Assembly (NCBI GenBank): GCA_036874045.1
Contig: JAZBRI010000004.1
Span: 5,270,001 to 5,334,000 of the forward strand
Reading direction: 5' to 3'
Source: Cymodocea nodosa
Lineage: Eukaryota; Streptophyta; Magnoliopsida; Alismatales; Cymodoceaceae
Length of the DNA: 64,000 nucleotides
A program made the position numbers and the translations under genes. Numbering within the stretch: the first letter of the stretch is position 1; each line of letters begins with the position of its first letter. The notes under the pieces were generated by a model that was not told where the DNA came from, did no database searches, and was given only the letters and a program-made list of their open reading frames with translations. Below, piece by piece: positions 1-64,000 of the stretch.

Positions 1-2413
1 AAAATGAGTTCAATGAAGGCCTAGTCCATATCACTTAATAAGGGTGTCCGGCATCAACCATAGAACAGTATTTTTCCCAAAAAAGAAGTTCCAAATAAGT
101 ATTCTTCAACAATTTTTTCTGAAAAGCAATAAGCAGCTTTTTTGTGATTTTGAAATAAAAACTTGTTGATAGAAAAGTTGCAAAATGTAGATTTCATAAA
201 GAAGTTGACTTTTCATGACAAGTTGCAATTCAAAAACATTTCCAATCAAAATTTGAATCTGGACACATTAAGGAAAGTTGGATTTCAGAGTAAGATGTGT
301 ATGTTAGCCATGCAACACACTAAAACATTAAGCAAAAGCCATATGATAGCATGACTATTTTGGTAAAAATTTATACAATTCTTAGAGTAGAATAACTTAT
401 GTACAATAATCACCATGCCACTTTCAAAAAGAACGGTCCAAGTCCACCATGACTTTATTAAAAGATGCAGGTTTAAGCTCTAAATCATGTCACTATTTCC
501 AATGATGCTAATATGTAATTTAGGCCAATGCCCAACCTTTCCCTCTAACTCTATTTTTTTAAAGTCCATTACCAATATATAGTTTGCTCTTCTTAGAAAT
601 TCATTAAATAATTTTTCTTCAATGCCCTGTTTGTACACATTTCTTGAAAAATGAAATGAAGGGAAATAATAGAAATAGTGGGAAATAGAGATGACAAAAA
701 ATATAGTGTTGTTTGTACATCAAAGGAAATGATAAAAAATCAGAAAATAAGGTGTTTGTGTAATTATAGGAAATGATAAGAAATTAAAAAGTTAATAATT
801 TTAAAAAAATTAGATAATAAATTAAAAAAATTATTATATTTGAAAAGTAATATTTTAAACATTTCATTAAATACAAATATAACATGTGAAATTATATATT
901 TGTAATTAATATAAACAACATTGTTCATTACAATCCAAATTTTTTCAAAAATAGACAACATACTATATGAAAATGTTATATTACATAATACATATTATCT
1001 TTTTACCACATATAGAATATAATTTATTCACACATTTCATCAAATTATTTTCTTTTTTTATTCAACATTCATTTTACTAATACAACATGTTTCTTTGTCT
1101 TTAATAATGATAAGTGTTTTACCATTAGCATTCATTTTAACTAATTCATTTGCAAGATTTTCAAGTAAATATTTTTGCTTGATGTTATTTATTTAATGTA
1201 TTATTTATGTTATGATGAAATATGTTAATGTATTACTTAATGTTATTAAGTTATGCTAGAATTAATGTTATTTATTTAACATATTATTAAGTTGAGCTGA
1301 ATATGTTAATGTATTATAATTACAATACGTTATTATTTATTTATTATTATAATCATACTTCTTGATATTGCATTAATGTTATTATTTATTTTAATATATT
1401 ATAATTATAATATGTTATTTATTATTATAATTATAATAATTATATTTTAATTTATTATAATTAAATATTATTTATTATATTACAAATCAATATCATTTTC
1501 CGTTATTTCTGAACGGATGAGGTAGGAAACAATGAGAAATGTTTTCTTTAATATGAGAGAAAATGATAGAAATCATCTCTTTCCATTTCTGACACAAACA
1601 CAAAAAATAAAAGGAACAATTTTCTTGCTATTTTCTTTTTTGTCATTTCTCCTTATTTCTCAATCGCAAAAACCTCCACCAAATTACCTATTTGAATCCA
1701 CTGATATTTTTCAGTATTCTTTTCTTTTGAAAAAGGTAGGATGATTCATATTAATAAAAGCAAAAGAGACCGGCAATGAAAACAAAACAGAAAGTTTTCT
1801 CAATGTTCATTAATTCCATTCTATAAGCGGTTAGTCTATATATGTGTTGATAAAAAAAACCCACTTCAACAAATGTATTTGGGCACAACCATAGAAAGAA
1901 CCTTTTGAAAGAGTGGGGGTGGACAATTAACCAGAGAAACAATTCCTTTAGCAAAATTTATTGCAAGGTAGGGATAAGAGACCACATTATATGAGAATTT
2001 GTGAAATTGGAATTTGTTGGAATCCATACGAAAGGGAACAAATTCTTGCTGACTCCCAGAATCTCCGGGCACCCAGATACTTATTATTTAAACAAATATC
2101 TTACATTTCTCATTATATAAACAGAAATCCTGCTAATATTTTTTATGATTCGGTATAATTTTGAACAAATTTACTGATTCTACAGATCAAACTATCACAT
2201 ATTCAACTCACAACTAGAAGACAATTTAGAAAGTGGTCATGATACAGAGACGTTGGGTTGCCAGCTTCTTATAAAAAATTTATCAAATCTTATAAACATG
2301 TATCCCAATAGAAAAAAAGAATTCATCTTCTTGGCCCCTCGTAGTGGAAGTAATGCATCAATTGTAGTTATTGTTATACACATGTAGCATGTAGTCATGC
2401 ACAGAGATTGTAC
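1..2413. other. Downstream intron of the TGT gene (left-edge part)
   Basis: No TGT C-terminal exon is recognisable on the minus strand here, so this stretch is best read as the intron following the RWIDRCIA exon. It is AT-rich. The only structured part is a PIF/Harbinger-related deletion derivative at about 640-1680. In 1-640 and 1680-2413 I see no gene; the short open frames there are not conserved-looking. Confidence 0.5.
640..1680 (-). mobile_element. Probable PIF/Harbinger deletion derivative (MITE-like)
   Basis: A perfect 10-bp inverted repeat GTGTTTGTGT/ACACAAACAC lies at 752-761 and 1592-1601. Outside it, a weaker inverted similarity (GAAATAGAGATGACAAAAAA-like) lies at about 680-705 and 1635-1665, so the true ends are uncertain. 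Internally, 1060-1190 resembles 33655-33760, the 3' end of the transposase relic: both read on the minus strand as a leucine-rich tail ending in N-V-E-stop. No transposase core remains. This suggests an internally deleted relative of the intergenic Harbinger element. Confidence 0.5.
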
Positions 2414-5400
2414 CAGCTATGCATCGATCTATCCAACGAAGAGTACGATACATTGCCTCCTTAATCCGGGGACTGGTAATGGTGGTTCTCACAACATCAT
2501 CAAGAGCCATTATGATATCTGCACCAATTTTATTCTGCAAAAAGTTCTCACGGATCAGGAGCATATAAGTGACGATTTAAGGGGTAACCTTTGTATTTTG
2601 TATTAGCCGTCCATGCATAATATCCCCACCCACACCCACAAGACACCATTTAAAATATTAATTTCAAGGGGAATTTTGTGTAAAATTATATTACTTAGAA
2701 TATGCTTCAATTTGCTGATTACCCAATTTTGACAGGAAAAAGTATTCTTGTATAGAGAAAGGAACTGGTAAATTATTAATCAGACTTTGAGCTTCTGATG
2801 CTTCAACAGCCTAATATAGGAAAAATTTCATAAAGAATGTTGAAATACAATAAAGACATGGTAATGATAACCTCTACCTAAGAAAGGTCTTAACCTTCTC
2901 GATAATTGATCCATTATTAACTAAATTTACACAGAAATAAAGAACAACATGACGCATTTTAAAATGAAAAATACTAGAGATACAAATCTGGATATATATA
3001 TAAATATATAGAGAGAGAAAGAGAAGCTACCTCAAATTGTCATATCAGAACATAAATGCTTACTTGTATTTGAATAGATTCTTCAGGAGTAAGAAGCATT
3101 GGCTTTCCATCAACAGGTGACTGGTGTGAAAATAAACAATGTAAGAGCATCGCCAGTATACTGGTATCTCACAAGAGAAGTAAAATTAGAAAAGAAAAAA
3201 AAAAGGCTGCAAGACCAGTGAACATAGATCTGTTTCATTTCAAAAGAAAACATGTTTGTTATAGAAGATACAGCTGGAGACAGCTTTCTAGTATATGATT
3301 TCAAGAATTTTTGCTTGCATACCATCATATAATTTTGCTTTGTCACATGCATGTGCTACTACAGACACCAATTTATCTATATACCCTCCAAAAACCTAAC
3401 ATCTTACCAAAAAATCATCTGTTACAATGTTTAACCCTCATTCCACACGTAATGTGGAATGACTGGATAACTCCGTTATCTTCTTTTAGCCTAATCTAAT
3501 TCCAAGTTACCACCTCTAACTCATTTCTCCGTCATGGATACAACTCATTTTCTTTGCTGCCCATGGTGGGGAGGGGAGAGGTTAAAGATATTTTAATGAG
3601 TAGGAAGGTAAAAAAGACTATTCACAGACAAATAATAGCCTAAGCAAATGGGGAAACTATTTCCTAGGATCTGAACCCATGATTATCAAATCATAATGGA
3701 GAATCCATACCATTAAGACAAAGCTTGCTCTTCATTTCCTATAATCATATTGACCATAAAAATTAGCATCAAGAGATTGTGACCAAAATCAGCATAATAC
3801 AGTACCAAAATTTTGTAAATTATGGCAAAGATCTATATTTTTTTGAAACGATCTATCTATTTATTAGCAATCAATTGAATTAAATCAATGAGTCCTACAA
3901 CAAAAAATCATGATTATTTTTTGCTAAACCAATAATACTACTAAATTATTTATGTATGAGAAGCAAGACATTAAAGAACTAAATCATTGGAGGAATGGCT
4001 CACTTTCGCAAATGACAGAAAACATGAAGTTTTATATTGTAATATAAAGAGAACCACTTCTAAGAAAGGGCAATAATCATAAGATAAATGGCAATGCAAT
4101 TGTTTATTGACTTACTTGGAATGTTACACCTTCCTCAGTAATGTCAGCCAGATGTAACAAAGATACCTACTAAAGAACAAAAATATATATATGCATCACA
4201 AATTAAGAAAACAAGCATTTCAGAGAGAGAAAAAGAGTGATTTACAACCATCTGGAAGCCACCAGAATCAGTAAGTAATGCCCGTTTCCAGTTCATAAAG
4301 TTGTGGAGACCTCCCAAGTCATCTATAAGTTCAGCATTCGGTCTAAGTGCCAAGTGGTAAGTGTTACCCAAGATAATTTGGCAACCAATATCCTCAAGTT
4401 GGCTATTTGTCAGCCCTTTGATGGTACCTAGAGAGTGAAAAGGTGAAAGAATGACTTCAAACTAAAAATAAGATATGGAATAGAATCAGCAGATCTTCAT
4501 ATATTGAATTTTCTCAGGAAAATGCATACCTTCTATACTAATTAATATTTTACTAACTATAACCTTTTAACTGCAAAAATCAGGAATCATGCTAGAAGTG
4601 TGCTTTTTTGTAAAAAATGAAATCAAGCACTCCATGGTCCTTGTAAACAATTATTGCAAAAGTTTAGAACAATTTTCATTTGAGCAAAAAACTTGAGAAC
4701 ATTTTTCATGATGATTTAACTTGCATTTTGTTCCTTGATATTTGATTCAGCTACAAACACCAAGATTTTTTTTTAATAAGAGTAGGGTGCTAAATATTTG
4801 GTTCAGCTAGAAATAGATATATATTTCAAGTCTCTAACAAAATAAAGTTCATTTGCATGTCTAATGGGGCAAAAAGAATGCACTACAGTTATTCTCTCCC
4901 ACACAAGATCAGCTGATTTTGTATCTCTATATCATCCCCTTGAGCCTTTAGAATGAATCTTATTTTTTCTAATGAGAATCATCCTATTTTTCGTCTCAAA
5001 AAAAAAAACATTTCCATCATTCAATGTGCCTAGCATGCTTTTGCCAAAACAATAAAGAACTTGTATGCATCTATTGACTTAAACTCATCAGTATCCACAA
5101 ATTTTCTATTGACATATTAGAATAGGCAATAAAAACTTTTGTCCACCTCCACACTCTTGAATTCAATCCTATTAATGGCTGGGTATTAGCTCCACCATTT
5201 TTAAAATGAAGTAAAATTTTGAAACTGGAAGGGTCTAAAGTTGTAAACTAAATGATGCACATATATATATCATGGAAAAAATTTGTAAAGAATGTAGAGA
5301 ATAACCTTGTGTACCAACGGGCATGAATAATGGTGTCTGACAAAGAAAGTGAGGCAGTGACATTTGAGCTGCACGGGCACGATTAAACTTCCCTAAAACC

Positions 5401-7258
5401 TTCAAGTATGGAATGATATTAATTGAAACTAACAAGCAATCCACTTATACTTGCAGTAATGAGATAGTGACTGATATCTATACAAAAAATGGTGGGCCAA
5501 AACATATGGACTTGCATTTTTGTAGTGCATTTTTAAATATAATAATGCATTTTTCCATTTTTTTGCTCTTATTTATATTTAAAATGTTATTAATATATTT
5601 GTGAACTTTTTCAATTATTTGGACGTGCCAATCTAAATTTTAAGGACCTTTGATTATTGGTATTGACTTACACAAAAGCTTGTTTTTCTTTTATCTTATT
5701 TTTTGGTAATTTACTTTTATTCTTACGAGATTTTATTAATGAAATTAAATCTGAAACCATATTAATTATATATATAAGCTGAAATTTTAACCCAGATTCA
5801 ACCAACAAGGCAGCACATAGGCATCCAAACACCAAGATGCCCCAAATCATTGCCATGGCACCATAGCATCATGACAAGTTGGACCATGTAATGCTTGATT
5901 AGTGACACTGTAAGTATATGATCATCTGTTTTATTAATACAGGAAAAGGTGAACCAAGGAATACGTAACTACTATTTAGTGATATTGCAATTGTAAACTC
6001 ATTCATAATCCATTTTAATTATTAAGCATTAAAAATAAAACTCTGGTGATCCTCTAAAGGTTCAACAAAGGTATTGTACTTTATGTTGATACAACTTAAT
6101 TTAGGTGATTGCATTGTTTGTAGCAAATAAGCATGAATCATATGACAGAATGAAAAATAAAGCTGACATTCTACCAACAAATGCAATAAAATTGTGCTGA
6201 CAGAAATTTTGGAAAGGTTGATACACTGGTGTTTTTACTCAATCGTCACTTTACCATTCTAAACTTTAAAATGCATTACTTTGATACTTCAAACATTGTT
6301 AGCCATATTGATATTTTCATCAAATATCTCAAATTATTATAATTCGAAAAGAAATTATTTGTAAGACTTATTTTTCATTCTTTTTCCAAAATCCCAACTT
6401 CCTGACCAACTCTGCCATCATTCTCTTCCCGGCTCCACCAAACTCTAGCACTATTTTTACTTGTGACCTCAATTTCTGCAACTGTCACTTGTGATTTCAT
6501 TTTGCTTTCTTGTGACTTAATTATTGCTTGTGATATCGTCATGATCATTTGTAGAAATTTGGTGGCTACATTTGTGACCATTTGCTATCATATAATGGTA
6601 TACATTTCCACCAAGATAAGTATATCAAGTAATCTTAATCTCAGTCGATGAAAGTCTAACATGAGCATAAGAGGTCACATGTAGACAAGAATGGAGGATG
6701 CACACAAAATGGTTAGCTGTGACCTGGATAAAGATCAGCCGTGACATGGCTAAATCTAAGTTGTGACCTAGATAAGTGGGAGTTGTGATCCGGATAATAT
6801 TGAGTTGCAACCTAAATAAGTGTGAGTTGTGACCTAGATATGGGTTACTTGTACAATAAACATTTTCTTCTGACGTCATTAGTGTAATTTGGGTTAAGTG
6901 ACACGAAGAGTTCAAGACACCAAAATGACACATTTTAATGTTTAAGATAATAAAGTAATAATCAAGTAAGATTCGAGATATCATTGTGATAATAACTCTT
7001 GTGAAAAAGTATGCATTAACAGAAAATTTGCATTAAAGTTCAAACATACAGCAATACGTTGATCATTAATATTCTCCTTTAATGGAACACTAAACAGATC
7101 TGCGGCTAATATGACTCACGTCGGTAGAAAAAAAGTGATCAGATGACCGCGCCAACGAAACTTTGCAATACCTCGTTCCACTACCAAAACCAGGTATAAT
7201 GAAAAAAAGCAGCTTGTTTAAGCCAACAAAAGAATGTTACCTCGAACCGAAGTGCCAT
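2414..7258 (-). CDS. QTRT1: Queuine tRNA-ribosyltransferase catalytic subunit (TGT), 5' half, six coding exons
   Basis: Coding exons in transcript order: 7241-7258, 5306-5399, 4249-4427, 4116-4166, 3064-3120, 2414-2534. They join without a stop to 173 codons plus one base. The family swaps guanine-34 of GUN-anticodon tRNAs for queuine. The protein starts [15 protein letters not shown]. The block [10 protein letters not shown] (residues 88-97) carries the catalytic Asp91 expected from the family, MALDDVV is at 142-148, and RWIDRCIA ends the visible part. The second catalytic Asp and the zinc-binding Cys/His cluster belong to the C-terminal half, for which I found no exons in 1-2413, so the gene should continue beyond the left edge. 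The first coding exon is only 18 nt; ATG was chosen because MALRFE fits the family N-terminus and splices in frame to VLGKFN. Identification is very secure; individual junctions are inferred. Exon 3 has two possible donors 3 nt apart. Confidence 0.93.
4428..7240 (-). other. Introns 1 and 2 of the TGT gene, non-repetitive remainder
   Basis: Outside exon 5306-5399 and the minisatellite, these introns hold only AT-rich sequence with short shadow frames. I recognise no transposon domain in 4428-5305 or 5400-6450. The introns at 2535-3063 and 3121-4115 are likewise plain, apart from an AT/GA-rich microsatellite-like stretch near 2995-3025. Confidence 0.5.
6715..6846. repeat. 22-bp minisatellite, six units
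   Basis: Six consecutive diverged 22-bp units, most beginning AGTTGTGACCTAGATAAG or a close variant, start at 6715, 6737, 6759, 6781, 6803 and 6825. The period is exact with no indels. Looser TGTGAC-type motifs recur at 6458-6545. The array lies in the first coding intron (5400-7240) of the TGT gene. Confidence 0.8.
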
Positions 7259-7683
7259 CCACCACCAAGGTCTTCTCTGCAACACAGATTGTAGTGAAAA
7301 CAACAAGTAAACAAACACCATTATTAGAAAAAATGGTGGGGACCGCGAAATGGAGACATGCATTCCACTGTTACGCCATTTGACGATAAGCTCAAAGTGG
7401 CCCAACACAGGTGGGACGGGAAGGACGTGGAAGAAAGATAAAGCTTTGGAGTTCAGAATGTCAACTTCAAAGCGACTAAGGTGGAGGAGGAACTTGAACT
7501 GTTGTATTCTCGTGGAGGTGGCGACTGTGGAGTGGGGATGCAAAAACAAGGAGATGATGAGCGACAACAATGGTTACCTACTGCGAGCGGCCCCTTCGGG
7601 TAAAGCTTGTAGGAGAGAATTTCAGATGTGAGCTGTTCGGTTGTTTTCAGGACTAACGAATGAAACAACGTTGAGAACGACAC
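7259..7683 (-). promoter_or_regulatory. 5' UTR of the TGT gene with a probable 5' UTR intron
   Basis: Upstream of the start codon the minus strand reads as a short leader (7259-7276) preceded by a strong acceptor (pyrimidine tract then TTGCAG, AG at 7277-7278). A good donor (GTAACC) lies at 7577-7572, following a more GC-rich leader. Together they suggest a 5' UTR intron of about 300 bp. An upstream ATG at 7683 opens a frame different from TGT that would stop soon after splicing, so it could act as a uORF. Leader extent and promoter position are inferred; no TATA box was singled out. Confidence 0.45.
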
Positions 7684-9780
7684 ACACTGACTTCTCTACC
7701 GATCATCCGATGTACTTCCGATCCACCGACGATGCATGAAACTATACGGCCAATACGAGGAAGAGCGGCGGTGGAGGAAGAGACGATTACTACTGCATCG
7801 GCCAGCGGGTCATACGATGGCCATCTGTCAACGTAGGGTTTTAGCGAATGGGCTGGTGGGACGGCTATGGAGATGGTCAACGGAATGGTTGCTCTGCGTC
7901 AGCCTGCAGCTAGCGGATCCGAATGTGTTAGCTCCGGACCGGGTTGGGATCCGAATGGGTTCGAGGACATCATTAATTCCTAATACGACAAATTAGCATT
8001 CAGCAGAAATAACATGAGTAAATTTATAATAATATTTTATTTTATAAAAAATAACATAAATAAATTTTTATAAAAATAATATAGACAAAAGTGTAAAAAT
8101 AACATACAGTTATTTGCCGGTATCATGCATGAACAGCATCATTTTATGTGACAATTTTCTGTGTTTATTGTAAGGGCCTAGCGACGACGGGCCCTGAATA
8201 TCGAATTTATCCACGAAATAATGAAATCATCCGTATAAAAAAAAAAGCTATATTTTATAGAAGCATTTGTTTGAAATTATATTTTTTTAAGAAAGTTATG
8301 ATTTTTAAATATATTTAAGAGAAATTTATATACTTAGAAGTTGAATCCTAAAGAATTTAAATTCTACAGAATTTATTGAAAAGAATTTAAAATTTAAATA
8401 TTCATGTATGTTCAAAAATTTGTCAAAAATTAAAATTCAGATATTTATGTATATAATAAAATTAATTTTTAATAATAAATTAAAATAATTAGAAAAAACT
8501 CTCTCTCTCTCTCTCTCTCCTCACTCTCTTTCTTTTTCCAACAATCTCAATATAACCTCTTACAGAAGTTAAACATACAAGCAAGAGACAGAACGAGAGA
8601 TGATGAGTAAGATAAAATTTAATTTTTAATTATTTAAATTTTAAAAATATTATAAAATTTACTAAAAATGTGAAATTCACTTTTCATCAAAAAGTGAATT
8701 CTATAGATACATAAATAGTCTTCTTATAGAATTGAATGGAAAATTCTATCTAATTCTACATGCATAAACCTTTGCTTGGTTATAAATGTAGAAACCAGAG
8801 GACAAACAAAGTGGAAGAGGAAAGAGTGAAAAATGAGTAGAAAATGTAAGTCTTGTTTGGGAATCATAAAACCACACTTCTAGTTAAAAAAACGTAGTTT
8901 CAAAAATTACATTTTTTATGAATAATTTAAAATATTTGGTTAATAAAAATCAACATTTTAAATCCATATTTTATGGCAAAAATTTCATTTGAGATAGAGA
9001 GAGGTACGATCTCTTTTTCTCAAGGAAACTGCATTTTTAGTAACATTAAATACTATGTTTTCCTCGTGTAAAAATAAAAAATCGAACCCTCAGATTGAAT
9101 AATATAAATTTAGAACTTTGTTACTAGTAGCTTCGCATTTTTAGCATCAAAACATCGTTTTTTTGAAGAAAAATGAGTTTTGGAGATTTACCAATCAAGT
9201 CCTCAATTTCATGTTTACTAATTAAGAAAACTCTTTATTGAATACCTTAGAAAAGAAAATGATGGATAAATCAACGAACTAGCAACAGTGAAGGAAGAAG
9301 TTCAATTTTACATATTACTTTAACTTTGACTTTTTAATAGTAAATACATATTTTAGGAAGATAGAAATATTCGATTATATTTTAAAGTAGAATTAACGTT
9401 AGTCAATGTTTTTCCTATGCCGGAGAAATAAATAAAAATAAATAGATTGTAAGATTATATTAAATGAGAATTTAAGTTATTTAACTAAACATAAGTTATT
9501 TAAGTATCGAATATTAGAATCAAGATCAAAAAGGAAAAAAAAAAAAACATAGATATTCAAAAATTAGGTATTGAAATGTAAAAGATTTTAAAAAAAAAGA
9601 TAAGAAAACAAATGGAACTTAGATGTAAAAGTAAAGCAACATTCAAATAAAACAAACACTTTTATTGAAAAGGTTGCCGAATAAACCATAAAATAACTTG
9701 AATGAAATGTAGGAGGGCAGATAGAGTAATATATTATAAAATAATACTTTTAAAATTAAAAGAATTAAGTTATACAAGAC
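7684..9780. other. Upstream region of the TGT gene / intergenic
   Basis: 7684-7990 is distinctly GC-richer than its surroundings and probably contains the TGT promoter and transcription start. Beyond 8000 the sequence turns AT-rich. It includes a (CT)n run at about 8499-8519 and long A/T-rich segments with imperfect inverted similarities between about 8310 and 8770, perhaps an unrecognised MITE. I see no coding gene. Confidence 0.4.
8499..8519. repeat. (CT)n microsatellite
   Basis: An uninterrupted CT dinucleotide run of about ten units is followed by further pyrimidine-rich sequence. Confidence 0.85.
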
Positions 9781-9799
9781 ATACATTTGCTCATCTATC

Positions 9800-10180
9800 C
9801 TTACAATGGCTCGTACAATACTACCATTAATCATGAAAACGTGTGAAAAGAATCAGTATAGTCCAGATGTAAATATTAAGATAGACGAATAGCAATATTA
9901 TAAAAGATAAGTTGAAAAATAATTTTATAGAATAGAAATTACACCAATTGAGAATAAAATAGGATAAATGTCTTGGATGATTTCTTCAAATCTGTAAGTC
10001 TATCGATACACCTGTAAGAAAAGAAAATTTGATTGATCTATGTAAAACAGTGTGAGAGCACATTTCATCAGGAATAATGAACAATAATAAAATTACCAAA
10101 TTTAATTGGAAATCAGCGATGGATGGGAATAGATAAAAGGAAAAGATTTATGTAGTTGACTTACATAATGGAATTTAAGT
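9800..10180 (+). mobile_element. RTE-type LINE relic, C-terminal tail
   Basis: On the plus strand the broken frames recall the conserved end of plant RTE-clade LINE proteins: an ITPIENK motif at about 9938-9958 (family form VAPIEDK) and an AMDGN..KEKIYV stretch at about 10115-10160. It shares its plan with 41480-42140. Many stops and shifts show it is dead. Confidence 0.55.
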
Positions 10181-10587
10181 CATTGATTCTTATTTTTTAT
10201 GTATTATCACATTCAGAAATACTGTTGAATTTGGTAACATTCAAGCTTTATCTCAATGTGCGAATCTGAAATAAATAAATGAATTCTACAGAAACGAGAA
10301 TCTGGTATCAACCTGCTTTATCTGACCCAGTATAATTTAGCGAACGATAGCACCTACAGTTACAAAAAAAGTATCATTAGCGTGATACAATTTAACGCTT
10401 AAAATATCTAGTAACAGATGATACATTTGATATGTCAAAAATTTATTCTTCCGGAACCATTCTAGGTACCATCTAACAGGCAGGTTTCCAAATTTTTGCC
10501 TGAATACAGAAAATGCATTACAACTTTCCAAAAAACAAGAAACTTTATCAAAGCAATGCATTTCAAGAAGTCATTTGATATGTAGGT

Positions 10588-11222
10588 GGACTTATCAAGG
10601 CATGCACCAAGATGTGGCCTAGAATCAAAGCGGTTTTTGATGGCGAGGTTTGTACAAGGCAGGAGGGACATTGCCTAGATGTTGAGACAATTTTTTTATG
10701 GTTATAGGACCACACAGCTAGACATCTATTTTAATAAAGGGATCTTTCAGCTGATCCGATTTGCTATATTGACTGTTTTTTGTTATTTTTATGTATAGAT
10801 TGATTGATTTCGGTTTCTACATTAATTTTCTGATTGAAGAATTATTCTATCTTTTTTTTTTCAGTTGAATGCTCTATTTTTGTTTTATAGGCCATTTTTC
10901 ATTGTCGTTGTATGTTGATAATTTTATATTTTACATTTTTTGTTTTATTGAGGCACAAGAGTATGACATTATTAGTCTTGTATTTTTTGCATAGTTAAAT
11001 CTCATTAATTATAACCTCTTTGGATCATATAATGTTAATGTGCGTTTATTTTGTAGTTAGGATGTTATTTTGGTATACATTTCAAAGTTATCTAGTTAGT
11101 ACTTGAATTAAAAATGAATATATGATGAAAATAGCATAAGTAATAATAATATCAAAAAAATATTTTTCAATCATTGCCTAGTCACCCAAGGTTATGGCTT
11201 GGACTCCTTGATGATGTAACAA
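10588..11222. repeat. Dispersed repeat with CAAGGCATG / CTTGATG ends
   Basis: The left part (TTATCAAGGCATGCACCAAG) and right part (GGACTCCTTGATGATG) resemble segments at 18545-18875, 29226-29625 and 48641-48945, each with roughly inverted CAAGGCAT-type ends and an AT-rich core. Probably a non-autonomous DNA element family. It lies between FAM91 and TGT, downstream of the FAM91 stop, so it could overlap the FAM91 3' UTR. Confidence 0.35.
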
Positions 11223-11447
11223 GGTATGAAAGGATTGTAAAAAAAGAGAAAGATGAAAGATAGGCTTGGTTTATGAAAAAAAAAAGATTTTCTTTCAAAT
11301 GGAAAGTAAAAAGTGCTAGAAAATACATTAGGATCAATGCATAAAATTAACTTACCATCTTGTGAACATTAATTAGACCATCACCATCATGGTCAATGCA
11401 AGTTTGTCCAATGTGAATTCTGACTTGTATATCTAGTATTGATTGAA

Positions 11448-14400
11448 TCATATGGGTCTGGCTATCTGCATAGCAGCAGAAGCTGCTGAAGCCTCTGCTA
11501 TTAGAGCAATAGGTTGCCTGGCTTGCAGACAAGCGGTTATGTCAAAAGGATGCAATTGAGTTCCATCAAATAGAAGATTAATCCCTGGAAGGACGACTTC
11601 TCTGCTATCTGCATCGTCTGTTTCAGGCTTTACCTGGCCTGTCAAAGATGATTCCTCAATGGCTCTTGTAGCTGCCTCATACACTGGCCCAAGAGCATAT
11701 GACCTGTGTATGAATAAAACTTGTAAAGCCCAAAATAAGATATGATGCCATTCAGAATTTTGCCGGTTGGTGTTTTCGCAATGAATCATGGCACATGAAC
11801 TTGAATTCTACATAAGACTTAAGCTGTGTTTGGAAATACTTAATAAGATAGAAACGTCTGATAAAAACACCTTTTTTGAAAAAAGAGATCCAAACAAATT
11901 TTCTTCTGCAGATTTTTCGAAAAGTAATAGGCTTTGTCCGGTGATCGTGAACCAAAAAATTATTGGGAGAAAAGACACAAGATATAACTTTTCTAAGAAA
12001 ATTCTGACTTGCTACGATAAGCAGCTAAAAATCATTTCCAAATACAACCTCAAATTATAAATGCCAATGCACAAAAACATAAATAAACTGTCATATAAGT
12101 TGCCCCAATTCTTCAAACTAATACACAATGTTAGAATCCATTACAAAAAAATGAACAGAAAGCTGCATTTCAATTTTGAACGGAGAAACACGTTCAAAAA
12201 GAGGCGATTTAACTTAAAACAGGCAATTTAAATTGTAACCGGTGAGGATTCAGATAGAAATTCCATCAAGCAGAAAATGTTAAGGTAACAACAGCTAAAA
12301 ATAATTAATTAAAATCTCTACTTTTAAATTCTCGTGTTACCGTGGAATTCAATTTCAACATGTATGTCAATGCAATTTCACACGTAAAAATTTGAGGTAA
12401 ATCAGTTGGCGCAAAACATATGGCTAGATTTTACATATGACAAGACATCTGCATGTAAATCAGTGGATGCAAAAATTTAGGCGCATGTAATTAAAAATGT
12501 CATGTTGAAAATCCCTAGTGGTGGGTTTGGAGATGCAAATCTATCCCAAATCCAGTGGTTATTGGATCCAATGCACTCATCCTTGCAAGTCATGTATCAC
12601 ACTGGGCTGTTAGTTCAGGGAAGAAGTGACTTAATTCATATAATGAGGTATACTTCATAAGAAATTATTTGAAGCTCATTTGAAATGACTTAATATAATG
12701 TAGTATTGAGATCCACTTATAGAGCTGATGGGAACCGACCCCCATACATCTATGTGAACTAAGTTCAGTTTTCTTGGTTTCGACTCATGTAATGCCCTTG
12801 AGAAGCTAGCACGCTTCTACTTTCTCAAGATACAGTTCTCATAACTATCTAGGCTGATGTCCTTCAGCCTTGGAATTCTACCGTCAGCTACCAATATCTT
12901 CAATCTTTTCTCACTCATGTGCCCCCAATCTACAATGTCACTAATCGAATTCTTCTATGGCGGTAACCATTACGAATGGCCAATCCTCCTCCACTTTGTC
13001 CACTGTTAGATACAGGGTTTCAATCTTCTAGTCAAAGACAACCATCCAGGCACCTTTGATTACTTTCCACCTGTCGATGCCAAACACAATGTGGTGACCC
13101 TCCTGGTCGAGCTAGCTCACAGAGATCAAGTTCTTGGCCTCATATTAGCAAAGGCAACCATGGTAGCATCTAGTACTATTGCAAGTAGTGTTCTCTACAA
13201 GGTCTCCCAAATTTCTCATAGCATCACTTAAATCTATGGTTTGTGCAACCACAATGCTCACATAATGTGCATTCCCACGTGCAACCACAATGCTCACATG
13301 ATGTGCATTCCCACTCATCTATGCAACCTCTATGACTTCCTATACATCCTAGGTTCAGCTATGGTAGAGTAGTGTCCTATATGCATGTTAGTGGAGATCC
13401 CTAGTACACAAGCAAAGGCAATTTCTAGATCACAAAGAGTGTCAACTCCAAGTATCTACCTGCAAACTTAAGATGATAACTCTAAAGCCAAGCTTGACAA
13501 GTAGCAATGGCAAGTTCATCCTAGTAACATCTCATAATTGCTACATCTGAAGTAAGTGGCTAGTAGAGTGGCAAAGTGCTCCTGAATTGATCTGTTATCC
13601 ATGTGCAATGTGAACATTTACTCATATGTCTCAAATGCCTACAAAATATTCTCATGTTCCTACACTTGTTACAATATATCCTAGATCTTTTTTGCTAACT
13701 GTAACACAACATCCATGGCTACACTTGACTCCACGCTAATCTCAATCCATGTCACAACCACTAAGTCGTCTTCATACCAATCATCATATACATTATCTTT
13801 TATATCTAGAGGCATCTATGTGAGGTGTCTTACCTTTCAATGAGTAGCAATAAGGGTCCAAAAACTCCATAACCACAAAAGGTACTTCTTTCCATTGAAT
13901 TTCTCAGATGTTCCACTAAGATTCTTGGCTAACTTCCTTGCAGTCATTTTCAGCCACTGATCAGATCTGTCTAGAGTGAGAAACAACTGTCCAACAAGTC
14001 ATGGAGGTATAATAAGGCTTCTGCAGGTAGGAAACCAAGTGGAGCAAGAAGATCCACCTTCAATTGCAGCAACTTTGAATAGGCACAGTCCTGTACATAG
14101 GCTGCACAGGCAAGAAAACGACCATCCAGGATGCTGGTAGGAAGATAAGGGCCATCAGATGCAACCAATGGTGGATTTAAGAGTGGGCAACCATGAATTG
14201 GCTGCACAAAAGGGAATTGACAGCCCTAGCTGCCAATGCAACACCTGTTTGGTGTTGTTAATGGCTAGCTAGGGTTTCCTTGCCCTAGGCAACAGTTTCC
14301 TGAGGAGAAGGGCAGTGGTGGATAGGAAGGTGTGGTAGTTCCGGTGGTGGTGGTAAAGAAAAAGAATGATGACAGAGTAGTGGTGGTGGCTAACTTAGGG

Positions 14401-17400
14401 TTTCTCCTGTATTCTGGTACAATGTGGTGAAGAAAGATTAAGAGGTGAATACATCTCATTATTACGAAGGGTGAGTACAATATATAAATAGTGAGTAATA
14501 GAACCCTAATGTAATCAAATATCTATTTACTCATTTATCCAAGACTAACATAATATTCTCACAAGAAACATACATGTCTTTGTTTATTTTGCCAAACCAC
14601 TTACAGACTACATTGTCCACCGTATTGTTCTTTACAAATGAAAATTCCAAGATACAAAACCATTATCCTCTAATGAGACGATCCTAACGTTCTGAAAAAT
14701 CGTAAATGGCCAATATGCAGATAATCATTCAAATAAAAATAAATGCCTAAAAATGGTATCAATGAGCCAAGAATTGGTGGCAGTAGGAAGTAATCCAATG
14801 TATATGAGCATGAAATATATATATGTTTTCTACGATAATGCATAATTTTTTGTTAATCACATTCCCATATTCAGTTAGTCATCTTATGTCATTACTAAAT
14901 TTACATACATTTTCCAATTTTTGTGGGAACTTGATTGCAAGAACAGTAAATGCTACACTGCTGGTTTCCCAAGATTAGTGAGTGCTGTAGCCTAGACCAG
15001 TCAGCTCTTGCCTTCATCCCAACTTATCAACCTACTAATTAGAAAACATATTCGAAGTCCACATTAGACCCAATAAAACAGCCTATAGAAAAAATTGATA
15101 GTTAGAGAGAAGTAGGTTCCAGTTTGATAAGCACCCAAGATATAGGCAATATCAGTGGCTTATGCTTGATTCTCACTAAGTGGGGATCCAAAAATGAACA
15201 GCCTCGATCAATTTTTGATCAAATTATATTAGGGAATAAGTTTGTTGCATCCATGAAGGAAGAGGGAAAAAGGCCAACCTCTTCTCCTAGCTAGTCATAC
15301 TGCTTGTTTGTGTTTAAGAAGCAATTAGGAACAACTATGGATGTTATTGTCCCATTCTTCAAAAAAAGCATAGACAATAGACAACATCATCCTAAGTATT
15401 TTAGCAGTCTGTGCCAAGAATAGAAAATTTCTACACAGAAATATATGATTACTCTTCAAAAAAAAACACATAAATACATGATTGATTGAGTACCTGAGAA
15501 TATTCCCATCAAAACTAAGTACTTCAGTGTGCTGCTGCCGGCTGGCAAGTTTTCTTCTCTGATGCACACTGGAAGTTCCAGATATCGGTGTCGAGGGCTC
15601 TGAAACAAGATTCCACCTTCCACTAGCAAAATTCATCAAATGACAAGGTAGATTTTTAGGCTCTTTATGCTGCTCTCTATGGTAAAAAAGCTTAGCAGTG
15701 GGACCAGTTGCTTGATACTCCATACAGATGTCGCGCAATCTTTTTCTTAAACTATGCATTTCATTTTGATGATCATCAAGTGAATCTGTCTGGAGTAAAC
15801 GTGACAACACCACCCTCTCACATATTTCTTTACATAATTTTGGACTAAATAGTGGGATTCCAAATTCCAGGCTCAAAGGAACCCACTCATGTTGATCACC
15901 ATCAGAAACAAAAGTGTCAGTCTCTCTTTCTTTCCAAAGCTTCAGAAGGCGAATATAACCTAGAGTCCACAGTTCCATCTTACCTGACAGGTCATTCAAC
16001 AGGGAATTCAACTTGGCACTTTCTTCCTGGCAGAGACCTATGTTTTCCCCCACATTTGCAACCAAACCATCTGAATTCTTCAATGGTAATGGAATATCAA
16101 TTGTCACTGGCTTTCCAGTCTCGTCAAGATCATACTTACATAGAGGTTGAACAAGAACAGCTGAGCATTTAAGCATTGAATTCAAACAGTGTAGTAGTAA
16201 ACTTCCCTTGACCAGGCTTCCTTCAAATTTGCCCCCCAATCCTCCTGTTACAGATCCATCCCAAGACCACATCAGGGCCTTTTCACAACCAATCAGAGGT
16301 GCAGGCAGCATACGTAGACATTGCCCTTTCATTAGCACAACTGAAAGAGGCCCACGACCCATTGCTGTGTATAACACTAGCTTCATCCATGGTGTCATTG
16401 ATGTATAAGAAGGTGGACCAAAGTGAATTGGGCCAGATGGTCCTGGCAAAATTGATGATGAAGGAAGGGGAGCCATGGACACAATAATATCATAATCACG
16501 AAGAAATAAGCGATCCAAAGTAGCTGGAGCAAGAGAAGCCAAGCTCTCACAACGTAAGATATTTATAAGATATGTTTTCTTTATCCTTGCAGTGTTTTTT
16601 CCCTTGTTTCTATCATCAGATGATGCTACAATTCCACCATCATGCACGTCAACTACCAATTCAGGTAAATCTTTTGAGGTCAAATCACTATCAGTTTGTG
16701 GAGCTTCATGACCAGCAATGCTGGAAGTGTCATCATTATATATCTTTGATTCAGAATCATTGTTTGTCTCGTGCATACTAGAATCAACATCAAATGCTGT
16801 GGCACGACAATCAACTGCTTGCAAATTAAGCATACTATCATCCTCAAAGGATGCTTCATCCACAGCCATCCCACCTGACTGGAGGCATTCCAAAACACAT
16901 CTAAGACTAAATGCATGATCTGCGAATTCTTGTAATTCACCTTCGAACTTCTTCCCTTCTAAAGCAATCAGATCCTTGCAAAGTTCAGATATATTGGCAT
17001 TACCAAGTTTTCCAGCTTCATATAGAGTCACCGCATGTGATTTCAAGCCTGCATTAAGGCAACAGCCAACAGACGAGGTTCTTATGGATCATACCTACAT
17101 TTAAGTAGAATATGAATACAGCAATGATCAATCAATTAACCACACTATGAAGGTCAGAAAAATAAATTATTGTATATTTATTTCTATTAATCACTAAATT
17201 TCTGTTAGAATATGTTATTTCAAATCTTTTTTCACAATTTGTAACCAAAATATTTTTATCCCCATATTCTTTAGATTCATCTATATTTATTAACCTTCCT
17301 TATATAATATCAATATATCCTATAGGTACTCCTTTTTCTTTTCAAAACCCATCACAATAGATTTTTAGATCTCTATCATAAGTTTTTTCTAAATTAATAA

Positions 17401-20400
17401 AAACCATATGAAGTTTCTTTTTCTTAACTCTGAAATTTTCTATTAGTTATCTAAGTAAATGAATAGTTTCCATTATTGACTTACCCAACATAAACTTAAA
17501 TTATTTTTCTATGATTTTAGTTACCTACTTAATCTTTGTTCAATTACTGTTTTCCATAATTTCATAGTATAACTGATTAATTTAATATCAGGATAATTAT
17601 TACAAATTTGTATGCCTAGACACCTCTATTAATAAATTATTTTTTCAAAATAACATAAATATATATATATATATATATATAATTTTGTGTATAGAATATA
17701 TATGCAAAATATACATAGAATACATACCAAAGAGCTCCTTAAAACAACGAAAATGGTTGTTAGTTGAGACAAAAAGGTTGAAAGAATGCAGAAGAGTTTT
17801 TTATTGTTACAGGGCCAAAAACCTTAACAAACCCTTATATATGGTTCATCATAATTGGATCTTTAACCAGATTCAGCAAGACCTGCCTGACTCAACAAAC
17901 TTGGGCATCTAAGGTCAATGCAAACTTGAAAATCCAGTTGGGTGCCTACTTCCCTTAAAAACAAAAAAAAATCTGCTTGGGTACCTAGGCACAACCCAGG
18001 CCTCTACCCCAACAACCTTGATCAGGAGATGTTCTGGGATCTATGGGTCAAAATTCAAACGTGACAAAAAGAAAAGGAAGATAAGGTGTATTATTCCTCA
18101 TGCACTTTGTTAGATGGCTCACAGCATCTTGCTGGATGCAAATGTCTACCCTTGGTTTGAGTCTCTAATGTCTATCTGAGACTTCTCTCCTTTACTCCAG
18201 GTTCCTTGTAAGATGTTTATTGCATTAATGAAAATCCTGACAAGGATGACAAGCAATCCAATTTTAACCCACCAGAAACATTTATTTTGGAATTTAGAAG
18301 TGACCACTTTTCCATCTCTATTCAATATCCCCTTCATCATTTTATAGGATGCTTATTGCATTAACGGAAAAAATCTCAACATAGGCAACAAGAAATCTAA
18401 TTTACGCCAATGAAACAATTATGAAGATAACATATGAAATACAAGTGCAGTTGTCATATTTCGTAACCCAGCATGGTCTGTGAAATCTTAATCAGCCATG
18501 CAATAGTGGGTGTGAGTGTAGGCAGTGTGAAACAATATTTATTAAGGCATCTACTAGTCATGACCTGTGCACCTAGCCATGCTAAGAAGGCTAGGTGTTT
18601 TGACACCTAGAAATATGCTAATTTCTCTTATGTTTTTCTCTTTTATATATTTATAAATATCTCAGTGTTTTATCTAGTCCTGCTTTGTTTTGGAATATTG
18701 CAATGAATATATCCATCAGTAATTATATATCAAATCATACAATATGTAGGGGAAGCTGCTATTTTTTCAAATTTACTTATCACATTTGGGCAGTCACCTA
18801 GCAACACAGGTGTTCAAGGAGCCCCGAGCTAACATGTAAATTTCTTGATGCCTTGATAACCATGTACATAAACATCTGCAACCTAACAATCTTCAACAAT
18901 TGTTCATGGTTTCACCTAGAAAAGGCAAGATTTCATATGTTGCTTGCAAGGCAAAGATTGAAGTAACAAAATAGCAAACTTTGAAGCATGTATGAGCAAT
19001 GTGAACAATAAACAATTATGAAGGGAAATAATCAAGATAACCAATACAGTAGTTCATGGTAAAATCAATAACCTTACATAATGAAAAAAAATTCAAGAAT
19101 CTGCAAATGAACCATGAATAACTGGGAATTAGAAGAAAGATTGAGGGAACCTGGTGAAATAGAGCCCATCATCAGATATGATGTTATGTTTGCATCCACA
19201 ATAAAAGCAACACGAGAAGGTCCAGAACCTGATTCATAGTTTTCTATCCCTGGATCGCTACCAGTAAACATATTCGTGCAGTTTATGTTAGCATTAGGAT
19301 TATCTTCGTCATCACTTGGTCTAGATCTAGGAGTGCTAGGTATGCTAGAATCTCGAAGAATAGATGTAGGATCTATTACTTTCACAGCCCAGCCCAATCG
19401 ACAAGCAAATGATGCAGCAGACTGAAGCTGAGAAAGATCAGCTTGTAAAGTTGCCGCTAGTTCAGCAACCGTGGAATTCTCACTTGAAACTACAAACACT
19501 GCATAGAGCAACCTGGATGTGATAAATATATAACTTCAGATTCAATATTACATTCACATCCATCAAATTATAAAGTGAGATGGATGCATGAATACGTGAA
19601 CATGCTCATTGTTATGCAAATCCAATTAACTCCTGTTAGGCGATTATGCAAGTCAGATTAACATAAATTACTAATGTACACTACTATTTACGATATTCAA
19701 TTTTTTGGGTGAAGCAGGTGGCAAGACCTGCCCTTGAGGCCTTGACCATCTGTATTTTGAACATAATTCATATAACATGTGAAACATTGGAAAACATAAT
19801 ATAAGCTGAAAAAATTCAAATGAACCTACTCTTCAATAGGGTCTTCATAGGACTGCTCCCTGTTAGAAACAAAACCTTCCAATCTGGAAACTGCATCAGA
19901 ATAACAGCAAATGCTTTTATTTGGGGAAGAGCACAGAATTATAATGAATCATTGATAGCCACCCAACATCATCAATATATTAGAGATAAAAATCTATCAG
20001 AAGGCAAGCAGATAGCCATCAAAAATCTTCACTATATTAGAAATAAAGATTTATGATAAGGCAAGCCAACCAACCATTGATGACTAACACATGAACACTG
20101 GACTATTTGATTAAAAGCAGATTATCTGTGCTAAACTGCTAATAAATGAAGGCAAGAACACCATTAACAAGTTCCATTTTATTCAAGAGAGGGGCAAGCC
20201 TAAGTGCCATAACCTTAACCAAGATCTTGTAAATCACATTGCATAAACTAATAGGCCTGAAATCATGGAAAACATAAGGCCTGTCCATTTTAGGAATAAG
20301 GGCCAGAAAGGTCGCTTTCCATGCCCAGCTGAGAGGTTGACCCTCAAAAGCAACTTGAATAGCATCTACGATATCATAACCAACAATATTCCACCAATCC

Positions 20401-23400
20401 CTGAAAAATATAGTTGAAAAAAATCCAGGTCAGGAGCATGATTGCCATTAATAGACTGAACAGCAGTCGTGATATCTTTCCCCATCAGAGCACTTTTGTG
20501 GTAGACCAGACTATCTTTGATAATATCAATCTTGTTCAAGAGCTGGTCCAAAGAATTGATAAAGGTAGAAGGGTGGTAATCTCATTCTTAATATTGACAT
20601 AGAAAAAGCTTATGATAGACTAGAGTAGCCTTTCCTCATTAGCATTCTGCAAAAGTTTGGTTTCTATGCTAAATGGGTAAATCTCATCAAGGGCTGTGTG
20701 GAATTCAATAATTTTGTGGTGCTTATTGATGACTCCCTAACTCCCTTCTTTTTAGTTCTAGAGGACTGAAACAAGGTGATTCACTCTCCCTCAATCTCTT
20801 TATCTTAGTAGAGGCCTTGCCAAACTAACAGAAAACAAAGTTATGATGCCATATTTCACTAGCAGGGAGGATTTCCTTGTCTTGCAACTTTTGTTCGCTA
20901 ATGATCTATTAATCTTTCTGAATGGTAGCAAGAGGTCTATCTAGCAAACTGTTAGTTTTCTTGATAAATATCAAATTTCAAGTTAGAGGATAAACAAGGC
21001 GAAGAGTTGCTTCCTTGTTGCCAACAATTCCCCTAGCCAACATTGTGATGTGATCAAGAGTGTTATTGCCTTTCAACAGGGATCCATTCCATTCAAGTAT
21101 CTTGATTGCACAATTTTTAAGGGTAGAACTAAAAGTACTTATTTTGAGATGATATTCCATAAAATTCAGAACAAGCTTGCGGGATGGCACAACTTGACTC
21201 TCAGCCTGAGTGGTTAGCTCATGCTTATCTGCCGCATCCTTTTGAGTATTTCTATTTATGTCTTCAGTAGTTTTGACATCTCTTCTGACACCATCCAGAG
21301 GTTGAACAAGCTGATGTCTCATTTTCTTTGGAGAGGCAGTGCAAAAGGCTGAAGAGTGCATTGGGAAGCTATTTGAAAACCTCTCTTGGAAGGTGGTTTG
21401 GGCATCTGCAACCTAGAGGAATTGATGGTGGCATTTCAGATGAAACAAGTTTGGCAGTGGCACCATGGTAGATTACTTTGGAGTTTGGGCCAAGTTTACA
21501 TAGGCAATCTATGGCATGCTAGACTACTTATTGAGTGGGCACTCCCTGCCTACTAGGATTCGCCTCCTCATTTAGACTTGGGACAGCATGAGATCCTCTT
21601 TGGTCTGGAAGAAAGGAAGAGGTGAGATTAGTTTTTGGTCAACTAAATGACTTTCATTGGGGATCTTGGCAGATCATACTCCCCAAGCTATTGAAACAGA
21701 AGCTGTTACAGTAAGAGAGGTAGCTTAGGAAAACTTCCCAATGGGGAGCCTAGGTCACTCTCCTAATCTCCTTCAAGAGATTATCCATGAGCTGAACAAA
21801 AATGATGAAGACGATTCCTTTTCATGATGATGGAATAGCAATGAGGAATTCTTTGTTAAATGAGCTTGGGAGCTAATTAGATCTAAAGTGAATACAAAAA
21901 CTTAGGGGTGGAATATATAGGGTAAATTTATCTTGACTAAATTTTCCTTTTTCTTCTAGAGATTGATGTGGAACGCACTACCACTAGAGACAAATCTAAA
22001 CTGTAGATGTATCAATATGGCATTCATATGCCCTTATTGCTTAAACTTCAAGAGTGAGGAAACAAAGAGATTAGGGCAAAAACATGATTAGTTCTCATTA
22101 AGTACACACAAGGTCCATAAATACAATGACCAACAGGTAAATGGATGATCCATTTACCCGAATACATCTTCATCACACTTAACTCTCACTTAACACTCCC
22201 CTTCAAGTTGAGGTATAGAGATTAAATAATCTCAACTTGTTACAAAAGGTGCAAATGGTAAGAGACTATGTAAAAAGACTAATGGAAAGAGTTGTAGTGA
22301 AGATATCAGCAACTTGTTGAGATGACTATGTAAGAGGTGCAAATGGTTCCATTGAGTATGAGTTGTCAAACATAACAACAATCCACCTCAATGTGTTTGA
22401 TTCTTTTATGAAATGTCTCATTACTTGTAATATGTATAGCAGTTTAATTGTCATAATACAAAGGAATAGGAGTAAGAATAGCAATTTCCAATTCCACTAA
22501 CAAATTTAGGATCCACACAATCTTCTAACTGGCATAACATATCCCTTGTATTCTAATATCCCCCTGTATTGTAATTCAGTACTAGAGGTAGACACAACAT
22601 TTTACTTCTTGCAATACCAAGTAATAAGATTTTCATCGAGATATGTGAAAAATCTTGATGTAGATTTTCTATCAACTTTGTCACAAGCATAACTAGCATC
22701 AAAGTATGCAGCCAAATTCAAATGATAAGCATTCAAATAGATTAATCCTTTGTCAAGGCATTACTTTATATAGGTAACAACTCGTAGTGCACCCTACCAA
22801 TGAACTAGTTTGGGTTCTTGCATGAACTGATTCAATAATCCCACAACAAATGCTATATCAAGACGTGTAATAATGAAATAAATGAGTTTGCTGATAAGGC
22901 AGCGATATTTTCCAACATCCTCAAATGGTTCTATTTCTATATCCCAAAATGGAGGATTTGGATCCATAGGGGTCTTTACTTGCTTGCATCCAAGCATACT
23001 TGTTTCCTTGAGGAAATCTATGACATATTTCCTCTGGAATAGCAAAATTTTCCTTGGAGCATAGGCAAACTCAATGCCAAGGAAGAATCTTGGTTTACCC
23101 ATGTCCCAAAGCACAAACTCCTTGTATAGAAATGTCTTAGTATCAACTACGTCATCTATATCATCCTTGATCAATGAAATATCATCTACATACACAGCCA
23201 TATTTAGTGATGTCAAACAATCGTCATTGAATAAAAATAAAGCTATGAACAACACATTTCTTGAACTCATGTACCAATATGATAGAGCTAAGCTTGGCAA
23301 ACAAAGCTTGGGGGCTTTGTTTTAACCCATAGATGACAAAGTTTGTTCTCTCTCTAAGCAACATACTTTAGAGGTTACTTCATAAAAACTTCTTCTTTAA

Positions 23401-26400
23401 TGTCATCATAAAAGAAGACATTCTTGACATCAAACTATGAGAAGGACCAAGACTTGGAGATAGTCAAGGCAAGTATAATACGGATAGAGCTAAGACAAGC
23501 AACTAGCGAGAATGTATCATGATAGTTAACCTCTTAAGTTTGAGTAAATACATGAGCAACTAGCTGAGTTTTGTGTTGTTCAATGGTATCATTCAGTTTG
23601 TATTTGTTAGTAAAAACTCAACAATAACTAACCACAAAAGTATGTGGAGGATGAGTAACAAGGTTCCAAGTCCCTTGATTTAGTAAAGTCTACATTTCAA
23701 CATCCATAACACACTTCCAAGCAAGAAGAGTTAGTGCTTTCTCAAAATTCTTGGGTATGGACTCAGAAGCAATGGTGAGAGCAAAGGGTGCATTAGTAGA
23801 GGATTGATAGTTGTAGGAGATGTAATTGGAAATAGGATGGGCAATGCAAGAGTATGTACTTTTTCTGAAGCACAATAGGCAAATCGAGGGTAAGTGAATC
23901 TGCAATAGGAGATGGAGATGGAGTGGTAGCTATTGGAGGAATAGAAGGTGTGTGATGTCATCATTGATGGTATACCTACAAGGAGGGAGGTCGTGGAGGT
24001 ACCTTAGGAAAAATCTATTGTGAAGTTTCTTCTGATGAGGCTAAGGGCACAGGACAGGAAGAAATAGCTATAGACAAAGGAGTTACCAATGGAATAGGTG
24101 AGGAAGAAGGATGGCTAGAGGTAGGAGGAGAGAAATAAGGTATGTCCTCCTAAAAAATGACATCAACAGACATCAAATAATGTCGGGTGGGTGGATGAAA
24201 ATAACAATAACCCTTTTGAAATCGAGGATGCCCAACAAAAACACACTTGATAGACCTAGAAGAATTTATCAATGATGTGAGATAAATTTTTCACAAAGAT
24301 AGTACAACCAAAAACCCTAAGAGAAATAGAAAACAACTCTTTATCAAGATAGAAAGAATGTAAGGAAATGACTCTGCTAAGAGAGAAAGAGGGCATGCGA
24401 TTTATCAAATGAGTGGTAGTAGAAATAATATCACACCACAGGTATAAAGGGGCATGCATCTTAACTAATAATTTGCGAGCAACATCTAAGATATAATGAT
24501 GTTTATGCTTGCCAACACTATTTTGTTGAAACATATGGACACAAGTGCTTTGATGTAAAGTGCCATGAGCAATGCAAAAAGAGCCAACAAAAGATTGAGT
24601 AAGCTCAAGTGTATTATCAATGTGAAAGACATTAGTAACAAGGCCAAATTGTGTTTATATTTCATTAAAGAATTGTTTGATAACATCAAGGACCAACTTG
24701 TAATCTTTCAACAAATATGACCAAGAAGCACAAGAGAAATCATCAATAAACACAATGATAGTCAAACAAGGGCACAACCTGATAAGACCCTCATACATCA
24801 CAATGAACAATATCAAATGGGTTGGGAGTGGACACTAATTCATGACTATAAAAGGTAGTACGAAAATGCTTATCCAAAATATAAGACTGGCAACTAAAAT
24901 GACTGATAGTGATCCAAGGCAAAGTTGCTTGCAACTTACGATGCAACAGATGTCCAAAATGACGTTGCTAGATGAGAGAAGAGTCATCAAAAGTAACAAT
25001 AGCAACAAGACCTTGAGGTATATCTTCTTTGACAAGTATATAGACACACTGTCCTTGTTCATGACCTAAATCAATCCTTCTCCCCATTTGTAGATCTTGA
25101 AAAATATAATGGAAAGGGAAGGTCATAGAACAATAAAGTTTCTTGGTAATTTTACTAATTGACAGCAAATTTACGAAAAAATTAGGAATACAAAGAACAC
25201 GGCCAAGGGTAATATTTGAATTGATGGTGGTGGTACCTTCACTAACAATAAAGCAACTACGAGCATTAGCTAAGGTCATAGAATTAAGGTTGGATAACTG
25301 GTTCAGGTGGGTAAATAAACTCTAGTTGCTTGTAAGTTAATCAAAAGCGTTTGAGTCAATAATCCAAGTAGAATTTCAAGTGGATGTATGAAAGACAGTT
25401 ACTTGAAGAAAGGACATGAGCAATCATAACGTCACTACATTGTTGAGCCTGTAATATCATCAATTCATCATAAACAACTTGAGACATTTGAATCATGCCT
25501 GATGTAGTGGGAGGATCAGCAATCGAGAAATCTACACAAACATTATTGGCAAATGATGGTGGAGTAGGTGGATGCCTAAATTTTTCTCAACATTTTTCAA
25601 AAGAATGATTGGTGTGTCCACAATTAATACAAGGGGCTCGAGAATTAGTCCATCCATCTTAAGAATGATTCCCAAACTTGTCACAGGCACGATTGGAGGA
25701 GTTTCCTTGTTGTCCAATCATGACAATAAGAGTGAATGGGGCAGCTAGGGTGGCAGAAGATGAATCAAAATTATCAGTGGTGAGGCGAAGAACTCAACCA
25801 AAGGTAGATTGCAAGGAAGGAATGGTATTTGTTGCGAGAATTTATCCATGGATTTGAGAAGACAATTCTAGACACAAACCAACAATGCATAGAGCCAACG
25901 AGAGCTCTTGATGATACCGACACAAGGTGATGAGGTCTACCACACAAGGTTGATAGTCCTCTAACTCTTGTAAAAGGGCACATAGCTTGGAGTAGTAGGT
26001 CTGAAGTGAGGAATCACTTTGATGGTGATGAAATAGTTGCTCATAGACCTTTAAAACCTTGGAAATGTTGTTATCATGTCCATAAGTGATGCATAGAATG
26101 TCCCACATATATTTAGTAGGACAAATCCAAGCTATACCATGAATAATGTGTTCGTTCATGTTGTTTAACATCCAAGTGATGATCGTATGATTAGTAGCAC
26201 ACTAGGCGGGATAAATTTCAGTGTCTTCAATAGGAGGGGGGTTAGTTAGATGTTGCTCGTGCATATTGGAGATGCAAAAGGTCTCAAACACAGGAGTCCA
26301 TGTATAATAGTTGCTCTTCATAAGTTTTACACCTATAACGGTGATTCGACCAAGCAAAGGTGTCTCAACATGATCGTTGGATCTAGGAGCAAACATTCTT

Positions 26401-29400
26401 TCAAAATGGTTTTTGGTGGAGACGATAGATGAAGAGGAACCATGAGCTTGAATTGAGGGTTGCAACTTTTACTAGGAGCTACTTAACTGGTCATCCAAAT
26501 GTGAGGATGACATCGCAAACAAAGGAAGTGGTCAACACTCTCAACGTGACGAGTGATTGTTGGGGCAAGAGAGGTGGGTTCAACAAAAAGATCACAAGGA
26601 GTGGGTTCGATAGAAGAGAGGTGGGTTAGGGATCAATTGCTCTAATACCAAGAAGAGATACGATAAAAACATGATTAGTTCTCATTAAACACACACAAGG
26701 TCCTTAAATACAATGACCAACGAGTAAATGGATCTCCATTTACCTATATACATCTTTAACACACTTAACTCTCACTTAACAGAAACTATTGAATATCTAT
26801 TTTTTCAAGAGAAATGGGTTAGCTAGCCTAGGACATATCTAGATAGGCACCATCTTTGATAGTTATTTTTTTAGCCCAAGTCATTAGTGAAATTGGGCAC
26901 TATGTAGCCTTAATAGTTAGTCTTGTAGCTTAACTCAACTTACTAGGAAGATATGTTGTGCTACTCTATTATGGGAGATTTGGAAGGAGTGAGTGTGCAA
27001 TTAAGATGGGAGCTACCATGAGCAGCTTCAAGAATATTCTTTACAAGACTCGTGATGACATTAAGGAAATTTTTCATAATCCTACATTGCCACCTACTAC
27101 ATCTATGTAGGATTGGAACATCTTAGCCAAATTAAATGTTAAATGTGAACAACTAAGAAGAAGCCCAATCAAATAGTACGCTTGGGAGCTCTCCACCAAG
27201 CTCAATTGAAGTTTAACATAGATAATGCTTTGTCTGCTTCCTTCATAGCTAAATGTGGTGGCATTGTTAGGGATGATCAAGTGAATGCTATTGTGGCATA
27301 CTCTAACTATTACCAAAACCTCTTCTAGTAGTGACTAAACTCAAACCCATTGTGGATGGGATTCAAATGTGTAAGGACTTAGGGATGGATCTAGAAAATG
27401 TCATTAATGAATCCAACTTGAAGTAGGTCATTAGCATGATTTTGAGTAGAGACTGTACTTGTTGGCAAGCTCATTTCTTTTGGGACCAATTACAGTGTCT
27501 GAGGTGACAGGTGAATATAGTGCATCATGTCATTAGGGAAGCCAATGAAAGTACAGATGCCCTAGTAAAAGATGCCTTGATGTATAAATCTAAGAGGATC
27601 TACAAATCACATGTAAAGCTACTTGTCTTGATTGATAATATTGTCACTGTGGAGGTAAACTTTCCTACAAATCTTAGGAGTAGTCATGTGGATGAGTTAG
27701 CTGATGTTTCTGGGGTAAAGCCTAGTCCCTCCTTGTACCTTTTTGATTTACAGGTTCTTGCCTCATGAATAGATTGAGAGTTTTTATCAAAAAAAAAGTT
27801 CCATTTTATTATTTACTTATTTACTCACAAATTAATGTAAAAGCTTTGTAAACTCTGATTTAAGAATAGATAGGAAATTAGCATTACATAAAAAATTCTT
27901 ATTTTTACACCTTATGCATTTAATGTTTAAAGAATGACTGGTTCAAAGGAGACATGCATGTCATACCTTTAAAACGATCATCAGGATAAATGGGAACATC
28001 AAAGTAGATCAAGCCTCTTCTATAGAGACCTTTTACAACATCAGGATCAAAAAGAAAAAAGGAATTTGCTTCTTCCTTGCATACTTTGTCAATGGTTCCC
28101 ATTTCTTCTTCCGTCAATTTCTACAGTTGGAATAAAACACAAATTTCAGACTTAAGTCGAACAGTGATAATTCAATCCATTAACCTAATGACAAAAAATA
28201 AATTGTAATTAAAAGTGGAACTACCTTGAATTCTTCTAATGTAAAATTAACAAGGCAAACCCCCCACCATGGTTCAATTGAAAATTCCACTGGTCGTGTG
28301 GGTAATAACTCCTTTGCAATTGACTTGTTAAGCTTCCACATAATTTTCTAAAACCAAAAAGGGGCATGTTAAACCATAATTAAAACCAAAAAAGTTGCTA
28401 AACAGGCATGTTCCTTTGTGTGCAATGCCACTCCATTATTAAGCCAACCATCACTCTTATAAAGAGATAATACATATTTTCTTGAGTGCACATCTGGAAG
28501 TTGATGAAATTGCAGGTTTACACATACTTCATTGAAATAAGATTTGATTTTCCTGAGAAAAGTGTATAAAGAAATGCCACAGAAATGAAGCCAAAAATTG
28601 ATAGTGCAGTTGATCTTCCATTTTATTATGATGTCTTGAGTATGAATTCAAACAACAAAATTTACCATTCTAAAAATACTGTAGAAGTGGACTTGCAGCA
28701 CTGCCATCACTTACTTCAAGTTACTTCAGCTTGGATGATTAGAGTTCAAGTATGCAAGTAATGAAAATAGTACCTTTGTGTTGAAGAAAGAAGAGGTCAG
28801 GATGTTACCTTTGACTTGCATTTGTTCATGATATCAATAAATTCATTCCGCCCTATTCCAGTTAGTCTTAGTGCATCTGCAGCACTAAAATTGGGAATAC
28901 TGTCGTATGGTTGCTCTGCAAGAAATAGCTGAAATCAGCGTGCAGTATCTTGAGAGAAGAGATATAAACAAGTACCATTGTATGCAACTACATGTTTTCA
29001 ATGTTTGATAAGTAAAAACTAACACGGAAAGGAAGTTGTAATCCATCAACTAGAAAGAAAAGTTCAACTGAAAAAACAAAAAAAAACTACATATGTAAAA
29101 TATGAAAAATGAACTAGACATCATAAACAGTTCTTCCTTATTTGAAGTGATTGAATCCATAAATCCTTATTTGCACCTTTGAACTAAAACCTCTTTGACA
29201 TTAAGCACATTTTAACGTGAGTGCCAAGGCATGAATGGGTCATACCTTAGCTGCTCACCTCACCTTGTCTTGAACTAGCAGTTCTCTTGTTGGATCCATT
29301 TATTTAAACATATATATATATTAAAGTTTTAAATGTTTTCATTGCAAAAAAAACTTAAATATAAATTTTTGATGGAGTACTACTAAAGCATACTTAATTA

Positions 29401-32397
29401 TAGAAGTATGTAATTATGCATATTAATGAAATATACATATAGTATTATTATACATCATATTTTGATGTTATCTTAGACTTATCTATGTATTTGAATATTA
29501 TCTAGGTCATAATTGAACTAAAATTATACATAATTATTATTAAATAGGTATAAATATATATAATATATACATTAAAAAAAGGAAAAAATAATATTTGCAT
29601 GGTGCCTTGGCTCATCACCTCGACACTTTAAAAAGTATGTTAAGCACAGTTTATTTTGCTTGCTATGTAAATGTTCCTAAATGGTGTGTAGTTGCTATTT
29701 GTTAGCATGGCAGATGTAGCAAGAACTATGTATTCTACTACAAGAAGATTTAGCACATCCCCGCTCAAAATTAAAAAGGAATAGCTAAGGCATCAAGGTT
29801 ATTGCAGGGGCAAATTTTGCAGTTTAGCACCATCACTGTGATAACTAAACAATGCTTACCATTCCTCATAACTTCAAAGATCATATCAGAGTAATATCTG
29901 AAAGGGGAGATCCTCATAACACGACAAATATATTCTGCTAGATGGTAAGGAAATAGCTGCAAGGAGATTGCTCAGTATAAGAAAATATAGAGAATTTAAA
30001 AAAATCAAGAATATGCAAACTTGCATGAGTAGGATATCTTTTGCGATTCTTGACCGAAGTTTCTAGTAGACTCAATCTTTTCCATTATAAATAATTTATT
30101 TCCTGTTCAATCATTTTCTCAGAAAAAATGTGTACATTCTGAAGAAGAATTCTGCTTTTATTTGCAGGTTTGGTGGACACAAATGAATAAACAGAAACAT
30201 CAGTTTACATCAGCAATCCTGCTCCACTGGAATATTTATCTTTTGCATAAAGACTTTCTGGATAATAAGTCTTACAAGCAGGTAAAAATGCATTTTTCAT
30301 CTTCAAGAATCTGTGATGAACTTCTACACTAAATAACTAACTCATGACACTGGAAAGCAATGAATAACCCAACTGGGTAAAAAATGTGAAGAAAAGAATT
30401 TGAGCAATCATGTGACAGAGTTCCATTATTAATAGGAGTGAATATCCATATAAACAAAGAAAACTTGAATATGAACAGCAGAAAATATTGTAATTCATAG
30501 GATATCTACAAAAAATAGATAGGTCTTTTTACGCACTGCAAGATTCTTACGCAAATAATGCATCATCTCTTCATAATACTCTCCTTCTTTACGTACTTTC
30601 CGAGCAAAGCAAATATTCCATTGTAACCGTTTTCTAATGCAATATTCAACTATCCTGCAGGGTTGAGAAAGGACTGAAATGAATCCAACATGTACCAATA
30701 TGACATGAAATAAACAATAAAGTCACTATATTCCAATTGCAAGTAGGAATACTGTTTGTAGGCATGACATACAAAGGATAGAACAGTTGGCAAATAAGAA
30801 GATATTAGATGGCAAAACATAGCCATATCTTGTTTTAGAGTGAATTGTGGGAAATCTACTAACTGTATAGAGGGTATTAAACTTCTATATGACTGAGGAA
30901 TCACCTAGACCAGATGGAAAGCCAAGTGCACATATCTCTTAAACGTGCAACATAAATAGCTGTAAAACAATAAAAGTAATACAAATCTATGATCCCATTG
31001 CACAATGAGCAACTATCCTGATGCACCAAGGTTCTCACTTTTTTAAATTAATAGGTGTTCTATTTTAAAGGTTTTGGAATAATTGGTGGATACAAGTTTT
31101 CTTTCACATAATTTGATGCCTGTTGACCCTCACAAATATCACAATGATAAAGGCAAGAGGACCCTACAGAATAAAATAAATAATAGATGAAGATCCATGT
31201 AGATTTCAATTAATGATATCTCTGTGTACAAAGACAAAAATTGGGACACCAGGGTGATTCCCTCCAAACGACATGTAACTTTGGATTTACCATGATATTT
31301 AACACTTAGCAATTAAGTGCTACAATGGATTTAACACGTGCAGACTTAAATTAAGTCTAAAATGGCTTGACTGGGCCTAACTTAACAGTTATTTAATTAA
31401 TACGTCCAACACATTGAATAAGGGAGTCCAGTGCAGTAGAAGTCAGCATCTATGTGTAAGTTGAGCGCTGAACTCTTTGGAGGTATGGCTGTTCCTCAAA
31501 CTGCAATTAATGAATAGACCATTGTCACTGTTTCGATTTTCTTAACAATATCTCGTAGGATGCGGAAGATACTGTCTCTGATTGGATAATCATTGGAATA
31601 CCAATGGCATGACCACATCCATCCTTTTCAACATCCAACAATGTACTCCCCTAACTCTACTCCACCCCCAACGCACTTGTTGTGACATCATTTTTCAACT
31701 GTTTGGAGAAAATTCTATCCACCAAATAATTGCCCCTTTTTGAGCAGGGTTAGTAGTTTGTGAAAAATGTAGGACGACTCATAATGACAAACCTCATTTG
31801 AACTTTTTTGTTTTGGATAAGTATCCCTCCAATTCAAGATTTTCCACTTTAATTCTACACTTTCAATAAACAATTTGATTCGCAATTACCTAATCGTCTA
31901 TTATGCAGCGTGCTATGCTCCTCTTAATAGTTTTAGTTGTCGGAATTAGTTGTAGTCCATAGTTGAATTCTTGGTGTTCGTGTCACTGTAGCAATAAACG
32001 GTGGTGTTATAGACATAGGGGAATAGCTCATTTGAGCTACAGGTGTGATTCTTCTTGAAAACTTGAGTTTTCTTCTCTCACGTTGGTTCAACGCAGGGAA
32101 GAATCATCCTGGGAAGATTGACAGCCGGTCCGCCGCCAAAAGTCTTCGACGATTGTAGCTGTGACCAGCAACGAACCATCAGGCTACGGTTCACCGGCTG
32201 ATTTAGTTTGTATCACAGAGAAAGTACAACTAGATCCCAAACAACAAAATATGCTGGGAAAAAGACTACCTCCTATGCCATTCATCCTTGGTCGACAACG
32301 TTGCTTGTAACCTCTTCGGGAGGTTCTCCCATGGGCACTCCTCCTTGATTGATTTCAAGATGAGTTGCTCCTCTACGGTCCCCGGCGAGTGCTGCAT
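11448..32397 (-). CDS. FAM91A1: FAM91A1-like vesicle-tethering adaptor protein, complete, ten exons, 986 aa
   Basis: Exons in transcript order: 32270-32397, 30537-30654, 29860-29956, 28809-28915, 28225-28347, 27967-28120, 19830-19890, 19151-19512, 15494-17048, 11448-11703. They total 2961 nt, are in frame throughout and end at TGA. Landmarks are [12 protein letters not shown] near residue 20, [17 protein letters not shown] about 85-105, [17 protein letters not shown] about 130-147, [13 protein letters not shown] about 264-276, [19 protein letters not shown] spanning exons 8/9, and [11 protein letters not shown] and [14 protein letters not shown] near the end. These match the N- and C-terminal FAM91 domains. 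Animal FAM91A1 binds TBC1D23 and WDR11 at the trans-Golgi to capture endosome-derived vesicles; a similar plant role is inference. Exon 9 is unusually large (1555 nt). Intron 6 (19891-27966) carries the nested retrotransposons. Length agrees with plant homologues of about 1000 residues as I recall them. Confidence 0.93.
11822..12053. mobile_element. Small MITE with TIRs, in FAM91 intron 9
   Basis: Imperfect terminal inverted repeats: GCTGTGTTTGGAAAT at the left, and ATTTCCAAATACAAC at the right (reverse complement GTTGTATTTGGAAAT). They enclose about 230 bp of AT-rich sequence with no coding potential, although a chance open frame runs through it on the plus strand. Size and TIR style suit a non-autonomous hAT- or Harbinger-like element. 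I could not define a clear target duplication. Confidence 0.6.
12054..12700. other. FAM91 intron 9, unassigned part
   Basis: AT-rich intron sequence between the MITE and the copia relic. I see no coding or repeat structure that I can name. The right end may be more of the same decayed copia pol. Confidence 0.4.
12700..14563 (-). mobile_element. Decayed Ty1/copia retrotransposon, 5' part (LTR, gag, start of pol)
   Basis: A probable 5' LTR runs from TGTGAGAATATT at 14563 to about 14419 (TATA-like stretch near 14480) and is followed by a poor tRNA-Met-type primer site. Minus-strand fragments in order: gag ([15 protein letters not shown] near 13900; [19 protein letters not shown] near 13600), the region before the pre-integrase domain ([14 protein letters not shown] near 13090), and pre-integrase/integrase start ([16 protein letters not shown] near 12900; [15 protein letters not shown] near 12740). 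Many in-frame stops. No RT or 3' LTR was seen, so the element is truncated. It sits in the same orientation as the host gene, in intron 9. Confidence 0.8.
13243..13314. repeat. 36-bp tandem duplication
   Basis: Two adjacent 36-bp units (13243-13278 and 13279-13314), beginning GTGCAACCACAATGCTCACA, differ at one position. They lie inside the decayed copia element. Near-identity beside heavily decayed coding sequence suggests a recent local duplication. Confidence 0.9.
14564..15493. other. FAM91 intron 9, exon-9-proximal part
   Basis: AT-rich sequence between the copia LTR and exon 9. I see no gene or named repeat in it. The donor of exon 9 is the GTACTC directly after LSFDGNIL(R), at 15493. 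Confidence 0.5.
17160..17640 (-). mobile_element. RTE-type LINE relic, reverse transcriptase N-terminal part
   Basis: Minus-strand broken frames read [20 protein letters not shown] near 17610-17550, then VIEQRLSR, then a decayed VFIDLEKAYDR-like segment near 17400-17380. These are the conserved opening blocks of RTE-clade reverse transcriptase. Several stops and shifts are present. It lies in FAM91 intron 8 (17049-19150). Confidence 0.7.
17659..17681. repeat. (AT)n microsatellite
   Basis: An uninterrupted AT dinucleotide run of about eleven units in FAM91 intron 8, adjacent to the RTE relic. Confidence 0.85.
18545..18875. repeat. Dispersed repeat, CAAGGCATG family, second copy
   Basis: Begins near ATTAAGGCATC and ends near GATGCCTTGATAA, which are inverted relative to each other. 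It contains CACCTAG motifs near both ends. It shares order and wording with 48641-48945 (AAGAAGG.TAGG start, GAGCATATCCATC or AATATATCCATC interior). Likely a small DNA element of the same family as 10588-11222. Confidence 0.4.
20171..20183. repeat. Left target-site duplication of the LINE
   Basis: GTTCCATTTTATT, identical to 27798-27810 on the other side of the LINE poly(A). It can be extended by two ambiguous A residues. Confidence 0.9.
20184..20494 (-). mobile_element. Inverted 5' segment of the LINE
   Basis: Reads on the minus strand, starting near 20495, through [17 protein letters not shown], then [27 protein letters not shown] and [10 protein letters not shown], ending at 20184 against the target duplication. 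In an uninverted LINE this precedes the [10 protein letters not shown] block that here starts on the plus strand at about 20495. A few residues between LAPLL and the forward block are missing, as often seen at twin-priming junctions. Confidence 0.85.
22064..22195 (-). repeat. 3' LTR of the intron-6 copia element
   Basis: 132 bp starting TGTTAAGTGAGAGTTAAGTG at 22195 on the minus strand, directly after the polypurine tract. It ends at 22064 against GAAAC. Confidence 0.9.
22196..22207 (-). other. Polypurine tract of the copia element
   Basis: Minus strand CTTGAAGGGGAG immediately before the 3' LTR, the usual priming site for plus-strand DNA synthesis in copia elements. Confidence 0.85.
22560..23640 (-). 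pseudogene. copia reverse transcriptase / RNase H relic
   Basis: N-terminal RT pieces at about 23640-23330 read [38 protein letters not shown] and [19 protein letters not shown]. An open stretch from about 23300 to 22794 holds the catalytic AVYVDD motif, then [20 protein letters not shown] and KTPMDPNPP. Decayed RNase H follows to about 22560. Stops and shifts between blocks show inactivity. Confidence 0.85.
24256..25400 (-). pseudogene. copia integrase relic
   Basis: Minus-strand pieces include [20 protein letters not shown] and a pre-integrase [16 protein letters not shown] near 24960-24910 with the expected His/Cys spacing. Further on come VHCDVWGS-like remnants near 24800 and the integrase core end ([34 protein letters not shown] at about 24470-24300). 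Several frameshifts and stops. Confidence 0.75.
25780..26465 (-). pseudogene. copia gag relic
   Basis: Starts at 26465 after the primer site and reads [18 protein letters not shown] (UBN2-type gag start). A stop interrupts it near 26202, and it resumes with [20 protein letters not shown] and [18 protein letters not shown] to about 25842. The capsid-like fold is typical of copia gag. A decayed zinc-knuckle spacer follows (HSFEKC near 25600). It has stops and is not functional. Confidence 0.8.
26639..26650 (-). other. Primer-binding site of the copia element
   Basis: Minus strand TGGTATTAGAGC, one change from TGGTATCAGAGC, the site complementary to the 3' end of plant initiator tRNA-Met used by most copia elements. 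It abuts the 5' LTR. Confidence 0.85.
26651..26781 (-). repeat. 5' LTR of the intron-6 copia element
   Basis: 131 bp starting TGTTAAGTGAGAGTTAAGTG on the minus strand at 26781. It aligns along its length with 22064-22195. Its inner end abuts the primer-binding site. Confidence 0.9.
27798..27810. repeat. Right target-site duplication of the LINE
   Basis: GTTCCATTTTATT directly follows the A-run that ends the LINE, matching 20171-20183 exactly. Confidence 0.9.
29226..29625. repeat. Dispersed repeat, CAAGGCATG family, third copy
   Basis: Starts with GTGCCAAGGCATGAATGGG and ends near GGTGCCTTGGCTCATCACC. The ends are roughly inverted, around a very AT-rich core with TATATA runs. It lies in FAM91 intron 3 (28916-29859). 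Confidence 0.35.
30655..32269 (-). other. FAM91 intron 1
   Basis: About 1.6 kb between the first exon, ending ..WHR(R), and the exon starting [13 protein letters not shown] see no transposon domain or repeat in it. The introns at 29957-30536 and 28348-28808 are likewise plain. Confidence 0.55.
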
Positions 32398-33640
32398 CCT
32401 GCCAACGTCCTGGTGTGCTACACCTACCGCCCTGGAGACGACCAGGTGAATCGAAAGGATAAAGGTCAGGTGAGCAAATACCTCACCTGATACCTACGAT
32501 TCCGATCTGGGATCTCAGGGGCAGACCAGGATACTTTTGGAAGATGAGATCTGAGAAATTGGGAATTTCCTCTCCTAGATGACCAAGTCGTGTACTGCTG
32601 ATGGCGTGGGGTTCATGTGCTGAGCTGATCCGTCACTTGCAGCGTCGGGGAGGGAGAAAGAGGAGGTAACGCTTGCAAGTTGCAACCGGTGGACATTTTT
32701 CGTTTTATGCCCCTCAAGTTTTCAAATTTGCTTCCATGAACAGAGGAGGGGTAGTTGAAATATTGTGCATTATAAAATAAGATTATGATCTCTTTACATG
32801 AAATAAAGTATTAAAATTATAATAATTATACATTATTTTAGATTTTTTTGGCCCCCTCGCATGGAAAATCGTAGTTTCTAGAAATATTTGATCAAATCTA
32901 TGTTTTTTAAGAAAGTTGGTTGTAGAGGTTTTTGATTAGAAGTCGTTGATAAGTACATCAAGGAAAGCAAAATAATAGTTAAATAATGAAAGATAAGTAG
33001 AGAATGTGGTTTCCACTGAAAGAAATAACCACCTTTGCTAGATCACATTTTTAGCTTTGAAAATTAATTTTCAAACGTGGTTTTCATGCACAATCAAACA
33101 TCCTAATTTTTTAAATCCACGAATTTGAAAAAAATTGTAATTTAAAGACATGTCATAGGTCAAACAAATTCTAAAATGTACTTTGATGATATTGTAAAAG
33201 TAGTAGATCATTTTGTCGTTGTCAGATAGTTTTAATTTTTATCGGCATTGCATTTCTTTTTTATTCTTTTAACATTTCTACGTATTATAATAGATTTTTA
33301 CATATCACTCTAGTTGCACGTCATGTTTCTCATGTTGTTTCTATTATAAATCTGCTTCAACATCTCGTTGCACCCACTCATCATCATATGGAACGTATCG
33401 AGCAAGCTATATGTTTTTATTTTAAATAAAATTCATTTAAAGGACAAGCAGGTCCTTGTGTATTCCGGAGATGCCGTGGTTCCATCTGGATCCATTCATA
33501 ACTCGTTCTTTATTTAGTACAAAATTTTACATGATATTTCTTTTTCATGTTGAATACATTTTTTTATATATTATTGTGTACGTGAATATATAATTCTTTC
33601 ACATATTATATCAACTACTATTTTTTATGCTTAAATTAGC
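32398..33640. other. FAM91 5' flank and intergenic sequence
   Basis: 32398-32700 is GC-rich compared with the surroundings and should contain the FAM91 leader and core promoter (minus strand). From 32760 the sequence becomes AT-rich and probably includes decayed transposon ends (AATCAAACATCCTAATTT-like text near 33100). No gene is visible. Confidence 0.4.
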
Positions 33641-33649
33641 AAAACAATG

Positions 33650-34960
33650 TACATTATCTTATTCAACATTGTTAACAAATTTTTCATTCAATACAACATT
33701 TTCTTCGCCTAATTCATCTACTAAATCTTGTAGTAAGTATTTTCGATTTACTCTTCTAATGAAATTATAGACAAAAAAACATATTAAAATAATTTTAACT
33801 TGTGTTTCAAATAGATATAGCATGTAATCTCGTAAAATTGCAAATTAATGTTTGATTACTCCAAATGTACGTTCTATAACATTTCTCAATTGAAAATGTC
33901 TATAATTGAAATTCTCTACCGCATTACTTGGAACTCGATTCTGATCATATTCTGATAGATGATATCGTATACCTCGAAATAGAGAAATAAATTTCAAATA
34001 ATTTGGAAATACTGCATTTACTAAATAATATTTATTTGCACAATATACATAACATTTAGCATTTTCTATTATTTACATTTATGTAAACAAATAATGTGAA
34101 TGAAAGTAATGTCATACTAGGTATTATTTCAAGTTCATGTGGTTGAGAAGTCACATCTTATAATATCTTTGCATCTACAGCTGATCATTCTCAACCAACA
34201 ATTACATACATGATTTCCATGTTAAAATTATAAGCTGCTAATACATTTTGTGTTAATTCTACTTTCCTATTTTTATATTTAGTAGTTTCTTGTCCATAAA
34301 TTGTGGTATTGACATATGCACCATCTATAGCATTAATTTAATCCTATATTGAGAACATGTAAAAAATGTATTGTCAAACATCTATACAAAATACATTCAA
34401 TGAAATAGAAGAACAACATAATATAATTCACATTTTACATTAAAATATAGGTAGACATTTAGATCATTACGAATTCTGCTTGGTGTTGATGATGAAGGTT
34501 TTATTATAAGTATATCATGTAATTTTATTATAGCATTGATAACTTCATTGAAATATATGCTAATTGTCCAAGCAGATCTCCCAAAATGCTTAGTAGTTAC
34601 TCCATATTGTTAGTTTTGACCAATTGTACTAATAAAAATTGCTAATTTCTATTCTACACTTATACCTCGGCTATCTTATATAACTCTTTTAAGCAACCCA
34701 CAAAATTCCATAAAAATAGTTTGACTCATGCGATATATTTTTTGATAGTTATATGATTGGTGAGGTATTGATGAATCTAATAATGTCCTAGTATATCGTT
34801 CTCTCTCTCTATTATATATTCATTCAATAGAATTTCTTCTAATATGTGTAATATTATGTGCAATATTATGTGCAACTACTCTACACACTTGAGTAATTAT
34901 GTTGTATATCTACCTTCGTCTTCACCTATCTAATCGTCATTGAGAACTTTCATCGTAGTT
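33650..34960 (-). pseudogene. PIF/Harbinger transposase relic
   Basis: Minus-strand order matches HARBI1-type transposases: SYNYQKIYRMSQTIFMEFC near 34760-34700, a decayed SRGISVE..LAIFISTIGQN helix block, HFGRSAWTISIYFNEVINAI near 34590-34530, AIDGAYVNTTIYGQE (first catalytic Asp, family DGTH) near 34320, NRKVELTQNVLAAYNF near 34250, then YYLVNAVFPNYLKFISLFRG near 34000 and QLRNVIERTFGVIK near 33880. It ends N-V-E-stop near 33655. Several in-frame stops make it inactive. It is the first of a two-gene Harbinger set. Confidence 0.85.
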
Positions 34961-35282
34961 GTTCATGTAGAGAAAAACTATATGTAAAAGAACAAATATG
35001 TCAAATATATCAAAAATAAACCAAATGAAAGTATCTAAAAATAAAAGTAAAGTGCACAATCAATCAAAGAAGTCAATAAAGCAAAGAGGGTAAATACTCA
35101 ATAATAACAATAATGTTTGAATATGATAATAAAATGTTCTTTCAATAACAACATAGCTTGCATAGCATCACAATAACAACAATAAAGTCTAACTACAAAT
35201 TATTACAACATCACAATAAAATGTTCAAACAAATATGCATATAACAGATAGTAGTTCACATTCTGTCAATATAATGTCTTAA

Positions 35283-36130
35283 TCACATAACTCGTATAGC
35301 GTTAGAGGGTAACCCTAAAAAAATAGTTTTTTTCACATAGTGTTCTAGCAATTCCAAGCTTAATATTTTCTCTGCATCTGTAAGACCCTCAATATCAAGG
35401 ATTTGGGGAATAACTTCATCTATTTCTTTTCTGAGTTTTGATTTCTTTTCCTTCTCATCATTTTCTGCCATCCTCGCCATACTTTTACTTAGTTCATTTA
35501 TTGATATAGCAATTGATTAAGATGATTCAACATGTGGTTGAGTTCTTTTACTACCAACATTTTCACCTGTATAAAGGCTTGGCGTATGTTCATCCTCTTT
35601 ATTATCAAGAAATATTAGAGGAACTTGAGTATTGAATACAGGGAAGGTGTCCATAGGTTCTTGGGGTTGCACATATTGTGACTCTAAAATCTTGGGAAAC
35701 TTGACTATCACTCTAGTTGTCATATTTCCATCAAACACTGTATATAGATCATTATATATTGTATATGACTTTCCCTAACATGTTTTACATTATAAATGTT
35801 GCTATAAGAAATAAATGAAAGAAATTACTTAATATATAAAAGTTCAAAGAAATAAATGAATACCATCAAATAAAATAACATGTCTGCACAAATTCATCCC
35901 AAATTTCTTTGGGAATGCCATTATGTTCATGGATGTAGTCCCACTCATCCATTTTATTTGAAAATTTTTGTATAATTTTTATACATTGTTCTTCATGTTT
36001 TCATTCTACTTTATATATATATTTTCTTAACATTGACATTAGTTTTATCATTGTATTTAACAATCAATTTTTGCCATGTCTCAACTCTGATCTTTCCATC
36101 ATGTGCTTTGGCATTTCATTCTCTTATTTC
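35283..36130 (-). pseudogene. PIF/Harbinger accessory (Myb/SANT-like) ORF relic
   Basis: Minus-strand fragments include KMDEWDYIHEHNGIPKEIWD near 35950-35890, an open piece MFDGNMTTRVIVKFPKILES (35738 down) and a C-terminal helix-rich piece KLRKEIDEVIPQILDIEGLT (35480 to 35283). This layout suits the Myb/SANT-like partner protein that plant Harbinger elements carry beside the transposase. I infer the assignment from position and general character, since the SANT tryptophans are not all visible. Confidence 0.55.
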
Positions 36131-36392
36131 TGATGTTAAGATACTTAAAAAAATTTCATATTATCTAATACTTTAGTTCACATATTTATTTCTCTCAGAA
36201 GTCATATTCCTATATTATGTTTATTAACAAAGCTAGAAATTACAAAATAAAATTTTTATTTCAAGTAGAATTTAATAGAAAAAATAGGTCACTACATTAA
36301 AGAGCACTAAGATGTAGTTGTGAATGCAAAATAAATGTAAAAGAGCAAGAAACTAGGAAAAATTTGCAACATTCAAGCACAAATATTAGAAA

Positions 36393-36455
36393 AGATAATT
36401 TGTGATATCTAAGAGATAATTTGTAATCCAAGAGATAATTTGTAATTCAGAAGAT
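36393..36455. repeat. About 20-bp tandem repeat, three units
   Basis: Three near-copies of GATAATTTGTRATYCAAGA follow each other with small length differences, inside the AT-rich intergenic or Harbinger-derived sequence. Confidence 0.75.
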
Positions 36456-36459
36456 AATA

Positions 36460-39400
36460 AAAAAACACCATGCAATTTAGACGAATAAAATGTGCATTTG
36501 TAGAGATTTTGGCTTTGGGATTATAGCAATAATCTAAACCAAAAATATCAAACTTGATAGACTATCAACATGATCAACCTAATTATAAATAATATTTTCA
36601 ATCTACATGTCACATCAAAATCTTAGAAATAAACAATGACCGCAACAATGATGAAGTATAACCTTCAAGAATATTACAAGGCTAAAATAAGCAATAAATA
36701 TTCTAGACCTCATTTTTAAATTTATGAAGTAAAATTAACTATGTTCAAATTCATGCAATTTTACAAGAATTATAGTTTTGTATTATGATAGAACCTAAAT
36801 GGTTTACAAAACTTCTTACTGAACCAAAAGTTGTTAGTGCCAACCACTACTATTTACAAGTGTTCTTGCTAACTCATACTCCTAAAAAGAGAGTGCAAAC
36901 AATTTTACTACGATCTAAAATAAAACAAACTAAATGAGTTAAATATTCAGTAATTGTTTTCAAACATATTAGTCAATAATTGTTGAGAAATACATTTCTA
37001 AAATATCATCGACCATGTACTTGATTTTATATAAATGTAAATCTAGTAAAAAAGTTTACTAGGCTATTTTAATTCTCAAGATAGTCTTAAAACACATCTT
37101 TTTGTATTGTGGCTTATCATTAGTTATGGTTACATATCAGTCATATGACAAGGACCCATAAACTACATTTTCACTTTTTATCTCAAGTTAGAAAATATTT
37201 CTAAGTCTACTCACTTCCAATCATGCACATGATGCTATAGTATCAATCTTCTTAGCTTGGTCAAGAACATAATTGTGAGATAATATTGAAACATAAAATT
37301 TGTATCTGTTGCAACCATAACATTCAACTTGATCCACTCAGAATATACCTCACTATTTTCATATCAATGGAAATAAAATCATTGTAAGGATTAATATTCA
37401 ATTGGTTTTCAAATTCCATAAAATATTATAGGAAGAACTAAGAAAGAGAGTCTCACTCATCTAATAACTCAATTTTAAAGGGATTAACATAACCTATGAT
37501 TAACCAACAATAATCGATAAAAAGAATATAATCAGTGGTCTATGTTTAAATTTCTTATAAATTCTCATTAATCACTAGGTAAATTATACATACAAACTTC
37601 AAAAATATAAGTATAAAATTACTTAATTAACAATTTAAATCAAACTGAATATTATTCACATTACTTGCAACCTATTTTAAATCTTAAGAAATTAATTTCA
37701 AAACTATATCCTTTGAATTGCCCTTTGTTGTTGTTTTTCATTTTCTCCATTTGGCTCCTCATTTGACTTTCTCTTCACGATGTATGGATCTAATGGTTGC
37801 TGGTGAGGTTTTTATGCACTTGAGTTGCATTTGCGGTGACTAATTACATAAAACACAAACCTGCTCCAAGCAAACCTTGTCAAATTTGCTTGCCCCTTTA
37901 TGTGCATTTGTAGAAAATAGATGAACATAAGCATATCCAAACTTTAAGGACTCTAATAACAAATTCTTTTCCTTGAATGAGAAGCAAACAACAATGGCAA
38001 ATTGAAGTACAATGCAAGAGAAGAGATCGAAAGTCAAGCAAAACTCATAGTTTCCTTGTCGATCATGCCCTTTTGAAATCTGTGAGATCGGAGGAAGGTG
38101 AAATGATGTCGATAGACATAGAAGCGGAACCTCAGAAAGTCAAGATTGAAATCAAGATTACTTGGTGAGTTTTCCCCTTGTTTCAGACCTAGAAGGCGAG
38201 TGTACTTTGATCGCAAGCAATAGAAGTTGATAACATATGTAGAGTGAAAGTGGAAGAAAGAGCTACCGCAAGTAATAGTAGTCGACGGAAGGAGGAAGGC
38301 GCTGACAATGTGTGTGAAAGGAAGATGGATCGAGGGCGTCGACAACGCCTGCAGAAGTTTAGGTTAGAATCGATGTGTGATAATCTTCAAAGCTTTCTCC
38401 TTGTTTCAAACCTACCTAGGTTGATAAGGACAAGATAAAATTTTGACTATCTTGGGAAATTATAAGAGAAGATTTTCTAAGATTTTTATAATACACAAAT
38501 ACAAAAGAAATCTTAGAAAACATTTTTCCAATGTTTCTTCACTTATGGTTTCCAATAAGCACACCCACCCCCCCACCCACCTGCTCTTACCTCATGAGTA
38601 TAAGAATCATCAATCAATGGGTTAATATAAAAAGGAAAAAAAACTTATAAAATTTATTAAAATATACGAATATAACTTTTCCTCCCGACGAGCGTAAGAT
38701 GGTAGCATGGTACTTACAAAGAAGTATAAAATATACACCAATATATATACATAATGCTTATTAAACTATTTCATAAAATTTCAAAAGACTACAATTATAT
38801 ATATATATTTATAAATATTGATTTCAACAGTTATTATATCAATTTAACATCAAACATCACTAATATACACAATTATTACATATAGTTAACATACTTCTTA
38901 AGTATCGTACAAGAAACCTAAGATCACGAGAAAATCAATAATAAGCTAAATATTTGATAAATAATTTACTATATAATTAATGTATTAATTAAATAACATA
39001 AAAATAAGGTCATATAAATAATAAAAATATAATTCATACAATATGATTCTAACATATAATCTTTGATTATGTTATAGTTTAGATATTCAATATCTCGACG
39101 TGCTGCAACTATTTTAAACAAGTCAACTCTAAGCGCATATTAACATTACGATGAGATAATAGTCATGTACTAATTCTACGATGAAATCTCTATGGTAGTC
39201 ACACTAATTTTTTAAACGATATCAATAATAATGTAATCATGCACGATGATAATATGATCATATATGATTTTAAATATAAATTTCTATATTCATGCATGAT
39301 AAAAGAAAATATATCTAATTATTATTTAAGATAATTTAAAATATTTAACTAAATATTAAATAAATATAATAAATTACTTACCAAGATATCTTAAAAATAT

Positions 39401-40669
39401 TATTCCTTCCTTTATTATTATAACTTTTCCTCGCAACTCCGCCACACACCTCAGTAGCAAGGCGTCGAAAACATCGCCTTCATCACGAAACTCAGCCGTC
39501 GATGTCGCCTCCCTCGTGTAGACACGCTACGCTCTCTGTCAGTTATTCTACTTATTACAGTTCATTGACAGTGACTTCGTGTGACCCTATCAGAATTCTT
39601 CCTCCTGCGATCATTGACGACCGAAACAATGACTTCTTCTCTATTCGAGCTCATATACAAGGTTTTGATATTCGATTATGAAAGACAAAGGAGGCCAGAG
39701 ATGAGCTGGCGAAGGAATGACATCGAGGCGGTGGAAAAAATAAAGCATCTATAATCAAGAAAAATAATTGAGTTTTTTACTATAATGCCCTTGGATGAAA
39801 TTACATTATTGCCCTTGGGTGTTGTACGATAAATAAGATCATTTTAGATTTGTATATCAAAGAAATGATAGAAATTAAATTCTAACTTTTCTGGGTATTT
39901 ATGTATCTGAAAAGGTGAAAAATGAAAATTGCTTATTTTTTAACGTATAAAAATTAAAAAAGTATTTTTATCTTTCTCTTCCACCAGAAAGTACTCAATC
40001 TCTTCAGCCAACTTCCTCTCTTATCATTAATCGTTTTTAACCCTCTCCTCGTATATCTTTGAACTTTTATAGAATGGAAATCTTGATATTCATTTCCTTT
40101 TTTACTATTTTTAAATCATCTGTTCTCTACATTCTTGACTTTCATTTATGTTACTTTTGAAGTATTCGAACATTTAATTTGAAAAGTTGTCTTTGGTGGA
40201 AGATAAGATTTTGAGAGGTAAAATTAGGTCTTATCTTCTTTTAAAATCCTAGCAAAATAGGTTAGATAAAGGTAGCGGTGGATATCATGAATTGTTAATG
40301 GTCCATTACATTAAAGGTAGATATGAAAATCAAATACAAATAATCTTAAATGAAAAATATGTTAGTAATTTAAAAAAACTACTAAATAAATATAATTAGA
40401 AGCAAGAACGTAAAATAAATTTATTTTATGAAGGCAAATCAATAATCGATAACGGTTCGCCCGCGAAAATAAATGGAAGATGTCAAGGGCGCGAAGCCGA
40501 AGATCCGCGAGCGAGCCTACAGGAGGCGTGATAAGATCGACATTTTCCCGCCAGCACATCAGGAGAACAGATTCTTCGATTTGTGCGTCCACACGTGGCA
40601 CGAGATGACAGTCATGGGGGAGCGGTAGCACTGCTCTTTCAGGAGGGCGATCCCAGGGCGGCGTTGGGA
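36460..40669. other. Intergenic sequence upstream of ISA3
   Basis: Mostly AT-rich with no recognisable gene. A GC-richer island at 37970-38430 holds short frames on both strands that look like chance or decayed Harbinger ends. It contains two CTCCTTGTTTCAAACCTA-like segments (about 38170 and 38390) and an inverted pair TTTTCTAAGATTT / AAATCTTAGAAAA near 38469-38521. A second GC-richer patch lies at 39420-39750. The region just before 40670 is GC-rich and should contain the ISA3 promoter. Confidence 0.4.
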
Positions 40670-40693
40670 ATGGAGACGAATTCTTATCCGTAG
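40670..40693 (+). promoter_or_regulatory. Seven-codon upstream ORF in the ISA3 leader
   Basis: An ATG 54 bp before the ISA3 start opens a frame METNSYP then TAG. If the transcript starts upstream of it, this uORF could reduce initiation at the main ATG. Transcript start is not known. Confidence 0.4.
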
Positions 40694-40723
40694 CTCCGGA
40701 TTTTCCACGTTGCCTCTCCGTCC

Positions 40724-43700
40724 ATGGAATCGCTAGTTCACCATCCGATCGGTAAGATCAATAGCTTTCTGTCGTCCAAGGGTGGGGGAAGGACCAGGAG
40801 CAACGGTTTTTGCACCGCCTTTAGTCGAACCGTCGCGTTGCCGTCGGCGTGGTTTCTAGCTGATCGTGTCTCCTTGCCTGGAGGCTGCGTTTTCTCCGGC
40901 GTCGGGGGTAATCTCTTTTATTTCTCGTCCACTTGCTTAATCACGGCGTAGGATATCAAACTACAAAGATGATTTTTAAGTTTTTTCACAATACTCAGTG
41001 TAAATCCTAAATTTGCACGAGAAGCAAGCTGGAAAATATTCTCTGTATTTACGTTGTGAAGTTTCTTATTTAAATTAATTGAAATAAAATATTCTGTATT
41101 CTCAAAATTGAATAATATTCCATTGAAATATACGTGATCAAATTGTCATTTATGTAGCAAGCAAATCCAATATTCTGATGCACACTTTACATTTTATATT
41201 ATTTATAATATCTATTCATAAAAAAGTACTATAACTCATGACCGTTCGCCTTGCAGACAATGACGGACCTAGGAATTTTCATGGGATAGGATAATACTTA
41301 AACTATATATTCATCAATTACTAGTGATCATTACCTTACCAACAACAGTGGACCTAGGATTTTTCATGGGATAGAATACTACTTAGACTATAGTTTTATC
41401 ATAATGGATTTGATAATATAATACATGTAAAATGACAATTCAAAATTCAGGAAACCAAAAAAACTTATTGTTAAAAATTGAATATATGGAATAATGGTGA
41501 AAGTATAGACTTGGATAACCGTGAAATTCATAAAAATGAAACTTTCAAATACTTAGAATATATGATAAGCAGCAATGGTGAAATCATAGAGGATATCATT
41601 CATAGGATTTAAGTAGAGTGGATAAAGTAGAGAAATATTTACTAAGTATTAGGTGATAGGAGGATTCTCTTAAAATTAAAAGAAAAATTCTATAAAATTA
41701 CTATTTGTTTGGCTAAATTTTATAACTCAGAAAGTTGAACTATAAAGTATGTCTATATTTAAAAAACTAGTATTGCTGAGTGTATATTTAGATGTAAGAG
41801 TAGTAATACTATAAGGAATAAGTTAAAAAAAGATTTTATTAGGAATAGAATAAGAATTGCACCATTTGAAGATAATAAAAATGGCTTAAGTGGTTTGTTC
41901 ATATCTTTAGGAGGTCAAAGGATGCACTTGGTATGAAAGGAGAATTAATTACTGTAGAAGAAATTAAAAGAACTAAAGTAGGGTTTAAAAATAGTTGGTT
42001 AGGAATTGTGAGAAAAATTTTAATTTATATAATTTAATCAAAGATTTGACTATAGATAGAAATATTTGGAAGAAAAAGATTTATGTGGCTAATTTTATAT
42101 TAGTGAGATTATGATTTAGATTGTTGCTGTTGTATTTGCATAAGATTCATATATGTATTGGCTTGAGTTTTTACTAGATGTGTAAAAGATTTTAAATACT
42201 TGAACTACAAATAGAAGCATAACAGAGTTTGATCTAAAATATTGTAATGTGAAGTGGGACACTCAAAAAGAGTTAACTCCACTAAAGTATCCTGAATTAT
42301 TCTTGATTTCGACATTAGTATCCTGAACATTAAAGTGCCTCTACTTGTACCCTAACTTTCACTTGTCTGCCACCTTAGTCCACCTTAGTCCTTCCATTGG
42401 GTCCTTGCTGTTTTACAATAGTATTAGATAAAACTGTTAATCCTCCTGGGCTTTTCTTCTTCATGTATTTGAAGTTTATTTGTATGAAACTATCCCTTTG
42501 TTTCTTCTTCTTCCCTGTGTCCATCAATCAAAGGCTTTCAACCTCCTTTTTCCATGGTTGCTGGAAGGACATTCTTTTCCTTCAACATCTCTCCATGTTC
42601 CTGCTCTTCATATTCTTTCTCATCATAAAATCTCTTGTTAGCATGTGTCAAACTGTCAATGTAATGTTGTTGGTTCATGCCTTTTTTGCAAATGTAGACA
42701 TGTGCCTTTATCAAAGAGTAAGTTAGTGATTTTCAGTGTCTGGATTAATTTCTTCAAGATTTTGACAAAATGAGAGAGAGAATGGATGTGGTTATTTGAA
42801 GACTAATAAACATGCAAAAGTGGATGATTGTGGTCATATATAATGAGATAAATGTTGTAGTTTTGATATCACTTTGTTAACTCAAAGGTTGTTCATTTCC
42901 TCTTGTTGAGTAGTAAGTAATTTATCATTTTCTTTTGCATAGAATAGGCAAACGAGTTTTACCTGCTGCAAATGTTTTAGGAAACAAGGAAGAAGGCATC
43001 TTTGAGGTACCCTATCAAATGTGTTTAAGTTCTTTATCAAAGTTGTCTCTATATTATAATATTTAACCATCTTTATCTCTAATCACTGATGAGTTCTATT
43101 TACTGTATTGTATGAAAATTTCAAGCCTAGTGCACAAGGTAATATCAGTGTAGTGTCCTTTTTTCCACTTTTCTATATTTCTGATATTTTTGCTAGAATT
43201 TTCTGTGCAACAGTAACTAAATGGTTTCATTCTCTGTTCAGTAAGATATCTCAAGGGTGATTACACTGCTATTATACCTTTTATAAAATTGTAGCCATAT
43301 TTCAGTCCTACTTACATTGTTATAAGAGAACAAGTTGATTCTGTTTCTATACAGCTTAATAAATCATGTTACTTAGGAGAGACAATGAAAGTGCAATTTC
43401 ATTACTAGGGTTGTTTAAACAGACACATACAGGGGTAACCCCTTTATGCTGACATCAGTTTGACCCATATATCCATTTTATGACGTACATATAATAATAA
43501 GTTTGAATGACCCCCTTAAGTTAGAGTATACATGCTAGCCGTGCTTAGGTAGACTAAAAACTCCAACATATAGGGGTAACCCCTTTACGTTGATATCCAC
43601 TTGGTAACCCATATATCCATTTAATGACATGGATATAATAAAAAATTTGAAAATCCTCCTTAAGTTAGAGCATACATATTAATCATGCTTAGCTTGTTAC

Positions 43701-46700
43701 ACAAACTAAAAAAGCTCCAACATTCAACACTTTGATTAGAGTCTTTGCCAACTATATCAAAAATTGAGTATGAACGATCCCAATCAACTCTGTGTAATGC
43801 ATAATGGTAATTAACCGTTGGGTACTTGTTACACTCATGAAAGATTGAGTTGTTCACGATAAATATTGTGACATGATTATCACAATGTGTTAGACTGCAT
43901 TTACATATAAAGATTAAGTTCTGTCAATAAGTCCCTAAGTTACATCATCTTATGTGCTTTTTATGTCATGGATTGTTATTACACCTTGCATTAGGCCTAG
44001 ATACCATATTTCATTTCTTACACCATGTGATGATATTGCTACCTTTATAGGTATAATATCATAAGATAGTTTTCCTATCTTCCTTTTCACTTGCATAACT
44101 AGATTTTGAAAATGCTTCAATATACAAATCAAGGTATTAATGTGGGCATTGCCTAGTGATGCCTAGGCACTCGAGCATTATATCCTCTTGCTTGGAAGAA
44201 TGCCTTGTCCTTTTTTGAAAATTTTTAACTGGATCTTGATTGGATGTAGTAATTAATCTTGTATGGTTTCATGATATTATTTGTGTTTAATGAGCTTTTC
44301 TTTTGAGAAATACTGAATCTTTAATATTACTAAAAATTCAACTCTAAAATACCTACATTTTAGGTTTTTTTTTATTCCTTTACAAATAATATTGATGCAT
44401 CATACACACACATGCATAAAAAATATTATCTTAGGGATTTCTTCATAAGAACCTATTCGGCTAGGTCATCATACAAAAAGTATCTTTCACATAACATTGA
44501 CATGGTTTACATGATTCAATTACCTTATTACAATATTATCCCTGTTAAGGCATGATACTTTAACAAGGCTCGTAATATACTATGTCCTTGCAGAGATTCC
44601 AAGGTTATATGGAAATTTTGTATGACAAGATAACCATGGCCACATTCCCTATCATGTTTCTGCTTGAAGACTTCTAAGGGAAAAGAATCAATTTAAAGAA
44701 ATTGGAATATCAATCTATAGGCCATAGGATCTTCTAATCCAGATTCGGACTTGAATAATCATGAAAAAAATCATTAACATATGTGTGCTGATATTTTATC
44801 GAGAAATGTATATCAAATTATATTAATGTGTTATTTTGTGTTTCAGGAGAAAGATACTTCTCACATGGATATACCTTTCAGAATTTCTAGTGGGAAACCT
44901 TCCTCATTAGGAGCATCTGAATTGGAGAGTGGGATCAATTTTGCAATCTTTTCACAGCATGCTTGCGCTGTTACTCTCTGCTTGTCAATGCCAGAAAGGT
45001 TGTGATCTTTATATCATTTTTTTTTTCCACAGAAAAGAGAGAATTAATGTTTGATTGGGGGCTAATGCCCATATAAATAGAGGTAAATATTGCAGAATGA
45101 CTTATGAAATTGCACAGAACCCACCATCTTTTTGATAACTAAGCTTTCAACCAAGAGATTAACCTGAAATGTGTATCATGCATCTATTTATTTAATAACC
45201 TTATTTAATCTAATATTTAATATATATATATAGAGAGAGAGAGTGTGTGTGAGATAGATAGATAGATAGATAAAGAAAGAGAGCTACATAGATATATATA
45301 TGATTTGCTTGCAAAGGAGGAGATATCATGGAGGTAGAAAATACTTTATTAAAATAGACACTCATAGAAAAAGATCAAATCTACTTGGTTTAATCTCCAT
45401 TAATGGGTCACTGCTACATTCCAAAGATGAGATTAGGGATGGGATCAAAGCCTTTTTTGTGTTTCATCTACAAGCTAAATCCTGTGTATTACCATTAGGA
45501 AAGCTATGTTCACTCTGATGGGAGATAAAACACCTTGCTTGATGTCTTTCCTATGCTATTATTTCAGCAGTATTGGGATCTCTTTCGAATGGATAGCATG
45601 GACATAATCTTAGATTTCCATTAGAATGGGGTGACATTGTGTTCACCAGCAAGTCCTTCATTACTCTAACTTCAAAGAATATGGGCACTGGTGTTTTTGC
45701 TCTACTAGCCTTTTGAATGTTGGCACGAAATTGTTGTTAAATGCCTTGTTGAGAGATTAAAGTTGCTAATACCAAAACTTATTGTAGAATTTTAGTCAAC
45801 TTTAGTAAATGAATGACAAATTTTGGATGATTTTCTTGCTGCAGGTGAATGTAATGAGGTAATGCAAAGACAAAAATGCTTGTTTGTGCTATAAAATCTA
45901 GACATAAAGAAGGCTTTCGATAGCATTAAATGGAGCTACCTAGAACAAAATATATTAAGTAGAGATATCTAAAATCTACACCTAAAACCCTAAACACATG
46001 AAAAAAGAACATTGGACATTGCAATCTCTAAAGGAGGAGTAATGGAACCACTCAGAATCTGATTATGAATCTAAAAGGCAAGGCTGGACTTCATTGCAGA
46101 CAAAAAAATGATGAAGAACAAGCTTCTTGCAATATTCCCTTATCTTGCTGATTTTGGCAATGAAGCTAACAAATTTCTATTTCATATAGCAGGGCCTTGA
46201 TTGACTTTTGAAACAATTGATCACATTGTTCTATGGTAAAGAGTTTTTCATAAAATTCTGCAATTCATGACATTGTTTTCATATGTCCCTAGGTTTTCCG
46301 TAGCTGTGTATAGGTTTTCCTTAGAGTCAATAACATCACACAATGAGCTACTTTGTCCTCCATGCTATTGACAATCTAGGAAATGATGCCACAATCATTT
46401 GTGGGCTAGTCACCATAAGGTCCTTCACATAAGGTGGAGTGTGAGGGAATGGTGGATCTTTCTATGGGGACCCATGAAGTTCCTGAAGGATTCGGTCCAT
46501 AGTACATAATTCTTGTCATCAAACTTCATCATTGCACATTGAGGTTGTGTAACCAAGAGTTGGAAGTGGTGGAGGAATTTGAGGTCATTGCAGCACACTA
46601 TCAGAGAGATCTACATAAATATGTTGTCATAAATCACAAACTGATAAGCAGAGAGTCAGTGGTTTCATCAAAAAGCAAATGTCTAGGACATGAATTGGCC

Positions 46701-49700
46701 CTTCACAGCATGGGGGGAAGAAAGAAACAGGAAGAACAGTGAGTTCCAGTGAGGTACAGCAGTGAGGCAGCGTGAAGAGTTGTTGGTATTTGGAATGCTG
46801 GCAAGACCGCCTGCAAGGCCTGGAAGGCTTTCCTGCCAGGCCCGTCCAATGTCTGTTGGAGGGATAGAAGGGTTGTCTGGTGGTGGGGAAAGGTCTTGGT
46901 GGCAGTGATCCAGTGGAAGTGGCAGCAGTTGTGGTGGACAGTGGAGAGGGTGGGTGACAGCTAGGGTTTCTTTCTTTTTTGTTTAAATCTATGCTTTTAA
47001 TACCATGTTGAAAGAAAGAAGAGGATTAAGATTTTATTAGGGGTAATCCTTGTATAAAAAGATGTACATATTATGTAATAACTTATGGATATGTGGATCT
47101 TAACATGAATCCATTTATTTAATTACCTTATTATCTATTATTAATAAAAGTTTTCAACACAAATAATTTGTATGGAAAGTCTTGATGCTTCTGCGGAGTT
47201 TCTATTTTTACTAATATTGCAACTTCTACTCTTTCTTTAGAAATCCTTAAAAATGTGTCTCAGTATGCTTTATCTTACCAAGAACATTTCCTCTAGAGAC
47301 CAAACAAGATACAATTATATGCTCGTCAGCTTGTCAGTTATAATTAATTTTTATAAGTTGTGGTTTTATTACTAAGTCTTTTTGAATTTTATGAAACTTT
47401 TTTTCTTGTAATAATAGTTTAAAGATCAACATTGCTTAATATGTTGACAAGGTTTCTTATAGACAATTGTTCTTCTAGAAGAAAAGATAAGAGCATAGAA
47501 GAAGATATGTTTGAGATTGCTTTGGATCCTGGCAAGAACAAAACAGGAGATATTTGGCACATTTCTGTGGAGGTTAGATCTGCTAATCTGGTGGTTGGTT
47601 CTTTCAGTTCCCCATTGATGCTCATGATTTTCCAATCTGGTGTCCATTTGTCACTTCTTCCAGGACACTGATTTTTAAGTTCTGCATGGATTTATAATTA
47701 ATCTTGTAGTTCTGCATCTTTACACTGCCATTTTCTTCCCAAACATATCTTTACATGCATCATGCATGCTTAGCCTATTTAGTTAAATATTAATATTTCT
47801 CTTGTAACTTCCTTGACATAAATTTTGATTCAGTTTCTTCTGGGTTCTGGCTTAATTATAGGATTTGCCAAAGCATGGTGTCCTCTACGGTTATCGTGTT
47901 GATGGCCCACAGCAACCAGAGCAAGGACATCGATTTGATAGCAATATCATCCTTTTAGATCCCTATGCAAAGTTGGTTGAAGGCCGCAAGTATTTTGGGG
48001 ATACCACAAATATATTTACACAATTTTATGGAACCTATGACTTTAGTAGCATGCCTTATGACTGGGGGTCTGATTACAAACTCCCTAATATACCTGAGGT
48101 CATTGAGCAACAATTTAATGAATATACACATTTCACTGTCAAATTTTACTATATTTTTTAAGTAGTTTCAGGTTCACGATAAAATTCTACTTATATGTAG
48201 AATGATGAAATGCAATGTTTTTACCTTACCTCATATTACTTTATTTGGTAAACAGACCGATCTTGTTATATATGAAATGAACATCCGTTCATTTACAGCC
48301 GATGAATCAAGTGGGCTAGATGAGAAAGTACGTGGTACCTATCTTGGTGTGATTGACAAGGTGAGAATTTGCAGCTATTGTTAGTAAGTTGTTAATGACT
48401 AACTATTTTCCGACACAAACATCCAAGAAATTAGTACCCAACAATGATGTGAGATTATTTGGATTATTTTTATAAAGCCAAATATTAAATACTCAACGAT
48501 TGCACTTTCTTCTTGCTGTACCAAATATTACTGGTCAATTGTTTAAGCTTTAAAGACTAATACTTGAATTTCCTTTTCATACTCAATAAGGTCCCCTCTA
48601 GTCATATACTCAATAAGCTTTAAAGACTTACCTTATTAGCACCAAGGCATGATAAGAAGGTTAGGCATTTCAACATCTAGTCATATATTATTTTTCATAA
48701 TACTTCTTTGACATAAATAAAACCTCATTATTTTATTTTAATCTTGCTTTATTTTTTATGTTATAACTTTTTTGGAACAAATGTTATAACTTTTAAATGT
48801 TAAATTTAGTCTGTTGTGAGCATATCCATCTATAATTGTGTATGTTTATGCAAGGGAAAGATGCTATCTTAGTTTTCTTATGTTACCTACGTGTCACAGT
48901 AAGATGCACGTTTGGGTGCTTGATGCTTTGATACCTATGATCCCTTCATCTTTACTCTGAAGAAATAATTTGATTTTTTTTTGGATTTAGTCACTCTTAG
49001 TTGCCAAGTGTGCAACTTCTTGAAATATCTTTTAGAGCGTGGTATTTTTTGAATTTTCTTTTTTCCTTTTATTAATCATCTCCATTTTCCATGTTTCTAT
49101 TAGTTCTTTCTAATAGAGTTGTAATTTTATATCTTCTGCCTTATGCTTTGTTGGAAAAAGTGTTTCATTGATCATGCTCATGCATATAGAGTTATGGCTC
49201 AAGATCATGGTGAGTTCTAGACCAAAAAGGGGGTATTAGAAGTATTCTTTGTAGGGGTGGTAAGATGGGTCAAGACCCATTTAATAAATGGGTTAAGGTC
49301 AAGATTAAATGAATTCAGGCTATAAATGGTTTACCCATTTATTAAATGGGTTGTATTCGGTTTGAACATGTGTAACTTGTTTATGACTTGTGAATCCTTA
49401 TAAGAAAATTTTATATATATTTAATATACAACAACAGCAACAATTCAAGCTATAACCTTTCTACATGGAGTTGATTATATGAATCATTTTCTTCCAAATA
49501 TTTTTATCTATTGTCTAATCTTTAATTAAATTACATAAATTTTAATCTTTTCTTATAATTCCTAACTAAGTTTTAAACTTACCTTTACTTCTTTTAATTG
49601 CTTCTGTACTAATTAAATGGTTACTTATTTAGCACTGTACAGAAAGCCCTGTCAATCTCCATTGTGCTGGATAGAGGTGGGAGAGAGAAGGCTTTTCACA

Positions 49701-52700
49701 TTCTAAATATTAGAAAAAATTGGATGGGTTGCCTATAGATTAGATTTACCTCCATAGTTGGAAAGATTACACAGCATTTTACACCGGTTGATACTGAGGA
49801 AGTATATTGCAAATTGCTTTCTAATTATCAGCTATGATATCTTGAAATTAGGCGAATTTGTTTTATATGGAAAGATTGATAATGATCCTAGATCAGAAAA
49901 GAGCAATGGTTGTGTAACTAATTTATGCTGATTGTGAAAGTGATTTGGTAAAATCATGGCATGGAGGAGGCAACTTGGGAATTGGAAATAAAGATGCATT
50001 GTAAGTATCTTGATTATTAAGTCCAATTAAATTAGTAGCATATTTTGAGGACAAAATTTTATTTAAGGGTGTATGGTGTTATAATCAACAACTTTGTACA
50101 ATTTTAATTAAGTAAATCTCTTGAATATTGATTAGTTAATTTAAGTTAATAAAGATGTTTCTAGAATATTAGAAGAGTAATCCCTAAATTGTTGTAAATT
50201 AGGCTAGGAGAAGAGGGACATGGAGAGGAGATAATGTAATAACCGATTGATTGAGCAGCCAACCATTTTGAGGGAGTCTCAATCACCTTTGGGAGTGCAT
50301 AGATTGAGCATGGAAGTTATCAGTCCATGGGATGGTTGGTGTAATAATGTGGTTGAGATCTCTCTTCATAGGGCTGTATGTGACTATGGAGTCACCTACG
50401 ACTGTGTTGTAATGATGAAGCTATTATTTTCATTGTTAACAATTTTATCTTTTATGAGCATGTTTAACACATAAAAGTATGTGAAATTCTAATTCAAAAT
50501 TAATTGATGCTGAGTAAAGAAATTCATAATGGATTAGTCCTAGGTTTATTCCTTAACATGTGAAATTATTCCAAAATTTCCTCTTATTTGTAGCTTATCT
50601 TATATCTAAAATTTTTCCTTTTTATTTTAAATTAGGTAGATGTGTGAACCTATTCTAATACTGTATGAAATTTCAACTTAAAATCAATTGATATTGAGTA
50701 AAGTGGTTCATCATGTTTTAATCTTAAATTTAGTTTTTTTACACCATCAACGTGAGACTATTCCAATACAATTGTCATTATGCTCATGACATGATCCTTG
50801 CGAGATGTGCTTTTATGTAATAAGTTGGGCGTGTTTGATATTTATACACTAACTAAAGGAAAGTGTGAGATATTATAGGCTGTATGTTAGTTGAGTATAT
50901 GGGTATATCTATATTCATGTTAAGAAGACTCTCTTTTTGTATATGTAACCCTCTAATTTCCTACAATCCAATCTCTTATCTTCCTCTCTAATATTGCAAG
51001 GTCCTAAATAGGATAAATGAGTCTGGGGTTTTACTGCACTAAGAAGCACATAAGCATTCATTATTGACAGCCATATTTTTGTTTGTGATTTCTTCTTGTC
51101 TATGATGTAACAATATTTTACTAGTCCATCGTCAATAATATCTAATTGAGCTATTCTCTTTAGCCAACACAATGTATACAATTTGTACATTCTTTTCAAA
51201 AATTGAATTTCCCAGGTCAAGCAACTAAAATAGCTGAGAATGAAATATACATCTCTTATCCTTTAGACTATTTGATCTTTCCATTACCAATTGCAACTAA
51301 CTACTATAATTATTAAAATATTTTTCCTGTAGTCAATATTGTAACATCAATTCCTTAGCTAGTTCAGTAAGACAAATAAATGGTGTAGTCCTTGCCATAG
51401 AAAAACCAGTTTTGCTAATGTTGTTAGTAATGCAAAATTTTGCAAAACAAGAGAGATTGTGGACAATTGCAACTAGGGTGTTACAATAAATCAATGTTTC
51501 TTCATGAGTAGTTATAATGACATGTAATTATTGCTCATTTCTGTTGTCGGCAGAGATGTAGATAGATGTTGGTGAATATTTAAGTTCTTGCAGTCAGATG
51601 TGCATGATGTGAAAATCATATTTAGATAATCATATTCTTTTTACCCCTTCATGTACTTTGGGGCTTGGGTTTCCATCATTTTGTGAAGCTTCTATGAAAT
51701 TTCTATTTTCCAGATTCCACATCTTTTGGAACTTGGTGTAAATGCAGTTGAATTTCTTCCAGTTTTTGAATTTGATGAGCTGGAATTTCAGAGGTATCCA
51801 AATCCTAGGGATCATATGGTAGGTTATAGATATTTCATTAGTGAATTTTTATAACTTTCTCTTTCACTTTTATCAACTGTAATTATTCTTCAATTATCTT
51901 TCTAGAAGCATTATATTTGTCACTATTTCATCTTAAAAGTGTTATAAATATACCAGATAAATACATGGGGCTATTCTACAGTAAACTTTTTTTCTCCTAT
52001 GAGCCGATATGCTAGTGGTGGTGGTGGAGCTTTGGCTGCTTCTCAAGAGTTTAAACAGATGGTGAAAACTCTCCATAAGGCTGGCATTGAGGTGACCAAT
52101 TCATGAATAATAATCATAGAGACTTATCAGGCATTTTTTTACAATTATCTTTATTTGTGGCATCATTTTTCTCAGCTTCCTTATAGCTCAGTTGTTTTTG
52201 CACAGGTTATTCTGGATGTGGTTTACAACCACACAAATGAGGCTGATGATCGTCATCCTTATACTACTTCTTTTCGCGGTATTGATAATAAGGTAAGTCA
52301 TTGGAATGTGAACGCTTGAACTAAAGACATGGGACTGTATAATTGCTTTCAAGTTTTAGATCATCTGTCTAGATTGTCTCATTGTTAATTGTCAGACATC
52401 AATGTGGTTGTGGTGCATTCTCCATAGAAATCCTCTGCAATATTGGTTTCAAGATGAAACCTCAAAAGAACTTGGTGGAGTAAACAAGGCAAGCAGGCAT
52501 ATATACAAGTCTAGTATTATTACCATCTTAGTATCTTACGTACTAAGAAGTAAGAATACAAATGGCCATGGGGCATCAGAATTCCCCTATTTCAATGATG
52601 GAATAACTTGTTTGTTTATTTTAGAGAGAAAACACATTCATACTTACTAATTATTATCTTGCACTTGGAAGTCAAAAAATGCTGAAAAAGAGGGTAAGCT

Positions 52701-55700
52701 GCTTTAATTTCTGAATCAAAGGATGATTACATGCAGTGCAACTAAGAGGATACACTTTCGAAGAAAGTGGAAGGCCAAGTGAAGGGAAGGGGCATTCAAA
52801 CCAATTCAATCGAACTAGTCTCAATGGTAAAAGAAAAAGGGAAAACCCAAGAAAGCCCTCACTGTACTTTCATTGAGGTCAATATGAAATGACAAATCTC
52901 ACCAAGAATCAAATTGGAAATTCTCATTTTCCTGTTGGACATGCAATTTCTTGTTCTCCTATATAAATATAAGATTATATTATTTCTCATAATAACAATA
53001 TTCTCATTCCATTCTTCCAATGTGGAGTCAGTTGTCTGGATCATACAATGTTACATGATACAGTTTGAAAGTTATAGCACATTCTAATTCCCAAGTTCAT
53101 CCCAGCATCATGGAGTGGCCATATTGTGCACACTAAGTTCTTCCTGTGACATACCATAGACATTAGCCATTCATTTAATCCATCACCACTAAACCTCTCA
53201 TAAAAGCAAACATGGATTACCTGAAATCAGACTACCGACATTCAACAATAAGAATTTGAACTTGGGACAAAGGCTGAATATGAGGAACAAACTGAAAATG
53301 GATGGGGACAAAACCCTTATGTTGACAAGAATCTTGTGCATAGTCTAGTCAAAGGCTGTAGTGTTGAAAGTCTCATTTCAGTGGGGTAAGATGCATGCTC
53401 CAAAGAAGATGGACCAGAAAAAGCAGCAAGACCTTACTTCCAAGAAGCTGGATTTGATGCCCAAGGGTGATTATGAACTTGAATACAAATGAGTTCCCTG
53501 GACTGGAAATTCAGAGAATGATAACAACAGATGGTCTCCATTAAGAGCTCTTGATAAAAGGCTTTATCTTCTATATGGTTTCCCACCTGGAATTCCCTCT
53601 AAGAAGCCTGTCTGGCATTTCTCAGAAAAAAATGTATGAATCATAAAGGATGCTGCACAAGTGTGCAGAGCTGGTGCTGAAATCTGTAATTGAAGATACT
53701 TCTCGTGCTCATTTTGTTGCCAATGCTCCAATTGCTCATATGACTGTTCACCAAAAAGATTCCATGTCCTATACTCAAGCATTTAAGAGGTCCTTTTTCA
53801 AATCACCTGGTATCAAAAAGTAAGTTCACATACATCTGCTTGTATGATTTAAAATCAGTTATAAATGAAAGAGAATGTGAAAAGTCTCACGTAGAAGTAG
53901 AGGTTGAGTTAATATATAATGAACTATTCTGCTGATTACCAATTAATTTTGAAATGAAATATTTCACACATGTTATAAAAGTACATTTTTTCTCTTTGCA
54001 GTTTTGGGAGCTATGTAGTAGGCACTAGGTAGATGGTGGCACTTGATGCTAATCTCATATCACATCCCTTATAAGGTGGTGGAAACCCTCCCATAGAATG
54101 ATCTTGCTCAAAGCTGAAAATTCTTTCTTTTAACTCTTACAAAGGGAAACCAAATCACTGATAGAATGGTAAAGCTTGAGACCAATATTGGGCAGGCCAT
54201 TCAATTTGATAGTTGTATTGTATCAACTAGAAACTGAGATTGTAACAAAAACAAACAGCAAGTAGAAATACCATCAAATAAGATAGTGGATGCAGAGCAG
54301 TGAAAGTCACAGCAAGCAGGAACAGCTGGAAGTAGGTGCTCGGGGCAGAGTAGAAGAGGTGTTGTGGTAGAGTAGAGTAGATATATGGTAGATTAGCTGG
54401 ATGCTAATGGTTCGTAGACAACTGTATCCAGCAATATGAAATGCAACACTGTAACAATATTACATTCTCATCAATATATTAAACACAAGAAAATCAAAGG
54501 TAATGCGTGTAAATGTGAAATGAATGATAAACGTCAGAAACAACTACTATTTTGAGGTGTCTTGCGTATTCTTCATCATGTATTTGTTCCAGGTGAACGA
54601 AAATTGTTGCATAACATTTAAAAATGATATTTGCAGACTTTTCCTAGCTATGTAGCTTGCTTTATAAATGTTTCTTTCCTCTAACATCTTTTCATAAGAT
54701 CAAGAAACCTTTGATTGGTTAGATATTCTTGACTGCAATGCAGGTATATTATATGGTTGATAAAGAAGGTCAATTGCTTAATTTTTCAGGATGTGGTACG
54801 TGCCATGATGCTTTAATTTGTGGAGAATACTTTCTTTCAGAAGTTAATAAGTTGTTTGCCAGTGTTACTTGTTGTTGTGTCATTTTTATGTCCATTTGCC
54901 TTGATGTAAGTTTCTTAATTATTTTATATTTTCTGTTTTAGGAAATACTCTGAACTGCAATCACCCTGTGGTTTTGGAACTTATCCTAGATAGTCTGCGA
55001 CATTGGTGAGATATTTTAGTTATCCAGAGCTAATTTGTTTGTTGTTTGTTGAGAATGGAAATGAATGGTAAGGCTTTGTTGGAACATTGGTTTATAGACC
55101 ATTTAACAGAACCGTTAAATATGCAGATTCTATTGTCAATCTGAACAAAAGGCATCGAAGGAGTTTAAATTATTTTTGAAACAGTGATGCATATCACTCC
55201 ATTAAGAGAATAAACAAATGGAAACAGTACAACCAGATAACAAAAAAGATGCAAAAAATGGAATGGGGTTCCAAGAAGGAACCCAATCATAACAATAAAT
55301 ACAACTAAAAGAAAAGAATTGTATAAATCTGCAAACAAAGATCAATATCATCTCTAGTCTAGTCTCTTAACTCTCCTTTGGCAGACCACCATAAGACATC
55401 CTTTAATACCCAATTTCTCCAACCAGCAATTGGCTTAGAGAGAGTACAAAAGATCCTGTTGTTTCTTTCCTTCTATCTATTCCATGATATGGCTAGATGG
55501 AGCGCATGCCATGCAACAATGCTGATTCTTTGAACAGTGACCAGTCCTACCCATTGAGAGGCCTATCATCCAGGCCACCAATCCTACCTGCTTCCAATAT
55601 TCATTGATGATTTACAAAATTACATTTTGCACAACAAAAGCTGAATCTACTATCTAGCTGCTAACCTCTCTTTTGCTATGCATCCTCAGTCATAATTCCT

Positions 55701-58700
55701 ATTTGCATCAATTGCCACAACCTTGACCGAAGCTAACACTGATCATGGCTAATTGATCTGAATGTAGGGAAGGTAACGTAGTGGAAATCTTGAGAACCTA
55801 GCAAAAGGTGTCCTCAAGAGATGGTGCATTGTCATCACTAAGAATCTAGCCATGAATCTACAAGGTAATCTTTGGTTGAAGAGCTGTGAGAAATCTGGCA
55901 AAGGCAAGTTCTTCTTTATGTTCTCAGAACCATTGAACATATGCTACAAGAGGTTGGTAGACATCAAGCTCATTGATTTAGGAGTGAAGTGAGGAAAAGA
56001 GTTGCTGAATAGTCTGATCACCCTATTGTAGTGTAAAAATCTCCTCAGAAACTTCTGCAACACAAAATATTTTTCTTGTGGTCATATGTTCTCTTCAATG
56101 ACTCCTAAATTTTTTTGTAGGGAAGGGATGATGACACCTAATGTAATATCTTTTTCCATGTTGTTTGTCTTCTAAGAGATTATTGTACAATCATCTGCTA
56201 ACCAGTCATTAGACTTGGGATCTTAACATATGGAGACTCTTAAGTGATATGACGAAGTTTTTTGTGTGCTCCTAGAATAAACTTGAAATGAGTGCTCTAA
56301 AATCTAGTAATTTTTTCATTCAATTTTAAAGTTGTGCCATTGAGGTTCCACAGAGCACTATCAGTTACATGTATGGTAGAAGAGGACATTTCATTGTTGT
56401 TGTGTCTGACATGTCAATAAAAAATAGAATAGGAAGCAGTAGTTCACAGTTCAAGGTATTCTTCAAAACATCAAGCTGGATGTAGTAGAATCCAAGACAT
56501 GACTTAGACAGGTGGCAGTCTGGTAGCAGAAGGTGCCCCTTTGCTAGTGAAAATAGGGTAAAAGGAGCCCTTGGAAGAGGCAACAATGCTAGAAGACCAC
56601 TGGTGACTAGAGATCCCTTTTGCGATAGCGTTGGAGTGCTGTTTGAGATCATTGGATTATAATGTCTTACATTGAAAGTCAGTGTAGTGGACCCAAGCAT
56701 TATAAAATTGTATTCCATTTTTCACTGTCAATTAATTTTGAGATGAATTTAAATATAATATTAGAGCTCAATTTGCATATGTCGCCCATAAGGCACGTAG
56801 ACTAAAAATGAACATCATAAGTGCAGGGGAGTATTGGATTATAAAGTCTCACATCGAAAATTAGTGTAGTGAACCTAGGTCTTATAACATTGCTTTCCAT
56901 TATTTCACTACTAATTGGTTTTGCAATGAACTTTAACAAGAGAACTCCTTAAAAAGGGTTTTTGGGGTAAGAAAGTCCTAGAGGGGGATGACAACAAGTG
57001 TAGGTGGCTCTAGTGAGACCAATGGCAGCAGTAACCCCTAAAGGAGGAGGTGGCCTCCTAGAAAATATGGATATTTGAGTATCATTTACTCAAATAACAA
57101 AATGCATGAGCTCTGTCACCCCTCCTCCCCCTTTTTTCTCATTTTTCATCCACCTCCTCATCTCCTTTGTGAACCCATCATTGAGGAGGATGGGAACTTG
57201 TGTTGAACGATGGATAGGGAGGAACAAGAAGGTGTGGTAGAGGTTGAAGGTGCTGACATGAGTGACATTATTGGTAGTGGTAGCTGGTGACATAGGAGGT
57301 GACAACAAGTACTAGAGGCATTAGACAATTCTATGTGTTGGCAGAAGGTGGTGATGTGGTGAAGGAGACACTGCCTGGCATTATAAGGGACAGTAGTGAA
57401 GGGGCCCTGACTGAGGAGGAACAAGGAGAGGGCCTATAGCCCAAACGGTTGCTGGGAGCTTGAATTTGGGTGGGCAACAACTAAGGTTTGGGAGGATGAT
57501 GATGATGATACTGAATCACTGGTAAAGGAGGTGGATGAGAAGAAACAAGAGACTAAAATGATGGTGGCTAGGATTTGGGATCCATTGTTACCACAATACC
57601 AAGATGATAACAATAGCTGAGGTTTTCTTACTCTCTTTTGTTCTCTAGAAACTCTAGGCTTTGATACCATGTAAAGGTAAGAAATAGGTGAATGTAGAAT
57701 CTCTATATATAGACTATACAAGGATGACCATTCATCATAAGAAATGCAAGACTATTACTTACACAACATTTCATAACATGCTAACAAGCTCCATTCAGTA
57801 AATTAATTGGTTAAATAGTCATTAATGTCAATAGATCCCTTCTTTTTAGCAGAGCAATGAAAGTAGTGTTGGCAACTCCAATCTCAACCATCATTGTGAA
57901 AATCTCCATGATACTAAAATGATGTCATCCTTGAATAAATCCTATATTTCTGAAATACCAAATTTGGGTATCCATCTGAGCCAGAGGCTTTTTTCCTACT
58001 AATAAGAAAAATGTCTTCTTGATTTCATTCTGTGAATTGCCTTTCTAAAAACTCTGCTTGATCTTTTGTGAGCTTATTGAAATTCAGGCCTTAAAGAGAA
58101 ATAAAAGATCTTGATCTGTTATGGCTAACTCTGATCTCATCTTTAGTCAAAGTTTCTCCATCCACTTGAACCATCTCCATATGATTCATCTTTTGGTGGT
58201 TGCAGGCCATCTTGTGAAAGAATTTTGTGTTTTTATACTCCAATTCCTTTGGATTTTCGTCTCCAACCAATATCAGATGGTTCCAGCCAGTGCTGGAGCT
58301 GGAGTGTAAATTGTCAACCTTCCCATTGTGGTGCTTATTTTGTATGGTAGTTTGTGAAGGTCATGTAGTTTCATGGTACTTGTACATTGGAAAATCTGGT
58401 CAACTGTTGTTGATTTCTGGCTTTTCTAGGAAGGGATTTGTTGAGCTGGAAAATAGGGTGCATCTGCACAAGTCCTTTAGTTTATATGGCTAAGAAATTC
58501 ATTGGAAAGGTAGCCTTCAGAGAAAGGAAAATTCCATTTGTGAAAGATATGTTCCTTTTACTTTTATAGGGTAGATGAAAAGTGGACAAATAGGTAGATA
58601 GTAGCTAAACAAATCCATAAATGGATCCATAAGAACAAGTTAATTTAACAGATCTACGATGATTCATCATTTATTACTTGTCTTATTTATGATGATAGTA

Positions 58701-61700
58701 GATTTTGACTCGTGGATATTAGACATGTATGTAGAAAAAGAAATTCATCTTCCCTAGATTTCTAGTTACTTTAAAATATCAAATTCTGATGTGTATATTT
58801 TTTATGTACTTTATAAATTATCCATATTTGAATACTTTAAATTAAATCCAATTAACATAGTCTGTGTGCTGTGTTTAAAGGGTCACCGAGTATCATGTGG
58901 ATGGATTCAGATTTGATCTTGCAAGTATTCTATGTAGAGGAACTGATGGATCTCCACTTAATGCCCCTCCACTCATCAAGGTATGATATTTCTCTTTTCT
59001 GGTTCTCCGATATGCAATAACATCACATAACGAGTTTGGTGATGGCTGCATATGTCATGGAAATGCATGTGTCAGGTTGGTGCTAAATCAACTCCCTATT
59101 ACATCCAATATACACATACAGAGACCAGACTCCCTATTACTAATATTCAACCTATATATTTTGGAAAGTATGTTGGACCCCATGACTTTTTGTGAGTGCT
59201 GCAAAAGCCATTTTGCTAAAATGATAACAGGTACAAATGCAGAACAGAAGAGGGAAAACAACCCCTCGGCATGATAGGACTGTCAAAACAACACAGAAGA
59301 CACACTACATCAATGCCAGTAAGGAACCCAGGGTAGAAACAAAATGAAACTGAAAGCAAAGTAAAATTCACACATGACTTAACATCGGTGAGTAATGGTA
59401 GTAACCACTCAATCACCAAAGAAAGCACCTAGTCCCTCCATTTCTGCCATGACACCGTATTCCTGCAGTATAAAACACTGCAGGCCTGAATCTTTGGCAG
59501 CTCAAAATGACTAGAGTGGTTGCAATAAATAATATTTAATCAAGTAATAAAAGTTCAACTATACAGATTCATTAATAGCTACAGTTATTTCCATGTAAAT
59601 GATGAATTACCTGTTAACTCATAGCCAAGTTACTTATCGGGGTAAAACATCAAACTAGGAAATTTCAGAAATCTTCAGTTAAATGGTAGAAACACAAAAA
59701 GAATTCTTGGCAGAAAATCAGTTTTTGGTAAACAACAGTAGTAATTAGTCTGGCGTAGAGACAAATAGATGATAATAGAAATCTTAGAGTCGATAGCAAA
59801 AGAACTGGTACAGTAACAAACAGTAGAAGTAATGATATGAAATCAATAATAGTAGCAGTAACCAAAACAGGCTTGGTATCTGCAGCAGTAATCATAACTA
59901 AAACAATCTCAATATCAGTATAAGCAACAGTAGTTTCTTTAGTTAACTTTACAGCTGCTGCTATTACAAAACACGCCATACAGGGCAATAGTAACAGTAT
60001 GCCATGTTTTGTTAGAAGTGGTACGGTAAATGGTAAGATAGTAACCATATTATTATTATCTTATGTTATGCTAAAAAGAAGCAAGTCTATTTGTGTCTTA
60101 TTGGCGAGGGTTATCTATTACCCGGTAGTCAATGGACCTATAGATCTGAATCATGGGACTTACCTATTTATCCAATATTAGCCTCATCTGACCAGCACTC
60201 CTATTTTATTTCCAATGAAGGGTCAGTACCGTAGGGTTACAGTAGTCTTACCTCTTTCATTATGTATTTTGTTATTTAAATATTAAAAAAAATCAAAAGT
60301 TGCATGTATAGATCAATAAAATGCATAACTAATTATATACTATCAAATACAAAAAAGCACGTATGTAAATAAATACTTGAAACTTAATCATATAATCAAT
60401 TACAATGGACATAAACAGTAAGAGAACCAAGACCTTAGTAGCAAACACCCCTAGAAGTCAATGTCTTTTTCTTCTATTTCCAACTAGGTGTTTCGCTTGT
60501 AACTCTTTAGGCATTCTAGTTCAACCTTAGACTATTTTAGTTTAATTAATTCAAGCTTAAGCCATCATTATTCCGGTTGGAGTTTATATATCTCAATATC
60601 TTATTAATATTTGAATATTCTATTTAGTGGAGAGCTAGTATGTCTCATATAATCAACTGGATAGCTGACCATCTATCAGCAATGATTGACCAGATAGTTG
60701 GCCGCTACTTCATTAAGAGTTTTGATCATATCCATATCCTGTTTAATACTAATAATGTCGACCAAATGGATTGAGAGGCAGTAATTTGCTTGGGCCATTC
60801 CTCTGTAGTGGTCATATGCTTGAAGTCTGGGCAGTAGGTCTGGGGTTGATGAATCCTAGTGGGATCCATAAATCCACATTGTGTACTTCATCACTACCCT
60901 TGCAATGTGGATCCAAGTAGTGCCAAATCATATAACAGATGCCTAGAGGATCTGAAATCTCATTGCTTTCAGTCTGGGAAGTAGATGATGCCCAAAGTAG
61001 TTTTGAGGAAATAAGTCCATCTCTAGTCAGATAACTGAGTGGCAACAGGATATAGTGAAAAGCTTTCCCAAAAATCCATTGACTAGCTAGTGAGAAATGT
61101 CAAGTTTTATGAGGCAGGCCATATAGAAGGTGATCACTAGTTGTGGGATCTTCGGTGTGAAATCTAAAGGATTCAAAAGCAGAAAAAGCATTGAAGCTTC
61201 TTGAAATGCAGTTGCAGGTGGCAATGGACCAAGATGTGGGAATTGCCAATGGGTATTTTCTTCTTGTCCTACTTCTGTCAGGTGTTAATGGATGAAATTT
61301 ACTTAGTTGGTTATCTCACAGTGTGATCTGAAAGTGCTGATCTCCTCTCGAGGTTCATATCCTTGTTTGGTTGATGCCGATGGAGAGGCTTGGCGACTAG
61401 AGTGCAACAGTAATGGTGGAAACCCCATGCCCACTGTCGACAAAGAAGATAAGGTGGTGGAATATTTTCTCTTCACGTGCTAGCTCAATGACTTGGTGGA
61501 AAATATTTTCTGCTTGCTAATCAGTGAATTTTCTGGTCTATTTGGAGATATTGGAAATTGTAGTCTACAAGAAAGCAGAATGTGTAGTAGATGAATTGAT
61601 TCACAGAAAATGATAGCCACCTAGAAGAATGGTTTATGGTTGAGCTGCTTGTCAATTGTGACTTTTTTATGTTTTTCTTTTAGATTTTTGCTTTTATATT

Positions 61701-62086
61701 CATATATTATGCAAGTTGCATCTGATTGTTGATGTCTGTTTGTAATGAGAATCGTGATATCCACTTTTTCAAAAAAGTTTCCCACATTGGTTCATGAATT
61801 CATGGCTTTTCAGCAGCCTAAGGATTATACAAGAACGCCAACAACTTGTGTCATATAACCACTATATTGGGTCAACCAAAACTAAGGATTATAGTGAAAA
61901 AATATTCTTTAAGACTCATCAAGTGTGTTGTTGCATAAATAGTTTCAATAAAAATCTGAAATTATCTATCATTTTTCTTGAGCAGAAAATAGCCAAGGAT
62001 TCTGTTTTAGCAAGGTGTAAATTAATATCAGAACCCTGGGACTGTGGAGGTCTTTATTTGGTTGGGAAATTTCCAAATTGGGACAG
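40724..62086 (+). CDS. ISA3: Isoamylase-type starch debranching enzyme 3, chloroplast; thirteen exons, 3' part beyond window
   Basis: Exons: 40724-40907, 42948-43006, 44847-44998, 47479-47572, 47862-48098, 48256-48360, 51714-51818, 51957-52091, 52206-52292, 54744-54795, 54942-55005, 58881-58980, 61986-62086. All join in frame to 491 codons plus two bases. The product hydrolyses alpha-1,6 branches of starch in plastids; ISA3 works mainly in starch degradation. The N-terminus (MESLVHHP.., Ser/Arg/Gly-rich, few acidic residues) looks like a transit peptide. Residues of about 85-250 form the CBM48-type domain ([10 protein letters not shown]). The GH13 domain follows with DVVYNHT (361-367), GFRFDLAS (nucleophile Asp437) and SEPWDCGG (acid/base Glu474). 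The block holding the HD motif and the C-terminal domain should lie past the right edge. ISA3 is preferred over ISA1/ISA2 from recalled identity of the TADESSGLD and [11 protein letters not shown] stretches. Confidence 0.93.
41264..41393. repeat. 44-bp direct repeat pair
   Basis: CGGACCTAGGAATTTTCATG-type units at 41264-41307 and 41350-41393 share wording through GGGATAG.ATACTTA.ACTATA. Possibly the remains of a small duplication beside the RTE insertion. Confidence 0.7.
41480..42140 (+). mobile_element. RTE-type LINE relic, C-terminal region and 3' tail
   Basis: Plus-strand broken frames run [20 protein letters not shown] (family FKYLGS.I..NGE), then [33 protein letters not shown] (family R.RVAPIEDK) and [11 protein letters not shown] tail with TTGCTGTTGT at about 42120-42135 is typical of RTE 3' ends. 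Stops and shifts show it is dead. It lies in ISA3 intron 1, sense. Confidence 0.8.
43425..43719. repeat. Tandem pair of copia LTR ends (about 141 and 154 bp)
   Basis: Two diverged units start ACATACAGGGGTAACCCCTT (43425) and ACATATAGGGGTAACCCCTT (43566). Each holds a CATATATCCATTTWATGAC segment, a CCYTTAAGTTAGAG segment (polypurine tract on the minus strand) and a CATGCT-containing stretch, ending AAA.CTCCAACAT. Each looks like the 3' LTR plus polypurine end of a minus-strand copia element. They lie in ISA3 intron 2. Confidence 0.65.
43720..44846 (+). other. ISA3 intron 2, remainder
   Basis: After the tandem LTR ends, 43720-44140 may be decayed copia sequence on the minus strand, but no motif is firm. 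At 44140-44230 there is a GCCTAGTGATGCCTAGGCAC stretch related to the CAAGGCATG repeat family. I see nothing else nameable. Confidence 0.35.
45035..45220 (-). repeat. Possible diverged copia LTR
   Basis: The text around GGGGGCTAATGCCCATATAAATAG and CATCTATTTATTTAATAACC resembles the LTR at 47005-47159 in the same order. It could be its highly diverged 3' partner or a solo LTR. The similarity is by eye only. Confidence 0.35.
45221..45285. repeat. Compound microsatellite (TA, GA, GT, GATA)
   Basis: Adjacent short runs of TA, GA, GT and GATA/GAAA units occur in ISA3 intron 3, just before the L1 fragment. Confidence 0.85.
45300..46010 (+). mobile_element. L1-type LINE fragment, endonuclease/RT junction
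   Basis: Plus-strand pieces read [20 protein letters not shown] and [20 protein letters not shown] (the pre-RT linker of plant L1 proteins), then after frame breaks [20 protein letters not shown] near 45890-45950 (RT motif with the first catalytic-region Asp). The fragment is truncated at both ends and carries stops. It lies in ISA3 intron 3, in the sense orientation. Confidence 0.8.
46190..47159 (-). mobile_element. copia 5' end: LTR, primer site, leader and gag relic
   Basis: A 155-bp LTR (47005-47159) has TGTTGAAA/TTTCAACA ends and an internal TATA-like stretch. It is followed on the minus strand by TGGTATTAAAAGC (primer-binding site, 46993-47004). A leader with AAACCCTAGCTG follows, then gag pieces [20 protein letters not shown] near 46520-46450 and [14 protein letters not shown] near 46300. 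No pol is present before the L1 fragment, so the element is truncated. It lies antisense in ISA3 intron 3. Confidence 0.8.
48641..48945. repeat. Dispersed repeat, CAAGGCATG family, fourth copy
   Basis: Begins CACCAAGGCATGATAAGAAG and ends GGGTGCTTGATGCTTTGATA, roughly inverted. Interior wording parallels 18545-18875. Confidence 0.4.
49262..49352. repeat. Two mutually inverted ACCCATTTAATAAATGGGT motifs
   Basis: ACCCATTTAATAAATGGGTT near 49276 and ACCCATTTATTAAATGGGTT near 49333 are reverse complements of each other in their core, and each is itself near-palindromic. They could form a hairpin or be the inner part of a small inverted-repeat element. Confidence 0.65.
49420..49630 (-). mobile_element. 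RTE-type LINE 3' tail
   Basis: The reverse complement of this stretch follows 41960-42135 closely: a TAAGTTTAAAACTTAGTTAG-like start, AATTTATGTAATTTAAT, AAATATTTGGAAGAAAATGA, and an end with TTGTTGCTGTTGTTG. It is a 5'-truncated copy of the same family, antisense in ISA3 intron 6. Confidence 0.75.
52293..54743 (+). other. ISA3 intron 9
   Basis: A 2.45-kb intron between ..SFRGIDNK and VYYMVDKEG. It contains the unidentified gene fragment at 53350-54035. The remainder (52300-53340 and 54040-54740) shows no domain I can name. Confidence 0.55.
53350..54035 (+). pseudogene. Unidentified protein-coding gene fragment with an intron
   Basis: Plus-strand text reads like conserved protein: [20 protein letters not shown] and [11 protein letters not shown], a stop, then [20 protein letters not shown] and [20 protein letters not shown]. 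After a shift, [20 protein letters not shown] and [20 protein letters not shown] follow. A donor-like GTAAGT at 53820 and an acceptor-like TTTGCAG before 54001 suggest it keeps an intron, so it is not a processed copy. I do not recognise the family. It lies in ISA3 intron 9 and could be a fragment captured by a transposon or an older segmental copy. One stop and at least one frameshift are visible. Confidence 0.5.
55740..57778 (-). mobile_element. copia 5' end (LTR, primer site, leader, gag) within the LINE relic
   Basis: A probable 109-bp LTR (57670-57778, TGTTATGAAATG..CTTTACA, TATATATAG inside) is followed by TGGTATCAAAGC (57658-57669), close to the tRNA-Met primer site. A long Pro/Ser/Thr-rich leader follows. 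Gag pieces [15 protein letters not shown] near 55960, [18 protein letters not shown] near 55900 and [10 protein letters not shown] near 55820 come next. No pol or 3' LTR was found. The long gap between leader and gag contains the repeat pair at 56651-56935. Confidence 0.75.
56651..56935. repeat. About 100-bp direct repeat pair
   Basis: Units at 56651-56752 and 56833-56935 both run ATTGGATTATAAWGTCTYAC, then GTGTAGTG.ACC, TATAA.ATTG..TTCCATT and ATGAA.TTTAA. They are diverged but collinear and look like LTR or transposon ends of a separate small insertion in the copia leader. Confidence 0.65.
58981..61985 (+). other. ISA3 intron 12
   Basis: A 3-kb intron between ..APPLIK and [11 protein letters not shown]. 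59690-59960 is rich in CAGTARTA-type words, like a decayed trinucleotide repeat. 60620-61640 looks like decayed transposon coding sequence on either strand, but I could not assign a family. No host gene is seen. Confidence 0.45.
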
Positions 62087-63080
62087 GTATCACCTTTGCG
62101 CACACCAAACTTTGTAATTTATTCCATATTTGCATGAAAAATATATTATCTTATTATGGTTTTTCATCTAATAACATTTAGTTCAGGCCATGTTATTTTC
62201 TGAAAGACTGCTAAAAAAGAGTTCCCTGATAGAGAGCGTACTTGTAATTTTTTGGGATATATTTGATATTGGTGATGTGCTTTTAATGGATTAATTGTTC
62301 ATCCACGGATTAGATTCATTTCTCTGAAACTTCCAGGGTATTAATCAGGAATCAGGTACCTTAGAAGTGTTCCCCATATGCATGGGAATGGAAATGGCAA
62401 TGACTATGAGTAGTTGACAAACATCTAATGTCGATGGTGATACTTTTGTTAAATGTCGGTTGACCATTTGGTATCATAGTTTTTGAGTGGTAAGCAATCA
62501 ATTCATTAATAAGAGGAAGAAAGCCAAAGTAAATGTTATCAAGAAGGTAATTCATTCGATATCATAGTTGCTTTGGTTTGTGCCAAGAAAACTAGTTTCT
62601 TATTTATAGGACTAGAGGTCTCCTTCAGGGACAGTTTAATTGTTTATTGTGAATTTTCTTTTTCTTATTTTTAGTTTACCTTTTTTTCCAAGATGTAATT
62701 TGCATAATGATATGTCACATAAGTGAATCCAGAGTCAATATGACAAATTCTGGTATTATGGTTTCTAATAATGCTTCATGGAGTAACAAAACTTTCACTT
62801 AATTGATACAGTTCTCAATGACTTTTTTACTAAAACCATCATGAGACTTGAAGATTTGAACACTGTAAATTCATTATATTTAGTTGCCAATGGTTGCAGA
62901 TGCGAATTTTTCTTCTTTTCAAGAGTGCTTGACATTTTGGTGGTCTATATGAATACTAAGGCAATGTTGTACCCGTGTTCTATGGAAAAACATTAATTAA
63001 AAAGGTTATGCAATTGTTGTTTTGTTGTAGACAGCCACTACAATCTCTAGGTTTCTTATTGTGACTTGTGGGTTATGGTC
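62087..63080 (+). other. ISA3 intron 13, left part
   Basis: Follows the donor GTATCA after ..FPNWD(R). The next ISA3 exon (family motif WAEWNG) is not found up to 64000, so the intron extends past the right edge. No named element is seen in this part. Confidence 0.55.
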
Positions 63081-64000
63081 AAGGTTCACGATGTTGATTT
63101 TTTTTTGTCGAACAATAGTCTGATGAAAATAGGAAATATTGCAAAACATTGGTGAAAATGAAGGTAGAAATTTGGTAAAAATATGGTGTTAGGGTTTTTT
63201 GGAAATATGAATTGTGTATTTTGATAACAATGGATTACATATATACATATATTGTGTCATCTAATGACTTAGGATGCATGCGAAATATATCTATTAACCC
63301 AATTGTATTTCTAATGCTCTCCTTCAAGCTGAGCATACACATCTAACATGTTTACTTGTTACATAATGACTTGATATTTCCTTTCAATCCTGGGGTGAAA
63401 GTATCGGTTAGCTTCTTAGAGGAAATATAAAGTGTGGTTATTACTCAATCACCAAATTTCTCACATAATGATAGTCTGACCATAGTACGTTTGTGATGTA
63501 AATAAAGGGTAATCAGGTAATCAAGTCATACTTACTCATGTAATAAGCCCAAGTGACTATTATTTCCATTGCTTAAGTGGGGAAATGATGATGATACTGT
63601 TCATCATCTTTGTCACATGAATGGGGTGCTAGAGCAGCTCCTGATGTGGCATCTAGTCCCCCCTGTCACTTCTTCTGTCAACTAGAGCTAAGGAACTAGC
63701 TTCTGGAGCTTCCAATAAGACACCATTCCCCACAGAAGAGGAAGAGTATAGGATCCTAGAGAGATCCTCCCTGGCTTGACTATGGTCTGCTTGAAGACTA
63801 TGTAAGATTGTGGACAATGAAGATGATGGTTTGATTATCTTGGTGCATTGACATTGAAACTTGTACGGCTGTCACACACCTTGAACAGTTTACCATAGCT
63901 AAAAATAAGCATAAATTAGAAAATCAATATGTAAATGTCTGGAAACTTTTATGCATAATTGTCTTGAAGAAATATTTCTGCAACACTGATTTTTCTTGCC
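63080..64000 (-). mobile_element. copia 3' end: LTR and polypurine tract, running off the window
   Basis: Minus strand GCTTGAAGGAGAG (63317-63329) is a copia polypurine tract, followed by LTR-like TTAGAAATACAATTGGGTTA running left from about 63316 to about 63080. The first two LTR bases read CA instead of TG. Decayed internal sequence lies to the right and should continue beyond 64000. Confidence 0.6.

Follow-up and report, generated by a model that had tools for sequence, protein, structure and literature searches.

A 5'-inverted L1-clade LINE, probably a product of twin priming and later interrupted by a Ty1-copia element, in a FAM91 intron of Cymodocea nodosa

Background

Twin priming is known mainly from the human L1 element, and Ostertag and Kazazian are said to have described it in 2001 for human L1 insertions that carry a 5' inversion. 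Rates of 5' inversion of human L1 are given as 18.4% for germline and 21.9% for somatic insertions (PMC12016303), and the products attributed to twin priming show an inversion of the stretch lying just upstream of the forward piece, with few bases lost (PMC12016303, PMC2837659). A study of LINE 5' junctions in cultured cells places the peak of L1-clade target-site duplications at 13-15 bp and reports inversions accompanying duplications of 10-20 bp; apart from one insert of the zebrafish element Nimb-2_DR in chicken cells, all its inversions come from human L1 in human cells, and special features of L1 and its host are proposed to lie behind them (PMC4245944). Among plants, A-tails are recorded for 224 of the 233 L1 families tabulated from flowering plants (PMC3747384). 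The L1-type retrocopy R_AT4G31900.1 has an A-tail and a 15-bp duplication and was later split by a copia element of 1.8 kb; the words "invert", "inversion" and "twin" are absent from the main text of that paper (PMC4838847). No case of 5' inversion or twin priming in a plant LINE was found by title among the literature matches listed, a search in which subscription journals were mostly outside the scope, and earlier reports are possible.

The locus described here resembles the 5'-inverted insertions of human L1 in its duplication, its A-tail and its inverted 5' and forward 3' pieces of one element, as well as in the slight gap or overlap where the two pieces meet (PMC12016303, PMC2837659). It differs from them in that both host and LINE are from a plant, and the copy is old and degraded, with a priming microhomology that is not demonstrable. 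The (A)n tail is shared with the L1-clade LINEs of flowering plants (PMC3747384), from which the present copy departs in being 5'-truncated, 5'-inverted and interrupted. It also shares an A-tail, a duplication of similar kind and a later interruption by a copia element with R_AT4G31900.1, which in contrast is the retrocopy of a gene and not a LINE (PMC4838847).

Results and discussion

The FAM91 intron

The window, meaning the whole stretch of DNA analysed, comprises 64,000 nt of the forward strand of Cymodocea nodosa (assembly GCA_036874045.1, JAZBRI010000004.1, positions 5,270,001-5,334,000), and copies of its elements were sought in the same 374.6-Mb genome. FAM91 lies on the minus strand, with a Pfam match to FAM91_C at 15325-17088 (E 5.9e-60), one to FAM91_N at 19074-19535 (E 1e-8), and further FAM91_N matches upstream at ~28701-28931 (E 1.7e-16) and 29855-29971 (E 1.3e-7). 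Rfam and tRNA scans of the 64-kb window gave no matches. Both insertions are located in a single phase 1 intron with GT...AG splice sites (19891-27966, minus strand), which at 8,076 nt agrees with the length of about 8.1 kb given in a preliminary description of this DNA. That description had also held the FAM91 frame to be intact, and so it is as far as the two exons beside the intron are concerned, which join in frame as DDRFK/VSRLEGF. Removal of 20184-27810 (7,627 nt) leaves an intron of 449 nt, which would represent the empty intron prior to the LINE. FAM91 is present as a single locus in this genome, which thus offers no paralogue with an empty intron site.

Anatomy of the LINE

The LINE is bounded by the 13-nt sequence GTTCCATTTTATT, which occurs exactly twice on the plus strand of the window, at 20171-20183 and 27798-27810, where base composition predicts 0.004 occurrences per strand; the two copies match base for base, as had been proposed. 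The duplication can also be read as 15 bp, AAGTTCCATTTTATT, at 20169-20183 (with AA at 20169-20170) and 27796-27810, if two A residues of the 3' A-run are counted, and at 13-15 bp it supports the earlier claim that the LINE was inserted into the intron. This length coincides with the L1-clade peak and falls inside the span reported to accompany inversions (PMC4245944). Between these copies lie an inverted 5' piece with the start of the reverse transcriptase domain (20184-20474, minus strand, the inner end being placed to within 3 nt), a first part of the forward body running from the rest of the reverse transcriptase to the zinc-binding region (20474-22063, plus strand, with many stops), and, beyond the copia element, a second part that reaches the 3' end (26782-27797, plus strand) and terminates in a short A-run (27789-27797).

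Matches to protein domain families are weak, and the copy is degraded. RVT_1 is recognised in the inverted piece (profile positions 1-32, E 0.0049) and again in the forward body (positions 72-109, E 0.0025), both below the curated Pfam cut-off; zf-RVT scores 27.1 bits against a cut-off of 27.5 (E 7e-6) in a match that spans the join produced by excising the copia element, and the RNase H-like RVT_3 match in the second part of the body (E 0.017) is likewise below cut-off. Four of seven PDB matches are to LINE-1 ORF2p (best E 0.0076), the others being one further RNA-directed DNA polymerase and two kinases at chance level. An RNase H-like domain following the reverse transcriptase is part of the plant L1 domain set. 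The window copy is 5'-truncated, and the stretches upstream of three sibling copies, read in three frames each, gave no match to an apurinic-type endonuclease at E 0.01. With its reverse transcriptase, zinc-binding and RNase H-like regions, A-tail and target-site duplication, the element is an L1-clade LINE, albeit one with weak scores.

Sibling copies in the genome

Searches of the genome returned at least 19 matches to part of the LINE body, including the window copy, and at least 51 to its tail. The highest-scoring copy besides that of the window is 74-75% identical, with 85% reached by short pieces of tail. When 24 loci, including the window's own (L009), were searched for duplications, nine gave an exact repeat of at least 10 bases. 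Those of L015 and L033 (16 bp each) and L018 (12 bp) are exact duplications around the mapped LINE with its A-rich tail, and were retained because the 5' copy stands at the mapped start of the LINE. At L025 the 5' copy of a 16-bp repeat stands 215 nt before the point where the mapped LINE begins, and this repeat is likely to be a LINE duplication as well. A proven 5' end is available for few of the siblings in the sequence covered. The repeat at L014 was dropped, the stretch ahead of its LINE matching no sibling LINE in the set, as were those of L017, where the flank is a tandem repeat, and of L011, L027 and L037, which at 10-11 bases are likely due to chance. Internal deletions in the siblings were considered as traces of spliced LINE RNA, an idea rejected on finding that their boundaries differ among the four copies. 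LINE pieces adjoin others elsewhere in the genome (at L030 and upstream of L002). At L034 an inverted LINE 3' segment precedes a forward one, and the inverted segment falls within the part that is also copied forward. No target-site duplication was found at L034, so this locus is treated as a candidate for a second 5' inversion.

The inverted 5' end

The stretch from 20184 to about 20474, some 290 nt, lies on the opposite strand to the rest of the LINE: a 30-residue reading on its minus strand corresponds to the start of the reverse transcriptase domain, and the remainder of that domain and everything downstream is read from the plus strand. In a search of 36 LINE loci at about 28 places, all ten sibling loci that contain both pieces carry them on the same strand and in collinear order. 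The inverted piece starts at 20184, directly behind the 5' copy of the target-site duplication, and a single duplication brackets it together with the forward 3' piece. On the element map the two pieces are separated by about 7-9 nt in eight of nine aligned siblings (AGCAAGCTT in L002), a value that is approximate because the siblings are distant; the ninth, L007, has a deletion in the region of the inner joint. At most about one shared base is visible at that joint. Twin priming is expected to involve base pairing of the target overhang with the LINE RNA where the second priming takes place. Against the siblings, which need not include the source copy, the complement of the duplication end (AATAAA...) matches only in places, with ATAAA displaced by one base in L025.

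An inversion that starts exactly at the duplication and adjoins the body with few bases lost is the signature of twin priming. We therefore favour, with a probability of roughly 0.88, the reading that the LINE was truncated and 5'-inverted by twin priming in the course of its insertion into the intron, the copia element arriving later. An L1-type LINE would have nicked the FAM91 intron and started to copy its RNA into cDNA at the A-tail, by target-primed reverse transcription; the second target strand may then have primed a further cDNA at an internal position of the LINE RNA. Once joined, the two cDNAs would have placed a short inverted piece before the forward body inside one duplication of 13-15 bp, with the 5' truncation arising in the same insertion. 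The preliminary description had read a three-layer history of intron, LINE and copia element; its nested order stands, and its account was incomplete in that the make-up of the LINE layer, with its forward body preceded by an inverted 5' piece, had been overlooked. Given the inversion, that layer would itself consist of two simultaneous cDNAs.

The same final arrangement, including the few bases missing where the pieces meet, could have resulted from a plain 5'-truncated insertion if DNA breakage and repair had subsequently inverted its first ~290 nt. This is improbable, as the outer breakpoint would have to coincide exactly with the boundary of the duplication, where twin priming requires it to be, and as human L1 insertions are often 5'-inverted, at the rates quoted above (PMC12016303). 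Somewhat less probable again is dual priming, in which the inverted and forward pieces derive from two LINE RNA molecules; it has been suggested for some primate L1 insertions (PMC2837659), and since the siblings differ from one another a second RNA could have been present, yet the interval of ~7-9 nt between the pieces on the element map is what one RNA would give and would be fortuitous from two. A pair of LINE fragments of independent origin, or a fortuitous patchwork, would find a parallel in the adjacent LINE pieces at L030 and L002, and is very unlikely here given that one duplication encloses both pieces and that these adjoin on the LINE map.

The copia element

Inside the LINE, and in the opposite direction, lies a degraded element with two LTRs (22064-26781, minus strand). 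Its 5' LTR, at the right on the plus strand, occupies 26653-26781 and is followed by a primer-binding site, TGGTATTAGAGC (26639-26650), which we take to be of the initiator tRNA-Met type; in a relative, L041, the corresponding site reads TGGTATCAGAGC. There follow, all on the minus strand, a gag piece (25842-26201; Retrotran_gag_2, E 7.6e-4, below the curated cut-off), an open stretch matching Pol_BBD (24968-25321, E 4.4e-6), and one with a copia-type reverse transcriptase (22794-23321; RVT_2, E 2.2e-12). Another open stretch at 24256-24654, which matches none of the Pfam families, is a putative integrase as judged by eye from a motif; in Ty1-copia elements the integrase precedes the reverse transcriptase. 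A purine tract recognised by eye (22196-22204) precedes the 3' LTR (22064-22195, at the left on the plus strand). The copia-type reverse transcriptase and gag, the pair of LTRs, the tRNA-type primer-binding site and a 5-bp duplication identify the element as Ty1-copia.

The two LTRs are 87.8% identical over 131 aligned columns. LTR ends of the form TG...CA are usual, not required, and they are absent here: both the window 3' LTR and the L041 5' LTR have TG...TT. The window 3' LTR ends in ...CTCTTT, and an identical end stands ahead of the primer-binding site in the L041 5' LTR. The limits 22064-26781 given in the preliminary description hold, with the LTR starting past the purine tract and ending before the primer-binding site, since L041 shares the TG...TT end in that position. 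The flanks of L041 are ATTTC and, beyond the 3' LTR, (T)GTTTC, close to the GTTTC (minus strand) duplicated around the window copy; the 5' flanks of L042 and L043, the other copia relatives examined, are different, and the likeness is accordingly taken as coincidence or a mild preference.

Dating by LTR divergence is unreliable in this case. One alignment gives 14 substitutions at 129 sites (K2P 0.118, s.e. 0.033), from which rates of 1.3e-8 to 4e-9 would yield 4.6-14.8 million years; another gives 19 in 129. In addition, the window 3' LTR differs from the L041 5' LTR at 4 of 131 positions and the window 5' LTR at 14 of 128, although the interiors of the two elements are ~79% alike. The age was discarded on account of the disagreement between alignments and of LTRs unequally distant from that of L041 despite such interiors.

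Order of the insertions

GAAAC is present on both sides of the copia element, at 22059-22063 and 26782-26786 on the plus strand, and excision of 22064-26781 with one GAAAC leaves the 11-residue LINE reading contiguous, both as previously noted. A 5-mer is uninformative on its own, with 68 occurrences of GAAAC in the window against 71 expected, but the sibling LINE copies fix the join at this point. Each 150-nt flank of the copia site was searched separately in the 36 LINE loci (about 28 places), and 15 of these, representing 11 distinct copies elsewhere in the genome, contain both; four further loci have one flank only. For 14 of the 15 loci with both flanks, the two projections meet at a single place and share exactly 5 nt, usually GAATC or GAATT, as against GAAAC twice in the window; at L025 the projection gives 9 nt. 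The right-hand start was extrapolated in six of the 15, where the match begins 4 to 36 bases in. The empty site that the preliminary description had called for at 22059 is thus represented, within the same genome, by single-copy 5 nt in those 14 siblings.

Because the sibling flanks project to one sequence sharing these 5 bases, sequence comparison gives good support to the order proposed earlier, in which the LINE came first and the copia element second: the element would have integrated into the zinc-binding region of the LINE, duplicating 5 bp of LINE sequence that occur once in the siblings. The reverse, a copia element in the intron with LINE sequence arriving around it, found no support and is hardly credible, since the bases duplicated around the copia element belong to the LINE and are single in 14 of the 15 sibling loci, and the duplication made by the LINE encloses both elements.

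Implications

The nested order is ordinary, being textbook transposon stratigraphy. A clean 5' inversion in a plant LINE is a modest addition, the kind of event being already known; the window copy provides a clean plant case, and L034 is possibly a second. We lean slightly towards the view that L1-clade LINEs of plants use twin priming generally, and that it is not peculiar to human L1 in human cells. A genome-wide survey of 5' inversion in plants would be worthwhile. Finding a sharply bounded inversion in an L1 of a plant suggests that twin priming is an older route, or one less tied to its host; if it is indeed a general habit of plant LINEs, the host steps that permit twin priming would be common to plants and animals.

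Sibling LINE copies

Four of the sibling LINE loci recorded elsewhere in the C. nodosa genome (L012, L013, L015 and L024) lie at one place, G000 C3:2145477-2146820. At this site a LINE 3' piece is repeated head to tail with a unit of 407 bp, units 1 and 2 being 95.6% alike, and a single 16-bp duplication, ATATAAGAAAATATTA, encloses the repeated piece. This locus is a truncated LINE becoming a small tandem array.

Internal deletions of ~0.9 to 1.5 kb were found in the sibling copies L011, L019, L025 and L035, with boundaries that differ in each. In L030 (1228-2104), two LINE pieces lie tail to tail, perhaps reflecting insertion of a LINE into an older inverted one. Because a zf-RVT match (5.7e-8) lies at ~361-603 of L002, upstream of the RT start of that LINE, another LINE piece precedes it. 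A possible second case of LINE 5' inversion is the candidate at L034:1326-1679, where the segment found inverted occurs in the forward part as well; a search for a duplication around this LINE found none.

Other features of the window

Upstream of FAM91, minus-strand matches to DDE_Tnp_4 (2e-5) and Myb/SANT-like (0.0094) domains, each under its Pfam cut-off, were found at 33764-33973 and 35948-36157. Taken together, these sequence remnants suggest an old element of the PIF/Harbinger type. The minus-strand open stretch at 4144-4461 has, as judged by eye, a putative likeness to a queuine tRNA-ribosyltransferase.

The 3' LTR of the degraded copia element nested in the LINE (22064-26781, minus strand) differs from the 5' LTR of its relative L041 at 4 of 131 sites, and is far less close to its own 5' LTR (14-19 of 129 sites differ). 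Internal regions, by contrast, are about 79% alike in this comparison, which took in the window element, L041 and L044. The LTR pattern may be read either as exchange between copies or as uneven change.
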